Below are positions 1 through 64,000 of a stretch of 64,000 bases of DNA, piece by piece. The notes below the pieces were generated by a model, which was not told the DNA's origin, ran no database searches, and saw nothing but the letters and a program-made list of their open reading frames with translations. Source of the stretch: Christiangramia echinicola DSM 19838 (GTDB taxonomy: Bacteria; Bacteroidota; Bacteroidia; Flavobacteriales; Flavobacteriaceae); NCBI RefSeq assembly GCF_000423065.1, contig NZ_AUHG01000012.1:124001-188000 (forward strand). Direction: 5' to 3'. The translations under genes and the position numbers were made by a program. The first letter of the stretch is position 1. Each line of letters starts with the position of its first letter.

Positions 1-1030
1 ACTGAAGGCATTCATCAACAACTTTATTATGCATTTCTGTGGCAGAAAACTTTGCCATTGAAGCGCTTTCAGCAGTAAGTTTATGATTTGATAATAATAT
101 AGTGCAACGATCTAAAAATGCCTGATGTACTTGTAATTGTGTTGCACACTCCGCTAATTTAAATTGAGTGTTTTGAAATGCACCAATTGGTTGTTTAAAA
201 GCTGTTCTCGTCGAGGTATATTCAATCGTATTTTCTATAGCACCTTCAGCTCCGCCAATAGCATTTAGAGCGACAATTAATCGTTCTCTGGCCAATTCTT
301 TCATCATTATTTTGAAACCTGAACCTTCGACACCTAATAAATTCTCTTTTGGAACTTTTACATTATCAAAAAATAATTCGCAGGTATCCTGTGCTTTCAT
401 ACCAATTTTCTTGAAAGGAATTCCTTTTTCAAATCCTTCAGAATCACTTTCAATTATCAGTAAGGATATGCCCTCTTTATCTGTACCACTATTGGTCTTA
501 ACTGCAACTATAGACATATTACTCATATAACCATTTGTGATAAAAGTTTTCTGTCCATTTACCAGGTAATGGTCACCCTTATCTATTGCCCTGGTTGTAA
601 TTGCCTGGAGGTCACTACCACAATCTGGCTCAGTCATTCCCAGAGAAGTAATCATTTTTCCTGAAGCCATTTTAGGAAGATATTTTAGTTTTTGAGCCTC
701 GGTTCCATATTTTAAAAGGTATGGGGCAATAACATCTGAATGAAGAGAAAAACCTGGTCCGGAAACACCTTTTTTTGCCAATTCTTCTATGAACAATGCA
801 CTAAAACTGAAATCTAATCCGCCACCACCATACTCTTCAGGTATATCTATACATAACAATCCCAATTCACCCGCACGTTCCCATATTTCACGACTAACCA
901 TTCCATTTTTCTCCCATTCTTCTATCTGATCCAACATTTCATTATTGATGAAATCCTGAATCATTTTCTGGGTCATTATATGTTCTTCTGATGAATATAT
1001 TTCACGCTCTAATAATACATTGTCTAACAT
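1..1030 (-). CDS. acyl-CoA dehydrogenase (3' end outside window)
   Basis: The reverse strand is open from an ATG at 1028-1030 to the window edge, about 343 codons without a stop. The translation reads as a flavin-dependent acyl-CoA dehydrogenase, which makes the alpha-beta double bond in an acyl-CoA thioester in beta-oxidation or branched-chain amino acid breakdown. Recognisable parts are the N-terminal helical region with IPEEYGGGGLDF, the middle-domain signature MTEPDCGSD, the segment NGQKTFITNG, and the C-terminal helical domain with RTAFKQPIGAFQNTQFKLAE. The catalytic Glu region and C-terminus lie beyond base 1, so the precise subfamily cannot be set. The start is clean, with the protein beginning MLDNVLLERE. 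No neighbour in the window belongs to the same pathway. Confidence 0.93.
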   Translation of the reverse strand, partial: MLDNVLLEREIYSSEEHIMTQKMIQDFINNEMLDQIEEWEKNGMVSREIWERAGELGLLCIDIPEEYGGGGLDFSFSALFIEELAKKGVSGPGFSLHSDVIAPYLLKYGTEAQKLKYLPKMASGKMITSLGMTEPDCGSDLQAITTRAIDKGDHYLVNGQKTFITNGYMSNMSIVAVKTNSGTDKEGISLLIIESDSEGFEKGIPFKKIGMKAQDTCELFFDNVKVPKENLLGVEGSGFKIMMKELARERLIVALNAIGGAEGAIENTIEYTSTRTAFKQPIGAFQNTQFKLAECATQLQVHQAFLDRCTILLSNHKLTAESASMAKFSATEMHNKVVDECLQ

Positions 1031-1287
1031 AGCTCACCATTATTTAAATTATTATAGAATAAAAATCTTCAAGCTTATTTTACATAATCCTGAATGAGAA
1101 AGGGATTTCCTGAACACTTAATAATTTAGATATAAATGGGTTATAAATCAAACTTAATTTTCACCTAATAAAATACAAATATGAATTTTAGGTGGTTGAT
1201 GAGAGTTACTTAGGGTTTTAGGGATAAAAATAATAACCTTCTGGTGCATTATTTTCTTGGAACCCCAGATTATCCTAAAGGAATTCG

Positions 1288-1773
1288 TTACAGATAATCA
1301 GTAAAATTCTGCCTTAAGGATTGCAATTTCGGTTCAATATATACTTTACAAAAAGGCCTTTCAGGATCTGTTTTATAATAATTGGTTATCTCCTTTCTAG
1401 ATGCTTTATAAGTACCAAATTCATAAACCTTAGTGATAATTTCGTTTTGCTGAATTTCTTTAAGATCGTTCAGGATAAGATTTGCTTCTAATGATTGAGG
1501 TTTTGAAAATGTATAAATTGCTGAAAGGTATTTAAATCTCATGCTGTGATCTGAAGAACTATTATGGGTGTGAAGATGGATTTGAATCAAGTTATGAAGA
1601 GAGATCATTTCAGGATTAAAATGAACAATAACACCTTCGTAAAAGTTTTCCGGCTCATTCTTCACAGCAATATATCCTTGCTCCACCTGGTTTACTCCTT
1701 TAATCGACTGAAATACAGCCTCGGTACACCAATGGCAACCACCTCCGAATCCTATTTTTTCTAGTTCTTTCAA
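1288..1773 (-). CDS. divergent peptide-methionine sulfoxide reductase A family protein
   Basis: A 161-residue MsrA-like protein, which would reduce methionine-S-sulfoxide in proteins or free Met. The active-site region is GGGCHWCTEAVFQ with Cys13 and Cys16; the usual motif is GCFWG or GCFWC, so the conserved Phe is replaced by His. The following GY.GG and TGHAE blocks of classical MsrA are degenerate or missing, but RFKYLSAIY matches the usual YRSAIY strand. Length is slightly short for MsrA (usually about 170-210). It is probably cytosolic because there is no signal peptide. It may be a functional short MsrA variant or a paralogue with altered specificity; the family call is firm, the activity is inferred. 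It follows the lipoprotein gene upstream, from which it is separated by a terminator hairpin. Confidence 0.82.
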   Translation of the reverse strand: MKELEKIGFGGGCHWCTEAVFQSIKGVNQVEQGYIAVKNEPENFYEGVIVHFNPEMISLHNLIQIHLHTHNSSSDHSMRFKYLSAIYTFSKPQSLEANLILNDLKEIQQNEIITKVYEFGTYKASRKEITNYYKTDPERPFCKVYIEPKLQSLRQNFTDYL

Positions 1774-1789
1774 ATTAAATTAAATAAAA

Positions 1790-1818
1790 AACCGGTATTA
1801 AGATAACTAATACCGGTT
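1790..1818 (-). terminator. hairpin terminator after the PepSY-like lipoprotein gene
   Basis: AACCGGTATTA at 1790-1800 pairs perfectly with TAATACCGGTT at 1808-1818 (7-nt loop). On the reverse strand the hairpin is followed by a T-rich run, as expected for intrinsic termination of the gene at 1867-2304. Confidence 0.8.
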
Positions 1819-1866
1819 AATTCAAAGTCCCGGTATAATACTTCGGGATCTCCATATTTGAAATAT

Positions 1867-2304
1867 TTATTCAATTATAGATCCGTCTTCACGAAACATA
1901 ACATCTTTATTTTTTCCTTTTTGCTTGAATTCCACATCATAAAATTCCCCTTTTTTAGCACTTTGAACATGCTCTACTTCAGTGATCTCATAATCTGAAT
2001 ATTGCTCTTCGATTACTTTTTTTATTGCATCTGGCAGATTCTTCTTTTTTATGTCATTCTCCGTCTCAACCCAGGTTCCATCAGCGTTAAAGTCGGCTCG
2101 GTATTTCTCCCCGTCCTGCTTGAAATGCGATTCCCAGTAGCCATGTTCATCCTGTTCACAGTCTGGATCATTTTCTCCGGGATATTTTGTTTGAAAGGCC
2201 ATTTTAACTGCCTCTGGAGCATCCTCTTTCTTATCATTTTTTTCCTGGCAACTTAGTAGACCTACAGTAAGACATCCTGCTATAAAAATTGAAATTTTTC
2301 TCAT
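1867..2304 (-). CDS. PepSY-like periplasmic lipoprotein
   Basis: A 145-residue lipoprotein. Residues 1-18 form a lipoprotein signal peptide ending in LLSC, so Cys19 would be acylated; the residues after it (QEKN) are charged. The mature part contains two similar blocks, each with YWESHF or YDVEF strand patterns and FNADGTWVE / FREDGSIIE beta hairpins, typical of the PepSY-like, beta-lactamase-inhibitor-like fold common as small lipoproteins in Bacteroidota. Such proteins bind peptides or inhibit proteases in some cases, but the ligand here is unknown. It stands alone, with a palindrome in the upstream region at 2342-2355 and its own terminator. Confidence 0.75.
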   Translation of the reverse strand: MRKISIFIAGCLTVGLLSCQEKNDKKEDAPEAVKMAFQTKYPGENDPDCEQDEHGYWESHFKQDGEKYRADFNADGTWVETENDIKKKNLPDAIKKVIEEQYSDYEITEVEHVQSAKKGEFYDVEFKQKGKNKDVMFREDGSIIE

Positions 2305-2341
2305 GATTCTTATTTTTTATAAAACTATAAAGGACTGTAAA

Positions 2342-2355
2342 ATTAGGCGCCTAAT
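2342..2355. promoter_or_regulatory. perfect 14-bp palindrome in a divergent promoter region
   Basis: ATTAGGCGCCTAAT is a perfect dyad 37 bp upstream of the lipoprotein gene (reverse) and 82 bp upstream of the acetyltransferase (forward). Its GC centre stands out in AT-rich intergenic DNA. It may be an operator; no regulator is known to me for this site. Confidence 0.4.
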
Positions 2356-2437
2356 GAAATCATAAAGTTTGAACTACTTGTAATAAGGATATTTTCTGAA
2401 AATATGATTAACTTAATTATTTCAATGCTAAAGAAAA

Positions 2438-2887
2438 ATGATAAGAATTAATAGAACGAATTCTGACGATCCAGATTTTGTAAAACTGGTTAAGGAACTG
2501 GATAAATATCTGGCTATTTGCGATGGAGAGGAGCATGATTTCTACGATCAATTTAATAAACTAGATAAAATTAAACATGTAGTAGTTTTATATGCAGAAG
2601 AAGATGCCGTTGCTTGTGGAGCTATAAAGGAGTACGCTCCTGGGGTTGTGGAGATTAAAAGAATGTTCGTTAAACCAAATGCCCGAAATAAAGGTTATGC
2701 CAGTAAAATACTCCGAATACTGGAACTCTGGGCTCAGGAATTAGGTTATAGTAAATGTATCCTGGAAACAGGATTACGGCAGATTGAGGCAATAGGATTG
2801 TACAATCGGAATAATTATAAGGTAATTAAGAATTATGGACCTTACGAAGGCATGCCGAATAGTAAATGTTATGAGAAAGAATTATAA
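2438..2887 (+). CDS. GNAT family N-acetyltransferase
   Basis: A 149-residue protein with the Gcn5-related acetyltransferase fold. The central strand and acetyl-CoA pyrophosphate loop read EIKRMFVKPNARNKGYASKIL, with the R-x-x-G-x-A type motif at about residues 83-88, followed by the alpha3 helix and the ETGLRQIEAIGLYNRNNY segment of motif B. It transfers an acetyl group from acetyl-CoA to an unknown amine acceptor. The sequence is like the YhbS/PaiA-style small acetyltransferases often found alone. It is cytosolic and monocistronic, ending right at a strong hairpin terminator shared with the convergent protease gene. Confidence 0.88.
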   Translation: MIRINRTNSDDPDFVKLVKELDKYLAICDGEEHDFYDQFNKLDKIKHVVVLYAEEDAVACGAIKEYAPGVVEIKRMFVKPNARNKGYASKILRILELWAQELGYSKCILETGLRQIEAIGLYNRNNYKVIKNYGPYEGMPNSKCYEKEL

Positions 2888-2920
2888 ATAATAAGCGCGA
2901 CCTAAGCCGCGCTTATTATT
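2887..2920. terminator. bidirectional terminator
   Basis: AATAATAAGCGCG at 2887-2899 and CGCGCTTATTATT at 2908-2920 form a perfect 13-bp stem with an 8-nt loop between two converging genes (acetyltransferase and M16 peptidase). Confidence 0.85.
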
Positions 2921-2936
2921 TAATATTTTAATCTAA

Positions 2937-5777
2937 TTACTGACCCACTTCAACAGGTTCCGCATTTAGATCTAGCTCAATTACAGGCTTTCCTAGTTTT
3001 TTAACCTCCTCTAATTGAGTTGCCTTATCTCCAACAACTACATAGATCATCTCATTTTCATTAAGATATTTCTTAATAACGTCTCTAAAATCGTCAACCT
3101 CCATATCCATTAGATCTTCTTGTTGATCTTCGATAAAATCTTCTTGCTTTTTATATTTACTTATCTCCCTAAGAATTCCAAGCTTGGCTCCCAGACTTTC
3201 GTAAGATCGAGTATTTTCTTTTAATAACTTATTCTGTGTTAATTTCACTTCTTCTTCCCCAAAATCTGATGCATAATTCTGCACCATCTCCTGAATGATC
3301 TCTAAGGATGATAAAGTTGCATTAGCCCTTACGCTGGTTGTAATGTAGAATGGAGAAACTTCAAGGTTTTCAGAAATACCCGAATATGCTCCATAAGTAT
3401 ATCCTTTTTCTATTCTTAATGTTTGAAAAAGCTTACCGCTGGAACCACCTCCAAGTATCTCATTTGCATAATTTAATTCATCTGAATCTTCATTGTTTTC
3501 AGATAAAGCTAATTTTCCAATAAGAATCACAGATTGTTTTGCATCTGGAACATCTACAAAATATAGCGTCCCAGCTTTCCCCTGAGGATCTATTTCATCC
3601 TTAGTTAATGCAGGAGCCTCAGTATTCCATTTATCTGCCATTTTCTGTAATACCCCTTCTACCCTATCCTTCTCAATTTCTCCGGCTATATGAAAACTGG
3701 CATTTTCTGGAGATAGCTTTTTATAATATGCCTTTAGGTCTTCCATAGTAATCGCCTCTGCTGTTTCCAGTGTGCCACTACCCGGGATACCATAACTATT
3801 TTCTGGCCCGTATAATAATTCATAAAAAACCATTGATGCTATCGCTCTAGGATTTGCTTCTCTACCTTTAAGACTGGTTTCCAGTGCCTTTTTTAAACGT
3901 TCATATTCATTTCTATCCCATCTTGGTTCCAGCAAGATCTCCTGAACCAATTTCATGGTTTCGTCAAAATTCCTGGCAAGGCAGGTACCACCAATATGAA
4001 ATTCTTCATTAGAACTCGACATGTAAATGTTAGCTCCTAATAATCCTATGGCTTCTTCAAGTTCTGCCGGAGTTCTATTTGCAGTTCCCTGCATCAATAA
4101 ATCACTAAGCATAGAAGCAACCCCGGTTTTCCCTTTGGGATCTAATAATTGCCCCCCTGGGATCGTAATATCAAATTGAATCAATGGAACTTCATTATTC
4201 TCAATCCCGAAAACATTCATACCATTATTTAGCTCTGCAGTCCAGACATCTGGAGCTTTAAACAAAGGAAGCTCTCCAAAACCAGGTTCGCTTCTGTCAT
4301 ATTTTGATGGAGTTTTTTCATATTCTGCTTCTTCACCCTGACTTACCTCTTCGCTAGCCACGTCATTCTTAACCTCTTCTATCCATACTTCTGCTTGCTC
4401 AGATCCTTTTACGGCGAGTTCTATATTGTCTTTAGGAACAACGCTTGTCATTACGTAATTCTTCCCTTTAATGTATTGTTTATAGACACGCATTACATCG
4501 TCTTGAGTAACGGCATTCGTTAGTTTTGCAGTGGTTCCTAAATATCCAGGATCGCCATTAAATTCGTTATCCCTAACCAATTGAAAAGCTTTATTTAGAA
4601 CTGTGCTTACTCCCTGGTAAAGTTGAGTTTCAAGTTCAGCTTTTATCCTTTTTAATTCTTCTTTACTAACGCCGTTTTCTTCAAACCTGGATAAACCATT
4701 TTCTATGGCGAGTTTTACACTATCAAGGTCTGTATTGGCATTCGCCCTGACTCTGAACACAAATTCGCCCGCCAGCTCACTGCTGCTCTGGTAAGTAGAA
4801 ATATTCGGAGCCAACTTACCTTCCTCTACTACGGTCTGGTATAAAGGAGACTTCTTGCTTCCACTTAAAATTTGACCTAATATCTGAAGAGCATACATGT
4901 CTTTGTTATAATCCTCAACTGTTGGAAATACCATTCTTAATTCTGGTAATCTTGCAAAGTTATCTTCAAAATAAAGAGACTTGGTTTGCTCTAAATCAAC
5001 AGGCATTGCTGAAAGAGGCTCCACTTCGGGTCCTGAAGGAATCTCACCAAACCATCTTTTAACCAGCTCTTTGGTTTCTTCAATATTAATATCACCTGCT
5101 ATTACGAGAGAAGCATTAGAAGCGCCGTAATATTGGTTATAAAAGTCCTTAACATCTTCTAAAGTGGCCGACTGAAGATCTGGCAATTGACCTATTACAG
5201 TCCAGTTATAAGGATGTTCTTCCGGATACAGATTTTTTCTAATGATTTCGTCTGTATATCCATAAGGTGCATTATCCACACGTTCTCTTTTTTCATTCTT
5301 TACTACCTGCTTTTCACGCTCCAGTGCAGATTCTGTAACAGTATTGATCATATACCCGAATCTATCAGAATCTATCCAAAGGATCTTTTCGAAAGCATCT
5401 TTAGGTACTACTTCATAATAAACAGTTCCATCGCTCCAGGTTCCACCATTACGGCTTCCACCCCACTCCGGGATCATTTTTCTGTTTGCTCCTACAGGCA
5501 CATTTTCCGAATCATTAAAACTCATATGCTCAAAGAAATGGGCAAATCCTGTCTTACCTGGTTTTTCTCTATTAGATCCAACGTGCATCATGGTTGCGAC
5601 AGCTACTATAGGATCACTATGATCTTCGTGAAGAATAACCTCCAGGCCATTTTCTAAAGTGAATTTTTCGTAATCTATTTTAAAATCGATCCCAGATGAA
5701 ACATCCTTATCGTTCTGTGAGGAAATACTGCCAGATATTATAAATGATAATACCAGCATTAAATAAAGTTTCTGCAT
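2937..5777 (-). CDS. secreted M16 family zinc metallopeptidase, two-unit form
   Basis: A 946-residue pitrilysin/insulinase-family protease. Residues 1-20 look like a signal peptide, so it acts in the periplasm or outside the cell. The N-terminal peptidase unit carries the inverted zinc motif HFFEH (His80, Glu83, His84), with the downstream helix SALEREKQVVKNEKRER supplying the third ligand region. A second, catalytically silent M16 repeat (about residues 500-930) has the glycine-rich GGGSSGKLFQTLR segment and no HxxEH. This is the usual one-chain active/inactive clam-shell arrangement seen in Bacteroidota. It likely degrades oligopeptides. It is transcribed alone from 5777; upstream is 169 bp of intergenic DNA. 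Confidence 0.93.
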   Translation of the reverse strand: MQKLYLMLVLSFIISGSISSQNDKDVSSGIDFKIDYEKFTLENGLEVILHEDHSDPIVAVATMMHVGSNREKPGKTGFAHFFEHMSFNDSENVPVGANRKMIPEWGGSRNGGTWSDGTVYYEVVPKDAFEKILWIDSDRFGYMINTVTESALEREKQVVKNEKRERVDNAPYGYTDEIIRKNLYPEEHPYNWTVIGQLPDLQSATLEDVKDFYNQYYGASNASLVIAGDINIEETKELVKRWFGEIPSGPEVEPLSAMPVDLEQTKSLYFEDNFARLPELRMVFPTVEDYNKDMYALQILGQILSGSKKSPLYQTVVEEGKLAPNISTYQSSSELAGEFVFRVRANANTDLDSVKLAIENGLSRFEENGVSKEELKRIKAELETQLYQGVSTVLNKAFQLVRDNEFNGDPGYLGTTAKLTNAVTQDDVMRVYKQYIKGKNYVMTSVVPKDNIELAVKGSEQAEVWIEEVKNDVASEEVSQGEEAEYEKTPSKYDRSEPGFGELPLFKAPDVWTAELNNGMNVFGIENNEVPLIQFDITIPGGQLLDPKGKTGVASMLSDLLMQGTANRTPAELEEAIGLLGANIYMSSSNEEFHIGGTCLARNFDETMKLVQEILLEPRWDRNEYERLKKALETSLKGREANPRAIASMVFYELLYGPENSYGIPGSGTLETAEAITMEDLKAYYKKLSPENASFHIAGEIEKDRVEGVLQKMADKWNTEAPALTKDEIDPQGKAGTLYFVDVPDAKQSVILIGKLALSENNEDSDELNYANEILGGGSSGKLFQTLRIEKGYTYGAYSGISENLEVSPFYITTSVRANATLSSLEIIQEMVQNYASDFGEEEVKLTQNKLLKENTRSYESLGAKLGILREISKYKKQEDFIEDQQEDLMDMEVDDFRDVIKKYLNENEMIYVVVGDKATQLEEVKKLGKPVIELDLNAEPVEVGQ

Positions 5778-5946
5778 TCTTAAGTTTTTAAGGTTATCTC
5801 CTTAAAAATAAGAATTTATAATAAATAGTATCTGGTTATCAGAATTACGTTAATCTAAACAACAATTAGATCAGGTAACACCTCCGATCTGGATAGTGAA
5901 AACTATTTTTGAATCTATATATTTTAATGAACCAGTAAAAGAATAT

Positions 5947-7026
5947 TTATTCTGAAAACTTTCTTTTGCTTAAGAGGATTCCAAAAGGTTTCAATTCACT
6001 GATATTAAGAAGAACTACCGTAATAATACCTATTACTGGAATTGCCAGAATCATCCCAATAATTCCCCAAACCATATTTCCTAAAATAACTGAAATTATA
6101 ATGAAGAATGGGTGTACATCTACTTTCTCCCCTACTATATAAGGCTGTAGAACATAACTTTCCACAAACTGGGTTATTGTAAAGGTTAGTGCTATGCCAA
6201 TAAGAACAGTAGTGTCTCCAGAACTTAAAAATCCGAAAGCTACGGCCATGACAAATCCAATGATATTTCCAATGTAAGGGATAAGGGTAAGAACCGAAGC
6301 TATTACACTTACCAATATAAAATTATTTACTCCAGATATTCCTAGTCCAATAGAATAAAGAATAGCCAGTAAGCCCATTAATATTAGTTTACCAAGAAGA
6401 TATTGTGGGGCTACTTTTGCCGATTTATTTATAATGTTTTTTACCGTGTTCCTTTTTTCATCAGGAAAAATTCGGAGTAAAAAATCCTTAAAGACATCCC
6501 TGTAGTTAAGCAAAAAGAATACATATACGAACGTGAGCAGATAATTGGCCAGAAAGCTTGATAAACCACTCATAAATGCTTTAATCCTTTCACTAGTACT
6601 GGAACTAGTGCCAGATGAATCATTCTTAGCTTCCTTGATGTCTTCCTTATCTAATGGTGAATGCTCTAAAGCAAACTCTTTTGCCTGTTCTATCTTTGGG
6701 GTCATTGTTTCCTGAATCGCTGGCCAGTCTTCAGCAAAAGAACGTATCTGGTAAGAAACAAGAGCCAATAGGCCTATTGAAATTAAAAAGAGCAGCAGGC
6801 TGTTTAATATCGCAGCTAAAGATCTTTTCATTTTCTTCTCCATTAACTGGGATAAAGGTAAAACTACAAGACTTAAGATTACAGCTGTAAGTAAGGGGGC
6901 GAAAAAACCTTTGGCCTTCGTTAATCCAAGGAATAAAAAATAGGTAGCAACTATTAATGCTGTAATATAAAATAACAGCTTTTTTTTAGTGATCATTTGG
7001 TTAGTTTTCTGGAATGGTAGTCCCAA
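5947..7026 (-). CDS. AI-2E family transporter (PerM/DUF20 type membrane protein)
   Basis: A polytopic inner-membrane protein of the AI-2E exporter family, with about eight membrane segments. The first lie at residues 15-60, then a soluble, charged periplasmic or cytosolic insertion at about 95-150, then segments including FILVSVIASVLTLIPYIGNIIG, which carries the family signature PYIGNIIG, and the C-terminal region DVHPFFIIISVILGNMVWGIIG. The open frame allows a start at 7026, but the second Met (MITKKK, base 6996) is the more natural start because the first ten residues do not resemble the family. The substrate is not known; family members have been linked to AI-2 export and to sodium/proton exchange. 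It is monocistronic. Confidence 0.88.
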   Translation of the reverse strand: MGLPFQKTNQMITKKKLLFYITALIVATYFLFLGLTKAKGFFAPLLTAVILSLVVLPLSQLMEKKMKRSLAAILNSLLLFLISIGLLALVSYQIRSFAEDWPAIQETMTPKIEQAKEFALEHSPLDKEDIKEAKNDSSGTSSSTSERIKAFMSGLSSFLANYLLTFVYVFFLLNYRDVFKDFLLRIFPDEKRNTVKNIINKSAKVAPQYLLGKLILMGLLAILYSIGLGISGVNNFILVSVIASVLTLIPYIGNIIGFVMAVAFGFLSSGDTTVLIGIALTFTITQFVESYVLQPYIVGEKVDVHPFFIIISVILGNMVWGIIGMILAIPVIGIITVVLLNISELKPFGILLSKRKFSE

Positions 7027-7369
7027 TATCGGAAATGTTTTATCTACTTTCTATTAAAGAAATCAAAAAGCTCTCTTTACTTCATAGATAATTGAAATTG
7101 AAGTAGAAAAAAAATGTAGCAGTTGGATCTAAATTGCAATTTATAGGATAAATGAACTGGTTTTTCTAATTATAGAACTGGACCTTATATAAGAGCTTGT
7201 TCTATTAGAAACCGAAAAGGTTATAGAAGATCTTAGTACAGAGGTTAAGCAGATTAGATCCAAGGCATAGGAAGTGTATTACCCAAGTGTGATCTCTAAA
7301 ACTTACAATCGTATAAATTAAAAAAGCCATCATTTCTGATGGCTTTAAGTTTTCAAAAGGAAAAACTAA
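7027..7369. other. intergenic stretch between AI-2E gene and csp cluster
   Basis: About 340 bp with no convincing gene. An in-frame stretch of 23 codons at about 7191-7270 has a helical composition but no start and a stop on both sides, so it may be a decayed remnant. The only clear element is the csp terminator near the right end. Confidence 0.5.
7323..7346 (-). terminator. terminator after csp copy 1
   Basis: AAAGCCATCA at 7323-7332 and TGATGGCTTT at 7337-7346 form a 10-bp stem with a TTTC loop. On the reverse strand it is followed by a T run, placing it as the end of the csp cluster transcript. Confidence 0.85.
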
Positions 7370-7564
7370 TTAGTCGATTAGCTCAACATTAATAGCGTTT
7401 AATCCTTTTTTACCTTGCTCAGTTTCGAACTGAACTTTATCGTCTTCACGAATATCATCGATAAGTCCACTTGAGTGTACAAAGATATCTTCGTTAGATC
7501 CTTCAGCCTGAATAAAACCGAATCCTTTTGTATTATTGAAAAACTTTACTTTACCTTCTTGCAT
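7370..7564 (-). CDS. cold-shock protein, copy 1 of 3
   Basis: A 64-residue single-domain cold-shock protein (RNA chaperone, binds single-stranded RNA/DNA and keeps mRNA open at low temperature). RNP1 is KGFGFI (residues 13-18) and RNP2 is DIFVH (26-30), and the C-terminus is LNAINVELID. It differs from copies 2 and 3 at several positions (QAEG for KADD at 19-22, D for E, K for R, T for V, I for V), so it is the more diverged paralogue. It is last in a three-gene tandem set, with about 100 bp between copies, and its leader holds the same 36-nt structured element found before the other copies. Confidence 0.96.
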   Translation of the reverse strand: MQEGKVKFFNNTKGFGFIQAEGSNEDIFVHSSGLIDDIREDDKVQFETEQGKKGLNAINVELID

Positions 7565-7591
7565 TACTATACTTATTTATTGTTTATAAAT

Positions 7592-7627
7592 GCCGTTTTA
7601 TATTAAAGATCGTACGGCGAACGATCT
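7592..7627 (-). promoter_or_regulatory. 36-nt csp leader element (putative pseudoknot), copy 1
   Basis: On the reverse strand AGATCGT pairs with ACGATCT (7-bp stem). The loop sequence GCCGT can pair with ACGGC just downstream. This is H-type pseudoknot topology. It lies 27 nt upstream of the csp start. Against the other two copies, both helices are kept by base changes (C-G versus U-G pairs) and the length is the same. Confidence 0.6.
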
Positions 7628-7663
7628 GATTTATTTTTCAACTACCCATAGGCAGTTAAAAAT

Positions 7664-7858
7664 TTAGTCGATCACTTCAACGTTTACAGCGTTAAGGCCT
7701 TTTTTGCCTTGCTCAACTTCGAACTGTACTCTATCGTCTTCACGAATTTCATCGATAAGACCACTTGAGTGAACGAAGATATCTTCGTTTGAATCATCAG
7801 CTTTAATAAAACCAAATCCTTTGGTGTTATTGAAAAACTTTACTTTACCTTCTTGCAT
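7664..7858 (-). CDS. cold-shock protein, copy 2 of 3
   Basis: A 64-residue cold-shock domain protein with RNP1 KGFGFI (13-18) and RNP2 DIFVH (26-30). Its protein sequence is identical to copy 3, while the DNA differs at several third positions (for example the codons near 7724-7744 versus 8019-8039), so the identity is kept at protein level. Start context GTATAGTA-ATG is shared by all three copies. It is likely cytosolic and abundant at low temperature. Expression is probably controlled by the leader element at 7886-7921. Confidence 0.96.
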   Translation of the reverse strand: MQEGKVKFFNNTKGFGFIKADDSNEDIFVHSSGLIDEIREDDRVQFEVEQGKKGLNAVNVEVID

Positions 7859-7885
7859 TACTATACTATTAATTGTTACAAATTT

Positions 7886-7921
7886 GCCGTCCCTGTTTTA
7901 AGATCGTACGACATCCAATCT
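7886..7921 (-). promoter_or_regulatory. 36-nt csp leader element (putative pseudoknot), copy 2
   Basis: On the reverse strand AGATTG pairs with CGATCT (one G-U pair), and the loop GTCGT pairs with the downstream ACGGC (one U-G pair). The element has the same spacing and 36-nt length as copies 1 and 3 and lies 27 nt upstream of the ATG. Confidence 0.6.
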
Positions 7922-7958
7922 ACATTACGTTCAGATCTCTAAAGATTTCTGAAAATAA

Positions 7959-8153
7959 TTAGTCAATTACTTCAACGTTAACAGCGTTAAGGCCTTTTTT
8001 GCCTTGCTCAACTTCGAACTGTACTCTGTCGTCTTCACGAATTTCGTCAATAAGACCACTTGAGTGTACAAAGATGTCTTCGTTTGAATCGTCAGCTTTA
8101 ATAAAACCAAATCCTTTGGTGTTATTGAAAAACTTTACTTTACCTTCTTGCAT
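7959..8153 (-). CDS. cold-shock protein, copy 3 of 3
   Basis: A 64-residue cold-shock domain protein whose translation is identical to copy 2. RNP1 is KGFGFI (13-18) and RNP2 is DIFVH (26-30). It is the first csp after the fatty acid desaturase gene, which ends only 69 bp upstream. Its leader element begins 5 bp after the desaturase stop, so either its promoter lies inside the desaturase gene or the mRNA is shared and processed. Desaturase plus csp genes suggests a joint cold response (inference from function and order). Confidence 0.96.
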   Translation of the reverse strand: MQEGKVKFFNNTKGFGFIKADDSNEDIFVHSSGLIDEIREDDRVQFEVEQGKKGLNAVNVEVID

Positions 8154-8181
8154 TACTATACTTGTTATTATTTATAAAATT

Positions 8182-8217
8182 GCCGTCTTTGTTTAAAGAT
8201 CGTACGACATCCAATCT
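8182..8217 (-). promoter_or_regulatory. 36-nt csp leader element (putative pseudoknot), copy 3
   Basis: Reverse strand: AGATTG/CGATCT stem with the loop GTCGT complementary to ACGGC downstream. It is nearly identical to copy 2 in the helices but differs in the linker (TTAAACAAAG versus TAAAACAGGG), which supports selection on the paired parts. Confidence 0.6.
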
Positions 8218-8222
8218 TTTCC

Positions 8223-9206
8223 TTATCCTGCTCTAAGATTATCCATCCTTCCTAATTGACGAAGCATTTTAAAATGCTCACCAACTGCCGAGACAAAATT
8301 GTGTTTATTATGATATGGTAAACCATATTCTTTCGCAGTTTCTGCTACGATATGCGATATCTTTCTATAATGAACATGACAGATATTTGGTAATAAATGA
8401 TGTTCTATTTGATAATTTAGTCCACCTATAAACCAGGAAAACAACCTGCTTTTTGGGGAAAAATTACTCGTTGTAAATAATTGATGGCTTGCCCAATCTC
8501 CTTCTACGATTCCTTCTTCATTTGGCAATGGATACTCTGTAGTTGGAACTATATGAGCTAACTGAAACACAGTTGTGATCATAAGTCCGGTTACAAAATG
8601 CATGCTAATAAAAGCAAGTACTATAATCCACCAGGCAACTGGAGCCATGATAATTGGTAGTACAAGAACAAAGCCAAAAGAAACAATTTTCCAGGCAATA
8701 ACTTTAGCAAGTTCTTTATTAAAGGCTTTGCCTTCATTAAAGAATCCCATTTTCTTAAATTTTGCCATCCTTACAAAATCCTTGGCAGTAACCCAGGAAA
8801 CTGTTGATAAACCGTAAAAGAACCAGGAATATATATGCTGAAATTTATGAATGAAATATCGTTTGGTATGCGGTGTGAACCTTAAAAAGAAAGGAGGATT
8901 AATATCATCATCTGCTTCCTCTATATTGGTAAAGGTATGATGTAATACATTATGCTGTATTTTCCAGATACTGGCGTTTGCACCTATCAGGTTTAAAGTA
9001 TAACCTAAAATTCTATTTACCTTTTGATTTTTGGAGTATGAATTATGGATCGCATCATGCATGATCCCCATTCCTATACCAGCCATTCCAAATCCACTAA
9101 GAATATAAAGCGCAAAGGTCATCCAAATACTGGAAACTATTCCTGTGTTTATGATAACCAGAGGAGTAATAAATACTAAAAGCATCAAAACCGTTTTTAC
9201 GATCAT
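8223..9206 (-). CDS. membrane fatty acid desaturase (acyl-lipid/acyl-CoA type); true start probably upstream of the first ATG
   Basis: An integral-membrane di-iron desaturase that would put double bonds into acyl chains and so keep membranes fluid, for example in the cold. The three histidine boxes are present: HDAIHNSY, HNVLHHTF and QIEHHLLP. Four membrane segments lie in two pairs. From the first ATG (9206) the protein has 327 residues, short for this family. The frame stays open upstream and reads a typical desaturase N-terminus back to base 9320 with no ATG, GTG or TTG; see the separate entry at 9207-9320. With the extension the length would be 365 residues. It sits directly upstream of three csp genes, so both may belong to a cold-adaptation unit. 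Confidence 0.94.
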   Translation of the reverse strand: MIVKTVLMLLVFITPLVIINTGIVSSIWMTFALYILSGFGMAGIGMGIMHDAIHNSYSKNQKVNRILGYTLNLIGANASIWKIQHNVLHHTFTNIEEADDDINPPFFLRFTPHTKRYFIHKFQHIYSWFFYGLSTVSWVTAKDFVRMAKFKKMGFFNEGKAFNKELAKVIAWKIVSFGFVLVLPIIMAPVAWWIIVLAFISMHFVTGLMITTVFQLAHIVPTTEYPLPNEEGIVEGDWASHQLFTTSNFSPKSRLFSWFIGGLNYQIEHHLLPNICHVHYRKISHIVAETAKEYGLPYHNKHNFVSAVGEHFKMLRQLGRMDNLRAG

Positions 9207-9320
9207 GCTACCATTGGCATGCTTACTAATATTATTAGTTTTGAAATATGAATTTACACGACTCCTTAAAGTCTTGGAAAATTCGGAGGCCCGTTTTTGG
9301 GCAAATTTTGGATTGTTGAT
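9207..9320 (-). other. in-frame N-terminal extension of the desaturase lacking a canonical start codon
   Basis: Upstream of the desaturase ATG, 38 codons continue in frame and read INNPKFAQKRASEFSKTL, then RSRVNSYFKTNNISKHANG, which resembles the normal N-terminus of this family. The first of these codons, at 9318-9320, is ATC where related proteins would be expected to begin with Met. An in-frame stop lies at 9339-9341. No ATG, GTG or TTG exists between stop and 9206. Options are an AUC start, a point mutation of an ATG, a base-call error, or use of the internal ATG. Confidence 0.65.
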
Positions 9321-9540
9321 ACTGGTACTATTTAATGTTTACTGTCTAAATACTGAAGTGACTAAAACTTGGAATATCCTGAATGGTTTTACTAAAGTGA
9401 AGAAAACTAAATTATTTTACATGGCAAATGTACATTTATTTATTCAACGTACATCACAATAATTTATTAATTTTCAAATAATTACAATTCAGGATACTAA
9501 AGGTAGTAGTATAAAGCTAATTTTCAGCTTTGAGAAAGCC

Positions 9541-9999
9541 TTAGATTAATTTCACTCTTACGGCGTTAAGCCCTTTCATTCCTTGCTCTAATTCAAAACT
9601 TACTTTGTCATTCTCATCGATCTCATCTATAAGACCACTAACATGTACAAAATATTTTTCTCCGGTAGTTTTACCAATAATGAATCCGAAACCTTTAGAA
9701 TGATCGAAAAATGAAACTTTTCCTTCCGTATCTGTAACCGGCTCTTCGTAATCCCTGTCTTCTTTCTTTGGGATAGCGATTTCTATATCTTCTGCCTCTA
9801 CTTCAACTTTTTGTGTTGGATCTGGTGGAGTATCTGTAAGGTTTCCATCTGCATCAACATAAGCGATCATATCTTCAAATGATCCACCTTTGTTAGAATT
9901 TTCCTTTCTCTCTAACTTTTTCGCTTCTTTCTCCTTACGCTTCTTAAGCTTCTTTTTTTCTTTTTCTCTTTTGTTTTGGGTTTGTCCGGATCTTGCCAT
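9541..9999 (-). CDS. cold-shock domain protein with long charged N-terminal region
   Basis: A 152-residue protein. Residues 5-33 are an almost continuous Lys/Glu/Arg stretch (lysine-rich, likely helical and nucleic-acid binding), residues 40-90 are an acidic linker, and residues 92-152 are a cold-shock domain with RNP1 KGFGFI (102-107) and an RNP2-like YFVHV (116-120). It probably binds RNA; this N-terminally extended form is common in Flavobacteriia. It is transcribed separately from the three small csp genes, with a nested palindrome in its leader (10019-10059) instead of the 36-nt element. Confidence 0.88.
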   Translation of the reverse strand: MARSGQTQNKREKEKKKLKKRKEKEAKKLERKENSNKGGSFEDMIAYVDADGNLTDTPPDPTQKVEVEAEDIEIAIPKKEDRDYEEPVTDTEGKVSFFDHSKGFGFIIGKTTGEKYFVHVSGLIDEIDENDKVSFELEQGMKGLNAVRVKLI

Positions 10000-10018
10000 T
10001 CACTAAAATTTAATTACT

Positions 10019-10059
10019 ATTCGTTTCCAATTTCAATGCATTGAACCAACTAAACGAAT
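10019..10059. promoter_or_regulatory. nested palindrome upstream of the cold-shock domain gene
   Basis: ATTCGTTT (10019-10026) pairs with AAACGAAT (10052-10059), and between them sits a perfect 14-bp palindrome TTCAATGCATTGAA (10032-10045). On RNA this gives a long interrupted hairpin ending 19 nt before the start codon at 9999. It could be an operator or a structured leader. The rest of the 10000-10371 interval shows no gene. Confidence 0.45.
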
Positions 10060-10371
10060 ACCAGAAAAATTTAATGTGTAAGATTATCTTTTGAAGGTTT
10101 AATTCAGAGAGAGCAATGGTCGATATTCGACCTGCATCAAAATTTTGGTAAAGATAGTCATAGGAATCCGATTATAAAAGATTTAAAGCTGAGACTTGAT
10201 AAAATTCTTAGATCTCATAGATATATTGAAGTTTAGCCGTAAAGCCAGATCATGCCATATTTTAGTTTTCTACTTACATGCAAACCTGGATGCCACATTG
10301 ATTTTAGCAAAAGTTTATGAATGCTTACATATCTAAAGTGGATTAGGTCTAGTAATTTGAAAATAAAAATA

Positions 10372-11379
10372 ATGAAGGCAGTTGGTTTTAAAAGATCCTT
10401 ACCTATTGATGAAGATCAAAGTCTTATCAATTTTGAGTGTGAAACTCCAAAACCGGGAAAAAGAGATATTCTCGTAAAAATCCAGGCAATTTCAGTAAAC
10501 CCGGTAGATTATAAGGTAAGACAGAATTCAGCTAAGGATAATGAATTGGATGAGCCTAAAATTATTGGCTGGGACGCTTCAGGTGTGGTTGAAGAAATTG
10601 GAGAAGATGTTAACCAGTTTAAACCAGGAGATGAAGTATTCTATGCCGGAGATATTACCAGATCCGGATGTTATGCTGAATATCAATTGGTTGATGAAAG
10701 GATAGTGGCTAAAAAACCTGATAATTTTAATTGGGAGGAAGCCGCTGCTCTACCCCTCACCTCTCTAACTGCCTGGGAATCTATTTTTGACCGACTAGGA
10801 ATTAAGGATAATGGCGGCTCTGGCAAATCTATACTTATCATTGGTGGCGCTGGCGGTGTTGGATCTATAGCAATACAATTACTTAAGAAACTTACCAGGT
10901 TAAAAGTAATCGCGACGGCTTCTCGTGATGTGACCCGGAACTGGTGCGAAAAAATGGGTGCAGATGAAATTGTAAATCACCATGATCTACTGGATCAAAT
11001 GCAGAACTATAAAAATCCAGACTATATTATCAATTTCGCAGATACAAGTACACATTGGAATGCTATGGCTGAACTAATTGCACCACAAGGTGGCATATGC
11101 TGCGTTGTTAATACTTCTGAAAGTGTTGATCTAAATTTATTAAAAGAGAAGAGTGTAAGTTTTCACTGGGAACTTATGTTTACCAGGAGTATGTTTAAAA
11201 CTGAAGATATGATAGCGCAACATAAAATACTTAATAGGATTAAAGCCCTGGCCGAAGAAAATAAAATCATCTCTACAATGAACAGGAAATTTGAAGGTTT
11301 AAATGCCGAAACATTCAAAAAAGTTCATAAACTTCAGGAATCTGGAAAATCTGTGGGTAAAAATGTGATCTCATTCTAG
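10372..11379 (+). CDS. zinc-type alcohol dehydrogenase-like / NADPH:quinone oxidoreductase family protein
   Basis: A 335-residue medium-chain dehydrogenase/reductase. It has an N-terminal GroES-like domain (ISVNPVDYKVR, GWDASGVVEEIG) and a Rossmann domain with GGAGGVG at about residues 158-164 that binds NADPH. The catalytic zinc ligands of true alcohol dehydrogenases are not evident, which fits the zinc-free quinone reductase/YhdH-ZADH1 branch. The frame is open back to 10321, but the Met at 10372 (MKAVGFKRSL) begins exactly at the first beta strand of the family and is the better start. It stands alone between intergenic regions; the substrate is unknown. Confidence 0.9.
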   Translation: MKAVGFKRSLPIDEDQSLINFECETPKPGKRDILVKIQAISVNPVDYKVRQNSAKDNELDEPKIIGWDASGVVEEIGEDVNQFKPGDEVFYAGDITRSGCYAEYQLVDERIVAKKPDNFNWEEAAALPLTSLTAWESIFDRLGIKDNGGSGKSILIIGGAGGVGSIAIQLLKKLTRLKVIATASRDVTRNWCEKMGADEIVNHHDLLDQMQNYKNPDYIINFADTSTHWNAMAELIAPQGGICCVVNTSESVDLNLLKEKSVSFHWELMFTRSMFKTEDMIAQHKILNRIKALAEENKIISTMNRKFEGLNAETFKKVHKLQESGKSVGKNVISF

Positions 11380-11568
11380 GGGATTATTGTCTGGAACTAA
11401 CTAAGGATTCATAACCTTTTAGGCCGCATCCACATATAGTATCAATAAGGTTTCAGTAAATTCATTAATAGGCTTCTGAGATAGTTTTCTGTATTGAAGC
11501 AGCTCCTATTAAATAAAGACATTTAACCTAATAACTAACTAAATTCTAAATATAAAATCCCGTACTCT

Positions 11569-12723
11569 ATGAAAAAATCTATTTCTCTCTGTCTGTTTCT
11601 AACCTTCTCTTTAATTGGTTTTTCGCAAGAAAATGATAGTCTGAAAAAACCAATTATTCCAGCTGAAAAGGTAGAACTTCTAAAAAATATAAATATAACA
11701 TTCGATTTGCGAATGGAATTTCAGGCATATACCTTCAGGGGTGGTGATAACTATTATAACGGACTACAGTTTGAAAATGGGTTTACAGCATTAGGGATTT
11801 CAGCGAAATTACATGACCGGTTATATTTCAATTTCAGAAATCGTTTTAATAACACCAGTGATGTTCAAAGTCTGGACAGACTTGGTAGCAATATCGAACT
11901 TGCTTATGTTGACCTTAAATTAAGTCCTTCTTTTAATCTTCTCCTTGGTAAGATGACCGCTTTTTTCGGAGGTTATGAGTATGAATTCAGTGCTCGGGAT
12001 GTTCTGGAGTATAATGATATCTACGGAAATGCTCTGGCATTTGTTACCGGTGCGGGGTTAACTTATCAGGCTTTTGATAATCATAAATTTGGATTGCAAA
12101 TTTTAAATTCCAGGACTATGCATTATGATGACCTCTACGGGGATATCGTTGCAGAGAATATTCAGGAACCAGATTGGCCGGTTGCTTTTGTTGGTAACTG
12201 GAGAGGTAGCTTTTTCGACGGGAAACTTGAAACCATATATAGTTTTAGCCATTCTTATGAAGTCAGGGACCGGGGAACTACATTCTTTACGATAGGTAAC
12301 AAATATGAAAACGATAGATTAAGCCTAATGTATGATTTTCATTATAGTTATGAGGAGGTTGATACAAAAGGGATAATGTCTCGAATTCTAGGTGAGGATC
12401 AAATTGCAGAAGATGTGAGATATGTTGAAAACTGGTTAAGAGCAGAGTACCGTATAAGTCCGAAATTCAAAGGCTTATTAACTCTTATGACGAGCAGTAC
12501 TTATGATAATGTGAAAACAACTACAGAGCATATACGTACTAGCTACGGCATGATCCCAACGATCTATTATAGTCCTTTTAAGGATTTTGATTTTAGGTTT
12601 TATCTGGCTTATATAGGTAGGTATTATGATTATTCAGATTATGCCCTGGATAATTTTGATGAATCGAGTTATAATAAAAATGAAGTAAGAATAGGATTTA
12701 TCGCGCCTTTGTGGTTATTATAA
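11569..12723 (+). CDS. porin-like outer-membrane beta-barrel protein
   Basis: A 384-residue exported protein. Residues 1-20 are a signal peptide ending GFSQ. The mature sequence alternates hydrophobic and polar residues in many aromatic-rich strands (for example RLYFNFRNRF, FRFYLAYIGRYY) and has the LLLGKMTAFFGGYEYEFSARD segment near the middle of the barrel that recalls phosphate-selective porin O/P-type proteins. The final residues IGFIAPLWLL end with hydrophobic residues and no charged tail, suiting recognition by the Bam complex. It probably forms a channel in the outer membrane; the solute is unknown. No transport partner sits next to it. Confidence 0.75.
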   Translation: MKKSISLCLFLTFSLIGFSQENDSLKKPIIPAEKVELLKNINITFDLRMEFQAYTFRGGDNYYNGLQFENGFTALGISAKLHDRLYFNFRNRFNNTSDVQSLDRLGSNIELAYVDLKLSPSFNLLLGKMTAFFGGYEYEFSARDVLEYNDIYGNALAFVTGAGLTYQAFDNHKFGLQILNSRTMHYDDLYGDIVAENIQEPDWPVAFVGNWRGSFFDGKLETIYSFSHSYEVRDRGTTFFTIGNKYENDRLSLMYDFHYSYEEVDTKGIMSRILGEDQIAEDVRYVENWLRAEYRISPKFKGLLTLMTSSTYDNVKTTTEHIRTSYGMIPTIYYSPFKDFDFRFYLAYIGRYYDYSDYALDNFDESSYNKNEVRIGFIAPLWLL

Positions 12724-12760
12724 CTAGTAGAAACAAATGATATTTCTTTTATATAAAAAC

Positions 12761-13741
12761 TTAGTCTCTGATGTCCATGAGTTCCCTAAGTCTATCTATA
12801 TGCTCATCAACCTCCTGAATCTTGTCTGAATATGATCTGGATATATGCCCAGATCCTTTATTTTTAAAATTTTCAGCCATTTTAAGCATTAATACTTTTT
12901 TCTCCTCTAAGGTTCTCAAGCAAACCCATAGAGTTTCTTCAAGATTTTCATTTTGAGCCATTAATAATGATTCTTGAGAAAAAGAATGACCAACATGACA
13001 ACGATATCTTTCGATCTCAGTATCCTTAATTTTCCATAACGGCCCGCCACAACTAGCACAACTCATTGGAACTTTTTCTCCCAGAAAGTCTTCAGTCTTT
13101 ACCTGGCTCCTAATTCTAGTAGCAATTTCGGCCTCCCTCCTAATCGTATAAGGAATTTCAATTTCTTCAGGCAAAGGCTCATCAGTAAGTTTTCGAATTA
13201 TATCTCCAACCTCCTCAAGCTCGAGGCAATAATCTATATCTACAAATTTTTGTGCGGTTAGTGGCATTCCAGAGAATTCAGCTGTTTCAGGATTCTGAAT
13301 TATCGTTTCCCCTCCACATCTTTTGATAGCCTCTAACCCAACAGTACCATCATTAAGCCTTCCTGATAACAGGATACCAACACAACGGTTCCCGAAATCA
13401 ACCGCTACAGATCTGAATAAAACATCTATAGATGGTCTAAACAGATTTTCTCTGGGACCGTTAGAATTCATTATTTTACCTTTAATCACCACCATGTGTT
13501 GATTAGGAAGGGCTACATAAACTTTTCCTTTCTTCACCTCCATATTCTCCTGAGCATCGAGAACTTCCATCTGGATCTTTTTATTGAGATAAGATGTGAA
13601 ACTAGAGATCATATCATAAGAAGAATGCACTACGATTAAAAAAGAAGCATTAACCTCTGGTGATATATCTTTCAAAATAGCCTGTATAGCTGTTCTACCG
13701 CCAGCAGAAGCCCCAATTGCAAAAATTCTATTATTACCCAA
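12761..13741 (-). CDS. orphan CheB-type protein methylesterase with C-terminal cysteine motif
   Basis: A 326-residue protein with a CheB methylesterase domain (about residues 4-185). The catalytic triad is visible: Ser12 in GASAGG, His39 in VVHSS and Asp131 in SGRLNDGTVG. There is no receiver domain, so it is not the classic phospho-regulated CheB. The C-terminal part has a zinc-ribbon-like motif, Cys228-x2-Cys231-GGPLW then RCHVGH (Cys248, His252), followed by a coiled tail. No CheA, CheR, MCP or flagellar gene lies nearby, and gliding Flavobacteriaceae usually lack chemotaxis operons. The substrate could be a non-chemotaxis methylated protein (inference). Confidence 0.88.
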   Translation of the reverse strand: MGNNRIFAIGASAGGRTAIQAILKDISPEVNASFLIVVHSSYDMISSFTSYLNKKIQMEVLDAQENMEVKKGKVYVALPNQHMVVIKGKIMNSNGPRENLFRPSIDVLFRSVAVDFGNRCVGILLSGRLNDGTVGLEAIKRCGGETIIQNPETAEFSGMPLTAQKFVDIDYCLELEEVGDIIRKLTDEPLPEEIEIPYTIRREAEIATRIRSQVKTEDFLGEKVPMSCASCGGPLWKIKDTEIERYRCHVGHSFSQESLLMAQNENLEETLWVCLRTLEEKKVLMLKMAENFKNKGSGHISRSYSDKIQEVDEHIDRLRELMDIRD

Positions 13742-13875
13742 TCTTATAATATTTTAAAGTAGATTTTCATGAGTTAATAGTAAAAGTTGTACAGTCTATA
13801 ACTAATTCGATATTAATATAAAAGGCCGATATAATATATATGATTATCGACCTGTTTTCTGATAAAGAAAAAATC

Positions 13876-14079
13876 TTAAGCGTTTTTTTCAAAAGATATT
13901 TTAGCATTAACAGCATAAGATGTAATTGAATCACCGGTAACCTGTGCCTTCATTTCTTTTATATATACAGATTTAATATTATTAATTGATTTGGCTGCTT
14001 CTTTTACAGCATTTCTTGTTGCTTCATCAAAACTTTTATCTGAAGTTGCAATAACCTCAATAACCTTTACTATTCCCAT
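13876..14079 (-). CDS. dodecin family flavin-binding protein
   Basis: A 67-residue protein with the beta-alpha-beta-beta dodecin fold: first strand VKVIEVIATS, a helix with TRNAVKEAAKSI, then strands SVYIKEMKAQV and SYAVNAKISFE. Dodecins assemble as hollow dodecamers that store flavins or bind CoA in the cytosol. The tryptophan that stacks on flavin in studied dodecins appears here as Tyr in SVYIKEM, and the following Gln of the usual YQ pair is Ala, so ligand binding may differ. It sits near a universal stress protein and a cupin gene, a loose stress-related neighbourhood, but spacing shows no operon. Confidence 0.88.
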   Translation of the reverse strand: MGIVKVIEVIATSDKSFDEATRNAVKEAAKSINNIKSVYIKEMKAQVTGDSITSYAVNAKISFEKNA

Positions 14080-14199
14080 AATTGTAAAATTTAAATGTTT
14101 ATTATTTGTTTCACTTCTGAAATTACCGATTAACTGATTCTATTTCAAATGATTAACACAAGATTATAAAATCAACAGCCTACATCATTTCATATATTT

Positions 14200-14658
14200 C
14201 TAATCCTTGACGGGGATCAGGTATACCGGGATTTTAGTTCTCTCCAGGATTCGGCTGGCTGTTGTTCCCATTAGAACCTTTTCCAGAACAGAATGGCTAT
14301 GAGTTCCAAGAACGATAAGATCTGCATTCCATTCATCTGCATAATCCAGAATCGTAGATGATGTTGGACCATCTGCCAAATGTGTTTCTACTAATGGATC
14401 TTCCAGATGCTCTGCAGCTGTATTCAGGAAATTCTTAGCAACTTCCTTAAGTTCTGATATCACATTGATATCTACCTGCATTTCATTATAACCTTCGTAA
14501 CCCATAAAACTAGGATAATTCACTCCGTAGTAACTTACATCTGCCAGCACATGTATCAGGCAAACTCTCGCACCTAATTTTCTGGCAAGTTCATAACCAT
14601 CTCTGGTCACTTTCTCTGATCGTGGATTATAATCTACTCCAATAAGAACCTTTTTCAT
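14200..14658 (-). CDS. universal stress protein (UspA family)
   Basis: A 152-residue single-domain UspA protein. The ATP-binding signature near the C-terminus, Gly118-THSH then Gly131-TTAS (the G-2x-G-9x-G(S/T)-like loop), is preceded by the NADLIVLG strand, and the N-terminal strand KKVLIGVDYNP ends in the acidic residue that contacts adenine in the ATP-binding class. Such proteins are induced by starvation and other stress; the exact role is unknown. It is transcribed on its own, with 120 bp to the downstream dodecin gene. Confidence 0.93.
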   Translation of the reverse strand: MKKVLIGVDYNPRSEKVTRDGYELARKLGARVCLIHVLADVSYYGVNYPSFMGYEGYNEMQVDINVISELKEVAKNFLNTAAEHLEDPLVETHLADGPTSSTILDYADEWNADLIVLGTHSHSVLEKVLMGTTASRILERTKIPVYLIPVKD

Positions 14659-14711
14659 AAAAATAAATTGATGATTGGTCCTTCTAAGTTAATGAAAATA
14701 TGAATTGTATT

Positions 14712-15170
14712 TTATTCAGGTTTCCCGGCAAATGCATCCACAGGTTTTATAAATCCTACATATAAAAGGCAAGGTTCTGGTCCATTACATTTAGCAGTGT
14801 GAGGCTTTTTTGAAGGTCCATATGCATAATAACCAGCTTTTAAAATTCTTGAATCTTCTCCTTCGTACGTAACCGTCATTTCTCCCTGAATCAGGATCAT
14901 TCTCTCGGCAGATGTATGCCAGTGCTCAGGAATATCTGTATTTGGCTGAAATTTAAAAACAGCATCGGTATTTGCTTTGGTTGGATCTCCCTGAAGAATG
15001 GCCACATTGCAACCATTAGGAATTATGTCTGGACAAGCTCCCCACTCCATGCTACTATCATGAATATTAATTGCAACAGAGTGTTCCTGTGCTACAGAAT
15101 CATAACTGGTAAAAAGTGAGAACAGTATAATAAAAAATGTAGTCCTGGTGTACTTATAAAAAGTTTCCAT
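14712..15170 (-). CDS. exported cupin-domain protein
   Basis: A 152-residue protein. Residues 1-28 form a signal peptide. The rest is a single cupin barrel: motif 1 is IPEHWHTSAERMILIQGE with the usual His-x-His and downstream Glu metal ligands, followed by motif 2 AGYYAYGPSKKPHTAKC with a Pro-x-x-x-His-like pattern. It is likely periplasmic with a metal-binding site; the ligand or reaction is unknown. Cys residues around 45-55 and near the C-terminus may form disulfides. Its promoter region is shared with the divergent ferritin-like gene and holds a strong inverted repeat (15258-15287). Confidence 0.85.
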   Translation of the reverse strand: METFYKYTRTTFFIILFSLFTSYDSVAQEHSVAINIHDSSMEWGACPDIIPNGCNVAILQGDPTKANTDAVFKFQPNTDIPEHWHTSAERMILIQGEMTVTYEGEDSRILKAGYYAYGPSKKPHTAKCNGPEPCLLYVGFIKPVDAFAGKPE

Positions 15171-15257
15171 AATGTTTGGTTTTGGTTGGTATTTATTAAG
15201 TAATACTTCCTATAAGTAGTATTAAATCGAAAATGAAAATTTAACTCTTTAGATCTT

Positions 15258-15287
15258 AAATATACATAGGGAATACTATGTATATTT
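15258..15287. promoter_or_regulatory. perfect 12-bp inverted repeat in a divergent promoter
   Basis: AAATATACATAG (15258-15269) and CTATGTATATTT (15276-15287) are exact reverse complements with a 6-bp spacer. They lie midway between the cupin gene (reverse) and the PA2169-like gene (forward). The size and symmetry fit a dimeric repressor or activator operator for one or both genes. Confidence 0.5.
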
Positions 15288-15405
15288 ACATATCATAAAA
15301 TACTCAAAAACATGACTTTAGTCAGTTTTTTTTCAAGGCTAAAATTCTAAATTATCTCAGTTATGAATTATCTTTAATTGGTTAATCATTTAAAATTTCA
15401 GTCTT

Positions 15406-15897
15406 ATGAAAACGACAAGAGAAGCAGCCCGAGAGGCAAGTCATAAAAACCTGGTAAACCTTCTATCTGAACTTTTGGAAAAGAATTATGATGCAGAAAA
15501 AGGCTATAAAAAGGCTTTAGAACACACTCATAATCCAGATCTAAAGAACTTTTTGAAAAGCCAGGCAGTTCAAAGAAATCACTTTGCGACTGAAATCGAC
15601 AAGCATATCCATATGCTGAACGAGCACCCTAAGGACTCATCAACAGGAAGTACATTAGGCAGCATTCACCGGTTATGGATCGACGTTAAAAGTTCCTGGT
15701 CTAAGAAAAATGATGAGTCTATGCTGGAAGAGTGTTTAAGAGGCGAGAAATCCAGCTTGAAAGATTATGAAGAAAAGCTTGAAAAGAATATTCTAAATCC
15801 CGATGTAAAGGCAATGCTTGAGGAGCATAGAGATAAGATCAAAAATACCTTGAGGCAGATCAAGATCCTTGAAGATTTAGAAGATCTGGAAGATTAA
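15406..15897 (+). CDS. PA2169-family four-helix bundle protein (ferritin-like, DUF2383)
   Basis: A 163-residue, entirely helical protein. Regularly spaced Glu and His residues (for example NYDAEKGYKKALEH, QRNHFATEIDKHI, RGEKSSLKDYEEKLE) fit the ferritin-like PA2169 family, whose members have been linked to stress and DNA protection in Bacteroidota. Residues 85-100 form a short linker between helical pairs. It is probably cytosolic. The C-terminus ends with a repeated LEDLED motif. Its divergent promoter contains an inverted repeat and it ends in a strong terminator. Confidence 0.85.
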   Translation: MKTTREAAREASHKNLVNLLSELLEKNYDAEKGYKKALEHTHNPDLKNFLKSQAVQRNHFATEIDKHIHMLNEHPKDSSTGSTLGSIHRLWIDVKSSWSKKNDESMLEECLRGEKSSLKDYEEKLEKNILNPDVKAMLEEHRDKIKNTLRQIKILEDLEDLED

Positions 15898-15900
15898 ATA

Positions 15901-15931
15901 ATAGAGCCCGGAAATTACCTCCGGGCTCTAT
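15901..15931. terminator. bidirectional terminator
   Basis: ATAGAGCCCGG (15901-15911) and CCGGGCTCTAT (15921-15931) form an 11-bp perfect stem between converging genes, followed by a T-rich tail on the forward strand. Confidence 0.88.
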
Positions 15932-15954
15932 TTAATATTTCTGGAATATAATAT

Positions 15955-16575
15955 TTAATTCTTAACTACAATAAGTTCAGCTTTAGCTCCGGTTAAAAGG
16001 TTCCACTCTTTAATGGCTAGTTGTTCCCCTTTTTCACTTAAAACCCTTAATTCTGCAGTGTTAGGTCCAGAACTACCCTGATTTAGAGCTACAAACTCAA
16101 TACTATTAAATCCATTTTGAAGTGTAACCAGAATTGGTTGAAATCCAGCATGAAGAGTAACACTTGCAGCTACAAGTTCACCGTTTACAAATATCTGAAC
16201 TTTATCACCATCAATATACTGGTGATCTCTGCAATATACTTCTACAAACCTTCCCTGGGTAACTACATTTCCTAGGCTTTGATCTCTTCTATATTCTTCT
16301 TTAATTTCTTTATCCTTTTCCCATTTCTTCTTCATCACATCAGCCTCGGTCATTAATCCATTTGGATTTTCCCTTAGATCTATAGGTTTAGGTTTTTCCT
16401 TTAGAAACCTGCTCTCCGTTTCGGTTTCTTCCCTTTTAAGAATTGGAAAACCCGTAGAATTAGACTCTTCAGCTTTAATAATAGGACCAGTATTAGTTGT
16501 ACGTGGAATTTCTATTTGTGCAGAAGCAGCTATCCAGAAACATAAAAAGCAAATGAATAATAATTTGGTTCTCAT
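15955..16575 (-). CDS. secreted protein of unknown function
   Basis: A 206-residue protein with a signal peptide (residues 1-19, ending ASAQ). I do not recognise a named family. After a low-complexity, charged region to about residue 105, the C-terminal half has beta-strand patterns: GRFVEVYCRDHQYIDGDKVQIFVNG, then NGELVAASVTLHAG and FNSIEFVALNQGSSGPNTAEL. The phrase order recalls small jelly-roll or Ig-like exported domains in Flavobacteriaceae, so it is probably periplasmic or surface-exposed. It precedes nothing in an obvious operon; a shared terminator lies downstream. Confidence 0.75.
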   Translation of the reverse strand: MRTKLLFICFLCFWIAASAQIEIPRTTNTGPIIKAEESNSTGFPILKREETETESRFLKEKPKPIDLRENPNGLMTEADVMKKKWEKDKEIKEEYRRDQSLGNVVTQGRFVEVYCRDHQYIDGDKVQIFVNGELVAASVTLHAGFQPILVTLQNGFNSIEFVALNQGSSGPNTAELRVLSEKGEQLAIKEWNLLTGAKAELIVVKN

Positions 16576-16650
16576 AATCTATAAATTCGGATTGTAACTC
16601 TTATAACATCAAAAATACAGCCAAATTTTTAAAACATATAGTTTATAATA

Positions 16651-18054
16651 TTAAACTTCAGTTTCTGCCCATTTACCTCTTCTAAAGAACCATAAACTTA
16701 CCAGGGCATGAAGGGAATGGCAAAAAGCGATAGATATAAAAATACCCAGCATTTCAAGATTGAAATATTCTGCCAGGAAATAGGCCATAGGAATTTCAAG
16801 TAACCAGAAAACCCCAATATTTATATAAGAAGGGGTTTTAGTATCACCAGCACCGTTAAATGCCTGTACCATTACCATACCTACTCCAAAAAACACATAG
16901 CCAATGGCAATTATTTTTAATCCCAACGCGGCAATTTGCTGAACCTCTTCATTTGGTGTGAACCAGGAGGCAAACACATCCCCCCATAATAAATAGAGCA
17001 AGGTTACAATTCCTAGAAACCAGGCATTATATTTTGCGGTTAGCCATACCGATATTTTTGCTCTTTTAATTTTATGAGCACCCATATTCTGACCTACCAG
17101 AGTCGCTGCAGCCGCAGATAAACCCCAGGCCGGCATTAAGCTGAACATTAAAATACGAAATGAAATGGTAAACCCGGCCACAGCACTACTCCCGAATTCT
17201 GCCACAATTCTGGTAAGAAATATCCATGCAACCGAATCTATAAGAAATTGGCCCATCCCTCCCGCTGATATCGAAACTATCTTTTTAATGGTCTTCCATT
17301 GCAGAATCAGGTTTTCCTTTAAGATCACCAGACTATGCTTTCCATTTAAGAGGTGATATACCTGGTAGATAACTCCAATACTTCTGCCTGTTGTTGTAGC
17401 GATGGCTGCTCCTTCTAATCCATAACCCTCAAAACTTCCCAATCCAAAAATTAATAATGGATCAAGAATAATATTCAAACCATTAGATAACCACAAGGTA
17501 CGCATGGCTAAATGTGGTAATCCCGCTCCTCTAAAAGCTCCATTAATTAAAAACAGGAGCATGATAGCTGTATTACCGGCAAAAATAATTCTGGTGTAAT
17601 TTACTCCTCCTACAATAACATTTTCTGAAGCCCCCATTAACCGCAGAATTTCTTCAGCAAAAAACCAACCTGTAATCCCTAGAATTATAGATATTAGGCC
17701 ACCAAATATTAGAAGCTGAAATGCAGTACTGCCCGCTCTTTTAAAGTCTTTCTCGCCAAATCTTCTGGAAATCAATGCCGTGGCAGCCATGCTTATTCCA
17801 ACTCCAATGGAATAAATAATTATTATTACCGCTTCTGTAAGTCCAACTGTTGCCACTGCATCTTCACCGAGTCTACCTACAAAGAATATATCTACAACTG
17901 CAAAAAGAGATTCCATGATCATTTCCAGGATCATAGGAACAGAAAGTAATAATATACCTCGGCGAATATTAATTCTTGTATAATCCTGTTCCTTACCAGA
18001 TATAGCAAGTTTTAAAAGCTTCCAGAATTCAACAAATTTTTTAATTATATTCAA
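16651..18054 (-). CDS. MATE family efflux transporter
   Basis: A 467-residue inner-membrane protein with twelve membrane segments in two similar halves, as expected for multidrug and toxic compound extrusion (MATE) antiporters. The first half begins RGILLLSVPMILEMIMESLFAVVDIFFVGRLGEDAVATVGLTEA, the usual N-lobe signature, and the second half has AGFTISFRILMFSLMPAWGLSAAAATLVGQNMGA. They use a sodium or proton gradient to export organic cations; substrate unknown. It is transcribed alone. Confidence 0.94.
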   Translation of the reverse strand: MNIIKKFVEFWKLLKLAISGKEQDYTRINIRRGILLLSVPMILEMIMESLFAVVDIFFVGRLGEDAVATVGLTEAVIIIIYSIGVGISMAATALISRRFGEKDFKRAGSTAFQLLIFGGLISIILGITGWFFAEEILRLMGASENVIVGGVNYTRIIFAGNTAIMLLFLINGAFRGAGLPHLAMRTLWLSNGLNIILDPLLIFGLGSFEGYGLEGAAIATTTGRSIGVIYQVYHLLNGKHSLVILKENLILQWKTIKKIVSISAGGMGQFLIDSVAWIFLTRIVAEFGSSAVAGFTISFRILMFSLMPAWGLSAAAATLVGQNMGAHKIKRAKISVWLTAKYNAWFLGIVTLLYLLWGDVFASWFTPNEEVQQIAALGLKIIAIGYVFFGVGMVMVQAFNGAGDTKTPSYINIGVFWLLEIPMAYFLAEYFNLEMLGIFISIAFCHSLHALVSLWFFRRGKWAETEV

Positions 18055-18128
18055 GAGAAGAAGTTATAACTAATGAAATATAAATTTATCTAATTTTAAA
18101 ACTGACAGGTTTCAAACTGTAAAAAAAA

Positions 18129-18155
18129 CAGGAACCAGTAAGTAACCAGTTCCTG
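18129..18155 (-). terminator. terminator after the DinB-like gene
   Basis: CAGGAAC (18129-18135) pairs with GTTCCTG (18149-18155), with a small internal loop and an extra GT/AC pair. On the reverse strand it is followed by eight T residues. Confidence 0.8.
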
Positions 18156-18180
18156 ATTTCATTTAAACTTCAAAGTATTT

Positions 18181-18819
18181 TTAAGATTGTGGAAAATCAG
18201 GGTTAGATTTCACATCCTCAATTTGTGCCGTATGCCTGGCAGAATGACCAGCCAGAAAAAGAACTGTCTGGTAGGCATCGATCTTTCCAAAAGGAAATTC
18301 ATTAACGTAATTCCGCATATCTACATCTGAATCTTTCAGCCAGTCTATTAACGTTTCCCTTTGTTGGTTAAATGCTTCCACAGCTTCATTTGCTTTTGAA
18401 AACTTTCCCGAAGGTTGAAATTGATCCTGAGTCTGGATCTTACCACTTCTATCGGTGATCAAGGCAACCACCTGATCATCAGTCATCTTCACTTCTTCTT
18501 TTAATTCTGGTGTTTCTCCGTCTTGAAATCTAGCTTCAAGCATAGACTTAAGTGCTCCTTCTACAATAACAACATGCTCAACAACTTCAGCAACAGACCA
18601 GCTTTCCGCATCAGGCTTAAAGGTCATTTGTTCTTCAGATAAGCCTTCAACACTTTCTTCTAGACTTTCCTGGGTTTCTTTCAGATATTCAAAAACATCG
18701 ACCTTGTCAATAATTATTTCTACTCCCATGTCTTTTCGCTGGCTAGTCTGGCAATTTTTATGACTTACATAATCTGAAGAGAAAAATGCAAGACTTAAAA
18801 AAGTGATTAAAATTTTCAT
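18181..18819 (-). CDS. DinB-like (DinB_2) family protein
   Basis: A 212-residue four-helix protein of the DinB/YfiT superfamily, whose members carry three metal-binding histidines and often act as thiol S-transferases. Visible candidates are the His in SVAEVVEHVV and the HxxxH pair in AGHSARHTAQ. The first 30 residues (MKILITFLSLAFFSS) look like a signal peptide; alternatively translation starts at the Met of MGVEIII (codon 31) and the protein is cytosolic. The mature length of about 180 fits the family. Function in this organism is unknown. It ends at a clear terminator. Confidence 0.8.
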   Translation of the reverse strand: MKILITFLSLAFFSSDYVSHKNCQTSQRKDMGVEIIIDKVDVFEYLKETQESLEESVEGLSEEQMTFKPDAESWSVAEVVEHVVIVEGALKSMLEARFQDGETPELKEEVKMTDDQVVALITDRSGKIQTQDQFQPSGKFSKANEAVEAFNQQRETLIDWLKDSDVDMRNYVNEFPFGKIDAYQTVLFLAGHSARHTAQIEDVKSNPDFPQS

Positions 18820-18885
18820 AATTAATGTATTAAATTAATATTCAGTACTAAAATATACCTCTCAATCAGGTATGATTATCTGGAG

Positions 18886-19257
18886 TTATAGTCCTTTCTT
18901 ATTGAGCAGCGCTACATAAGTGCGTAACTCTTTAAATTTTGTGTCATCTATTTCTGAAAATACATAGACATCACAAAAAGCATATTTCTTCTTTTTACCA
19001 GGTTCTACATAGAATTCCACGATACCTTCAACAACAGATCTATCGTCTGAAATTATCATTTCGTTTACAAAAATTTCGGTTGGACCACCATGGCGCATCC
19101 TGTCTAAAGATTTTTCAAAATCTTTCCTACCTGAAATTAATTTCTCCCCGACGATATTCCATACTATATCGTCTGTCACGCTATTAGCCAGGAATTCAGT
19201 ATCACAATTTGCGAAGGCCTCATTGAACTTTTTTAAAAGTTTTTCTCTTCCCTTCAT
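18886..19257 (-). CDS. NTF2-like (SnoaL-type) protein
   Basis: A 123-residue protein with the cone-shaped NTF2-like fold: an N-terminal helix with EKLLKKFNEAFANCDTEFLANSV, then DDIVWNIVGEKLISG, and C-terminal strands VVEGIVEFYVE and KKYAFCDVYVFS. This fold is used by many small enzymes and ligand-binding proteins, so no reaction can be named. It begins 4 bp after the stop of the upstream VOC gene (19262-19642), so the two are probably co-transcribed and translationally coupled. Confidence 0.82.
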   Translation of the reverse strand: MKGREKLLKKFNEAFANCDTEFLANSVTDDIVWNIVGEKLISGRKDFEKSLDRMRHGGPTEIFVNEMIISDDRSVVEGIVEFYVEPGKKKKYAFCDVYVFSEIDDTKFKELRTYVALLNKKGL

Positions 19258-19261
19258 GGCC

Positions 19262-19642
19262 CTAATTGTTTTGTTCTATCAAAGAAAGTATATTTCCAGC
19301 GGGATCTCTGAACCATGCAATAGCGGGTGAATCTGGCCCGCGATGAATACCCTTTTCATTAGTTTTAATTTTCCCTTCATAAGTTTCAAACTTCACCCCT
19401 TTTTCTATTAGATCATCTACCTGTTTCTCCAAATCTGGCACATAAAAATTTAAAACAGTAAAATCTGCCGGCTGATGATCCTCCTTTGGATAAATTAGGA
19501 CCGAACAATGTTCCGGATCTAGTTCCAGTAGCCCCATTTTATTTTGTCTCAGGGTAATTCCTAAGACCTGACCGTAAAAATCCCTGGTTTTTTCCATATC
19601 ATTGGTAGAAAATGTAGAAAAAGCTTCACAATTCTTAAGCAT
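19262..19642 (-). CDS. VOC (glyoxalase/bleomycin resistance) family protein
   Basis: A 126-residue protein with two beta-alpha-beta-beta-beta modules. The first begins AFSTFSTNDMEKTRDFYGQVLG, and the C-terminal strand WFRDPAGNILSLIEQN carries the usual Glu metal ligand region. VOC proteins include glyoxalase I, dioxygenases and drug-binding proteins, so no specific function is claimed. It is first in a two-gene unit with the NTF2-like gene. Confidence 0.88.
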   Translation of the reverse strand: MLKNCEAFSTFSTNDMEKTRDFYGQVLGITLRQNKMGLLELDPEHCSVLIYPKEDHQPADFTVLNFYVPDLEKQVDDLIEKGVKFETYEGKIKTNEKGIHRGPDSPAIAWFRDPAGNILSLIEQNN

Positions 19643-19838
19643 AGATCTGGTTTTTAGGTTTTTAACCTTATAAATTTACATTAATATTTTAAAATATTTA
19701 GAATTATGATTCAGACTTCCAGATAATGATGTGAGCCTAACTTTTTGATTATAAGAAAGTAAAACAAGATCAATTCAACATATTTATGTTCTGTTTGGAA
19801 AAGCTTAAATTTGAACACAAACTACAGATCATATTACT

Positions 19839-20498
19839 ATGGAAGTTCAGGAAATACTCGGTGAAAATTCTATTGCAAACAGGTTTATTTCTCAATTGAG
19901 AGATACCAGCATTCAGAATGACCGGATGCGTTTCAGAAGGAATATTGAAAGGCTTGGTGAAATTATGGCTTATGAACTAAGTAAAGAACTGGAATATGAA
20001 ACTGCTGAGGTAAATACTCCTCTTGGAAAATCTAAAGTTCCCATGCCTAAAAATGAACTTGTGATCTGTTCCATTCTTAGGGCTGGTCTTCCCTTACACC
20101 AGGGAATTTTAAATTACTTTGATGATGCTGAAAATTCATTCATTTCAGCTTATAGACATCATCCCGATAATGATGAGAATTTTGAGATCCTCGTAGAATA
20201 CCTTGCCTCACCTTCCCTCGAAGGTAAAACTCTTATTCTGGCCGATCCTATGCTCGCTACGGGTAGATCTTTCAGCAATGTCTTAAAAGCTCTTGAGCCT
20301 ATGGGAAAACCAGCCAGGATACATCTGGTTTCGGTTATTGGATCTTATGAAGGTGTAGAATATTTAAAAACTGAATTTCCTGAAAATTCGAAATTATGGA
20401 TCACTACCATAGATCATGAATTAGACAAGAACGGCTATATAGTTCCTGGATTAGGAGACGCAGGCGATCTTTGCTACGGAAATAAACTTCAGCATTAG
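19839..20498 (+). CDS. upp: uracil phosphoribosyltransferase
   Basis: A 219-residue enzyme of pyrimidine salvage that makes UMP from uracil and PRPP in the cytosol. The PRPP-binding loop is ADPMLATGRS (about 135-144), and the uracil-binding C-terminal motif region reads YIVPGLGDAGDLCYG. CSILRAGLPLHQGI matches the other conserved block. Length matches Upp (about 208-220). It is monocistronic, convergent with the tamL gene with a 4-bp overlap of the coding ends (20495-20498). Confidence 0.97.
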   Translation: MEVQEILGENSIANRFISQLRDTSIQNDRMRFRRNIERLGEIMAYELSKELEYETAEVNTPLGKSKVPMPKNELVICSILRAGLPLHQGILNYFDDAENSFISAYRHHPDNDENFEILVEYLASPSLEGKTLILADPMLATGRSFSNVLKALEPMGKPARIHLVSVIGSYEGVEYLKTEFPENSKLWITTIDHELDKNGYIVPGLGDAGDLCYGNKLQH

Positions 20499-22816
20499 AA
20501 CGGGTAACCTATTCCGAAATTAAAAACAGGACTACCAAAATCGTTCACCCATCTTCCACCAGCAGGTTTCCTAGGATCATGTAATGGGAAAGCCAGGTCG
20601 AATCTTATTACAAAGCTCTGAATATCTATTCTTAATCCTGCTCCTGTTCCAATACCAAGCTCATTAATAAAATCTGATTCAAATTTACCTGAACCGCCTT
20701 CGACATTTGTAGTTTCAGGATTGGCATCTGAAGTCCAGACATTTCCGGCATCTACGAAAAAAGCTCCATTTAGATAGGTAATAATAGGAAACCTGTATTC
20801 TGCGTTTGCTTCAAAACGAATATTACCAGTTTGATCACGGTAACCTAAATTGTTAATCTCATCGTCATCGACACCATCCATTTCCTGCTGTATACTGACT
20901 TTATTCGGATTAAAAGTTCCAGGACCTAAAGTACGAGTATTAAACGCCCTAACACTATAGGGACCACCAGAGAAATACTGCTTGCTAAAAGGCATCACAT
21001 CAGAATTCCCGTATGGTATCCCATATCCTGCAAATAAACGGGTAGCGATAACATTCCCGCCACCAAGACGTAAATGATATCTTAGATCCATATCGAGTTT
21101 AGCATATTGCGCATATTCCAGGCCGAGAATTTCCTTTTTACCATTCTCAGTTTCCTTACCAAACAGGCTGATAGTATTTCCGGCGATGTCAAAATTGGTA
21201 TTAACAAAAAAGACATTACGTTTTGCAGTGTCTATCATCCCATTATAGATAAAGGAATAAGTAAGTCCCGCAATGAACTCCTGATCAAAACTGCTTTGTA
21301 AAAAGGGATTATCATCCAAGACCTCCTGAAATTCTGAACTCACATTATTAAGCCTAACATAATTGAGACTTATTGGATTGATCTCATGAGTGACATACCT
21401 GTTGGCATTCCAGAAGTAACCGAAGGAAGAATTAAGAGATGCCAGACTAAACAACTGGCTTCTTCTTAAAATATCCCCTCCCAGACTTATTTTGGTCTTT
21501 GGGATATCATATTGAAAAAAGTTATTATTAATCTTTACAGGGAACAGTAATCTTGGAACTATAAGGTCATTGGTTACCCCTAATTGAAGAGAATTTCTTC
21601 CAGGTACATTACTGTCTCCTATTTGAACTTCGTACCCAAGGTTGACAGAAATATTCAAAGTTTCTCCACCTTTAAATAAATTCCTGTTCACAAAGGTTAG
21701 CGCAAGGTGTGGCCCGGCAAAACTGTTAGATTTAGTTACAGCCTGCAGTTCGGCCCTGATGGCTCTTTTTTTAAGTGGTGAAAGGAAAATATTTGCCTCC
21801 AATAAACCCAGGCTGTCTGTAGCTAAAGTATCTACTTCATCATACCTTATATTTACAAACTTATAAACCCCTATAGTTCCTAGCCTCCTACTGGTATTCC
21901 TGGACTTTACAGGATCATAATAATCACCTGTTTCAATTAAAATATAGGGATCCAGGTACTCTGGCTTAAAAAATAATTCTTCCTGAAGGTAATTTTTATC
22001 CTTATATCTCTTATAGTTTTTGCTCAATGTATCCTGGTCTACATTGTAATTTGGATACACATTTACATTAGATATCTGGTATGGTATTACAGATTTTGGA
22101 GGAACATCCTTTTTTAATCGTAAAAACAGGTCAAATTTCTTTTTATCATATTGATTAGTATCTGCTTCGAAAATTAAAAATCCGGGGTTAAAATTATAGT
22201 ATCCTTCTTTTTTAAGTTGAAGATCTATACGTTCACGTTCTTCCTTTAACTCCGGCAGGTCAAAACGCATCCCCTCCTCGAGTACAGTATCATCAAGATT
22301 ATTTTTAATGTCTTTATAGACCAATAGAGAATCTGTGTCTAACTGATAGGTCTCCATTGTGTAAGGCGTTGCCACATTTAAAGTAAATGAGGTTGAAGCT
22401 GTCTTTGATTCTTCATTAGTTTCTGAATTTGAGTCTACTCTGCTATAGAAAAAACCTCGATTTTCTAATCTGTTCAATAATAGGTCTTCAGTATTTTGTA
22501 GGTCAACATCTGAAAGATAAACAGGTTCTTCTCCAATTTTCTTATTCAGGAACTTATTGATGAAACCTGGTTTTTCTCGTTGAGATTTATAATGAAAATA
22601 TAAACCGGGACGCATACCAAGAATTTTAGAATTTGGCTGGGGTCTAAGAACATTTTCTAATTCTGTTCTTAGCTTCGGTTGATCTGCGATCGTTGAATCC
22701 TGCTCAAATTTAACTTCAGCTCCGGTATAAAGAAGTTCATCCTCAGGAATAAATTTCTCCACGCTGCAGGCTTGTATAATAGCCAGGATAATTATTAATG
22801 CTGAATATCTAATTTT
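20495..22816 (-). CDS. tamL: TamL: lipid-anchored TamA/BamA-family outer-membrane protein
   Basis: A BamA-superfamily (Omp85) outer-membrane barrel of about 773 residues. The longer open frame begins at 22861, but the Met at 22816 gives a standard lipoprotein signal (MKIRYSALIIILAIIQAC, Cys17 acylated); lipid-anchored TamA homologues of this kind are called TamL in Bacteroidota. POTRA-like repeats fill about residues 20-330, and the C-terminal half is the 16-strand barrel ending FNFGIGYPF with a terminal aromatic. The start at 22816 overlaps the stop of tamB by 8 bp, showing translational coupling. With TamB it is expected to help insert or move envelope proteins or lipids across the periplasm. 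Confidence 0.9.
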   Translation of the reverse strand, partial: KIRYSALIIILAIIQACSVEKFIPEDELLYTGAEVKFEQDSTIADQPKLRTELENVLRPQPNSKILGMRPGLYFHYKSQREKPGFINKFLNKKIGEEPVYLSDVDLQNTEDLLLNRLENRGFFYSRVDSNSETNEESKTASTSFTLNVATPYTMETYQLDTDSLLVYKDIKNNLDDTVLEEGMRFDLPELKEERERIDLQLKKEGYYNFNPGFLIFEADTNQYDKKKFDLFLRLKKDVPPKSVIPYQISNVNVYPNYNVDQDTLSKNYKRYKDKNYLQEELFFKPEYLDPYILIETGDYYDPVKSRNTSRRLGTIGVYKFVNIRYDEVDTLATDSLGLLEANIFLSPLKKRAIRAELQAVTKSNSFAGPHLALTFVNRNLFKGGETLNISVNLGYEVQIGDSNVPGRNSLQLGVTNDLIVPRLLFPVKINNNFFQYDIPKTKISLGGDILRRSQLFSLASLNSSFGYFWNANRYVTHEINPISLNYVRLNNVSSEFQEVLDDNPFLQSSFDQEFIAGLTYSFIYNGMIDTAKRNVFFVNTNFDIAGNTISLFGKETENGKKEILGLEYAQYAKLDMDLRYHLRLGGGNVIATRLFAGYGIPYGNSDVMPFSKQYFSGGPYSVRAFNTRTLGPGTFNPNKVSIQQEMDGVDDDEINNLGYRDQTGNIRFEANAEYRFPIITYLNGAFFVDAGNVWTSDANPETTNVEGGSGKFESDFINELGIGTGAGLRIDIQSFVIRFDLAFPLHDPRKPAGGRWVNDFGSPVFNFGIGYPF

Positions 22817-25800
22817 CATCTTCTGTATTCTCTTCATCTTTAGATTGATTGGCATCCTCATTTTTTACTTTTTCCATCACAGCCTTCTCAAACATATTTT
22901 TAAACTTGTTGAACTCTTTGGTGAAAATTAACGCAATTCCGCTTACAACCAGCTGGCCATCAATTACATTTTCATACTGATTCTTGCTGAATCCTTTTAT
23001 GCGCCAAACTCCAGATGCATCAAGTAAATAGGAAATACTAACATTACCAATTACAGGGCTTGTCTCCTGCCCTTCCATATTCCCTCCCTGGATATCAACT
23101 TCACTACCTACTTCTACAATTAATCTATCTTCCAGAAAAGCTTTCTGTGCAGTGATCCCTAATTGAGTTCTATCCTGCGCACTTTCTCCCTGGTAATCTG
23201 TAAAACTATCTACATCAAAATTAAGCTGAACGCCACTTTCACCCATGATCTTACTGGAAAGCATGTTCAATTGATCTGATAATGCTGAATTTAAATTATC
23301 CCGCGCCACGGCCAATGTTCCACCGGCGCTACCATCACTTCCAGATTCTGGAAAGAACCTGTTTAAGACCAATAATGAAAATACCTGCTTATTTAATTCC
23401 TGCTCCTGATTGTTTAATTGTTGTACTCTTCCAAAGATCTCCCCACCGGCAACGCCTTGCTCAGACTCTGGCATATCCAGGCCAAAAGTGATTTTTGGTT
23501 CCATTAGGTCTCCGTCGACATTCAGATAGACCAGAAAAGGCAATTTTCGCTGATATCTGTCTAATTCATTGTTATCTGAACTGGAAATGCTTGAAGCCAT
23601 TAATGAGGAAGCAGAAGTTTCCACTGTATAAATAGCCCTTACATCCAGCTGGGCATCAAACGGATCGCCAGCCCAGGATACTCTACTACCATCGGCTATA
23701 TCGAACCTTCGTTTCACCAGGTTATATAAGCTCATTTCGTAAAACCCATCATTGATCTCATAGATACCGGTCAAGGCAGTACGCCCGTTAGGATACATGT
23801 TAAAGATAAGATCCCCTTCGCCCTGGACCTGGAATTTATCGCCTGTTTCCTGGTTTATAATGACATTAAACTTTGCGCCTTCATTCACAGATATCCTTGT
23901 GAAAATATCATATCCAGAAACGACGTAAGATTCCTCTTCGGTTTGGGAAAGAATCGCATCTGGATCTTCCTTATTTACGAAAATCACCACTCCATCTCTT
24001 TCCTTGATCTGGAGTTCGGTTTCTGGGACTACATAGGTGAAATTGGTGCTTTCTTTCACATCCAGGTTCATATTCACCTTCGGTAAATTTAGGTCTCCAT
24101 TTATTTGAGCATCTACATCTACAACAGCCGTTCCGTAGAATAGACTATTATCTTCTTCTGTAGAATTTAAAAGCTTAAAATTAGTAGCCTGGACATCCAG
24201 ATTAAAATTAGGATTTAGCAATTTTTCAGTAAGTACTTCTCCGTTAACTACAATCGAATTATTATTAGAATCATCAATATTGAAATCACTAAAATAAACC
24301 CCCGCATTATCCAGTTTCAAGTGTTCATTTGGAAGTATAAAAACAGCGTTTAAGAATGCAACATTAAATTTAGCTTCATTAAAATCGAGACTTCCATTAT
24401 ATTCAGGTTCTAAAAGTGTACCATCTAAACTGAAGTTTCCAGAAAAACTTCCGCTACCATTTTTAATTTCACCCTGAGAAAATCCTTCCAGCGCAGACAT
24501 TTGCACTTTATTTAAGTCCAGGGTCATATTGAGTTTTGCAGACGGTTCTGCAGCCGTATATGATCCCGTAAGGTCCAGGTCTACTTCTCCACCCTTTACA
24601 GCCAAATCGAAATCATAAGTACTAAAGCCAGAAGAATTACCTTCCAGGCTCAAAGTATTAAGATTGACTCCAAGTATTTTAAATTGATTGATCTCCATAT
24701 CTGCAAGTAAACCAGTTTCACCAAATGGATCCTCATAAACTATATTTCCATTAAGCTGGCCCTCGGCAAGCACATTTTCAGGATTAAAATAATTTAGTAA
24801 AGCTTCCAGTTTAAAGTTTCGAAAATCTAGGCTTAAATGTTCCTTTTCGATACCTGCCTTATCATTACTTAGTTGCATCTCCTGATTATTCCTGGAGATC
24901 TTAAAATTCTGAAAGTCCAGATATCCTGTATCAAAACTTACCTGGTTGGATTTATCTATAGTCCATGGATTGGCGTTCAATATTAGATCCTGAGGGTTAA
25001 TATGATATTTCAAAGTATCACCTTGAAAATTCAATTCAGAATTTACGTGCAATAATTCTTTTTCGTCATATATAGATGAAAAGTCAAGGTTTAGTTTTCT
25101 GTTAACAACATCTCCTTTCAAAATTGTCTTTTTAATAGCTAAGGGGCCTGCATCCAGTTCATTAAATGCCAGATCGAAATTAAGATCGTTAGGGTCTGAC
25201 TTCATGTTGATCTGTAAACTATCAATTTTACTACTATAGTAATCTATATATGGAATTGAAATAGATGCGTCCATGATTCGATCCTGTTCCCTGAAATCTA
25301 CATTTATATCTACCGTATCAAGTTCTTCAAGATTCACCAGGAATACCTCATTAAGCAATGGAGCCTGACTAATTTTTGCATCAAGTTTCATGTTCACAGG
25401 ATTAATAATAGAGTCCTCCTGGTAATTTTCTGTGATATATCTTTTAAAATGCCTGTTAATGGCCTGTGAAAAAGCAACAGGACTGGCATTAGACTGAAGG
25501 TTTAGATCCAGGATCCTGTTATTGATATTTAAAGAGGTGGTATCTTCTCTTACAAACGCTGAGGCATCAAAGCTTCCTAAAAGATAAGTTTCATTATTAT
25601 ATACCGCCACACCATCGATAATCTCTGCCTCCATTTCATATTGAGAAGAATTTCCCTGGAACCATCCATTAAGAGTAAATCCGGTTTTTATTTCTTTCTG
25701 AGTTATTCCAAGCGATTCAAGATTTGCTCCTTCCAGGACCAAATTAATATCGAATCTTGGGGAAACCGAATCTAATTTGATCTGTGTTTCAGACCTAAAA

Positions 25801-27812
25801 TTAAGATTTGGATCTTTGTAATTTAAACTTAACGGGCCTTCTCCGTCTTTAAGTTCAGCTTTAAGATCAATATTTCTGAATTCATAACTATTATAGGTAA
25901 AAGAAGATATTTGAGTTTCCAGGTTAGCATCAAGATCATTGACGGAGCTTCCTTTCCCCGAAGCTTTTAAATTTAACTGAATATCACCCAGGGCATCATT
26001 TTGCAAGAGGCTGCCGAGAGCAATACTATCACCCTGCACCTCTGCATCAAAAGCAATTTGATCGCCCATTTCTATATCCCCATCCACATCTAGCTGGCCC
26101 AGACTGGTTTTAATAATAGAATTGGTCTTTATTTGAGTTGAATTCCCAGAAAAACTACCGTTTACAGTAATATTTTCAGGTAATTTTAAGCCCAGATCTT
26201 CTTCCTTTACAAATTTTAGAAGATCACTTCTTTTGGTAGTCATATTTACCTTAGGTAAATTAAAACTCAATCTTTCAGGATCCTGAAGATTTACAAGGCT
26301 GCCATTTCCGGAAATACGGGTGTTGTTCCAGTTTAAATTTAAGGCTTGTAGATCTAAATTATCCAGCTTTCCGGAAGCTGCAAGGTTTCCTCGAATAGGA
26401 GAAATAGACAATGAATCTAAATAATCGTTATTCCTCAGGCCGGGCTGAAATCTATATAGGTCTTTAATATTTAAATAGATATTTCTAAGATCTAAACTCA
26501 AACGTGCACTACCTGGATTTTCTATAAAATCATTTAGACTTTCATAATTGATATTCAGACTACCCGAAAGTGAATTGTTATTCGCAGCCATTTCAATTTC
26601 TGAGAATTCCATTTTCCTATTATTTACTATAGCCTCGATATTGATCTTTTTCACATTGATTCCAGATCCTTCCTTAAATTCCAATTTTTCCACATTAACC
26701 ATCGCCTCCTCCCTTTCATATTTAATATCTTCTGCTAGAAAGTTTAAACTATCCAACCTGATTGCGTTTGGATCAAAGACACCCTTCTTTACTTCTGCTC
26801 CATTTACAGAATAATCTAATGCGTTATTCGCCAGATCTACCCTGGCAATATCAAGTTTATAGTCGGGCCATTGAAAAGCAGATTCAGAAGTACCTGTGTT
26901 TTTAGAATTAGAACTCGCCTGGGTCATTTCTAGCGTTACGGTAGAATTTGCCAAGGCAATTTCATCACTTCCAATGATCAGGTCTTTAATATTGAACGAT
27001 GTATTCTTTAAATTGAAACTGGCTATATCGAAATTTGTGAATAGGGAATCCGGTTCAGAATTATATCTACCCTGAACATTATTAAATTTCAGGTCTTTAA
27101 TTCTGATAATGGGCATTGGAGGTGGCTCACTGTCACTTTCGGGAAAAGGTTTGGTTTGATCGTATTTCACCACTGCATTCTGAAGAACAGCATTATTAGC
27201 CTTAAAGATCATATTCTGAAGATCGGTTTCAGTCAAACCCAACTCCAGCAAATCAAATTTAATATTCGAATTGATCCCCGAAACACCATCAATATATACA
27301 ATATCAAAATCCTGAAGATGTAAATCTCCAATATTAATATTCATAGGTGCCGAGGTAGTATCTTTATTTGTACTTACTTGCGTAGTGTCTGTAGCATAGG
27401 CATTGGTCAAAAACTCGTAGTTGAATCCGGTTAAAGAATCCTTCCGAATTATTTTGGCCTTCATTTGTTTAGCATTCAGCCCTTCCAGACTAAAATTATT
27501 CCCTTTAATAAGAGGCATAATAGGAATATTGGCAGAAATACTACCTGCATATATTATGGTATCCCCTTTTGGATCTTCAACAAGAAGCTTCTCTATTTTT
27601 ATATCTCCATTGAATTCAATAAATAGTTTTTCCAGGTCAATATTAGCCCCTGTTTTCTTTTCTATGGAACTAATCACTTTATCCTTAATAATATTCTGTC
27701 CCCATGGACTTCTAACGAATAATATCACCAATAACAGGAAAAACAGGATACCCAGGAGGGTTTTTCCCAGTATGCGAAGTATCTTATAAACCTTTTTCTT
27801 ATTATTGGACAA
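22809..27812 (-). CDS. tamB: TamB: translocation and assembly module inner-membrane protein
   Basis: A 1667-residue AsmA-superfamily bridge protein. An N-terminal membrane anchor lies at about residues 12-32 (LGKTLLGILFFLLLVILFV), then a very long periplasmic beta-taco region built of repetitive Asn/Leu-rich strands, and the C-terminal DUF490/TamB domain with LDVRAIYTVETSAS and MPESEQGVAGGEIFGRVQQLN. It spans the periplasm and works with the Omp85 partner TamL, encoded immediately downstream and overlapping it by 8 bp. The tail KVKNEDANQSKDEENTEDEN is highly charged. The usual Bacteroidota neighbour tsaD is not here; instead the upstream divergent gene is an OmpA-like lipoprotein. Confidence 0.95.
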   Translation of the reverse strand: MSNNKKKVYKILRILGKTLLGILFFLLLVILFVRSPWGQNIIKDKVISSIEKKTGANIDLEKLFIEFNGDIKIEKLLVEDPKGDTIIYAGSISANIPIMPLIKGNNFSLEGLNAKQMKAKIIRKDSLTGFNYEFLTNAYATDTTQVSTNKDTTSAPMNINIGDLHLQDFDIVYIDGVSGINSNIKFDLLELGLTETDLQNMIFKANNAVLQNAVVKYDQTKPFPESDSEPPPMPIIRIKDLKFNNVQGRYNSEPDSLFTNFDIASFNLKNTSFNIKDLIIGSDEIALANSTVTLEMTQASSNSKNTGTSESAFQWPDYKLDIARVDLANNALDYSVNGAEVKKGVFDPNAIRLDSLNFLAEDIKYEREEAMVNVEKLEFKEGSGINVKKINIEAIVNNRKMEFSEIEMAANNNSLSGSLNINYESLNDFIENPGSARLSLDLRNIYLNIKDLYRFQPGLRNNDYLDSLSISPIRGNLAASGKLDNLDLQALNLNWNNTRISGNGSLVNLQDPERLSFNLPKVNMTTKRSDLLKFVKEEDLGLKLPENITVNGSFSGNSTQIKTNSIIKTSLGQLDVDGDIEMGDQIAFDAEVQGDSIALGSLLQNDALGDIQLNLKASGKGSSVNDLDANLETQISSFTYNSYEFRNIDLKAELKDGEGPLSLNYKDPNLNFRSETQIKLDSVSPRFDINLVLEGANLESLGITQKEIKTGFTLNGWFQGNSSQYEMEAEIIDGVAVYNNETYLLGSFDASAFVREDTTSLNINNRILDLNLQSNASPVAFSQAINRHFKRYITENYQEDSIINPVNMKLDAKISQAPLLNEVFLVNLEELDTVDINVDFREQDRIMDASISIPYIDYYSSKIDSLQINMKSDPNDLNFDLAFNELDAGPLAIKKTILKGDVVNRKLNLDFSSIYDEKELLHVNSELNFQGDTLKYHINPQDLILNANPWTIDKSNQVSFDTGYLDFQNFKISRNNQEMQLSNDKAGIEKEHLSLDFRNFKLEALLNYFNPENVLAEGQLNGNIVYEDPFGETGLLADMEINQFKILGVNLNTLSLEGNSSGFSTYDFDLAVKGGEVDLDLTGSYTAAEPSAKLNMTLDLNKVQMSALEGFSQGEIKNGSGSFSGNFSLDGTLLEPEYNGSLDFNEAKFNVAFLNAVFILPNEHLKLDNAGVYFSDFNIDDSNNNSIVVNGEVLTEKLLNPNFNLDVQATNFKLLNSTEEDNSLFYGTAVVDVDAQINGDLNLPKVNMNLDVKESTNFTYVVPETELQIKERDGVVIFVNKEDPDAILSQTEEESYVVSGYDIFTRISVNEGAKFNVIINQETGDKFQVQGEGDLIFNMYPNGRTALTGIYEINDGFYEMSLYNLVKRRFDIADGSRVSWAGDPFDAQLDVRAIYTVETSASSLMASSISSSDNNELDRYQRKLPFLVYLNVDGDLMEPKITFGLDMPESEQGVAGGEIFGRVQQLNNQEQELNKQVFSLLVLNRFFPESGSDGSAGGTLAVARDNLNSALSDQLNMLSSKIMGESGVQLNFDVDSFTDYQGESAQDRTQLGITAQKAFLEDRLIVEVGSEVDIQGGNMEGQETSPVIGNVSISYLLDASGVWRIKGFSKNQYENVIDGQLVVSGIALIFTKEFNKFKNMFEKAVMEKVKNEDANQSKDEENTEDEN

Positions 27813-28239
27813 TCAGTAGAATTTAGGATTTCTCAAAGTTATCGTTTAGAGACTATTTCACGAAGTTTAAATCTATTGTATTCTAATAAACTTGTGTTAA
27901 AAAACCTTTGATAAAGGCTGCTTAGATAGTCTACACTGAAATTCTCATGATTAGAACTGTGGAGAAAATTTACACAGTTTAGTCCTTTTTCTACAGTTTT
28001 TAATCGATTTGATCACTTCAGCTTCATGTAAGGCTAAGGCTCGCTACTAATTTATCTATTTTGCAATACAGGCACCTTAATGTGCTTATTTTAAAGCTTT
28101 AAGCCGGAATTTCAGTTTTCCTTTTTCACTGCTTTATTAACCGTAAAAGCGAATGTGAATTAGGAGTGGCACTATTATAGCCTTTAATAAAACGATTAGT
28201 CAAACTAAATAATCAATATAAAAATTAAAAATCCGATTT
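27813..28239. promoter_or_regulatory. long divergent promoter region between tamB and the OmpA-like gene, with a dyad
   Basis: No gene is convincing in these 427 bp. The most regular element is AACTGTG at 27955-27961 with CACAGTT at 27973-27979 (7-bp arms, 11-bp spacer), followed by T-rich sequence; it could be an operator or a weak terminator. Confidence 0.4.
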
Positions 28240-29085
28240 ATGAAAAGAGTAATAACTGTAACTGTTTTGGCAGCCACCATGCTAACTTCATGTGTTTCTA
28301 AAAAGAAGTATGTTGCCCTGGAAGATGAATTAAATGACACCAGAAGTACTTTACAAAAGACCAGAGTAGAAAAAGAAGAAATTGAAGATAAGTATGCTGC
28401 TATTGAGCAAAGAGTTGCTGAATATAATGCGAAAATAAATTCCCTGAGAACAGAAAATGAGGGGATGATGGAAATGAATGACCTAACGGTGATGTCTAAG
28501 AACACCAAGGAAAAGATGAGAAATACCATCGCTAAAATGGATCCTGAGAAGGTGAAAGGCGCAGAATCGCTGGAAGATTCGATAAACCTGGTAGTCTCTT
28601 ATAACCTTAAGCAAAATATTTCTGAAGGTGCAGATGAGGATGATATAGACATTAGTGTAGATGAAACAGTAGTAATGATTAATGTTTCTGATAAACTTTT
28701 ATTTGGAAGCGGTAGTTATAGAGTAACTAATGAAGCTCAGCCTTTACTAAAGAAACTTGCTGAAGTAATTAATAGTGAACCAGCGATGGAGGTTATGATC
28801 GAAGGTCATACAGATGATCGTACCATGGTAAAAGATTCTTATTTGAAGGATAACTGGGATCTTAGTGTTAGAAGAGCTACGTCTATAGTTAGACTTCTAC
28901 AGGAAAAGTATAATGTAGAGCCTTCTAAATTAATTGCTGCCGGTAGAAGTAGTTACCAGCCACTTGTTGAAAATACCAACAAAGACAATATGGCTAAAAA
29001 CCGTAGAACAAGAATTGTAATTATTCCAAATCTTGATAAATTCTTTGCAATGCTAGAGGGAGAAGCTTCAGTAGCTAAGAATTAA
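28240..29085 (+). CDS. OmpA-family lipoprotein with coiled-coil
   Basis: A 281-residue lipoprotein: signal MKRVITVTVLAATMLTSC with Cys18 as lipid site. Residues 24-90 form a heptad-rich coiled coil (LEDELNDTRSTLQKTRVEKEE). The C-terminal 140 residues are an OmpA-like peptidoglycan-binding domain, with VMIEGHTDDRTM and the NWDLSVRRATSIVRLLQE helix containing the Asp/Arg pair that binds meso-diaminopimelate. It probably tethers the outer membrane to the wall. It sits divergent from tamB and ends at a strong terminator. Confidence 0.93.
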   Translation: MKRVITVTVLAATMLTSCVSKKKYVALEDELNDTRSTLQKTRVEKEEIEDKYAAIEQRVAEYNAKINSLRTENEGMMEMNDLTVMSKNTKEKMRNTIAKMDPEKVKGAESLEDSINLVVSYNLKQNISEGADEDDIDISVDETVVMINVSDKLLFGSGSYRVTNEAQPLLKKLAEVINSEPAMEVMIEGHTDDRTMVKDSYLKDNWDLSVRRATSIVRLLQEKYNVEPSKLIAAGRSSYQPLVENTNKDNMAKNRRTRIVIIPNLDKFFAMLEGEASVAKN

Positions 29086-29108
29086 AAGAGTAAGATTTAT
29101 AAAATTTT

Positions 29109-29132
29109 AAGGGGAAGCATTTGCTTCCCCTT
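29109..29132. terminator. terminator between OmpA-like and DoxX genes
   Basis: AAGGGGAAGC (29109-29118), an ATTT loop, and GCTTCCCCTT (29123-29132) followed by a T run on the forward strand. The stem is 10 bp and near-perfect. Confidence 0.9.
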
Positions 29133-29135
29133 TTT

Positions 29136-29561
29136 TTATGCTCTGGACTTTTTCTTCTTATTCATCCAGAAATCTATAGAATATTTACCGGGTCCAGTAA
29201 AAGCAAGAAGTATAAACCCAGACATAAAAAGAAGTGGCAATTCCTGATCTGCAAATCCATCTGCCTTATGTACTATAAAAGCAGCAACAAACGTTGAAGT
29301 TATTAGTGGCAATGCCGCAAACCTGGTTATAAAACCAAATAAAATAAATGCCGCACAGAAAAATTCTGAGAATACGGCCAAAGTAAAGGTAATTGTTTCC
29401 CCTAGCCCAATAGGGTCTGCAAAACCCAATTCTTCAGGCCCAAAAAACTTTAGAAGTTTGGGTAATCCGTGTGTAAGCATCAAGAGTGCGATTGAAACAC
29501 GAAAAATTAGTAGTCCCACATCTGCATTTAATAAATTAATATTTGTTCTGTACGAATCCAT
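29136..29561 (-). CDS. DoxX family membrane protein
   Basis: A 141-residue inner-membrane protein with four predicted membrane segments (residues about 15-35, 55-75, 80-98, 108-126). GLLIFRVSIALLMLTHGLPKL at the N-terminus is the DoxX signature, and FSEFFCAAFILFGFITRFAALPLI follows. DoxX proteins are linked to thiosulfate or quinone metabolism and oxidative stress, but no partner is nearby, so no function is assigned. It is monocistronic. Confidence 0.9.
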   Translation of the reverse strand: MDSYRTNINLLNADVGLLIFRVSIALLMLTHGLPKLLKFFGPEELGFADPIGLGETITFTLAVFSEFFCAAFILFGFITRFAALPLITSTFVAAFIVHKADGFADQELPLLFMSGFILLAFTGPGKYSIDFWMNKKKKSRA

Positions 29562-29682
29562 GACAACTTGTTTGAAGTTGAATTAAATATATAAAAAAGT
29601 TAAATCATTGAAATTCAATATTCAAATCGGAAGGTAAATTTGGATATTTAGTGGAGGATACTGAATTCATTCAAGAGGAAAT

Positions 29683-30183
29683 TCAATAAAATATTTTAAT
29701 TATTTTTAATTTCCTTAATTCATCTCCCAATCTGAAATCAGCCGTTTCCCCCACTTTTTTACCAGTTATAGCTCTGGCAATTGGTGCAACAAATGCGATC
29801 TTCTTATTTTTGATATTAGCCTCATCTACGCCTACAATCTGAAATTTCTGAATTTGACCATTACTGATATTTTCGATTTCTACATGCGCTCCAAATCTTA
29901 CTTCGTCTTTAGGTAATTCTTGAGGTGTAAGCAACCTGGCCGTATTAAGTCTCTCCATTAAAAGATTGATCTTACCATCAATTAAACTCTGTTCTCTTCT
30001 CTTTTCAGTATCATTTTCTGCAGTTACATTAGCTCTGGCGTTTTCCAGATCTTTTAGTTCCTTTTTCAATTCTTCCATACCATTCATAGTGACATAATTA
30101 GTGACACCCTCAGGAATAGCTGCTCTCGGCGGTATAATTACCGGTTCCTCCTGATCTTCCTCCTTTACAAATCCTCTGCTCAT
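29683..30183 (-). CDS. GreA/GreB family transcription elongation factor
   Basis: A 166-residue protein. It has an extended N-terminus (MSRGFVKEEDQEEPVIIPPR), an antiparallel coiled-coil (GMEELKKELKDLENARANV to NLLMERLNTARLL) and a C-terminal FKBP-like domain (GQIQKFQIVGVDEANIKNKKIAFVAP). Gre factors reach into the RNA polymerase secondary channel and trigger cleavage of backtracked RNA. The acidic tip residues normally at the hairpin loop are represented by ENDTEKRREQ. Flavobacteria usually also have a classical GreA elsewhere; this is the longer paralogue type. It is monocistronic. Confidence 0.88.
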   Translation of the reverse strand: MSRGFVKEEDQEEPVIIPPRAAIPEGVTNYVTMNGMEELKKELKDLENARANVTAENDTEKRREQSLIDGKINLLMERLNTARLLTPQELPKDEVRFGAHVEIENISNGQIQKFQIVGVDEANIKNKKIAFVAPIARAITGKKVGETADFRLGDELRKLKIIKIFY

Positions 30184-30320
30184 AATTAAATTTCAATCCT
30201 AATTCCCTGAATAATATCTAAATGGGCTCATCCTGCCAAATATGGAATCATAAATATTTCAGAAAGAAAATGAGCGAATAGAAGTTAGTTCTACTTTTAT
30301 ATAAGGATTAACCGTGAAAT

Positions 30321-32132
30321 ATGAGCCTGGAAATAATCATCCTTTTTGTCTTGATCATCATTGTGATATTTCTTTTTGCCCTGGAAATTTTCCCGGTAGA
30401 TAAGATTGCTTTTTTCATAATGGTTAGTCTTCTCCTTTTTAATTTAGTTAGTCCTGAGGAAGCTATATCAGGCTTTTCCAGTCCCGCCACTATAACTGTT
30501 CTTGCCCTTATGATCATTGCAATAGGTCTGGAAGATAATGGAGTCATAGACTGGCTGGCAAACGGACTAAAAAAACTTCGAGGTTTACCTTTATTCTTTA
30601 TGGTGCCAGTATTTATGTTCATAGCTGGAGGTATTTCAGCTTTTATAAATACTACCGCCGTTGTACTGGTCTTTGTCAAGATCATCAATGAACTTACCGA
30701 GAAATATGATATTCCCAATTCTAAGCTATTACTTCCTATTTCCTTCGCAGGTATCATTGGAGGTAGTTGCACTTTAATGGGTACATCTACGAACCTTATT
30801 GTTAATGCTGTGGCAGTTAAACGTGGAGTGGAAAGATTTCAATTTTTTGAATTCAGCTGGTACGGCGTCATCTTTCTTTTAATCACCATCGTGACTATTA
30901 GTATTCTTATGCGATTCTTACCAGGCAAATCGAAGAACAATATTTCCAGCGATTATGATTTAGATGAATTCATAACCCGTGGAATAATTTCAAATGAATC
31001 TAAACTTATTGGTAAGAATATTCAGGAAATATTTGGTACAGAGGCTGAAGATATAGACGTAATAAGACTTAAAAGAAAAGGTGCTATCAATGAGCATCCT
31101 GGAAAATACACCACCCTTAAAGAGGGAGATCAATTATTGCTTAGGTGTAGTATTAAGCAATTACTGAAATTAAAAGATTCCGGAGATATCATTATCATTA
31201 AGAATAATGAAAAAGCTAAAACAGAAGAAAACTCTGAATCTCTCGCAAACAACGAGGATAACTTTCAGTTATTAGAAATCCTGATGCTTCCAAATTCACC
31301 ATTGATTGGTAAAAGTATAAAGACCGTTGGATGGTATGATCTTCATGGAGCTTCTCCTCTGGCGATCAGAAAAAGAAGAAGTCTTAGAAATCCAGGAAGA
31401 AGGATCTTTAATAAGGAATCTGATGATATAGAATTAAGGGTTGGCGACCGGCTGCTGGTAGAGGTTTCGCCAAATGATCTGCATGAGCTTCGTAAGATGG
31501 ACGATATAGCAATTTTAGAGAAACATGAGGATATTAAGATCACTACAAAATCTAAACGTAATATATCTTTAGGAATCCTATTATTAGTGATCGCTTTATC
31601 AGCATTTTCGATATTTCCAATTTTAAAAAGCGCTCTAATAGGATGCTTTCTAATGATTTTTCTTAAATGCATAGATCTGGGAAAAATATATTCACAGGTT
31701 AACTGGCAGATCATTTTTCTTCTTGCAGGAATGATCCCTCTTGGTGTAGCAATGACTAATACGGGAGCAGATCAATGGATCTCCGGGAATCTATTAAAAT
31801 TGTTCGCTGATAAAAGCCATTTTGTTGTTATAGGCCTGTTATTCCTGGTAACCATGTTTTTGAGTGGATTTATTTCTAACAATGCCACCGCAATTATCAT
31901 TGCTCCTATAGCCATAACCATAGCAGCTAATCTAAATCTTGATCCAAAACCATTTATTCTGGCCGTTCTTTTCGCGTCTAATTTTAGCTTTTTTACTCCT
32001 GTTGGTTATCAAACCAATACTATTATTTACGGAATGGGAATTTATAAATTCAAACATTTCTTATTAATAGGTGGAGTTCTATCTATTGTCCTTTGGATTA
32101 CCGCAACGATACTTCTATCAGGACAACTTTAA
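30321..32132 (+). CDS. SLC13-type (DASS) permease with two RCK_C domains
   Basis: A 603-residue transporter of the divalent-anion:sodium symporter family. Ten to eleven membrane segments flank a central cytosolic region (about residues 210-415) with two TrkA-C/RCK_C modules (IIIIKNNEKAK and RNLSL... flanks; GDQLLLRCSIKQLLKL and GDRLLVEVSPNDLHEL). Conserved transport motifs are FINTTAVVLVF in the first half and FLSGFISNNATAIIIAPI in the second, each with an Asn/Thr pair of the substrate clamshell. It probably imports sulfate, dicarboxylates or a similar anion. It lies 24 bp upstream of the glycosyltransferase, perhaps in one unit. Confidence 0.92.
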   Translation: MSLEIIILFVLIIIVIFLFALEIFPVDKIAFFIMVSLLLFNLVSPEEAISGFSSPATITVLALMIIAIGLEDNGVIDWLANGLKKLRGLPLFFMVPVFMFIAGGISAFINTTAVVLVFVKIINELTEKYDIPNSKLLLPISFAGIIGGSCTLMGTSTNLIVNAVAVKRGVERFQFFEFSWYGVIFLLITIVTISILMRFLPGKSKNNISSDYDLDEFITRGIISNESKLIGKNIQEIFGTEAEDIDVIRLKRKGAINEHPGKYTTLKEGDQLLLRCSIKQLLKLKDSGDIIIIKNNEKAKTEENSESLANNEDNFQLLEILMLPNSPLIGKSIKTVGWYDLHGASPLAIRKRRSLRNPGRRIFNKESDDIELRVGDRLLVEVSPNDLHELRKMDDIAILEKHEDIKITTKSKRNISLGILLLVIALSAFSIFPILKSALIGCFLMIFLKCIDLGKIYSQVNWQIIFLLAGMIPLGVAMTNTGADQWISGNLLKLFADKSHFVVIGLLFLVTMFLSGFISNNATAIIIAPIAITIAANLNLDPKPFILAVLFASNFSFFTPVGYQTNTIIYGMGIYKFKHFLLIGGVLSIVLWITATILLSGQL

Positions 32133-32156
32133 AATGTTATTTTTGAAAAAAAGTTA

Positions 32157-33395
32157 ATGTCAAACCTTCTTATTATTGGCTACATCTGGCCCGAGCCGTC
32201 TTCTTCAGCGGCAGGAGCCAGAATGATGCAATTAATAGAATTCTTTCAGAATGAAAATTATAGAATAACCTTTGCGACCACCGCTCGAGATACAGATAAT
32301 AAGGTGGATCTTGATTCATTGGGAATTCATACGGAAAGGATCAAATTGAACGATCCTGAGTTTGATATTTTACTTAAAGAATTGAATCCTGAGATTGTTC
32401 TTTTTGACCGTTTCATGATAGAGGAACAATTTGGCTGGAGAGTAGATAATGTTTGTCCTGCAGCCATTAAAATTTTAGATACAGAAGATCTTCATTTTCT
32501 TCGGAATGCCCGTGAGGAAGCTTATAAAAAGAATATTTCTGAAAAAGATATTTACCTGACTTCAGATCTTGCCAAAAGGGAGATCGCTGCGATATACCGA
32601 TGTGACATAAGTTTAATAATTTCTGAACCTGAATTAGAATTACTTCGTACCGAATTCAGAATACCGGAAGAGATCTTGCTCTATTTACCATTTATGCTTT
32701 CAGCAATATCAAAAAATGAGCAATTGGAATTACCAGGTTTTAACGATCGAAAGGATTTTATAAGCATTGGGAACTTTCTGCATGAACCAAACTGGAATGC
32801 CGTATTATTCCTTAAGGAAAAAGTATGGCCAGAAATTCATAAAAAACTACCTGAAGCCAGGATGAACATTTATGGTGCATACCCTTCAGAAAAAGTTCTA
32901 AATCTTCATAATACAAACGAAAAATTTCTCATTCATGGTTGGGTAGAGAATGCGAACGAGGTAATGAAGAACTCCAAAATTTGCCTTGCTCCTATACAAT
33001 TTGGTGCCGGGTTAAAAGGCAAACTGGTAGAAGCCATGAAAAACGGAACACCTTCAGTTACTACAGGAATCGGCGCTGAAGGAATAAGTAATTGGAATAA
33101 ATGGAATGGATTTGTTACTAATGAAGTTGAGAAATTTGTTCAGCATGCAATAGAACTATATTCGAATGAAAATCTTTGGAAGGAGAAGCAACAAACAGGT
33201 TTTGAGATATTTAACAACAAATTTAATAAGAAGTATCATCAGGATAATTTTCGTAAAACATTAAATTCGATAATAAAGAATTTATCCATGCATCGTGATC
33301 TTAATTTTACAGGAAAGATGTTAAAACATCATTTACATCGAAGCACTTATTTCATGTCCAGATTTATAGAGGAAAAGAATCGAAATAAAAATTAG
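32157..33395 (+). CDS. GT4-type glycosyltransferase
   Basis: A 412-residue protein with a GT-B fold. The N-terminal Rossmann half begins LLIIGYIWPEPSSSAAGARM, and the C-terminal nucleotide-sugar half has DFISIGNFLHEPNWNAVLFL, VENANEVMKNSKICLAPIQFGAGLKGKLVEAMKNGTPSVTT (the glycine-rich E-x7-E-like phosphate-binding region) and GAEGIS. It would transfer a hexose to an acceptor such as a lipid-linked or protein-bound glycan. Donor and acceptor are unknown, and no other glycan genes lie around it. It may be co-transcribed with the upstream permease. Confidence 0.88.
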   Translation: MSNLLIIGYIWPEPSSSAAGARMMQLIEFFQNENYRITFATTARDTDNKVDLDSLGIHTERIKLNDPEFDILLKELNPEIVLFDRFMIEEQFGWRVDNVCPAAIKILDTEDLHFLRNAREEAYKKNISEKDIYLTSDLAKREIAAIYRCDISLIISEPELELLRTEFRIPEEILLYLPFMLSAISKNEQLELPGFNDRKDFISIGNFLHEPNWNAVLFLKEKVWPEIHKKLPEARMNIYGAYPSEKVLNLHNTNEKFLIHGWVENANEVMKNSKICLAPIQFGAGLKGKLVEAMKNGTPSVTTGIGAEGISNWNKWNGFVTNEVEKFVQHAIELYSNENLWKEKQQTGFEIFNNKFNKKYHQDNFRKTLNSIIKNLSMHRDLNFTGKMLKHHLHRSTYFMSRFIEEKNRNKN

Positions 33396-33469
33396 AAAAC
33401 CGCCGGAAGACATGCTTACCGACAGTTTTCACTACACAAAAAACAGTTTAATCAAAAATTCTAAACAAA

Positions 33470-34804
33470 CTAGACCGAACTAACCAATCTATCATCAAAA
33501 AGCTTTTTATTCAATTTTTGCAAAACCTCTATTTTATTACGGGTATCTACAAGCAAAGAAATGTTATTATTACTTCCACCGTAAGAGATCATCCTTACCG
33601 GAACATCCTTTAGTATTTCAAATAATCTTGAGGTTCCTCGATCCTCCATAACCCCTTCTCCAACTATACAAATAATGCTATGATTGGAATCAACACTTAT
33701 TTCCCCATAGCTTTCTAATTCTTTAAGTATTAGTTCAAGGTTAGAACAGTCATCTATGGTAAGTGAAATAGCGATCTCTGAAGTGGTGATCATGTCTATG
33801 GCCGTCTCATATTTATCAAATATTTCGAAGATCTTTCTAAGGAAACCGTGTGCCATTAGCATTCTATTAGACTTGATTTTGATAGCAGTAATTTCGTCTT
33901 TCGCTGAAATGGCTTTTAAACCTTTTCTTTCAGCAATAGCGCTTATGCATGTCCCGGTGGCATCAGGCGTAAATGTATTCTTCAAATAAACCGGAATATT
34001 CTTACCAATTACCGGAGATATAGTTTGTGGATGCAAGATTTTAGCTCCAAAGTATGCCAGCTCTGCAGCCTCTTCGAAACTTAATTGAGATACAGGATGG
34101 GTATTTTCTACAAAACGAGGATCATTATTGTGTAAACCACTAATGTCTGTCCATATCTGGATTTCAGAGGCCCTTATTGCAGCTCCAAGGATAGTTGCCG
34201 TATAATCGCTCCCTCCTCTTTTTAAAGTGTTTACTGCGCCTTTAGCATCTATTCTTACAAATCCCTGAGTGATAAGAATATCATTTTCTTCAGATGATTT
34301 CAAATAATCATTCAGGAGTTCTCCAATATGCAAGGTATCTGGATTTTCAAGATTATTTACCTGCATGAATTTTTTAGCATCTAACAAGCTATTTCCAATA
34401 CCTTCAAATTTCAGGTATTCACTAAAAATAAGAGTTAATAAGCTTTCACCAGTGGTAAGAATTTTAGCTTCTATCTGGTTATTCCAATTAGATCGGCAAA
34501 TTTGTTCCAATTCATCAAACTGAAAATTTAATCTTGATTTAACCGTATTGTTCACCGAATCCTCTGCAATTAATTCATCTACCAGGTCAAAGTGTTTTGT
34601 CTTCAAATCCAGAATTATCTTCGAACAAGTAGCAAGATCGCCGATTCTAAGCTTTTCTGAGATTTCTACCAGTTTATTGGTAACTCCAGACATGGCCGAA
34701 AGAACTAATAATTTAGTGCCTTCCTGTCCTGAAACAATATTTCTCACATTCCTGATACTAGCAGCAGAACCTACAGACGTACCCCCAAATTTTAATACTT
34801 TCAT
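33470..34804 (-). CDS. lysC: aspartate kinase
   Basis: A 444-residue monofunctional aspartokinase, catalysing ATP-dependent phosphorylation of aspartate, the first step to lysine, methionine and threonine. The kinase N-terminus is MKVLKFGGTSVGS, with the DYTATILGAAI and GLHNNDPR motifs further on. Two C-terminal ACT units (about residues 300-440) give allosteric control. An earlier ATG at 34867 is in frame but adds 21 residues without similarity, so the KFGG start at 34804 is chosen. It is divergent from an ACT-containing gene of unknown function (34905), which could regulate it. Confidence 0.94.
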   Translation of the reverse strand: MKVLKFGGTSVGSAASIRNVRNIVSGQEGTKLLVLSAMSGVTNKLVEISEKLRIGDLATCSKIILDLKTKHFDLVDELIAEDSVNNTVKSRLNFQFDELEQICRSNWNNQIEAKILTTGESLLTLIFSEYLKFEGIGNSLLDAKKFMQVNNLENPDTLHIGELLNDYLKSSEENDILITQGFVRIDAKGAVNTLKRGGSDYTATILGAAIRASEIQIWTDISGLHNNDPRFVENTHPVSQLSFEEAAELAYFGAKILHPQTISPVIGKNIPVYLKNTFTPDATGTCISAIAERKGLKAISAKDEITAIKIKSNRMLMAHGFLRKIFEIFDKYETAIDMITTSEIAISLTIDDCSNLELILKELESYGEISVDSNHSIICIVGEGVMEDRGTSRLFEILKDVPVRMISYGGSNNNISLLVDTRNKIEVLQKLNKKLFDDRLVSSV

Positions 34805-34904
34805 ATCCAGTAATTTCAGGCTGCATAGATATTTATTAAATAAAGTGAGACAAAAATTATATTTCATTTTATATACATTTGTACAAAATGTTTAATAATT
34901 AACA

Positions 34905-35549
34905 ATGAAGACGATCACTACCTGTGTGCATGACATTATTCGCCATCAACCTTTTCTGGATGACGCGATAGCAAGGGATATTGTGAATTTTAGTGGTCTT
35001 GCAGCAGATATTCAGCCGCAGGTTGAAAAGGAAATGAGAAAGCCGGTTAAACAGGGAAGTATCATCATGGCACTCAGGCGGTATGCTCCTACCCGCACAA
35101 AAGTAAATATGCAGAGCCTTCGCGAACTTGGAGATATTATCGTAAGGTCTGGCATTACCGAATACACTTTTCTAAATTCAAAAACGATTATTTCCAATAA
35201 GATCAAATTAATGGAAGCGGTTAAGGACGAAACCGGAGTTTATCTAAATTATTCAAGCAATTATCAGGAAAGTAATATTCTGGTCTCTTCTTCTCTAACG
35301 GACCTGGTGGAAAAATGTTTCAGAAATGAAGTGAGAGTCTCGGTGAAGGAAGAACTTTCATCTATTACCATTGCCTTACCTAAAAACAGTTCTCAAACCG
35401 TAGGATTATATTTCTACATATTCAAATTACTGGCCTATGAAGGGATTCCGGTATTCGAAATGATCTCCACCTCTAACTATTTTGCGTTGTTTTTAGAAAA
35501 GGAATATATAAATAAGGCCTTTCTCTTAATGAATGAGATAAAGCAATAA
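34905..35549 (+). CDS. protein of unknown function with C-terminal ACT-like region, divergent from lysC
   Basis: A 214-residue cytosolic protein. I cannot place the N-terminal 120 residues, which are helical with a YAPTR-like turn and might bind DNA or a partner. The C-terminal segment (LYFYIFKLLAYEGIPVFEMISTSNYFALFLEKEY) has the beta-alpha-beta-beta-alpha-beta pattern of an ACT domain, much like those of aspartate kinase. Its start lies 100 bp from the lysC start on the other strand. An inferred role is amino-acid-responsive regulation of aspartate-family synthesis; no direct proof is in the sequence. Confidence 0.75.
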   Translation: MKTITTCVHDIIRHQPFLDDAIARDIVNFSGLAADIQPQVEKEMRKPVKQGSIIMALRRYAPTRTKVNMQSLRELGDIIVRSGITEYTFLNSKTIISNKIKLMEAVKDETGVYLNYSSNYQESNILVSSSLTDLVEKCFRNEVRVSVKEELSSITIALPKNSSQTVGLYFYIFKLLAYEGIPVFEMISTSNYFALFLEKEYINKAFLLMNEIKQ

Positions 35550-35550
35550 T

Positions 35551-35706
35551 CTACCAGTATTCGTAATAAACACCAGTCATCGCAAAGACTGCCAGTATTA
35601 TGATAATACTAATTGCGATATAAATTATCTTATTATTAACCCTTCTGGCCGTTCTAAGGAATTCTATATCTGATCTGCCGTCAGATTTATTTCGGGATTG
35701 TATCAT
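35551..35706 (-). CDS. small single-span membrane protein
   Basis: A 51-codon ORF, ATG at 35704-35706, stop at 35551-35553. The N-terminal 25 residues are polar and basic (TARRVNNK), then IIYIAISIIIILAVFAM is a single membrane helix, followed by a short periplasmic tail ending YYEYW. The start sits in an otherwise empty intergenic stretch after the ACT-like gene. Composition is typical of real small membrane proteins. Function is unknown. Confidence 0.5.
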   Translation of the reverse strand: MIQSRNKSDGRSDIEFLRTARRVNNKIIYIAISIIIILAVFAMTGVYYEYW

Positions 35707-35840
35707 ATAAACCGTTAAATTCAATAGGGTTGGCTAATATACTAAAAATCAATAATTTAATTAAATTTCATTATAAATTTTTCCTAATTCAGAAAAATTG
35801 AAGTTAATCTGGAGCTATTTTTATTAAAAATTTATTCAAA

Positions 35841-35972
35841 ATGAAAAATATTCTTAGAGCTATATTAGCCGGTTGGGGAGCCAAAAAATTTGGCGGTGGT
35901 TGCGGTTGTATAGGTATGGTAGTTGTCTTTGTTATTCTTTGGATTCTATTGGGCTATTTAGGCCTTAATTAG
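35841..35972 (+). CDS. small Gly/Cys-rich membrane peptide
   Basis: A 43-residue ORF. The first 17 residues are polar with a KKF end, then FGGGCGCIG, then a strongly hydrophobic span (MVVVFVILWILLGYLGL). Its stop codon overlaps the stop of the converging channel gene by 4 bp. Similar tiny glycine-rich one-helix peptides are frequent in Bacteroidota; no function known. Cys21 and Cys23 could bind metal or be modified. Confidence 0.5.
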   Translation: MKNILRAILAGWGAKKFGGGCGCIGMVVVFVILWILLGYLGLN

Positions 35973-37045
35973 TTATAATCCTTAACGAGGTTTGCCCATT
36001 CCATAGTTTTTAAAGTCCTTACTAAAATAGGATCAATTTCTTTTTTAAGTTTTGAATCTTTTGGGAAAGCATAGCTATAATAATCTTTCTTTAAGCTTTG
36101 TCCCAGTATCTCCAATTCATCTGATAAGCCTAATCTTTCAATTTCAAATTTTAGAATTGGCTCATCATAGACAAATAGCTTAGTTTTCTTGTTCATTACA
36201 GCATTCAATCCTTCTACACCATTAGTCACAAGCGTATTTCGAACATTATATAGATCTAACAATTCCTGAGAGCTCGAACTTTTAACGGTAGTCACCTCAA
36301 ATCGCTCCAAATCCTGGATATTGGTAATTTCTTCATTGATGCTTTTAACGGTTAGAGACGACGCAATTCCTGCCGTGAAACTTGATATTATGATCACCGC
36401 AATAAACATCCAAATGAGTCCTATCACTCTACCTCCGGTAGTCTTAGGAGCTTTATCCCCATAACCTACTGTGGTCATGGTAACTGCACTCCACCAGAAG
36501 CCCTGCATAATCCCTCTAATGCTCCCGCCAAATTCTTCGGGATTCCTCCTTCTTTCAAAAGCCCAAACAAGAATTCCAAAAATAAGTATGACAAAAAGTA
36601 ATAATCCAATCAAAGAGAAAAAGTCCCAGCTAAAAAAATTCTTGACATGGTTAAGTACATTCGACTCTTTTCTTTTTACCACGCTTGTATGTGAGATAAA
36701 ATAAGGCTGGGAAAACTCCATCCGTTTCATCCTGTTATCGGTAACAGTAATGGGATTCACACTTAGATCTACTTCTCCATTTTCAATTCCAGTTAATAGA
36801 CTCTCAAGGCTTTCGTATTCCTTAAATTCATAGGAAGCCTGTAGTTGCTCATTCACCATTTTCCACGATGCTATACTTAAGCCCGCATATCCTTGTGGGC
36901 GCTTTTCAACAAATGGAGGAGTTTCAGTCACTCCGATAATTAATTTTTTATTTCTCTGAAGTGAATCTGATTCCTGAGAAAAGCTATGGAGAGAGCAAAT
37001 AAGAAAAAATAAGAAAGTAGAAATCTGTCGAATAATTGGCATCAA
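35969..37045 (-). CDS. GluR0-type ligand-gated potassium channel (bacterial ionotropic glutamate receptor-like)
   Basis: A 358-residue protein with a split periplasmic ligand-binding domain and a K+ channel pore. Residues 1-23 are a signal peptide. S1 of the solute-binding type-3 fold is about 34-125 and includes DLSVNPITVTDNRMKRMEFSQPYF. A membrane helix follows at about 142-163, then the pore with the potassium filter TVGYGD (192-197), a second helix at about 206-230, and the S2 lobe to the end. This order (S1-M1-pore-M2-S2) matches GluR0. It would open a K+ pathway when an amino acid binds. The ligand is not known. It has no clear operon partner. Confidence 0.92.
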   Translation of the reverse strand: MMPIIRQISTFLFFLICSLHSFSQESDSLQRNKKLIIGVTETPPFVEKRPQGYAGLSIASWKMVNEQLQASYEFKEYESLESLLTGIENGEVDLSVNPITVTDNRMKRMEFSQPYFISHTSVVKRKESNVLNHVKNFFSWDFFSLIGLLLFVILIFGILVWAFERRRNPEEFGGSIRGIMQGFWWSAVTMTTVGYGDKAPKTTGGRVIGLIWMFIAVIIISSFTAGIASSLTVKSINEEITNIQDLERFEVTTVKSSSSQELLDLYNVRNTLVTNGVEGLNAVMNKKTKLFVYDEPILKFEIERLGLSDELEILGQSLKKDYYSYAFPKDSKLKKEIDPILVRTLKTMEWANLVKDYN

Positions 37046-37088
37046 TAAATTTTTAAACGTCGAAGATAATAAAGATGAGATAATGTAC

Positions 37089-37547
37089 TTACTTTGCTAC
37101 GGTGTCTTTATGGAAGATATAAGCGATATTTAATTTCTTTCTACCAAACTTCTTCGCCTTATCTACATTTTCGCCCATATAGATATCTATTTTATTACGC
37201 CATCGATAATGCATTTTATCCTTAACAAGATAAATACTGTCAAAACCTTCGATCTTAATTTTAGAGTTATGATCAAGTCCTAATTTTAATAGATCGCGCG
37301 AAATAGCAATGGCATTCATACCTGGTTTTAAGGTGTCTCCCCATGCCGTAATTCTTGGATTATCCTGAGTTTGATATCCTACAGAATTATAGGCAGTAGC
37401 AGTCACGCAAATAGTATCCCAATCTAATTCTTCGTTTGTGAGATTACGCCTCTTACATGAGCAAAGTATAATTAGAAAAAATATAACGGTGCAATTCCTC
37501 AGGCATAATTCTCTATTTCGAGAAAGAGCAAGTTTCCATATTCTCAT
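37089..37547 (-). CDS. 3D-domain lipoprotein, possible peptidoglycan-active protein
   Basis: A 152-residue protein whose C-terminal 100 residues show the 3D (Asp-rich) domain also found in MltA and cell-wall-active resuscitation proteins: VTATAYN, TAWGDTLKPGMNAIAIS, IDIYMG, with the conserved Asp residues in AWGD and IDIY. The N-terminus (about residues 15-34) is hydrophobic and ends CSC, fitting a lipoprotein. The domain often forms a catalytic or sugar-binding beta barrel, but here no lytic activity is proven. It starts 5 bp downstream of the Gfo/Idh/MocA gene, so both may be in one operon. Confidence 0.8.
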   Translation of the reverse strand: MRIWKLALSRNRELCLRNCTVIFFLIILCSCKRRNLTNEELDWDTICVTATAYNSVGYQTQDNPRITAWGDTLKPGMNAIAISRDLLKLGLDHNSKIKIEGFDSIYLVKDKMHYRWRNKIDIYMGENVDKAKKFGRKKLNIAYIFHKDTVAK

Positions 37548-37552
37548 AAATT

Positions 37553-39010
37553 TTATAAAGTAAACCCTTCAGGGTAATTTCGTTTAACGAACTGGTTAGC
37601 CTCATCAAAGTTCGTTACTTTCATATTTTCTGCGTCCCATATCATTTTGATATCTCTTCCAGGATAATAAATTTGTTCTTCACCATTCTCCTTTTTCCTT
37701 GTTTTCTGAATATCATATCCCCTGATGGCCAGGTTAGCAACTAAAAGGGATTCGGTAAGCGGACCGGCTATATCGAATGGAGAACTGACTTCTTTTTTAC
37801 CGTATCCTGCAATTGCGGCCTCAACCCATTGGGCGTAATGACCATCCATTCCACCTTCTACCCGGGCATATTTCTGAGGAACACTCACTTCATCAGTTTT
37901 AGAAGTTGGCAGTAAACGTGGGTTTAATCCGTAAGTTCCGCACATCATTTTACCTTTACTCCCAATGAGAAGAGCTCCATTCCCTCCATCACCAAAGGTT
38001 TCTTCAGGACCAAGTTCTTCAGGTCGCATTGGCTTAATTCCGCCATCCATCCAATGCAAGGTAATATCCTTATTATTATCTTTCCCTTCAAAACTCATTA
38101 TTACATGACTTGAAGGTGGACAACTTTCAGGGAAATAACCTCGTTGAAACTCATCTACATACACACTTCCTACGCTACATTCTACTTCTTTCGGGTACTT
38201 GAGATCCAGAACGCTAAAAGGAGGTTCAATTAAATGGCAACCCATATCCCCCAATGCCCCGGTACCATAATCCCACCAACCACGCCAGTTGAAAGGAACA
38301 AGACCATCTATATATTCTTTATATGGTGCTGTGCCCAGCCATAATTTCCAGTCCAGCTCAGATGGAACCGGTGAAGATCTTTCTGGCCAGGGAATACCTT
38401 GTGGCCATACAGGTCGGTTAGTCCATACATAAACTTCATTTACTTCCCCAATAATACCCGCATCATACCATTCTTTCATTTTACGTACCCCATCTCCAGA
38501 AGCGCCCTGGTTTCCCATTTGGGTTACTACCTTGTATTTCTTTGCTGCTTCAGTTAAAGCTCTAGCCTCATATATATCATGAGTTAAGGGTTTCTGAACA
38601 TACACATGCTTACCGCGTTGCATGGCGGCCATTGTTTGTACAGCATGATTATGATCTGGTGTTGAAATGGATACAGCGTCGAAATTTTTCGATTCTTTAT
38701 CAAACAGTTCCCTATAATCCTTATAATATTTTGCTTTCGGAAACCTTTGCCTGGAAGTGGCTGCTCTACGATCGTCTACATCGCATAAAAAGGCAATTTC
38801 AGCCTTGCCACTTTTATAAAAACTTTGAATATCAGATTCTCCTTTCCCACCTACTCCAATTCCAGCGATCAATAGTTTATCACTTGGAGGTATAAAACCA
38901 GGCCCACCAAGTACATGTCGAGGAACAATAAAAAAACCGGTGGCAGCGATAGCAGATTTTTTGACAAAATCTCTTCGTGAATCCTTTGCTAAATTTTTAT
39001 TTGGTTTCAT
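37553..39010 (-). CDS. Tat-exported Gfo/Idh/MocA family oxidoreductase
   Basis: A 485-residue NAD(P)-dependent oxidoreductase. Residues 8-35 form a twin-arginine signal (SRRDFVKKSAIAATGFFIVP), so it is exported folded with its cofactor. The Rossmann motif GIGVGGKGESD follows at about 50-60, and the catalytic VQKPL segment (the EKP motif variant) is near 145. Such periplasmic members often act on sugars or glycosaminoglycan-derived substrates in Bacteroidota; the exact substrate is not known. The 3D-domain lipoprotein gene begins 5 bp after its stop. Confidence 0.9.
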   Translation of the reverse strand: MKPNKNLAKDSRRDFVKKSAIAATGFFIVPRHVLGGPGFIPPSDKLLIAGIGVGGKGESDIQSFYKSGKAEIAFLCDVDDRRAATSRQRFPKAKYYKDYRELFDKESKNFDAVSISTPDHNHAVQTMAAMQRGKHVYVQKPLTHDIYEARALTEAAKKYKVVTQMGNQGASGDGVRKMKEWYDAGIIGEVNEVYVWTNRPVWPQGIPWPERSSPVPSELDWKLWLGTAPYKEYIDGLVPFNWRGWWDYGTGALGDMGCHLIEPPFSVLDLKYPKEVECSVGSVYVDEFQRGYFPESCPPSSHVIMSFEGKDNNKDITLHWMDGGIKPMRPEELGPEETFGDGGNGALLIGSKGKMMCGTYGLNPRLLPTSKTDEVSVPQKYARVEGGMDGHYAQWVEAAIAGYGKKEVSSPFDIAGPLTESLLVANLAIRGYDIQKTRKKENGEEQIYYPGRDIKMIWDAENMKVTNFDEANQFVKRNYPEGFTL

Positions 39011-39207
39011 AGAAAATTAAGTTAGTTTGACAGAGTTGAAGTAATATCTATTAGAAACTTCAAACAATTTAATGAAAATATGACAAAATGTATCACCATC
39101 GGTTATTCTGTCGGGTTATTTGGCCTTCGGCAGGGTACTTGCACCATTTGGCATAAATGGCTGAAAATTAGTTTATAGCCAAAACAAAAATTGAAAAAAT
39201 ACTTTTT

Positions 39208-39639
39208 ATGAGTCAAGTAAAGCAAAATGACGCCGTTAAGGTACATTACACAGGGAAGTTAGAAGACGGTCAGGTTTTCGATAGTTCAGTAGAACGCGGA
39301 GAGCCAATAGAGTTCACTCTAGGTCAAGGTCAACTTATCCCAGGTTTTGAAGAAGGTCTTATCGGTATGGAAGTAAACGAGAAGAAGACTATCAATATAC
39401 CTAAAGAAGAGGCTTACGGTGAGCCAAAAGCTGAGCTTATTCAGGAAGTTGAAAAAAATCAACTACCAGAAGAGCTTAAACCAGAAGTTGGAATGCCACT
39501 TGTATCTAAAGGACCTGATGGTCGTGAGATCAATCTTGTAGTAACTGAAGTTAAAGATGAGAGTATCGTTGTAGATGCCAATCATCCATTAGCTGGAAAA
39601 GATCTTGTATTTGATCTTGAAGTTGTTGAGATCAAGTAA
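39208..39639 (+). CDS. FKBP-type peptidyl-prolyl cis-trans isomerase (SlyD-like)
   Basis: A 143-residue cytosolic FKBP. The FKBP part begins VKVHYTGKLEDGQVFDSS and contains PIEFTLGQGQLIPGFEEGLIGM; the insert-in-flap region follows with KAELIQEVEKNQLPEELKP. It lacks the His-rich tail of E. coli SlyD. It isomerises Xaa-Pro bonds and acts as a folding helper. It is monocistronic, with a rho-independent terminator at its end. Confidence 0.93.
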   Translation: MSQVKQNDAVKVHYTGKLEDGQVFDSSVERGEPIEFTLGQGQLIPGFEEGLIGMEVNEKKTINIPKEEAYGEPKAELIQEVEKNQLPEELKPEVGMPLVSKGPDGREINLVVTEVKDESIVVDANHPLAGKDLVFDLEVVEIK

Positions 39640-39658
39640 TTCTCAGAAATCATATATG

Positions 39659-39690
39659 AAAAAGCCTGGAAGTTATCTTTCAGGCTTTTT
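39659..39690 (+). terminator. terminator after the FKBP gene
   Basis: AAAAAGCCTG (39659-39668) pairs with CAGGCTTTTT (39681-39690), 12-nt loop, ending in a T run. Confidence 0.85.
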
Positions 39691-39770
39691 TATTGGTTAA
39701 GGTTTTTATAATTCTTTTCCGGTTCAGCTTATGCTTCTTAATTTAGAGAGAAATCACAAATAACCAAGTT

Positions 39771-40181
39771 ATGAAAAGAAAAGGATCAGCCGTTTGGAAA
39801 GGCTCATTAAAAGAAGGAAATGGAACCGTAAGTCTTGAAAGCGGAGTTTTAAAAGATGAACAGTATTCTTTCAAAACTCGTTTTGAAGATGGTAAGGGAA
39901 CCAATCCTGAAGAATTAGTTGGAGCCGCTCATGCAGGTTGTTTTAGTATGCAGTTATCTGCATTTTTAACTGAAGATGGATTTGAACCAGATAAACTCGA
40001 AACAACATCAGAGATCACCTTCGAAGATGGAGAGATCACCAAATCACATTTGATCCTTACTGCTGAAGTACCCGGAATTAATAAGGAACAGTTTGATAAA
40101 ATTGCCAATAAAGCTAAAGAGAGCTGCCCATTATCAAAATTACTAAAGGCCGAAATCACTTTAGAATACGACCTTAAATAA
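39771..40181 (+). CDS. OsmC family peroxiredoxin
   Basis: A 136-residue protein of the OsmC/Ohr fold that reduces organic hydroperoxides. The two redox cysteines are in AAHAGCFSM and ESCPLS, and the N-terminal strand [20 protein letters not shown] fits OsmC rather than Ohr. It dimerises with interlocking active sites. It is alone in its transcript and is bounded by terminators. Confidence 0.93.
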
Positions 40182-40196
40182 GAAATTAAAGAACAG

Positions 40197-40223
40197 AGCC
40201 CTGAAATTCAAAATTTCAGGGCT
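40197..40223. terminator. bidirectional terminator
   Basis: AGCCCTGAAATT (40197-40208) and AATTTCAGGGCT (40212-40223) form a perfect 12-bp stem with a 3-nt loop, followed by T-rich sequence. The right arm lies inside the 3' end of the N-formylglutamate amidohydrolase-like gene. Confidence 0.88.
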
Positions 40224-40905
40224 TTTCTTTTAATTCTTTTATGGTCCTAAAGATGGCATGCTTCAAAGAATCATCCAGTTTATTACCACTCACCCACTTC
40301 TGGTTCACTTCCAGTTCTATTCCCACATAATTTTCAGGAAAAAGTTTCCTCAGGCTGGTAGTAAATCCATCTGACCTTCCCAGATAGGGATAATTGAATC
40401 TCACTTTTAGATCTTGAAAATTATTCAATAATAATCCTTTCCATTTTCGCGCAAATTGCTTCTCATCTTTTCTCTGCGGATCGTATAGCAGCCCAATATC
40501 TGCACTTCTCTCTTTACAATATAAAACCGGGGTAAAACTATGAATAGAAATATGAACCACGCGATCGCCAGCATCGATTAATTCTTTTATAGATCTAATA
40601 ACCCCATTGCGGTAAGGAATATAATAAGTATCCAGTAACGCTTTCTTTTGCTTAACGGTCAAAGTTTCTGAGAATCTTGATAACAAACTTCTGTGCCATT
40701 CAGATCTATTAATTTCTATCAATAATCTTCCAATTTTTTGATAATGGGAAACATCTCCTAAAATTTTCAATTTCTGAAATACATCGAAAGCCCCGGGATC
40801 ATAAGCTTCATGAGTTTTAAGTACGTTAATATCCTTTAAGAATAGTTGTTTATATTTTTCCGGAATATCAGGAAAGGCATGTTCACATGTCAGTACAAGT
40901 TTCAT
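40216..40905 (-). CDS. N-formylglutamate amidohydrolase family protein
   Basis: A 229-residue zinc hydrolase-like protein of the N-formylglutamate deformylase/amidohydrolase superfamily. It begins MKLVLTCEHAFPDIP, which carries the early family motif TCEHA. VVHISIHSFTPVLY and RFNYPYLGRSDGFTTSLRK show the core metal-site and ligand loops. A frame start at 40935 exists, but the Met at 40905 overlaps the GCS2 stop in an ATGA arrangement and matches the family. It is the third gene of a coupled operon with the ATP-grasp and GCS2 genes and would probably cleave or trim an amide-linked product. Confidence 0.88.
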   Translation of the reverse strand: MKLVLTCEHAFPDIPEKYKQLFLKDINVLKTHEAYDPGAFDVFQKLKILGDVSHYQKIGRLLIEINRSEWHRSLLSRFSETLTVKQKKALLDTYYIPYRNGVIRSIKELIDAGDRVVHISIHSFTPVLYCKERSADIGLLYDPQRKDEKQFARKWKGLLLNNFQDLKVRFNYPYLGRSDGFTTSLRKLFPENYVGIELEVNQKWVSGNKLDDSLKHAIFRTIKELKEKP

Positions 40906-42122
40906 GGCCTGAACATTATATTTTCCTGAAGACAATCAGCAAGCCTGCCATATACTTTTTTAATATTTTCGATCTCAAAATCATTCCGGAGAGCTTTTAG
41001 AATTCTGGTGGCCAGACTTCCGTTTTGAAGAATGAATTCAATATGGTCTTGTTGTCCAGCACTTAACTTCCCTCCTACCAATTCATACAGCTTTTTCCAG
41101 ATAGTCTTAACATCGACCTCTTTATCCAGATCGAAAATTGCCAGGTACTTCTTGTTAGTGATCAGCGTAGTTTCGGCATTCTTGATCACTTCATCAAAAA
41201 TTAGAAAAAGCTCATCTTCATGCCATGATTTCTGATCTACTAAAGAAACCAGTTCTTCTGAAACGAGCAATTTAAGAACCTCGATAATAAAAGCTGCAAT
41301 AGCGATATCTGCTGAAGGATTTTCCTGAATATCTATCACCCTGATCTCGATAGCATTTCTATCGAACCTGGAAATAGCTCCCCTGGAATTGAGGAAATGG
41401 TGATCCAGGATCTTTTCAGTATCAAAAGGTTTAATAGCCTCTGTTATAGGTTCAAAAATGGACTTGTAATAATCAGATTTATTAAAAACCTGCTCCGGTA
41501 TGACCTTTCCTGTCATATGCGGAATTTCTTTTTGATTGGTCTTATAATAATGCATCCTGGCATCTTTAAAACCGGTAAATTCAGCATCCATAACCGGGGA
41601 GCTTGCAGCCAGACCTGGGATCAAAGGCAGAAGAACTCTTACAGCGGCATGTAGTTTTTCAAATTCGGCATCATCAAAAAATGGCAGATTAATATGCATG
41701 CTTTGCACATTGCTCCAACCATGGCCTTTACAATCAAAGATCCTGTTATATAACGCATAGATCTTACTGTAATGATGTGGCCAGAGAAGAGTTTCGGTAT
41801 TTGGATCCATAAACGGATGAGAAGCTGTTGGCAGAAGACGGGTATCAGATTCTGCTAATAAAGCATTCATCTCCTTCACATTTTCAGCAAAAAGCTCATC
41901 TAGATTATCCAGATCGTTCGTAGGGCCATTGGTTTTCATTTCTACTACGTGAGCAACCAATTCGTTGCTCCATTCTATCTTACCATTTTCAACATCAGAG
42001 ATAAGTGTTCCATTCTTTCTGGTAAGCAATGTATCTACAATAGGATTTACTTTAAGGTCTGAATTTTGAACCAGCATATATTCCAATTCAATTCCGTATA
42101 CTTCAAAAAGGTGATATGCCAT
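40902..42122 (-). CDS. GCS2-type carboxylate-amine ligase (glutamate-cysteine ligase-like)
   Basis: A 406-residue protein of the GCS2 family, an ATP-dependent amidoligase fold related to glutamine synthetase. The N-terminus has the metal-binding motif YGIELEYMLV (Glu-x-Glu), and NGPTNDLDNLDELF and GHGWSNVQSMHINLPF fit the active-site region. Its substrate is unknown; GCS2 proteins in such clusters are predicted to add an amino acid or amine to a carboxylate. The start codon overlaps the stop of the ATP-grasp gene (TAATG), and its stop overlaps the next start (ATGA), so the three genes are translationally coupled. Confidence 0.9.
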   Translation of the reverse strand: MAYHLFEVYGIELEYMLVQNSDLKVNPIVDTLLTRKNGTLISDVENGKIEWSNELVAHVVEMKTNGPTNDLDNLDELFAENVKEMNALLAESDTRLLPTASHPFMDPNTETLLWPHHYSKIYALYNRIFDCKGHGWSNVQSMHINLPFFDDAEFEKLHAAVRVLLPLIPGLAASSPVMDAEFTGFKDARMHYYKTNQKEIPHMTGKVIPEQVFNKSDYYKSIFEPITEAIKPFDTEKILDHHFLNSRGAISRFDRNAIEIRVIDIQENPSADIAIAAFIIEVLKLLVSEELVSLVDQKSWHEDELFLIFDEVIKNAETTLITNKKYLAIFDLDKEVDVKTIWKKLYELVGGKLSAGQQDHIEFILQNGSLATRILKALRNDFEIENIKKVYGRLADCLQENIMFRP

Positions 42123-43576
42123 TATATTTTATTTTCTAATCTATTTTTAAATGCGGTTAAAATATCAATATACACCTGGTCACCATAGTAATCATCTTCC
42201 ACCCCAGCATCGATATTAGGATTATCATTGATCTCTATTACCAAAGCTTTTGAGTCTACTTCTTTAATATCTATACCGTATAAGCCTTTTCCCATCAATT
42301 TGGCTGCTTTTATAGCATTTCTCAGGATCTTCTCAGGCACTTTTTCTATTGGTAGACAATCTGCATTCCCATCCTGATCATCTTTCTTTTCTGCATCCCA
42401 GTTATAGATCTGCCAGTGTCCTTTGGCCATATAATATCTACAGGCATAAAAAGGTTTCCCGTCAAGAACCCCAATTCGCCAGTCATAATCTGAAGGAGAG
42501 AACTCCTGTGCGATCACCAGGTCAGATTTTTTAAGCATGGCATTAACCACTTCCAGATACTCCTCTTCTGTTTCAGCTTTTTTAACACCGAAGGAGAAGG
42601 TTGAATCTGGCGATTTTAATACGACAGGTAAACCGATCTTTGCCAATACAACATCTTTATTTTCTTTATGTACAATAATAGTTTTAGGTGTAGGTATTCC
42701 TGCATTTTCTAAAGCTTCAGCCATATAAACTTTATTACAGCATTTAAGAATAGCATCCGGATAATCTATAATTGCGATATCTTCCTGCTGTGCTTTTCGT
42801 GCAAATGCATACGCCTCATTATTAACCTCGGTACTTTGTCTAATAAATAAAGCATCAAAGGCAGAAAGTCTTGAAAGTTCTTTGGGAGAAATAATTTCTG
42901 AATAAAACCCCATTTTTTCCGCGATATCCATAAACTTTTTCAGTGCTTTCTGGTTGCTTGGCGGAGCAACATCATTAGGCTGGACTAAAATAGCCAGATC
43001 ATATTCTGCGACATTATTTCTAGGAGTGTCATAGCGTTTCTTGGCAAAATACTGTTCAGCAAAAACAAGCATACTTTCCTTATGATCTTCGGGAATTTCA
43101 GATTCTGAAATAGCTTTGATACTCTTTATATTCCATTTTGTAGTGAAATTGAACTTCACCCTTAAAAATGGAATTTGAAAATGCCTGAAGAACATGGCAC
43201 TCAATTCCCTGTATTTTGCAGCTACATTTTGCCCAAAATAAATACTCAGGGTAAACTCCTGAGATTTAATATTCTTTAAGGACTGTTGTAAAAGATCATC
43301 AAAATCTTCTGAAACGATCTTAACGAGTTTTGGTTCACCAAGGTCTACAATATTCTTAACTGTTGGAATTGCTAAATGTCCCCGGGCTTCCGCAAGAAGG
43401 GAAACATAATAACCTTTAGACTGATAGGAATAATCCTTACACAGGTTGAAGATCCGGGCCTTCTTTAGTTTAGAATACTCAGGCCTGGTGAGATAATCTT
43501 TTGAGGAAATTATCTGTACATGTTCCGAAGAGATAGTCCAGGTCTCCGGCTGATTTACCACAATATATTTATTCAT
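42122..43576 (-). CDS. RLAN-domain RimK-like ATP-grasp ligase
   Basis: A 484-residue protein. The first 160 residues match the RimK-like N-terminal (RLAN) domain (YIVVNQPETWTISSEHVQII...SYQSKGYYVSLLAEARGHL), and residues about 200-480 are an ATP-grasp ligase: CNKVYMAEALENAGIPTP, PVVLKSPDSTFSFGVK for ATP binding and VIEINDNPNIDAGVEDDYYG with the Glu-x-Asn-Asp magnesium site. RimK-type enzymes form amide bonds by adding glutamate or similar amino acids. It is the first gene of a three-gene operon with GCS2 and an N-formylglutamate amidohydrolase-like protein, the arrangement expected for synthesis of an unknown amide-linked product. Confidence 0.92.
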   Translation of the reverse strand: MNKYIVVNQPETWTISSEHVQIISSKDYLTRPEYSKLKKARIFNLCKDYSYQSKGYYVSLLAEARGHLAIPTVKNIVDLGEPKLVKIVSEDFDDLLQQSLKNIKSQEFTLSIYFGQNVAAKYRELSAMFFRHFQIPFLRVKFNFTTKWNIKSIKAISESEIPEDHKESMLVFAEQYFAKKRYDTPRNNVAEYDLAILVQPNDVAPPSNQKALKKFMDIAEKMGFYSEIISPKELSRLSAFDALFIRQSTEVNNEAYAFARKAQQEDIAIIDYPDAILKCCNKVYMAEALENAGIPTPKTIIVHKENKDVVLAKIGLPVVLKSPDSTFSFGVKKAETEEEYLEVVNAMLKKSDLVIAQEFSPSDYDWRIGVLDGKPFYACRYYMAKGHWQIYNWDAEKKDDQDGNADCLPIEKVPEKILRNAIKAAKLMGKGLYGIDIKEVDSKALVIEINDNPNIDAGVEDDYYGDQVYIDILTAFKNRLENKI

Positions 43577-43690
43577 TAAACATGAAAAAGTTTTTTCAAA
43601 TGTATATTAAAAACCAATCCAATTTTAGATTTTAAGTATAGCTTAATAATTATTGTTAAATTCAACCTTCAAATTTAAAACCCGTTGAAT

Positions 43691-44977
43691 ATGCGCTATA
43701 AAATTACCGCAATCTTATTTTTTATAGGACTTCTTGCTATAACTGCTCAAACTTCAGAAAGTGATTTGAAAGAGAAAGCCAGAATTATCCATAATGAAGC
43801 CATCACTATAGATACGCATAATGACATTAATATAAGCAATTTTACCAGTGACAAGAATTACACAATGGACCTTGACACCCAGGTTAACCTTCCTAAAATG
43901 GACGAAGGTGGCATGGATGTCACCTGGTTGATCGTCTATACCGGGCAAAAAGAACTGAATGCCGAGGGATATAAAAATGCATATGAAAATGCCATTAGTA
44001 AATTTGAAGCAATACATAGACTTACAGATGAAATCGCCCCGGAAAAATTAGGATTAGCTACCAGTTCTACTGAAGTTAGAAAACTGGTAAGTGAGGGTAA
44101 AAAGGTAGCCATGATAGGCGTGGAAAATGCTTATCCAATTGGTACAGACCTGGACAGGATCAAAGAATTTTACGATCGCGGAGCAAGATATATGTCTCTT
44201 TCCCATAATGGTCACAGCCAATTTTGCGATTCCAACACTGGAGAAGAAAATGACGAATGGCTATATAATGGTCTTAGTGAACTGGGTAAAGAAGCAATAA
44301 AGGAAATGAACAGGTACGGGATCATGATAGATGTTTCTCATCCAAGTAAAGAGGCTATCAAACAAATGTTTGAACTTTCAAGAGCTCCTTTGATCGCTTC
44401 ACATTCATCTGCTCGAGCTTTATGTGATCATAGTCGAAATCTTGATGATGAACTATTAGCGCTTTTTAAAGAACATCGAGGTGTTGTGCAAACTGTTGCC
44501 TTCAGCTCTTATTTGAATACTGAAAAGGATGATGCATTTGCTGCAGCCTCTGATAATATTTATAAGGAGAATGCCAAAGAGATGGGATTCGATATTCTGG
44601 AAAGAGATAGTATTAAAAAACTTACTGAAAGAGCGCAAGACGATTATTACGAAAGCTACAGAAAATTAGAGCTTATTTCTAAACCAGAGGTTGAAGCTTT
44701 AAAGGATAAGATAGAACCGGTAAATGTTTCAGATTTTGTAGATCATGTAGATTACCTGGTAGAAAAGATAGGCATAGATCACGTAGGAATTAGTTCAGAT
44801 TTTGATGGTGGTGGAGGAATCGATGGCTGGCAGGATGCTTCTGAAACTTTTAATGTTACTCTTGAGCTGGTAAAGAGGGGTTATAATGAAGAAGAAATCA
44901 AAAAACTTTGGGGAGAAAACCTGCTTAGGGTTTTAGATGAAGTGCAGGCAGTTGCCGATAACATCCAAAAATCATGA
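43691..44977 (+). CDS. exported M19 membrane dipeptidase
   Basis: A zinc dipeptidase of about 428 residues with an N-terminal signal (MRYKITAILFFIGLLAITAQT). Two metal-ligand regions are visible: DTHNDI (His-x-Asp) near the N-terminus, GVENAYP for the bridging Glu, DVSHPS and IASHSSARAL for the two His, and HVGISSDFDGG for the Asp. It hydrolyses dipeptides outside the cytosol. The frame would allow a TTG at 43685; the ATG at 43691 is the better start. It is divergent from the RLAN/ATP-grasp operon with a 114-bp spacer, so it may turn over that system's product (inference). Confidence 0.93.
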   Translation: MRYKITAILFFIGLLAITAQTSESDLKEKARIIHNEAITIDTHNDINISNFTSDKNYTMDLDTQVNLPKMDEGGMDVTWLIVYTGQKELNAEGYKNAYENAISKFEAIHRLTDEIAPEKLGLATSSTEVRKLVSEGKKVAMIGVENAYPIGTDLDRIKEFYDRGARYMSLSHNGHSQFCDSNTGEENDEWLYNGLSELGKEAIKEMNRYGIMIDVSHPSKEAIKQMFELSRAPLIASHSSARALCDHSRNLDDELLALFKEHRGVVQTVAFSSYLNTEKDDAFAAASDNIYKENAKEMGFDILERDSIKKLTERAQDDYYESYRKLELISKPEVEALKDKIEPVNVSDFVDHVDYLVEKIGIDHVGISSDFDGGGGIDGWQDASETFNVTLELVKRGYNEEEIKKLWGENLLRVLDEVQAVADNIQKS

Positions 44978-45832
44978 TCATTTAATAAACTTCAATTCTA
45001 TTAAAGTAGGCGGGCCGCCGAGAGATTCATTAGAAATGAACATCCTTCCTGAAGGACTAAAACAAATTCCTTCAGGTTGCGGAAACTCTTCAGGATCTAA
45101 TAAATGTAATTCCCTGATCTTACCTGATGCTTCCAGAATAAGCACTTTTTGAAATTCAGCGTCCAGGACATAGAGTTCTTTAGATACCGGATGAAAAGCA
45201 AGATCTGAAGGTCTTATTAGTTTTCTAGGATTTTCTGTTTGAAGCACATTAAAGGCCGGATCATTATAACTTATCTTAATTACGGGATCCATATTCAGTT
45301 TTTTCGTTCTAGGATCAAATGCATATATGCCTTTATAATCCCCCCGATTATCGAGGTTTCGCTCCTTAACAGATAATAATAAGTTTCCATCTGAGTTTGC
45401 TGCTAATCCTTCAATATTATTTCGATATTCAAAATTTAACGAGAATTCTTCAGCCTCTTTCTCGGCTCCCATTAGATTGGGGACCTTATACAATTTACCA
45501 TTGCTTTCTACAACCCAGAATTCTCCATTTAGAAAAGAAAGAGCTTCATAATCGCCCGGCCCGGCAAATTTGTATTGTTTAATTATCTTAGAAGATTTTA
45601 GATCGTAAACAAATAATATCCCATCTTCATCCTGCACGCAGGCAATACGATTATCATTAATCCAGTAAATCCCTGATACCTCATTTAATTCTGCAGGTAA
45701 TTCCCACTTCTTAACTATTTTATATTTTTTAGTTGAGTCATCATAGTCATAATCATTGGCCTCATAGATGGCATAAACTGCACCTGCTATAATTAGAACT
45801 ATTGTAATAATACCTATGGCCCATTTATTCAT
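44978..45832 (-). CDS. SdiA-regulated-like periplasmic beta-propeller protein
   Basis: A 284-residue protein anchored by an N-terminal membrane helix (residues about 5-22). The rest is a repeat-rich beta propeller of the SdiA-regulated family: WELPAELNEVSGIYWINDNRIACVQDEDGILFVYDL, LNFEYRNNIEGLAANSDGNLLLSVKER, RPSDLAFHPVSKELYVLDAEFQKVL, HLLDPEEFPQPEGICFSPSGRMFISNE. Members are found in envelope contexts, and no enzymatic activity is established. It converges on the M19 gene (43691-44977) with no gap. Confidence 0.8.
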   Translation of the reverse strand: MNKWAIGIITIVLIIAGAVYAIYEANDYDYDDSTKKYKIVKKWELPAELNEVSGIYWINDNRIACVQDEDGILFVYDLKSSKIIKQYKFAGPGDYEALSFLNGEFWVVESNGKLYKVPNLMGAEKEAEEFSLNFEYRNNIEGLAANSDGNLLLSVKERNLDNRGDYKGIYAFDPRTKKLNMDPVIKISYNDPAFNVLQTENPRKLIRPSDLAFHPVSKELYVLDAEFQKVLILEASGKIRELHLLDPEEFPQPEGICFSPSGRMFISNESLGGPPTLIELKFIK

Positions 45833-45953
45833 AAACTATAATGTTTAAGAACTAAATTACATTAATGCTCTACCCACACAAAAAGATTAACAATACTTTG
45901 AACTTGAAAACCTCCCCTAGTCTAAGTTTCTGAAAATCTTTCTAATAGCTGAA

Positions 45954-45984
45954 TTGTTAAAATATTGTTAATTCGGTACCTTTT
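45954..45984 (+). promoter_or_regulatory. possible Bacteroidota-type promoter of the small-peptide array
   Basis: TTG at 45954-45956 and TACCTTTT at 45977-45984 resemble the Bacteroidota -33 TTG / -7 TAnnTTTG signals, with 20 bp between. It would give a leader of about 65 nt before the first peptide ORF. The -7 box is imperfect, so this is tentative. Confidence 0.3.
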
Positions 45985-46056
45985 ATTACATAGTACTGTA
46001 ACGGTTTATTTTTATAGTCGTCTATTAAATAGAAACAATCATCAAAAACATCAATT

Positions 46057-46158
46057 ATGACAACTTCAGTAAGCAACACCAAAAACAGAAAATCATTCAT
46101 GAACACAGAAGCAAATGCTGGTTCAATGAGTATTACTAGCAGAAGAAGATTCGCTTAA
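46057..46158 (+). CDS. small-peptide array, ORF 1 (33 aa)
   Basis: A 33-codon ORF, start context ATCAATT-ATG. It begins MTTSVSNTKNRKSF and ends with the block MNTEANAGSMSITSRRRFA. The peptide is Ser/Thr/Asn-rich and basic at the C-terminus (RRR), with no signal peptide or membrane span. Against ORF 2 it has three synonymous differences within the conserved block (AAT/AAC, ATT/ATC, AGC/AGT) and two amino-acid changes near the N-terminus, which argues that the protein, not only the DNA, is kept. Function unknown. Confidence 0.6.
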   Translation: MTTSVSNTKNRKSFMNTEANAGSMSITSRRRFA

Positions 46159-46197
46159 TCAATTATCATCATTCATCAATCATCAGAAACATCAATT

Positions 46198-46299
46198 ATG
46201 ACAACTTTAGTAAGCAACACCAAAAGCAGAAAATCATTCATGAACACAGAAGCAAACGCTGGTTCAATGAGTATCACTAGTAGAAGAAGATTCGCTTAA
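46198..46299 (+). CDS. small-peptide array, ORF 2 (33 aa)
   Basis: Second copy, beginning MTTLVSNTKSRKSF and ending in the same 19-residue block as ORFs 1 and 3. The substitutions relative to ORF 1 are Ser-to-Leu at residue 4 and Asn-to-Ser at residue 10. The ATG is preceded by the same CATCAATT context as in copies 1 and 3. It would be in the same transcript as the others. Function unknown. Confidence 0.6.
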   Translation: MTTLVSNTKSRKSFMNTEANAGSMSITSRRRFA

Positions 46300-46338
46300 T
46301 CAATTATCATCATTCATCAATCATTAGAATCATCAATT

Positions 46339-46437
46339 ATGACAACTTCAGGAAACACTAAAAACAGAAAATCTTTCATGAACACAGAAGCAAACGCTGG
46401 TTCAATGAGTATCACTAGCAGAAGAAGATTCGCTTAA
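46339..46437 (+). CDS. small-peptide array, ORF 3 (32 aa)
   Basis: Third copy, beginning MTTSGNTKNRKSF; the N-terminal part is one residue shorter, and the C-terminal block is unchanged. It carries further synonymous codon differences against ORF 1 (ACC/ACT, TCA/TCT). Function unknown. Confidence 0.6.
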   Translation: MTTSGNTKNRKSFMNTEANAGSMSITSRRRFA

Positions 46438-46470
46438 TCCTATTATCATCAATCATTAAAATCATCAATC

Positions 46471-46605
46471 ATGAAAACTTTAGATAGCGTTATCCAGGAT
46501 CTTGGAAAGAATAAAGAAGGAGGTGTAAATCATCGCAGACCTTTTCTAAATCTTAAGAATTCTACAGGATATTTTAAATGGCACGAAAATAAATGCCGTG
46601 CCTAG
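46471..46605 (+). CDS. small-peptide array, unrelated ORF 4 (44 aa)
   Basis: A 44-codon ORF with the same upstream context (ATCATCAATC-ATG) but a different sequence: it begins MKTLDSVIQDLGKNKEGG, then NHRRPFLNLKN, and ends WHENKCRA. It has one Cys (42) and a Trp at 37. It closely follows ORF 3 and probably shares its transcript. It could be a partner peptide of the repeated ones. No known family comes to mind. Confidence 0.5.
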   Translation: MKTLDSVIQDLGKNKEGGVNHRRPFLNLKNSTGYFKWHENKCRA

Positions 46606-46760
46606 GTCGTCATCAATCAGGAATGCATTGGGAAATCAATCAAATATTTAGTTTAAGAATTAGCCAATTTCATCACTAAATTAAAGAATACCGTTTAGTC
46701 CCTATCAGCATCTGAACAGTTTAAAGACCTTATTTTTCTATCGTAGGAACGATTCCAATC

Positions 46761-46788
46761 TAGCCGGTAAATTCACGTTTACCGGCTA
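46761..46788 (+). terminator. terminator after the peptide array
   Basis: TAGCCGGTAAA (46761-46771) and TTTACCGGCTA (46778-46788) form an 11-bp stem with a 6-nt loop, then ATAATTTTT. It separates the array from the penicillin-binding protein gene that follows. Confidence 0.8.
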
Positions 46789-46848
46789 TAATTTTTGGTT
46801 AAAAAAGCATTAAAATAAGCTTAAAATTAGCCTGCAGGAGCAAACATT

Positions 46849-49176
46849 ATGTTTATTTGCAGCATTTACCCTAAACAAATGTTAGCAAGAATAAAAAGAC
46901 ATCCCAGGTTAAAGTGGGCAATAATTGTAATCTTAAGTTTAATTACCCTCTTCTTTTTATTTTTTGGAAGTATTTATTTTGGGCTATGGGGCAAGATCCC
47001 AAGCTCCAAAGAACTTACAGAACTTCAACAAAACAAGGCCACACAAGTACTTGCCTCTAATGGAAAACTCATTGGTAAATTCTATGTATTTGACAGGCAG
47101 CCTATAGATTTCGAACAATTTCCTGAACATCTTATTGAAGCTTTAATTGCAACTGAAGATGCCAGGTTTTACGAGCATGATGGGATAGACAATAGAAGTC
47201 TGCTAAGAGTATTCTTTAAATCTATTCTTCTACAGGATGAGTCGGCAGGTGGAGGTAGTACAATTACTCTACAATTAGCAAAGAACATTTATGGGCGTAG
47301 AGATTTTGGGATGTTCGGGATCGTGATCAATAAAATGCAGGAAGCAGTTATTGCTAAAAGACTTGAAAACATCTATTCTAAAGATGAGATCATAGAACTA
47401 TATTTTAATACAGTTCCTTTTAGTGATAATACTTATGGTATTGAAAGTGCGTCGCTAAAATTCTTCAATAAACATACTTCAGAATTAAGCCTGGAAGAAT
47501 CGGCAGTCCTGGTAGGAATGCTCAAGGCAAGTCATTATTATAATCCCCGAATATTTCCTGAACGCAGTAGATTAAGACGAGATGTGGTTCTAATGCAAAT
47601 GGCCAGGAATAATTATCTTTCTATGGAAGAGGCTGAAGATTTAAAACTTACCCCGCTCATCCTGGATTATAAAAGTTATAGTCATGATAAAGGCATTGCA
47701 CCATATTTTAGAGAACAGGTTAGAAAAGATGTAAGCAAGGTTCTGGATACCTTAAAGAATAAGGATGGTGAGAAATACAATATTTATCGCGACGGACTCA
47801 TAGTGCATACTACCTTAAATTATGATATGCAGCAATTAGCTGAAGAAGCAATGCTGGAGCATATGTCTGAATTACAATTGGAGCACGAAAAGTCTTATGG
47901 GAATTACGCTCCCTGGATTCGAAATAAGAAGATCCTAAATGATGCCATTAAGAAATCTGGCAGATATCAATCACTTCAGAAAGAAGGCTTAAGTGAATCT
48001 AAAATACTAAAGAAATTAGAACAAAAGCATCCCACAGAATTATTTAGTTATGAGGGAATGGAAACAAAAAATGTTAGCACAATTGATAGTATTTCCCATT
48101 ATCTTAAGTTCCTGAATTCTGGATTGCTAGCCGTAAACCCTGAAAATGGTGGTGTACAGGCCTGGGTTGGCGGAGTAGATTTCAGGTTCTTTAAATATGA
48201 TCATGTGGCCCAAAGTAAAAGACAGGTAGGCTCTACATTTAAGCCAATTGTCTATACCGCCGCTCTGGAGAACGGGATTGACCCCTGCTCCTACTTCTCG
48301 GTTCGTGAAGTAACCTATGAAGATGGATGGACACCTTCAAATTCGTCTTCAGAAGGTGATGATCCAAATATGAATTATAACCTTAAAGCTGCTTTAAGTA
48401 ATTCCATGAATACAATTGCGGTTAAGGTGCTCATGGAAACCGGAATCGGGAATGTAGTAGAACAAGCCCACAATATGGGAATTGAGTCTGATCTTCCTGA
48501 GGTTCCGTCTATTGCTTTAGGTACTGCTTCATTGAATCTTAGTGAACTTACTTCAGCATATACGAGTTACGTGAATAAAGGTCATTATTCAAAACCATAT
48601 TACATTACTAAGATTGAAGATGGTAATGGAAATCTCCTTGCTGAATTTAAACCTGAAGTTTCACCAAATAAAGCATTTTCAGAAGAAACCAGGAAGATTA
48701 TGATCAATATGATGCAGGCCACCGTAAATGAAGGTACTGCAACCAGATTGCGTTATAAATATGGACTTAAAAATGATATTGCCGGAAAAACCGGAACTAC
48801 TCAGAATAATAAAGATGGTTGGTTCGTAGGAATAACACCGGAATTAGTCTGTGTTACCTGGGTTGGAGCAGATGACCACAGAATTGGATTTAGAAATACA
48901 GGTATTGGCCAGGGAGCGAATTCAGCTTTACCAATCTTCGCAAAGCTGATGCAAAAAATGAATGCAGATCCAGGATTTAATAATATCACTAATGCGAGGT
49001 TTGAGCCACTATCGGCAGATCTCGCTGAAATGATGCAATGCCCTCCACAGGAACGAGATAATTTCTTTGAACGCCTGTTCTCTGGAAAGAGTAAAGATCA
49101 AAAAAGGAATAAAGACGAAAAGAAGAAAAAAGGATTCTTCAAACGTCTATTCGGTAAAAAAGAAAATGATAATTAA
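46849..49176 (+). CDS. class A penicillin-binding protein (PBP1A-like transglycosylase/transpeptidase)
   Basis: A 775-residue bifunctional cell-wall synthase. The first 55 residues hold a short cytosolic part and a membrane anchor (WAIIVILSLITLFFLFFGSIYF). The GT51 transglycosylase domain has ATEDARFYEHDGID and GGGSTITLQLAKNIYG. The transpeptidase domain has the SxxK serine (QVGSTFKPIVY, Ser462), SNSMNT as SxN, and GKTGTT as KTG at about residue 646. The tail is very Lys-rich. An alternative start at 46879 (MLARIKRHPR) lies near the basic cytosolic stretch and is also plausible. The gene follows the peptide array but behind a terminator. Confidence 0.95.
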   Translation: MFICSIYPKQMLARIKRHPRLKWAIIVILSLITLFFLFFGSIYFGLWGKIPSSKELTELQQNKATQVLASNGKLIGKFYVFDRQPIDFEQFPEHLIEALIATEDARFYEHDGIDNRSLLRVFFKSILLQDESAGGGSTITLQLAKNIYGRRDFGMFGIVINKMQEAVIAKRLENIYSKDEIIELYFNTVPFSDNTYGIESASLKFFNKHTSELSLEESAVLVGMLKASHYYNPRIFPERSRLRRDVVLMQMARNNYLSMEEAEDLKLTPLILDYKSYSHDKGIAPYFREQVRKDVSKVLDTLKNKDGEKYNIYRDGLIVHTTLNYDMQQLAEEAMLEHMSELQLEHEKSYGNYAPWIRNKKILNDAIKKSGRYQSLQKEGLSESKILKKLEQKHPTELFSYEGMETKNVSTIDSISHYLKFLNSGLLAVNPENGGVQAWVGGVDFRFFKYDHVAQSKRQVGSTFKPIVYTAALENGIDPCSYFSVREVTYEDGWTPSNSSSEGDDPNMNYNLKAALSNSMNTIAVKVLMETGIGNVVEQAHNMGIESDLPEVPSIALGTASLNLSELTSAYTSYVNKGHYSKPYYITKIEDGNGNLLAEFKPEVSPNKAFSEETRKIMINMMQATVNEGTATRLRYKYGLKNDIAGKTGTTQNNKDGWFVGITPELVCVTWVGADDHRIGFRNTGIGQGANSALPIFAKLMQKMNADPGFNNITNARFEPLSADLAEMMQCPPQERDNFFERLFSGKSKDQKRNKDEKKKKGFFKRLFGKKENDN

Positions 49177-50687
49177 AACTCCTTATTAATTGCCATTCTT
49201 AATTTACGGGAATAATCCTCTTCCAGCCAGTCTCTGTAATTCTTAGTACTCTTACTTATACAGTAAGAATACTGGCGTATACGGGAAGATATATCATCCT
49301 TAAGCTCCTTGGCAAGTATCCTGGCGTCGAATACATCTTCGCTATTCTCTACACACATCTTGACGTGTTGCTCCATAGACCATTCTAAAACAGCCTTAGA
49401 TTTAAGGCCTTTTTTGATGACTATATCATATGCTGCCTCTACATCAAAGGTAACATCTTCAGTCTTTGAGAATTGCTCACGAACTTCTGGTGGCATCTGG
49501 TATTGAAAATCTCTTTCAATTTCCTCGTCACTAAGTAGATTCTCGAAATAAAAGTCTGGTGATCTAAAGATCTGTTTCCAGTCTACAGGAGTACTCCAAT
49601 GTCCAAACCTGGCCATGTTATTCCCTAGGTCTATTACATTGAATTCGCTTTTATCCTTAAGCACACGAGAACCACGACCAATCATCTGGAAGTAAAGGGT
49701 CAGGGACTTAGTAGCACGATTTAGGATTATAGTTTCTACTGTTGGTTCATCAAATCCAGTAGTTAAAATACTTACCGAAGTAACGATAGCATCTGGAGTA
49801 TGCTTAAACCACTTTAGAATATCTTTACGATCTTGCTTACTTGTTGTATTATCTAAATGTCTAATTGGTAAACCTGCACTTTTAAAAGTGTGATAAACTT
49901 CTACGGACGTATTAATTCCATTATTGAATATCAGAGTTTTCTTCCCTCTGGATCTTTCATGATAGGCCAGCAGTAGTTTTTCCTGCATACTATAATTAGA
50001 GTAGAGCTCTTCAGAAGACTTTACTGTATAATCCCCATTCATACCTACTTTAAGATTAGTAAGCCCCACATTATAGCTGAAGATATTCGCTTTCGCAAGG
50101 AAGCCTTTATCTATTAGAGAATTGATGGAGTCACCTACAATTAGTTCCCTGTAATTATCCTTCATAGGAAGTTTAATATTGGAACTTAAAGGAGTAGCAG
50201 TAACTCCAAGAATAAAACATTTTTCGAAAAACTTGAATAATTTTCTAAAGGAATTATAATGAGCCTCATCGATAATGACAAGTCCTATATCTTTAATATC
50301 CAGTTTTTCATCGTTTAAACGATTATTCAGGGTCTCTACCATGGCAACGAAGCACATGTATTCATCCTGATCTGGTAGTTCCTTTACTTTACTATTAATG
50401 ATCTTGTTACGAACACCAAAGCCTGATAGCATTTTAGACGTTTGCTTACATAGCTCTATCCTATGGGTTAGGATTAGCACTTTTTTATTGGTCCTCTGGA
50501 TATATTCTCTCGTCATTTGAGAAAATATCACGGTTTTCCCACCTCCTGTAGGTAGCTGATAAAGAAGATTGTAGTTCTCGGGATGCTCTTCTATAACCCC
50601 GAAAATTTTATTTATGTCTTTCTGCTGATAGTCATATAACTTCTTGTCTACTTTCTTCTTTTCAATACCAAATGTTTCTAACGCCAT
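49173..50687 (-). CDS. DEAD/DEAH-box (SSL2-like) superfamily 2 helicase
   Basis: A helicase of about 504 residues. Walker A is PTGGGKTVIF, motif II is IIDEAHYN, motif III is GVTATPLSS, and the second RecA-like domain has motifs with TGFDEPTVETIIL and QMIGRGSRVL. The N-terminal KLYDYQQKDINKIF is the Q-motif-like region that binds the adenine. It remodels nucleic acid using ATP; the substrate is unknown. The frame is open to 50744, but the Met at 50687 (MALETFG) is the plausible start. It converges with the penicillin-binding protein gene with a 4-bp overlap. Confidence 0.9.
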   Translation of the reverse strand: MALETFGIEKKKVDKKLYDYQQKDINKIFGVIEEHPENYNLLYQLPTGGGKTVIFSQMTREYIQRTNKKVLILTHRIELCKQTSKMLSGFGVRNKIINSKVKELPDQDEYMCFVAMVETLNNRLNDEKLDIKDIGLVIIDEAHYNSFRKLFKFFEKCFILGVTATPLSSNIKLPMKDNYRELIVGDSINSLIDKGFLAKANIFSYNVGLTNLKVGMNGDYTVKSSEELYSNYSMQEKLLLAYHERSRGKKTLIFNNGINTSVEVYHTFKSAGLPIRHLDNTTSKQDRKDILKWFKHTPDAIVTSVSILTTGFDEPTVETIILNRATKSLTLYFQMIGRGSRVLKDKSEFNVIDLGNNMARFGHWSTPVDWKQIFRSPDFYFENLLSDEEIERDFQYQMPPEVREQFSKTEDVTFDVEAAYDIVIKKGLKSKAVLEWSMEQHVKMCVENSEDVFDARILAKELKDDISSRIRQYSYCISKSTKNYRDWLEEDYSRKLRMAINKEF

Positions 50688-50906
50688 AGATTCCTTTATA
50701 AGTAAGCAATTTTGCAAAAATAAGGCATTTGAAGCTTTACTCAAAAATTAATTAAGGAATAAGAAGCATTAAAAATAAATTAGTTTCCTTTAAAATATTG
50801 TAATTTTGAAATTATCATTTTTACTATTATAATTTTTTCAACTTCTGAAAAAATAGCTGTGTCACATATCCCCCGGTTTTTATTTTAATCCAAAAATCCC
50901 GGTGGT

Positions 50907-51623
50907 TTGATCCCTGCAGAAAACTTATTTTCCAAATACCAGTTGGCATTAAATAATTGCGAATTATTTAATGATCTAAGTGAAACCCAGTGGATTGAAT
51001 TACTGGAAGATTTTCATGAAGAAAAATGGAGTAAGAATTCCTGTATCATCAATCATCAAAAATTTCTTTTTCATTTCTATATCATTACCTCTGGCAGGAT
51101 CAAGATGTATAATGTGGACGAATTCAGTGAAAAGGAACATACTTTATTCCTTCTAAAAAAATCTGATGTTTTTGATCTTTTCTGTTTGTTTGATGGCTCT
51201 AAACATCGGGTATATTATGAGTGCCTGGATAATATTAATGTTCTGGCTATACCTATGGATAAACTACGGGAGTGGTTAAATAAAAATCCGCATCAATATC
51301 AACATTTCCTTTCTTATGCCGGTAAGATGATGCGAGCCTTAGAATCAAATGTCTCACAACTAATATTTACAAACATTTCTACACGTCTACTAAAACTGCT
51401 TCTGGAAAATGTGAATAGTAAATCTAAAAAACTGGAACTTATTAATGATTTACCTAACAAAGAGATAGCTAACCTTATTGGCTCCACCAGAGCCGTAGTT
51501 AATAGACATCTTCAAATACTTAAGCAGAGTGGATCAATCGATATGGCCCGAAATCAGCTTGAAATAAGGGATATATCACTATTAATTAAAGAATTAGAAA
51601 AACAAAACAGAAACAATAAATAA
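50907..51623 (+). CDS. Crp/Fnr family transcriptional regulator (TTG start)
   Basis: A 238-residue regulator: an N-terminal cyclic-nucleotide-binding-like beta barrel (FHFYIITSGRIKMYN, EHTLFLLKKSDVFDLFCLFDGS), a dimer helix, and a C-terminal winged helix (LPNKEIANLIGSTRAVVNRHLQILKQSG). No ATG precedes the barrel region in this frame; the first usable start is TTG at 50907. Cysteines for an iron-sulfur cluster are not grouped as in Fnr, so sensing is unclear. It probably controls the secreted protein downstream (51719) or stress genes; this is inference. Confidence 0.88.
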   Translation: MIPAENLFSKYQLALNNCELFNDLSETQWIELLEDFHEEKWSKNSCIINHQKFLFHFYIITSGRIKMYNVDEFSEKEHTLFLLKKSDVFDLFCLFDGSKHRVYYECLDNINVLAIPMDKLREWLNKNPHQYQHFLSYAGKMMRALESNVSQLIFTNISTRLLKLLLENVNSKSKKLELINDLPNKEIANLIGSTRAVVNRHLQILKQSGSIDMARNQLEIRDISLLIKELEKQNRNNK

Positions 51624-51718
51624 CAATACTGTGCTACGTAAGTAGTTTGTGTTCAGTCTTTTAAGAAGTACATTGTAAGCTCATTCCAAAAATTTTCATT
51701 CATTTAATCTTAAAAGTC

Positions 51719-52279
51719 ATGAGAAAAATCATCACATTAATTTTAGTACTAAGCTGGGTATTCACCGCTAACTCCCAGAATGTAATTCAACTAGAGGAAA
51801 CTCAGGTAAATTTTGAACCCACCGGTGAAATTGTATTCGAAAACTATGCAAATGGGATTATCAAGGTAAAGGAAAATTACCAAAGGCAGTTTCAGTCTAA
51901 TGCAATCGCCTTCATCCATGAAAATTTTGATTTAAACAGATTTCGAAAAGAGTCTGGAAACGAAGATGGTAATATACATATAACTGTTACCAGCTCAAAC
52001 GGACAATTAAGTGCAGTTTACAATGAAGATAATGAACTAATGAAAACCTATCAAAAATTTCATAATGTGCCATTACCTTTTGATGTAAGAAATCAAGTCT
52101 ATGCAGGTTATAAAGGTTGGACTATTACCAAAGATAAATATATCGCTTACGGTAAGGAATCTAATATAGATCACGAGAAGTATGTTGTTTATTTGGAAAA
52201 AGACAATAAACGTGAAAAAATTAAGATTACTCCTGCACGTAGTTCTGTAACCGGAGTAGCGACTATAGAGAAGTTTTAA
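51719..52279 (+). CDS. secreted protein of unknown function
   Basis: A 186-residue protein with a signal peptide (MRKIITLILVLSWVFTANSQ). The mature region has repeated beta-hairpin patterns (INITVTSSNGQLSAVYNEDNELMKTY-like and AYGKESNIDHEKYVVYLEKDNKREKIKI) that resemble the PepSY-like small exported domains of Bacteroidota, so a similar fold is possible. It follows the Crp/Fnr gene by 95 bp and is the likely last gene before a MITE-like inverted repeat. No function is assigned. Confidence 0.72.
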   Translation: MRKIITLILVLSWVFTANSQNVIQLEETQVNFEPTGEIVFENYANGIIKVKENYQRQFQSNAIAFIHENFDLNRFRKESGNEDGNIHITVTSSNGQLSAVYNEDNELMKTYQKFHNVPLPFDVRNQVYAGYKGWTITKDKYIAYGKESNIDHEKYVVYLEKDNKREKIKITPARSSVTGVATIEKF

Positions 52280-52285
52280 ATTTTG

Positions 52286-52419
52286 AGGCTGTACGAAACT
52301 TTAGCGCTGTCTAGATCTCATAAGACAGAATGTTAAAATGTAATAATAGTAGTTAATAAATGGTTGATCTCTCAGATCACTAAATCACACAGAGTTAACG
52401 CTAATCTTTCGAACAGCCT
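52286..52419. mobile_element. 134-bp MITE-like inverted-repeat element or compact folded RNA
   Basis: Terminal repeats AGGCTGTACGAAACTTTAGCG (52286 on) and the reverse complement of sequence at 52398-52419 match at about 18 of 21 positions. Inside, CTGTCT/AGACAG (52307-52312 with 52323-52328) and TGATCT/AGATCA (52365-52370 with 52374-52379) each form a hairpin. This gives a three-way junction fold. Outer bases are flanked by short T runs. It could be a non-autonomous IS derivative, and it may also serve as a terminator between converging genes. Confidence 0.5.
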
Positions 52420-52424
52420 TTTTA

Positions 52425-53309
52425 TTATTCAAATAATTCTGAAGACAGATACCGGTCTCCCCTATCACAAATAATACTTACTACCAGTCCAGATTCTAAT
52501 TTATTACATAATCTAATCGCAGCAGCTGCAGCTCCTCCACTACTCATGCCGGCAAAGATACCTTCTTCTTCAGCAAGTCGTCTGCTCATTTTTATTGCTT
52601 CTTTCTCGCTAACTTCAATAACCTTATCAACTTTCTCAGGCTTAAAAATCTTTGGCAAATAAGCTTCTGGCCATTTTCTTATTCCTGGTATGCGAGAATC
52701 ATCTGTAGGTTGCACCCCTACGATCTGGATATCCTTATTTTTCTCTTTTAAAAATGTACTTGTTCCCATTATAGTCCCGGTAGTTCCCATAGAAGAAACA
52801 AAATGGGTGATCTTTTTATCTGTATCATTCCAGATTTCGGGACCAGTAGTTTTGTAATGGGCTCTCCAGTTATCATCATTCCCGAATTGATTCAGCATAA
52901 AATAGTCCCCAGACTTCATTTTATCTTCAGCATAATCTCTGGATCCTTCTATTCCATCATCTGCACTGGTTAAGATAACCTTAGCTCCATAGGCTTTCAT
53001 TGTTTGTACTCGTTCTATAGTAGAATTCTCTGGCATTACCAATTCTATATCAAGTCCAAAAATACCTGCGATCATAGCCAGGGCTATACCGGTATTACCA
53101 CTAGTAGCTTCGATAAGTTTTGTTTTCTTATCTATATCACCACGGTCCAGCGCACTTTTAATCATATTATAGGCAGCCCTGTCTTTTACACTTCCTCCAG
53201 GATTCTGGCCTTCAAGTTTAAAGTATAGATCTACTCCTGGTTTATTAAATACTCGTGTTGCTTTAACCAGCGGAGTATTCCCTACTAAATCTAATATTGA
53301 ATCGTTCAT
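52425..53309 (-). CDS. cysM: cysteine synthase B-type (PLP-dependent)
   Basis: A 294-residue O-acetylserine sulfhydrylase that makes cysteine from O-acetylserine and sulfide or thiosulfate. The PLP lysine is Lys42 in GGSVKDRAAYN, the substrate loop is TSGNTG (69-74) and the glycine-rich phosphate loop is MGTTGT (about 175). C-terminal GGAAAAAIRLC ends the fold, so the enzyme is compact and close to the CysM/short class. It begins 4 bp inside the end of cysE (ATGA), showing translational coupling. Confidence 0.95.
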   Translation of the reverse strand: MNDSILDLVGNTPLVKATRVFNKPGVDLYFKLEGQNPGGSVKDRAAYNMIKSALDRGDIDKKTKLIEATSGNTGIALAMIAGIFGLDIELVMPENSTIERVQTMKAYGAKVILTSADDGIEGSRDYAEDKMKSGDYFMLNQFGNDDNWRAHYKTTGPEIWNDTDKKITHFVSSMGTTGTIMGTSTFLKEKNKDIQIVGVQPTDDSRIPGIRKWPEAYLPKIFKPEKVDKVIEVSEKEAIKMSRRLAEEEGIFAGMSSGGAAAAAIRLCNKLESGLVVSIICDRGDRYLSSELFE

Positions 53310-54097
53310 TTGTCTATGGCATTTTTGATACTTATTTGAGGCGTATGAGAAACCATGGAATTTTCAGGAACAGACTTTGTTAACCAGACGTTCCCGCCAA
53401 TAACACTATTTTCTCCAATTATTGTTTCACCTCCTAGAATTGTAGCATTTGCGTAAATAGTAACATTGCTTTTAATAGTTGGGTGTCGCTTTATATTTCT
53501 CAATGTCCGGTTCACAGTTAGCGCTCCTAAAGTAACTCCCTGATATATTTTCACATTATCTTCTATCACCGCTGTTTCTCCTATCACCACTCCTGTTGCG
53601 TGATCTATAAAAAAGGAATTACCAATTGTTGCACCTGGATTTATATCTGTACCTGTTGTGCTATGAGCACATTCGGTCATAAGACGGGGCACAAGTGGTA
53701 AACCAAATTTATATAATTCATGGCTTAGCCTATATGTAGCAATAGCATAAAAACCAGGATACGATAGATACACTTCCTCTACAGAATTCGCTGCCGGGTC
53801 GCTCTTTGCGATAGCCTGTGCATCTAAATTAAGTTTTTCCAGAATACCTGGAAGCATTTGCAGATATTCACTCCAAATATCCTGACATGGTGAACCGGGT
53901 TCCCAGCAAACTAATTTTGCGAGAACTTCAAAATCCATTCCCAATTCCATGAGATTGTCCTTCACAGGAGTTTGTTTATCAAATAGGGTATAAAAAAGTT
54001 TGTGAGTAAATGCTTCGGTTTTACTTTTAATACTCAAATTGAGATTAGGAAGGGTCTTCTGATTCTCGATCTGAGCAATTATTTTTTCCATTTCCAT
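53306..54097 (-). CDS. cysE: serine O-acetyltransferase
   Basis: A 263-residue enzyme that makes O-acetylserine from serine and acetyl-CoA, the first committed step of cysteine synthesis. The N-terminal helical half is variable; the C-terminal half is a left-handed parallel beta helix with hexapeptide repeats, with CAHSTTGTDINPGATIGNSF, HATGVVIGETAVI and QGVTLGALT marking the active site and acetyl-CoA contacts. It is first in a two-gene unit with cysM, sharing 4 bp, and the pair forms the cysteine pathway. Confidence 0.95.
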   Translation of the reverse strand: MEMEKIIAQIENQKTLPNLNLSIKSKTEAFTHKLFYTLFDKQTPVKDNLMELGMDFEVLAKLVCWEPGSPCQDIWSEYLQMLPGILEKLNLDAQAIAKSDPAANSVEEVYLSYPGFYAIATYRLSHELYKFGLPLVPRLMTECAHSTTGTDINPGATIGNSFFIDHATGVVIGETAVIEDNVKIYQGVTLGALTVNRTLRNIKRHPTIKSNVTIYANATILGGETIIGENSVIGGNVWLTKSVPENSMVSHTPQISIKNAIDK

Positions 54098-54267
54098 TGC
54101 AACATAATTAGACCTTCAAATTTACTCATTTAGAATGAACCCAAAAATTCTATGACCACAGTTAAATAAAGGAATTCTCAACGATTAGTTTTTATAGTTA
54201 AAAATTTATTAAGGTGAAAATCAGCTGATGTTTTCTGAAGTAAATTAGTGTACTAAATCATTATAAA

Positions 54268-54357
54268 ATGGCACAGGAAAAAAGTCCTAAAAAAGATTCA
54301 AAGAGCCCGCAAAAGCAAGCTCCAAAATCGAAACCACAAGCCAAACCAAAGAAGTAA
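54268..54357 (+). CDS. very small Lys/Pro-rich peptide (29 aa)
   Basis: An ORF of 29 codons from an ATG at 54268, with about a third Lys plus Pro and Gln, no hydrophobic part. It ends before a small hairpin. Such basic peptides occur in Flavobacteriaceae as small, conserved, likely nucleic-acid-binding products; a function is not known. The 324-bp interval between cysE and the T9SS gene holds nothing else clear. Confidence 0.4.
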   Translation: MAQEKSPKKDSKSPQKQAPKSKPQAKPKK

Positions 54358-54386
54358 TTCTTGTTTAAAAACTGGTTTGTTTGCAG

Positions 54387-54405
54387 GCCATCTCTCAAGG
54401 ATGGC
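54387..54405 (+). terminator. weak hairpin after the small Lys/Pro-rich ORF
   Basis: GCCATC (54387-54392) and GATGGC (54400-54405) form a 6-bp stem with a 7-nt loop, followed by TTTATTATTT. Confidence 0.5.
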
Positions 54406-54421
54406 TTTATTATTTAAAAGA

Positions 54422-56296
54422 TTATCTAATTAAGCTGAAATGACCCGTTTTATCATTGAAACCTTTGATTTTAATTCGATACCAGTAATCATCAGCTGGT
54501 AGGTTCATTCCATTTAATCTGCCTTCCCAATTGAAACTGCTTCCTTCACCGGATTTTATAAGTTTGCCGTAGCGATTGAAGATCTGAATTTCTGAACTTT
54601 CGAAAAATTCAATTCCTTTTAGTTCAAACCTGTCATTATAACCATCATTGTTCGGGGTGATCATTTCTGGGATCACAACATGTGCAAATTCTAAGATGTC
54701 TATCTTGCAATCTTCAGAATCTTTGATATAAGCCAAATAAATTCCTCCAGGTACCGAAAAGAAAATTGGAGATTGCTGATAATTGATCCCATCCAGAGAA
54801 TATTGAAAAACTCCTTCTGCCCTTGCCACTATTTCTACGTTACTGCCATTAGATACAACCTCTTCTATTTCTGCATTTTCAACCAAAGAAACAGTGAATT
54901 TTTTAGTTGCAATACAAGCCTGTTCTGAAATGACATCTACTGAATAATTGCCTGGTGAATTGATAGCAATAGTTTCTGTTGTTTCACCGCTACTCCATAC
55001 ATAATCATATCCATCTACACCAGCACTTAAATTCAAATTAGAATCTGGACAAATGCTTAAGTTTTCATCCTGTAGAGTAGGTATCCTATTTATAGTTAGT
55101 GTAACCGAAGTTCGAGGTCCAGGATTACAATTTAAGTCTGTATTCACAGCTTCGGCATAGTAAGTGCCGCCAACTTGCGGTAAATAAGTACTGCTGTTCT
55201 CTACAAGTAAATTACCCCCTGTCTCCTCATCATACCAGTTCACTGTTTCATTACTGGCAACGGTAACCCTTAGAACAGGCGCAGGATCATTCTGGCAAAT
55301 TGTTAGATCTCCATTGCTTTGAGGTGCATCTGGAGTTTTAATAATATCAACCTTGAACGGTTCAGAAGCAGAGCTGCATACATTACTGGTAAGATTAATT
55401 ACATCCTCAGCCACTTTCACTCTAAAATAAACTGATTCGTCTATTAGAGAAGTTTGATAGGTACTGGTATTGGCTCCTGGAATATCGTCCCAGTTCTCAG
55501 AATTCGTACTTATCTGCCACTGGTAAAATTGTTGATCATAGACAGAACTATCTGCATTAGCTTCTAATTCCAGTCTTATGGGGGTGTTCTCTTCACATAC
55601 CTTAAAAATATTCCCTGAATTTCCCTCTGTGGAAATTGTTGTAAGATCTCCACAGGACCTGAATATAATATCATCTATAGCCAGATCATTTCCGCAGCCT
55701 CCATCACCATTGTTGAACATTTTTAGTATCACCGCACCCTGTCCTGGCTCAGATCTAAAAGTAAGGGCAAATTGTTTCCATTCTGGATTAGACGTAGACG
55801 GGATAGAAGGTGTGTCACCTTCTTTTATTAAAAATGAATCGGTTTCATCCCAAATTTCAAAACGAACATTATTTGGTATTCCTCCTCCTTCGCATACATT
55901 ACTGTCGCGATCATATATATTCATTAAAAAGGCTGAAAACTCGTAGGTCGTGTTTTCGCAAAGGCCTGCAACCTCTTTCCTGTAAAATCTACCAGCTGTA
56001 AAATCGGCATTTACAATAAGTGCCTTTCCTCCGGAAATGTTAGTGGCTGGTAAATCTCGATGCCATGAAGTAATTTGATTTCCTATTGTATTAGAAATGG
56101 TATATTCACCATCATGCGGATCCTGCCTAACAAAATTATAATTAGTAATTCCTGGTGCAAGTTGGCTTCCGGTTCCAGAGCCCTGACCAAAATCCTCGTG
56201 AAAAATGGGATCTCCTTTACTTCCTTCACAAAAACCCAGTTGAGCATGAATGGAGCTAAAGAGAAAAAAGAATATCAAGGCAAAAAAATACTTCAT
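54422..56296 (-). CDS. T9SS type B sorting domain protein (gliding-motility-associated C-terminal domain)
   Basis: A 624-residue cell-surface or secreted protein. Residues 1-19 are the signal peptide. The mature N-terminal part is a beta-sandwich domain with cysteine pairs (CEGSKGDPIFHEDF, FRSCGDLTTIS), followed by Ig-like repeats with CENTPIRLELEAN, TICQNDPAPVLRVTVAS and NLSICPDSNLNLSAG patterns. The C-terminal 85 residues are the conserved CHU_C type B signal (PNNDGYNDRFELKGIEFF, IFNRYGKLI, WEGRLNG, YWYRIKIKG), which directs export by the type IX system. The role may be adhesion or binding; the ligand is unknown. Confidence 0.92.
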   Translation of the reverse strand: MKYFFALIFFFLFSSIHAQLGFCEGSKGDPIFHEDFGQGSGTGSQLAPGITNYNFVRQDPHDGEYTISNTIGNQITSWHRDLPATNISGGKALIVNADFTAGRFYRKEVAGLCENTTYEFSAFLMNIYDRDSNVCEGGGIPNNVRFEIWDETDSFLIKEGDTPSIPSTSNPEWKQFALTFRSEPGQGAVILKMFNNGDGGCGNDLAIDDIIFRSCGDLTTISTEGNSGNIFKVCEENTPIRLELEANADSSVYDQQFYQWQISTNSENWDDIPGANTSTYQTSLIDESVYFRVKVAEDVINLTSNVCSSASEPFKVDIIKTPDAPQSNGDLTICQNDPAPVLRVTVASNETVNWYDEETGGNLLVENSSTYLPQVGGTYYAEAVNTDLNCNPGPRTSVTLTINRIPTLQDENLSICPDSNLNLSAGVDGYDYVWSSGETTETIAINSPGNYSVDVISEQACIATKKFTVSLVENAEIEEVVSNGSNVEIVARAEGVFQYSLDGINYQQSPIFFSVPGGIYLAYIKDSEDCKIDILEFAHVVIPEMITPNNDGYNDRFELKGIEFFESSEIQIFNRYGKLIKSGEGSSFNWEGRLNGMNLPADDYWYRIKIKGFNDKTGHFSLIR

Positions 56297-56304
56297 TCTA
56301 AATT

Positions 56305-56817
56305 TTAAAGGAAACGGTCGTTTAATTGATCAAATTGATAAAAATTGCTCCACTTCTGTTCCTCTGTTTCCTCCGTAATTTTATGAATTCTGTTTATGAA
56401 ATCGGCAGAAATTCCTTTATCAATCACGAAATTTACAGCCTGTTCAAAAGATTTAAAAATACTTTTTTGAAACGACTCCGTAATATTCTCTTTATCTCTG
56501 GAATAAGTTTGAGCTATCTCTATATTATAGAACATAACATCTGCCAGGGAATGAGATTCCACCTCTAACTTCAAAAAGTGTTTTATTAGCTTGTGAGCTA
56601 CAGATCTTCTAGTTTTTGGTCTCCTATTGTTAGGAGGAAAATATTCCTTGGATATTTTAAATTTCGCTTCTTTAACCAGTTTGTCTTCATTAGGATTGAA
56701 TACGAAGTTGTAGAAGGTCTTGACATCATCAAAACGGGTATAAAGATCCAGGATTTGCTCTTCCAGATCTTCCTTTTCTAAAGATCCTATATATTTCTTT
56801 AATGCTCGTTTACTCAT
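56305..56817 (-). CDS. conserved flavobacterial protein of unknown function (DUF6155-like)
   Basis: A 170-residue, mostly helical cytosolic protein. It begins MSKRALKKYIGSLEKEDLEEQILDLY; conserved Phe/Tyr-rich segments include FYNFVFNPNEDKLVKEAKFKISKEYFP. The family seems to be widespread in Bacteroidota without a known function; I recall a DUF6155-type label but cannot confirm it. Charged helices could pack as a bundle. It ends 9 bp before the T9SS-gene start and starts right after the end of the FUSC gene, so the three may be one transcript. Confidence 0.7.
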   Translation of the reverse strand: MSKRALKKYIGSLEKEDLEEQILDLYTRFDDVKTFYNFVFNPNEDKLVKEAKFKISKEYFPPNNRRPKTRRSVAHKLIKHFLKLEVESHSLADVMFYNIEIAQTYSRDKENITESFQKSIFKSFEQAVNFVIDKGISADFINRIHKITEETEEQKWSNFYQFDQLNDRFL

Positions 56818-59061
56818 TTACGGCTTATTTAATTTGCTCACATTTACCTGAAGTTTTTCAGATATATCCAGCAACCATTCCAGCTGTCCGCTAACCAGAT
56901 GTGCTTCCTGTAACTTAAACCTCATATCTTTATCTATCTGATTTTTTCCTGCCTTTATCTCCAAATCCCTCTGCTGCGCAAGTTTATAAAATTTCTCATG
57001 AAGTGACTTAGCGGCCAGGGAAATTTCCTTAGATGTATTCTCAATCAATTCTTTATTTTCCAGAAGGTTAACGCAGTTTTGAAGATTTAAAATTATACCA
57101 TTAGTATAAACCTCAAAATCATTTGATGCACTGGTGGTTGGATGAGTTCTAATATAAGTTCCCAAAGAGGCCAGAGCAGATAAAAATGTATGATTTAATC
57201 CTACGATCTCATAGATAAGCCCCAGTTGTTTTTGTTTGGATTTAGGTTCCTGGGTCATACGTTGAAAAGCACCACTCAAAGCTCCCATATCTAAAAATGC
57301 TTTTTTCCTGGATAGCTTATACGAAACTGGTAATGAATTCTTTTCATGGTAATAACTATCTATTTCTTCCAGGTAGTTAATATTTGCCTTGATTGATTCT
57401 GCTATAACATTTTTAAGGTTTTGAGATTCCCATTTTGGCCATAATAATAAATTTCCGAAGGCAGCTAAACCTGCTCCAATCAAAGTGTCTACGATCCTGA
57501 ATTGAATCACGTTTAGGACTTCAGGTTGTAATAAGGCATAAATAAAAATGATACTTAGAGTAATAAATATGGCAGCGGTAGTGTAGTTCCTTTGGATCAA
57601 TGAAAAAGCCAGGGTCAAGGACAAAATTCCTAAAACCGCATAAACGGTGGTGTTTTGTGTTATAAAAACAATACCAACTGCTATTGCACCGCCAATAAGA
57701 GTACCTACAATACGCTTCCTGGTGCGCTGTTTGGTTAAACCATAATTAGGTCTCATTATAACAACTATAGTCAGTAATATCCAGTATGAATTTTGAACAG
57801 AAAAATAGTTCCCAATGATATAACCAACTAGTACTACTATGGCCAGCCTTAATGAATGTCTGAAGATAGCAGATGCAGAATTCAGGTTATTGATGAGCGC
57901 TTTAAAGCTATATTCCTGCTGGGTGATAAATTTCTGAACCTCTTTTTCTTTTACAAAAAGTTTTCTTTTGCCCTCAATATTCCTTAAGATCCTATCGATA
58001 TTATTGATCTTTTGAGCCTGTTTTGTCTGGTAATCGTAGAGATTTCGCAGCATGATCATTTCTTCACGCCTCTGCCCCATATTTATATTATTCCTAAAGT
58101 TCTTTAAAGCCTCATCTATAGAAGCGATAGCTTTTGGAATTTTGTTTTCAGGAATTTCTGAGTTCTTAAGTAGAGAAAGTGCAATAATTTCTAATTGAGA
58201 CGCCATTTTTAAACTAAAATCTGCGAATACTTTTAAAACATCTTTATCCTCTTTAAAATTCGATTCCAGGTTTTTATGATCTATAGGGTTTGCCATGGCC
58301 AACTCAAGCATATCTACCAGATCGATAAAGATCAAAAGTCTCTTTCTTCCATATCCTGAGCTTCCAGAAGATTGTCTGGAAGAAATAAGTATCTCTCTTA
58401 AGCTTTCATGATGCTCATTTAGATCACTTTGCTTCTGAAAAAGTTCTTTCTGAATTTCCTTTACATCAGATTCAGGTTTAAATAATTGAACCCTAAGTCT
58501 GAGGTAATCTGCCGTTAACTCCATGGTTTCGGCAATTAATTGTTCGGTAGCTCTTTCAGGCTTTAGTAAATACCAGCCAATACTAACAATTAAATACCAG
58601 ATTCCTCCTGCTCCAATTAATAAGGATTTTTGCCAGATCTCTAATTCAGAAGATAAATTCGCGAAACTCAGAACAACCGCAAGTAAACCTGAAAAAGTCA
58701 CCAAAGAAGCCCTGAATCCATATACCGACAAGTATGAAATTGAAAACATCATTATACCCAACATAGGTATGATTGTCCATATACTTTTTTCAGAATACCC
58801 GGCTATACAAAATGAAACAGCTCCCAGTAGAGCCGCAGAAAGAATTCCATATATTTTATGCTTGAAGCTACCCGGCACATCGCTGGGAGAAGACAGTAAA
58901 CAACCCATAGCCAGGCTAACCCCGATTTCAAGGGTTCCAAACTTTGAAAATATACCAATAGGAATAACGATCGCAATAGTTAACACGATGGCCTTTGAGA
59001 AATCTGTACTTCTCAAAAACTTTATAAAATCATTACGGTATTTGCCTAATTTAATTGTCAA
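56818..59061 (-). CDS. FUSC/YccS-family inner-membrane protein
   Basis: A 747-residue membrane protein with two groups of about five to six membrane segments separated by a long cytosolic region (residues about 180-400). The N-terminal group starts SKAIVLTIAIVIPIGIFSKFG, and the second has SLRLAIVVLVGYIIGNYFSVQNSYWILLTIVVIMRPNYG followed by the FUSC signature TKQRTRKRIVGTLIGGAIAVG. This is the YccS/YhfK layout, related to fusaric-acid-resistance-type and aromatic-acid exporters. The substrate is unknown. It is likely the first gene of a unit with the downstream hypothetical gene, whose start is directly adjacent. Confidence 0.9.
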   Translation of the reverse strand: MTIKLGKYRNDFIKFLRSTDFSKAIVLTIAIVIPIGIFSKFGTLEIGVSLAMGCLLSSPSDVPGSFKHKIYGILSAALLGAVSFCIAGYSEKSIWTIIPMLGIMMFSISYLSVYGFRASLVTFSGLLAVVLSFANLSSELEIWQKSLLIGAGGIWYLIVSIGWYLLKPERATEQLIAETMELTADYLRLRVQLFKPESDVKEIQKELFQKQSDLNEHHESLREILISSRQSSGSSGYGRKRLLIFIDLVDMLELAMANPIDHKNLESNFKEDKDVLKVFADFSLKMASQLEIIALSLLKNSEIPENKIPKAIASIDEALKNFRNNINMGQRREEMIMLRNLYDYQTKQAQKINNIDRILRNIEGKRKLFVKEKEVQKFITQQEYSFKALINNLNSASAIFRHSLRLAIVVLVGYIIGNYFSVQNSYWILLTIVVIMRPNYGLTKQRTRKRIVGTLIGGAIAVGIVFITQNTTVYAVLGILSLTLAFSLIQRNYTTAAIFITLSIIFIYALLQPEVLNVIQFRIVDTLIGAGLAAFGNLLLWPKWESQNLKNVIAESIKANINYLEEIDSYYHEKNSLPVSYKLSRKKAFLDMGALSGAFQRMTQEPKSKQKQLGLIYEIVGLNHTFLSALASLGTYIRTHPTTSASNDFEVYTNGIILNLQNCVNLLENKELIENTSKEISLAAKSLHEKFYKLAQQRDLEIKAGKNQIDKDMRFKLQEAHLVSGQLEWLLDISEKLQVNVSKLNKP

Positions 59062-59150
59062 TTCGTGTTCGTTTCAGGCCTTGAAAATAAAGCTTTATGT
59101 CCAGATTAAGGTAGCATTCCTTCTATTATCAGGAGTTATAATAAATAAAA

Positions 59151-59173
59151 AAGGTCCGGAAAAGCCGGACCTT
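59151..59173 (-). terminator. terminator after the first SDR gene
   Basis: AAGGTCCGG (59151-59159) and CCGGACCTT (59165-59173), 9-bp stem and 5-nt loop, followed on the reverse strand by a T run. Confidence 0.85.
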
Positions 59174-59193
59174 CAATTTTAGACATCAATTTT

Positions 59194-59943
59194 TTATTGT
59201 TGTTGCTCAGTTGGCATGATATAAACATCATTGATATTCGCTCTTTTTGGTTGAGACATAGAATAAAAAATAGCTTCCGCAATATCCTCAGCCTCTAGCG
59301 GTGTCATTTCTTTGAAGTTAGAAAGTAGTCCTTCCTTGATCTCCTCATCTGTGATCGTATCGGTAAGTGCCGTATCAACAAAACCGGGTTCTATAGAGGT
59401 CACATTTATATTGAAATTAGGAGCAAGTTCCTGTCTTAGGCCTTCAGAAAACATTCTCACCGCAGATTTTGTAGCACAATATACAGCGCCACCGGGATAC
59501 ATTTTTCTACCTGCACTAGAGGAAATATTTATAATATTACCACTCTTTTGTTCCATCATCGTTGGAAGAACTGCCGCAACTCCATTTAGCACACCTTTTA
59601 TATTGACATCTACCATTTTATCCCATTCATCTGTATGTAGATTCTTTACATAAGATAATGGCATTAATCCTGCATTGTTCACTAGACCATCGATGCTACC
59701 AAATTCTTCCCTGGTTTTTTCAGCAACTTTTTTCAGATCTTCTTTTTTGGTTACATCAGCTGGAACTACAATCGCTTTACCACCATTTTCTTTTTCGATC
59801 TTCGACTGAAGTTTATTCAATTCATCTTCACTTCTTGCAGTAAGTACCACATTTGCACCTTCCTTTGCAAGTTTCATTGCGGTAGCTTCACCAATACCAC
59901 TTGATGCGCCAGTAATAATTACCGTTTTCCCTTTCAAACTCAT
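59194..59943 (-). CDS. short-chain dehydrogenase/reductase
   Basis: A 249-residue NAD(P)-dependent classical SDR. The cofactor motif TGASSGIG begins at Thr11, NNAG is at about 89-92, and the catalytic triad is Ser142, Tyr155 and Lys159 (YCATK). SDRs reduce or oxidise carbonyls or alcohols; the substrate is unknown. It lies next to a second SDR (60124-60834) with a separate terminator for each, so they may be independent paralogues. Confidence 0.93.
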   Translation of the reverse strand: MSLKGKTVIITGASSGIGEATAMKLAKEGANVVLTARSEDELNKLQSKIEKENGGKAIVVPADVTKKEDLKKVAEKTREEFGSIDGLVNNAGLMPLSYVKNLHTDEWDKMVDVNIKGVLNGVAAVLPTMMEQKSGNIINISSSAGRKMYPGGAVYCATKSAVRMFSEGLRQELAPNFNINVTSIEPGFVDTALTDTITDEEIKEGLLSNFKEMTPLEAEDIAEAIFYSMSQPKRANINDVYIMPTEQQQ

Positions 59944-60079
59944 ATCAATTTTATTTTTGGTTCAGCTCTAAAATACTCCAAAAACCTCTTAGAACGATAG
60001 CAGATAAAGGCTTTGTCATGAATTTAACCCTATTATAGCATAGCTGTTAATTTTTTAATTATTGTATAGAATAAAAAAA

Positions 60080-60100
60080 GCCGATCCATTACGAATCGGC
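60080..60100 (-). terminator. terminator after the second SDR gene
   Basis: GCCGAT (60080-60085) and ATCGGC (60095-60100) with a 9-nt loop; a run of seven T follows on the reverse strand. Confidence 0.75.
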
Positions 60101-60123
60101 CATCATTAATATAAAATTCAATT

Positions 60124-60834
60124 TTATTTCTTTGGAGGTTTTGAAGGTCTCACTTCAATTTTACTTGGAAGCGTTCTTGGATTCATTTTTAAAAGGTCTC
60201 CAACCAGTTCTCCAATATCCTCGATCTGGATCTTCCAGGCATCAGCTTCAGAAGGTTCGTGATCATTGAAATATGTTGCTACAGATCCCGGCATAATCGT
60301 ACTCACTTTAACGCCTTTGTCTCTTAGGTCCAGCATAACAGCTTGAGTGAATCCAGTCACACCAAATTTACTCGCATTATAAGCTGCTCCACCAGCGAAG
60401 AAGTTTGTGCCCGCTAAACTGGAAATTGTAATGATATATCCTTCAGATTTCTTAAGAGCATCTACACTTGCTTTTATACTGAAAAATACCCCGGTTAAAT
60501 TAGTATCTATTGTATCCTTCCATTCTTCAACAGTTAGATCTTCCACTGAACCGAAATTTCCAATACCGGCATTAGCCACTAGTACATCTAATTGACCCCA
60601 CTTATCCAGTAGTTTATCCACTGCCTTCTTCTGGCTATCAAAACTTCTAACGTCTGCCTCCAGGCCAATAACCTCACCATGTCCTGATAATTTTTCGGCG
60701 GCCTTTTCAGCTGCACCAAGAGATCTACTTGTTACAGCAACTTTATAGCCCATCTGTAAAAGTGTTTTCGCTACACCATATCCTATACCTTTACTACCTC
60801 CGGTTACCAAAGCTGTTTTATTTTCTTTACTCAT
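60124..60834 (-). CDS. short-chain dehydrogenase/reductase
   Basis: A 236-residue SDR with TGGSKGIG as cofactor loop, VANAG near residue 86, and the triad Ser138, Tyr152, Lys156 (YNASK). It is shorter than its neighbour by the C-terminal loop and ends in PSKPPKK. Function unknown. The two SDR genes probably arose by duplication long ago because their cores differ in many residues. Confidence 0.93.
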   Translation of the reverse strand: MSKENKTALVTGGSKGIGYGVAKTLLQMGYKVAVTSRSLGAAEKAAEKLSGHGEVIGLEADVRSFDSQKKAVDKLLDKWGQLDVLVANAGIGNFGSVEDLTVEEWKDTIDTNLTGVFFSIKASVDALKKSEGYIITISSLAGTNFFAGGAAYNASKFGVTGFTQAVMLDLRDKGVKVSTIMPGSVATYFNDHEPSEADAWKIQIEDIGELVGDLLKMNPRTLPSKIEVRPSKPPKK

Positions 60835-61051
60835 AATTATTTTTTTGATAATTAAAGCTACTAAAGACGCTTATACCTCTGAAATTAAAACCTGTAAGAT
60901 TGTGTTAATTTTAAAGGTTAAATACTTTATAAAACCTTATAAAAGACTTTTATAGAATCGTAAAAAAACTAACTTTGTCAACGGAAAAAATTCTATGGTT
61001 TAGAATTGTAATTTCACAAAGTCAATACTAACATAAATTAATAAAGACACC

Positions 61052-61453
61052 TTGGAAAATATAAAAGCACAGAAGTTACTCAATAAAATTCAGCGCGATC
61101 TTATGCGTAATGGAATTATAACAAATACGCTAGTTGAGGACCTTAAGGAATTGAGGAAATTTGTGGTTGAGGAAAACATTCCATTGCTTGCCAAGGTAAC
61201 CAGATTAACATATGAGCATGTTGGTGAACATGAAGATTTTCTTATAGCTATCCCAGATGATGAACCTATTGAGTTAGATGAGGACTCTGAAGAGACTGAA
61301 GAAACTACAACCCTGAAAACCGAGGAAGTAAAAGGTCAGGAAAGTTTGGAGTACATGTTATCACTTATGGCAGAGCATGATAACAAACTTAATGAAATGG
61401 AACTTCGTGAATATGTCAAGGCCTTAAAAGAGCACGCAGGGGAAGACTATTAA
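61052..61453 (+). CDS. conserved hypothetical protein with acidic linker (TTG start)
   Basis: A 133-residue cytosolic protein starting at TTG (61052); no in-frame ATG precedes it. The N-terminal half is helical and positively charged (QKLLNKIQRDLMRNGIITNTLVEDLKELRKF), then an acidic linker (DDEPIELDEDSEETEE), then a helical C-terminal part (SLEYMLSLMAEHDNKLNEMELREYVKALKEH). I do not recognise a named family. The arrangement recalls small protein-binding adaptors. It precedes the VTT-domain gene by 71 bp. Confidence 0.6.
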   Translation: MENIKAQKLLNKIQRDLMRNGIITNTLVEDLKELRKFVVEENIPLLAKVTRLTYEHVGEHEDFLIAIPDDEPIELDEDSEETEETTTLKTEEVKGQESLEYMLSLMAEHDNKLNEMELREYVKALKEHAGEDY

Positions 61454-61524
61454 TTTTTCCTGGTGCCCAACTACCCTACTTCCACAGAAGGATTTCTAAA
61501 TTGCTATAAATAGAAAGGAAATTA

Positions 61525-62142
61525 ATGAAAGAGAAAGCGAAATCTAAAAAGAAGTCGCGGATACGCTTGTTGCATCAATATTACAATTATACTGGCTTTT
61601 ACTCTTTTGTATGGAAGAGTGTCAAGAAAGCCGTTTTGCCTATTGTACTTTTTATTGGAGCTTTATGGGCTGTAGATCATTATCTTCTGGATATTGAAGA
61701 TATGCTGGTGACCATTACTGAGACTTACGCTCCTTTCGAAGTTCTTGCTATTTTCTTCCTATCTGAATCTCTTTTAGGACTGGTTCCTCCGGAATTGTTC
61801 ATTGCCTGGGCGGGCAAATCTGCAAGTCCGTTTTTATATTTATCATTTTTGGCGACAGCCTCCTATCTTGGCGGAATTGTTTCATATTACATTGGTGTTG
61901 GGATCACTAAAATTCCAGCTGTACATGAAGCCATGGAGCTAAGAATGGCAAAACATATCAAGAACACCAGAAAATGGGGTGGCTTCTTGATCATCGTTGG
62001 AGCCTTACTCCCAATTCCATTTGCAATGACTAGTATTGCGGCAGGTATAATCAAGTTCCCTTTCTCCAGTTATCTTATTTTTGGATTATTGAGGTTCGCA
62101 AGATTTTATCTCTACGCCCTGGTGATCTTCGAAATGGTTTAA
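61525..62142 (+). CDS. VTT (SNARE-associated/DedA-like) domain membrane protein
   Basis: A 205-residue inner-membrane protein. A basic start (MKEKAKSKKKSR) is followed by four or five membrane segments, with the VTT-type re-entrant segments containing LLGLVPPELFIAWAGKS and GALLPIPFAMTSIAAG. DedA/VTT proteins act in lipid handling and envelope homeostasis, and the related YqaA subfamily matches best by size. The substrate is unknown. It is followed by a Pmp3-like peptide gene. Confidence 0.85.
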   Translation: MKEKAKSKKKSRIRLLHQYYNYTGFYSFVWKSVKKAVLPIVLFIGALWAVDHYLLDIEDMLVTITETYAPFEVLAIFFLSESLLGLVPPELFIAWAGKSASPFLYLSFLATASYLGGIVSYYIGVGITKIPAVHEAMELRMAKHIKNTRKWGGFLIIVGALLPIPFAMTSIAAGIIKFPFSSYLIFGLLRFARFYLYALVIFEMV

Positions 62143-62281
62143 CGCTTTCCTTATAATTACATTAAACTTTTCATAAGGCACAAGGTGTTCCCTATGGCAC
62201 ACCGTATCTTGGTTTAAAATTTAAATACCAGGGCTTTAGGCCTTCGTTTTTTTATAATTATTAACCAATTAAAATTAAAAT

Positions 62282-62440
62282 ATGTCTTTACTAACAATTA
62301 TTTTAAACATTCTATTACCTCCATTAGCGGTATTTATGAAACATGGACTTGGAGTTACCTTTTTAATAAGTTTACTTTTAACCGCTCTTGGTTGGGTACC
62401 TGGAGTTATACATGCTTTTTTGGTTAACGGAACGAAATAA
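62282..62440 (+). CDS. YqaE/Pmp3 family small membrane protein
   Basis: A 52-residue membrane peptide with two hydrophobic helices. The first has ILNILLPPLAVFMKHG with the Pro-Pro and the second LLLTALGWVPGVIHAF, which are the signature of Pmp3/YqaE proteins that affect membrane potential and stress tolerance. It sits after a VTT-domain gene and ends in a bidirectional terminator. Confidence 0.88.
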   Translation: MSLLTIILNILLPPLAVFMKHGLGVTFLISLLLTALGWVPGVIHAFLVNGTK

Positions 62441-62457
62441 TAGATGTTATACAATCA

Positions 62458-62489
62458 AAAAAAAGACCGGCAATTGCCGGTCTTTTTTT
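62458..62489. terminator. bidirectional terminator
   Basis: AAAAAAAGACCGGC (62458-62471), an AATT loop and GCCGGTCTTTTTTT (62476-62489) form a 14-bp palindrome between the Pmp3-like gene and galE. Confidence 0.9.
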
Positions 62490-62509
62490 ATTATAATTTA
62501 TAAACTTAT

Positions 62510-63553
62510 TTAATTCTCTTCCTCTTCTCTTTTCTCAACCACCTTCTGCCATTTCCAGGCGCTTTGTAGAGCATCATCTAAAGATCTGTTCGCTTTCCAT
62601 CCTAGTTCTTCATTCGCCTTCGTGGTATCGGCATAGGCAGCTGTTATATCCCCTTCTCTTCTGTCTACTATTTTATAGGGTAAGTTTTGCTCAGATACTT
62701 TTTCAAAAGACCTGATCACTTCAAGAACAGAATTTCCTTTACCTGTCCCTAAATTGAAAACTTCATAATTATTTTTCTCCTTTCCATTGATCAGCCTTGA
62801 TAAAGCAGTCACATGAGCTTCAGCAAGGTCCATCACGTGAATATAATCTCTTATTGCAGTACCATCATTTGTAGGATAATCATTACCAAAAACCGATAAT
62901 TCCTCGCGTTTACCTATCGCTGTTTGAGTAATATATGGTATTAGGTTTTGAGGAGTTCCTATTGGCAATTCACCAATTTCGGCTGTAGGATGTGCCCCAA
63001 TCGGATTAAAATATCTCAGTGCAATTGCTTTGAAATCTACATTGATTTTGCAGGTGTCATTAATGATCTCCTCTCCTATCTGTTTTGTGTTACCGTAAGG
63101 AGATTCAGCCTTCTTAACAGGAGCATTTTCTGTAATAGGCAATTCATCTGCCTGTCCATATACCGTACAGGATGAGCTGAAAATAAATTTTGCACTAGGT
63201 TTTTTATTCAATTCATGTAATATATAAACCAGGGTGGAGATATTATTCTCATAATAAAGCAAAGGATTTAAAACGCTTTCCCCAACAGCTTTTGAGGCTG
63301 CAAAGTGAATAACATCTTCTATGTCCTCATATTTTTCAAAAAAGTCCTTAACTGCTGTTTTATCTCGTAGATCTATATTTTCAAATTCCGGAGTATTACC
63401 GGTAATCTGAGTGATCCCTCCCAATACATCTAGAGAAGAATTAGAAAGGTTATCTATAATTACTACCTCGAATCCTTCCTGCTGAAGGGCGACTACCGTA
63501 TGCGACCCAATAAATCCCAGGCCTCCGGTAACCAATACTCTTTTAGAACTCAT
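62510..63553 (-). CDS. galE: UDP-glucose 4-epimerase
   Basis: A 347-residue extended SDR that interconverts UDP-glucose and UDP-galactose for Leloir metabolism and envelope sugars. The NAD motif is GGLGFIGSHTV at residues 10-20, the catalytic Ser/Thr region is FSSSCTVYGQ and the YxxxK is YGNTK. The C-terminal block has GTGKGNSVLEVIRSF. A C-terminal KREEEEN tail is highly charged. It is alone in its transcript and ends in the strong terminator at 62458-62489. Confidence 0.96.
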   Translation of the reverse strand: MSSKRVLVTGGLGFIGSHTVVALQQEGFEVVIIDNLSNSSLDVLGGITQITGNTPEFENIDLRDKTAVKDFFEKYEDIEDVIHFAASKAVGESVLNPLLYYENNISTLVYILHELNKKPSAKFIFSSSCTVYGQADELPITENAPVKKAESPYGNTKQIGEEIINDTCKINVDFKAIALRYFNPIGAHPTAEIGELPIGTPQNLIPYITQTAIGKREELSVFGNDYPTNDGTAIRDYIHVMDLAEAHVTALSRLINGKEKNNYEVFNLGTGKGNSVLEVIRSFEKVSEQNLPYKIVDRREGDITAAYADTTKANEELGWKANRSLDDALQSAWKWQKVVEKREEEEN

Positions 63554-63696
63554 AATTTTATTTTACGCCCGCAAATTAATAAAAATGAAATGAGGAATAC
63601 CCCTCAAGAATATTAAAAACCTCCTAAAGGTTAAGTCAGCTTGTCAATGTCATGTCTAAGTAAACAATTATATTTGCAAAAGTTTAATATTTTATT

Positions 63697-63981
63697 ATGT
63701 CCCTTAAAAATCAAGTGAAGCTATTTAAATGGATAAGCATTCTTGAAGGAATATCATTTCTTTTGCTTTTATTCATTGCGATGCCTTTAAAATATATTTT
63801 TGAAATGCCTGAGATGGTTAAACAGGTAGGCATGGCTCATGGTGTGCTTTTTATAGCTTATGTCCTGGGCGGAATATTGCTGATAAGGCCAATGAACTGG
63901 AGTCTGAGCCAGATAGGGATCATTCTTGGCTGCTCTGTGCTTCCTTTTGGTCCTTTTTATGTTGAAAAGAAATATCTTTAA
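63697..63981 (+). CDS. DUF3817 membrane protein
   Basis: A 94-residue protein with three membrane spans. It starts MSLKNQVKLFKWISILEGISFLLLLFIAMPLKY and contains GMAHGVLFIAYVLGG, the DUF3817 signature. Function is unknown. A new ATG three bases after its stop runs into the window end, so another gene may follow in the same transcript. Confidence 0.88.
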   Translation: MSLKNQVKLFKWISILEGISFLLLLFIAMPLKYIFEMPEMVKQVGMAHGVLFIAYVLGGILLIRPMNWSLSQIGIILGCSVLPFGPFYVEKKYL

Positions 63982-64000
63982 TACATGAATATTCAAGAAG

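Follow-up and report, generated by a model that had tools for sequence, protein, structure and literature searches.

Four small open reading frames (ORFs) lying in tandem in the window, by which we mean the whole 64,000-nucleotide stretch of Christiangramia echinicola DNA that was analysed, appear to be real genes and look translated. Our analysis indicates that they probably encode translated, ECF-controlled intracellular microproteins of a dosage type. We propose that this set represents, in Christiangramia, a microprotein operon that occurs across the Flavobacteriaceae. In these loci a highly conserved promoter-like region precedes between one and four short ORFs that resemble each other, frequently with a longer and more divergent ORF behind them, and most of the ORFs have an A-rich initiation region of their own.

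The ORF list contains all four of the frames that the initial annotation had described, three short ORFs of 33, 33 and 32 residues and one of 44 residues, on the forward strand. They are ORF1 (MTTSVSNTKNRKSFMNTEANAGSMSITSRRRFA, positions 46057 to 46158), ORF2 (46198 to 46299), ORF3 (46339 to 46437) and the long terminal form, ORF4 (MKTLDSVIQDLGKNKEGGVNHRRPFLNLKNSTGYFKWHENKCRA, 46471 to 46605). At the protein level, identity to copy 1 is 94% for copy 2 and 97% for copy 3. ORFs 1-3 do share the C-terminal block for which they were first noticed, but the N-terminus, which was described as differing, is largely conserved too, since 29 of the 33 alignment columns are invariant. The corresponding DNA repeats take in the spacers between the ORFs, are spaced 141 and 138 nt apart, and have 96% and 72% ungapped identity to the first copy. 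When the organism's own genome was searched with a profile at E values up to 10, ORFs 1-3 were the only short copies found. An intrinsic terminator-like hairpin of 12 pairs with a T-rich tail (46761 to 46788, forward strand) starts 156 nt beyond ORF4; it was found in a hairpin scan and again in the fold of the array region, and the whole 64-kb window contains 2 terminator-like sites versus a mean of 0.5 in shuffled sequences. Together with the promoter-like region upstream, this hairpin is in line with the earlier suggestion that the array is its own transcription unit. The span first reported (46057 to 46605) encloses the ORFs but leaves the putative promoter, at about 45956-46027, outside. 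By Pfam, the flanking genes in the window encode an SdiA-regulated/phytase-like protein, an M19 dipeptidase and a class A penicillin-binding protein (PBP).

ORF4 had been regarded as an unrelated partner of ORFs 1-3, a view that both profile searching and profile-profile comparison contradict. On the organism's own genome, a profile of the long forms placed ORF4 at the top (E 6e-24), followed by ORFs 3, 1 and 2 (E 0.025, 0.099 and 0.14), with the best place other than ORFs 1-4 at E 0.54. Comparison of the profiles of 14 short and 13 long forms gave a probability of 84% (E 7.6e-6) and aligned residues 8-33 of ORF1 with residues 19-44 of ORF4. Some loci of the genus contain an extra 44-aa form, such as MTAFSNIIQDFATGREGNLTHRKSFLNFKSTAGRTCWYSRRRYA, that joins the N-terminus of ORF4 to the RRRYA end of ORFs 1-3. 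One genome also has a lone second relative of 45 aa, MTIFSNISKHFGSSNDGDLTHHKPFLNQRTSNGRSCWYNRRKFGV, which lies on a contig other than that of the array and has no AGTACTGTAAC block (L050, G003:C86).

Within Christiangramia, the profile of ORFs 1-3 detected arrays in 21 of 24 genomes at E values up to 1, mostly as several matches in one place, and had no match at this threshold in G002, G005 or G019, the last of which is 73% complete. We read one locus from each positive genome, and these 21 loci contained one to four short forms together with, in nearly all cases, a long ORF4-like form; the version of it at L017 is a diverged ORF of 30 aa. The weakest match in the genus (G015, E 0.27) was retained because its locus is arranged like the others and contains the AGTACTGTAAC block. 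Among named genomes, a scan found 12 loci, all from Christiangramia or Gramella, and in 12 of 12 the short forms are followed by the long form. A second genus, g112, also has relatives of the long form, in 14 of 16 genomes, and a third, g32, has them in two (G054 and G280). One genome (G427) has five short copies, MKTSANNRRTFWNQEKETGQSKWNSKRRYSF and close variants of it, and after them one long form, the whole set lying between SdiA-regulated-like and PBP genes. At two loci of G054 (L047 and L051), contigs end at or near pieces of an array, as expected if the repeats break the assembly.

Synonymous differences between the copies (AAT/AAC, ATT/ATC and AGC/AGT) are present in the conserved block, as the initial annotation had pointed out when it argued for translation and purifying selection. 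Such changes within the window are weak evidence on their own, as copies 1 and 2 differ over the whole ORF by 3 synonymous and 2 nonsynonymous changes, and it is through the orthologues that the argument holds. With the counts restricted to forms whose length is exactly 33 or 44 aa, we found that the short forms of loci L004 and L006 differ at 9.0 of 20.8 synonymous versus 1.0 of 78.2 nonsynonymous sites, and the long forms at 10.5 of 25.3 versus 3.5 of 106.7. Between the window and L004 the corresponding values were 10.7 of 20.5 versus 7.3 of 78.5 for the short form and 16.5 of 26.3 versus 11.5 of 105.7 for the long form. Across 105 genome pairs per form, pS was 0.62-0.76, which is near saturation, and pN was 0.26-0.31. 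In the first short copy, third codon positions vary most (1534, versus 912 and 1021 for the other two positions). Purifying selection acts on the proteins of these arrays in Christiangramia.

The translation initiation regions point in the same direction. In Flavobacterium johnsoniae, the part of the published account available to us reports that adenines at -3, -6, -12 and -13 favour translation (PMC6847099). We observed an adenine at three or more of positions -3, -11, -12 and -13 in 165 of 174 signature ORFs, compared with 138 of 718 other sense ATGs and 116 of 1338 antisense ATGs. ORFs 1-4 of the window score 4, 3, 3 and 4 out of 4, respectively, and a score of three is reached by 29 of 39 longer terminal ORFs that lack the motif described below. 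Adenine at -6 is less marked (49%). The signature ORFs thus carry the adenines, at -3 and from -11 to -14, that mark strongly translated flavobacterial genes.

Upstream of the array, we identified a conserved region whose elements occur in a fixed order in the upstream alignment: GTTAA repeats, GTAC, a T-rich stretch, ACAT, AGTACTGTAAC, 16 nt and CGTCTATTA. The most distal element, GTTAAAATATTGTTAA (45956 to 45971, forward strand, as are those that follow), contains two GTTAA repeats 11 nt apart and resembles an upstream activator element; GTTAA repeats are present in the consensus of 21 Christiangramia loci and in that of 22 peptide-found loci. Directly upstream of the putative -35 lies a second conserved block, GTACCTTTTATTACAT (45976 to 45991), whose GTAC repeats the AGTAC of the block that follows. 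This core block, AGTACTGTAAC (45992 to 46002), ends in TGTAAC (45997-46002), which we take as an ECF-type -35, and exactly 16 nt past TGTAAC is CGTCTATTA (46019 to 46027), a putative ECF-type -10 containing CGTC. AGTACTGTAAC occurs once per locus in 75 of the 95 loci compared, many of which overlap, including all array loci of the genus (L001-L043). The longer string TACATAGTACTGTAAC, at 45987-46002, is the sole match in the window at up to two mismatches and has one exact match in the genome, plus two more with 2 mismatches. ECF sigma factors recognise promoters with a -35 of the GTAAC or GAAC kind and a -10 with CGTC, at a spacing near 16. The window has this arrangement, TGTAAC-N16-CGTC, within AGTACTGTAAC-N16-CGTCTATTA (45992-46027), and from this shape we infer that the array would be transcribed by an ECF sigma factor, with a regulator possibly binding at the conserved GTTAA repeats.

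Used alone as a query (AGTACTGTAAC-N17-GTCTATTA, at most 1 mismatch), the promoter pattern picked out 79 of 397 Flavobacteriaceae genomes, from 59 of 237 genera, and the same pattern read backwards picked out 1 genome. Small basic ORFs follow it in 81 of 88 places, two or more of them in 67, and most have W-x3-R-x-[YF] at the C-terminus. When a motif ORF was defined as one of 24-52 aa with W-x3-[RK]-x-[YFH] near its C-terminus in the next 760 nt, 79 of the 88 places had at least one, 65 had at least two and 14 a single one only. The corresponding controls gave 0 (antisense), 1 (upstream sense), 0 (upstream antisense) and at most 1 in 20 rounds of shuffling. Two Christiangramia loci (L114 and L115, the latter being the window) have short forms without Trp, and so without the motif, and are counted among the 81. 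Two other places (L144 and L160) have the pattern with nothing array-like behind it. The pattern also precedes some larger, exported-looking proteins, of 188 aa at L111 (where they are in tandem) and L179, of 187 aa at L147 and of 134 aa at L182, and a site with one mismatch stands before an exported-looking protein of 231 aa at L119.

As the motif had been defined on loci found through the promoter, we also made the reverse test, from peptide to promoter. A profile of the 28-aa class-1 peptides (16 sequences, E up to 0.01) had matches in 140 of 397 genomes and 95 of 237 genera of the family; profile A5 was built partly from genomes on which it was run. From near the top of this list of matches we chose 24 loci by hand, all in genomes that lacked a promoter match, passing over some eligible genomes such as G388 and G192. 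In 23 of these peptide-found loci the promoter is present, with 2-4 of its 23 positions mismatched and the spacer always 16 nt long, compared with 8-10 mismatches in the reversed sequence; the exception (L216) has 8. In a draw of 395 genomes across the order, the pattern was found in 8, all among the 76 that we counted by hand as Flavobacteriaceae, and in 0 of 319 genomes of other families, among which more diverged promoters would escape this query. We considered a phage origin and rejected it: in viral contigs the class-1 profile gave 6 pattern matches, of which 0 were confirmed, the promoter pattern gave 1 match (L241), which has no array-type ORFs in its vicinity, and PHROGs matches reached E 0.023 at best. 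A PBP gene of the kind seen in the window follows the array in 13 of 15 g112 loci and is not visible in the stretches read at L090 and L091. Outside Christiangramia the neighbours, judged by eye, vary by genus and include small heat-shock-like, helicase-like, ExbD-like and other ORFs. Because array neighbours differ in this way between genera, no fixed partner gene is seen.

The peptides found outside Christiangramia fall into two main classes, of 28 aa (MRTLDSNQLTAKMKTSKAYSWNSKRRFH) and 37 aa (MKASITKTATESKTGQYFSSFRNSKRAQWAQYRNYNR). In most genera they carry a C-terminal [ST]-K-x3-W-x3-R-x-[YF] patch, the Trp of which is absent from the short forms of the window. When 164 distinct peptides were aligned on this Trp, the residue at -5 was S or T in 91%, that at -4 was K in 74%, that at +4 was R in 94% and that at +6 was Y or F in 99%; positions +4 and +6 were part of the selection criterion, and -5 and -4 were independent of it. 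The net charge is at least +3 in 163 of the 164. Profile comparison did not link the classes of different genera by sequence (probabilities of 1-9%), so the case for their common descent rests on promoter, layout and motif; the promoter pattern caught 37-aa arrays too diverged from the window peptides for sequence linkage. Arrays of the 37-aa class often hold a further, different ORF, which is about 39 aa long and includes a segment resembling GFGWNTDRLY (L112, L165, L176, L177, L187 and L189); this is perhaps another conserved microprotein.

Copies resemble each other more within arrays than between them. For Christiangramia, where the comparison covered the 33-aa forms of the window and of 8 of the 12 named loci and so excluded the window's third copy, the identity was 0.83 within versus 0.67 between arrays, and 0.75 versus 0.47 over the last 13 residues, with the best match inside the same array for only 16 of 23 copies. 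The corresponding values were 0.77 versus 0.56 for the 28-aa class and 0.78 versus 0.57 for the 37-aa class. Such likeness is more in keeping with selection for dose, accompanied by homogenisation or recent duplication, than with selection for diversity.

To look for the sigma factor in the same genome, we listed the Sigma70_r4_2 matches over the cut-off, which number 14 and include at least one response regulator by sequence (L254). Among these sigma-type genes, one ECF sigma gene (L247) alone is preceded by a TGTAAC/CGTC-like site; this is TGTAAC-N17-CGTC, with a 17-nt spacer, and ends 10 nt before the start codon; by a rough estimate, about one such match would be expected by chance in the scan. 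A relaxed promoter search of the genome gave 10 sites versus 13 in the control, and thus no excess. Four of the sites found in this genome (L130-L133) are TGTAAC-N16-CGTCT-like, with their first base 34-65 nt before a start codon, and precede genes for, respectively, an exported-looking protein of 74 aa, a protein of 319 aa, a membrane protein of 112 aa and one of at least 492 aa. These genes are possible members of the regulon, a suggestion to be read against a site count that is not above that of the control.

The peptides and profiles that we tested have no convincing relative in Pfam, NCBIfam, PHROGs, PDB or Rfam, which bears out the earlier remark that no known family fits. The Pfam family DUF1127 was not matched by ORF1, ORF4 or one C-type ORF at E up to 10, by 16 class-1 peptides at E up to 1, or by four other array peptides at E up to 0.1. 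One of the 16 class-1 peptides matched MobC at E 0.11, which is chance level, and profiles A4 and A5 matched no PDB chain. Among the matches listed from open-licence full-text literature, none concerned these arrays. As there is no fixed partner gene and no database relative, and the DUF1127 profile test failed, we chose the reading of an intracellular, dose-type microprotein. According to this reading, an ECF sigma factor would transcribe the operon with the help of a regulator at the upstream repeats, the copies would serve dose and not diversity, and the products would be cytoplasmic peptides of small size and strongly basic character. They might act by binding an anionic or regulatory partner inside the cell during envelope or nutrient stress. 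Our leading guess for this partner, a tentative one, is RNA or the ribosome, followed by a regulatory protein such as a sensor kinase, a sigma factor or an anti-sigma factor, which is possible but doubtful.

We weighed this proposal against several other explanations. The peptides could instead be exported or modified, as signals, antimicrobials or RiPP precursors kept in multiple copies for yield, as might be imagined for short, cationic, tandemly encoded products with strong-looking initiation regions. We consider this unlikely, as inspection by eye revealed neither a signal peptide, a long hydrophobic stretch nor a double-glycine leader in the array peptides, the copies are alike within arrays rather than diversified, and Cys is present in 9 of the 164 peptides. 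In addition, neither an exporter nor a modifying enzyme is found among the three flanking genes of the window (Pfam) or recurs among the neighbouring ORFs of other genera (judged by eye), and nothing found in the analysis favoured a secreted, modified or antimicrobial role. Tandem toxic peptides active on membranes, for which the type I toxins Ldr and Ibs are the model, would share the small size and the repeated copies, but such toxins are hydrophobic, and the GRAVY values of the 164 peptides (median -1.31, maximum -0.39) make this account hard to credit.

It is also conceivable that the array acts as regulatory RNA, with the ORFs incidental or secondary. In Rhodobacter, the CcsR array consists of tandem homologous sRNA units that are transcribed from stress promoters together with the gene of a small basic protein, and the window likewise has tandem units under a stress-type promoter, with repeats that include the spacers. 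Against this, synonymous substitutions have accumulated freely whereas the amino acids are conserved, as are the initiation adenines. The fold of the region gave a z-score of -1.0, with 2 of 20 shuffles folding equally well, no Rfam match in the window reached the gathering score, and an E-value search of 45833-46848 returned only two ceN30 matches, on the other strand and far below that score. The RNA alternative raised in the initial annotation is therefore very improbable. A last possibility is that the ORFs are leader peptides that regulate the PBP gene, which begins about 240 nt downstream on the same strand and stands behind the array in most g112 loci as well. As a terminator-like hairpin separates the two in the window and quite different ORFs lie behind the arrays of other genera, we give this explanation almost no credence.

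Judged by class-1 peptides alone, the operon occurs in 140 of the 397 genomes sampled from this large family, and for its tested peptides and profiles there is no Pfam or NCBIfam model or PDB chain. Its near-invariant promoter is a handle that should reveal the ECF sigma factor and its regulon, and the promoter pattern is a search key for arrays that are too diverged at the peptide level. The peptides themselves are of a size that permits their synthesis and their use as bait. We would go further only with reserve, at somewhat below an even chance, in suggesting that these peptides may constitute a new family-wide class of cationic microproteins, made at high dose from a dedicated ECF-type promoter as part of a core stress response of the Flavobacteriaceae and acting through a novel mechanism in which the Trp-Arg-Tyr patch would bind RNA, the ribosome or a regulator.

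Several known systems resemble parts of this arrangement. The tandem homologous layout is common to CcsR and the arrays, but the units of CcsR are sRNAs, whereas here each unit is a conserved ORF. In the portion of the account of F. psychrophilum that we consulted, Guerin and colleagues describe a motif, SM6, whose -10 region contains a CGT box, ascribe it to an ECF sigma factor and report its induction at low nutrients; the arrays share the CGT box, but that portion gives no -35 sequence for SM6 and mentions no such arrays (PMC9723704). The PorXY-SigP regulon of Porphyromonas, as far as the part consulted describes it, is a case in Bacteroidota of an ECF sigma factor tied to a response regulator, but its proposed SigP motif, C(T)AAA(G/C/T)A(T)A(C)T(A/G)A, differs from the array promoter (PMC4800418). 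The DUF1127 proteins (CcaF1, YjiS and the Agrobacterium SDPs) are, like the array products, short, arginine-rich and present in up to several copies per genome. In the sections available to us, CcaF1 is called RNA-binding (PMC10253847) and other small DUF1127 proteins are described as binding the kinase PhoR (PMC12501420). The arrays differ from DUF1127 in having no match to its profile, in their W-x3-R-x-[YF] motif, in their tandem similar copies and in a promoter pattern that we found in one family of one order only. The array peptides are small and basic, as are those of DUF1127, and the shape of their promoter suggests that they may be induced by stress. In behaviour, by analogy, DUF1127 appears to be the nearest known thing to them.
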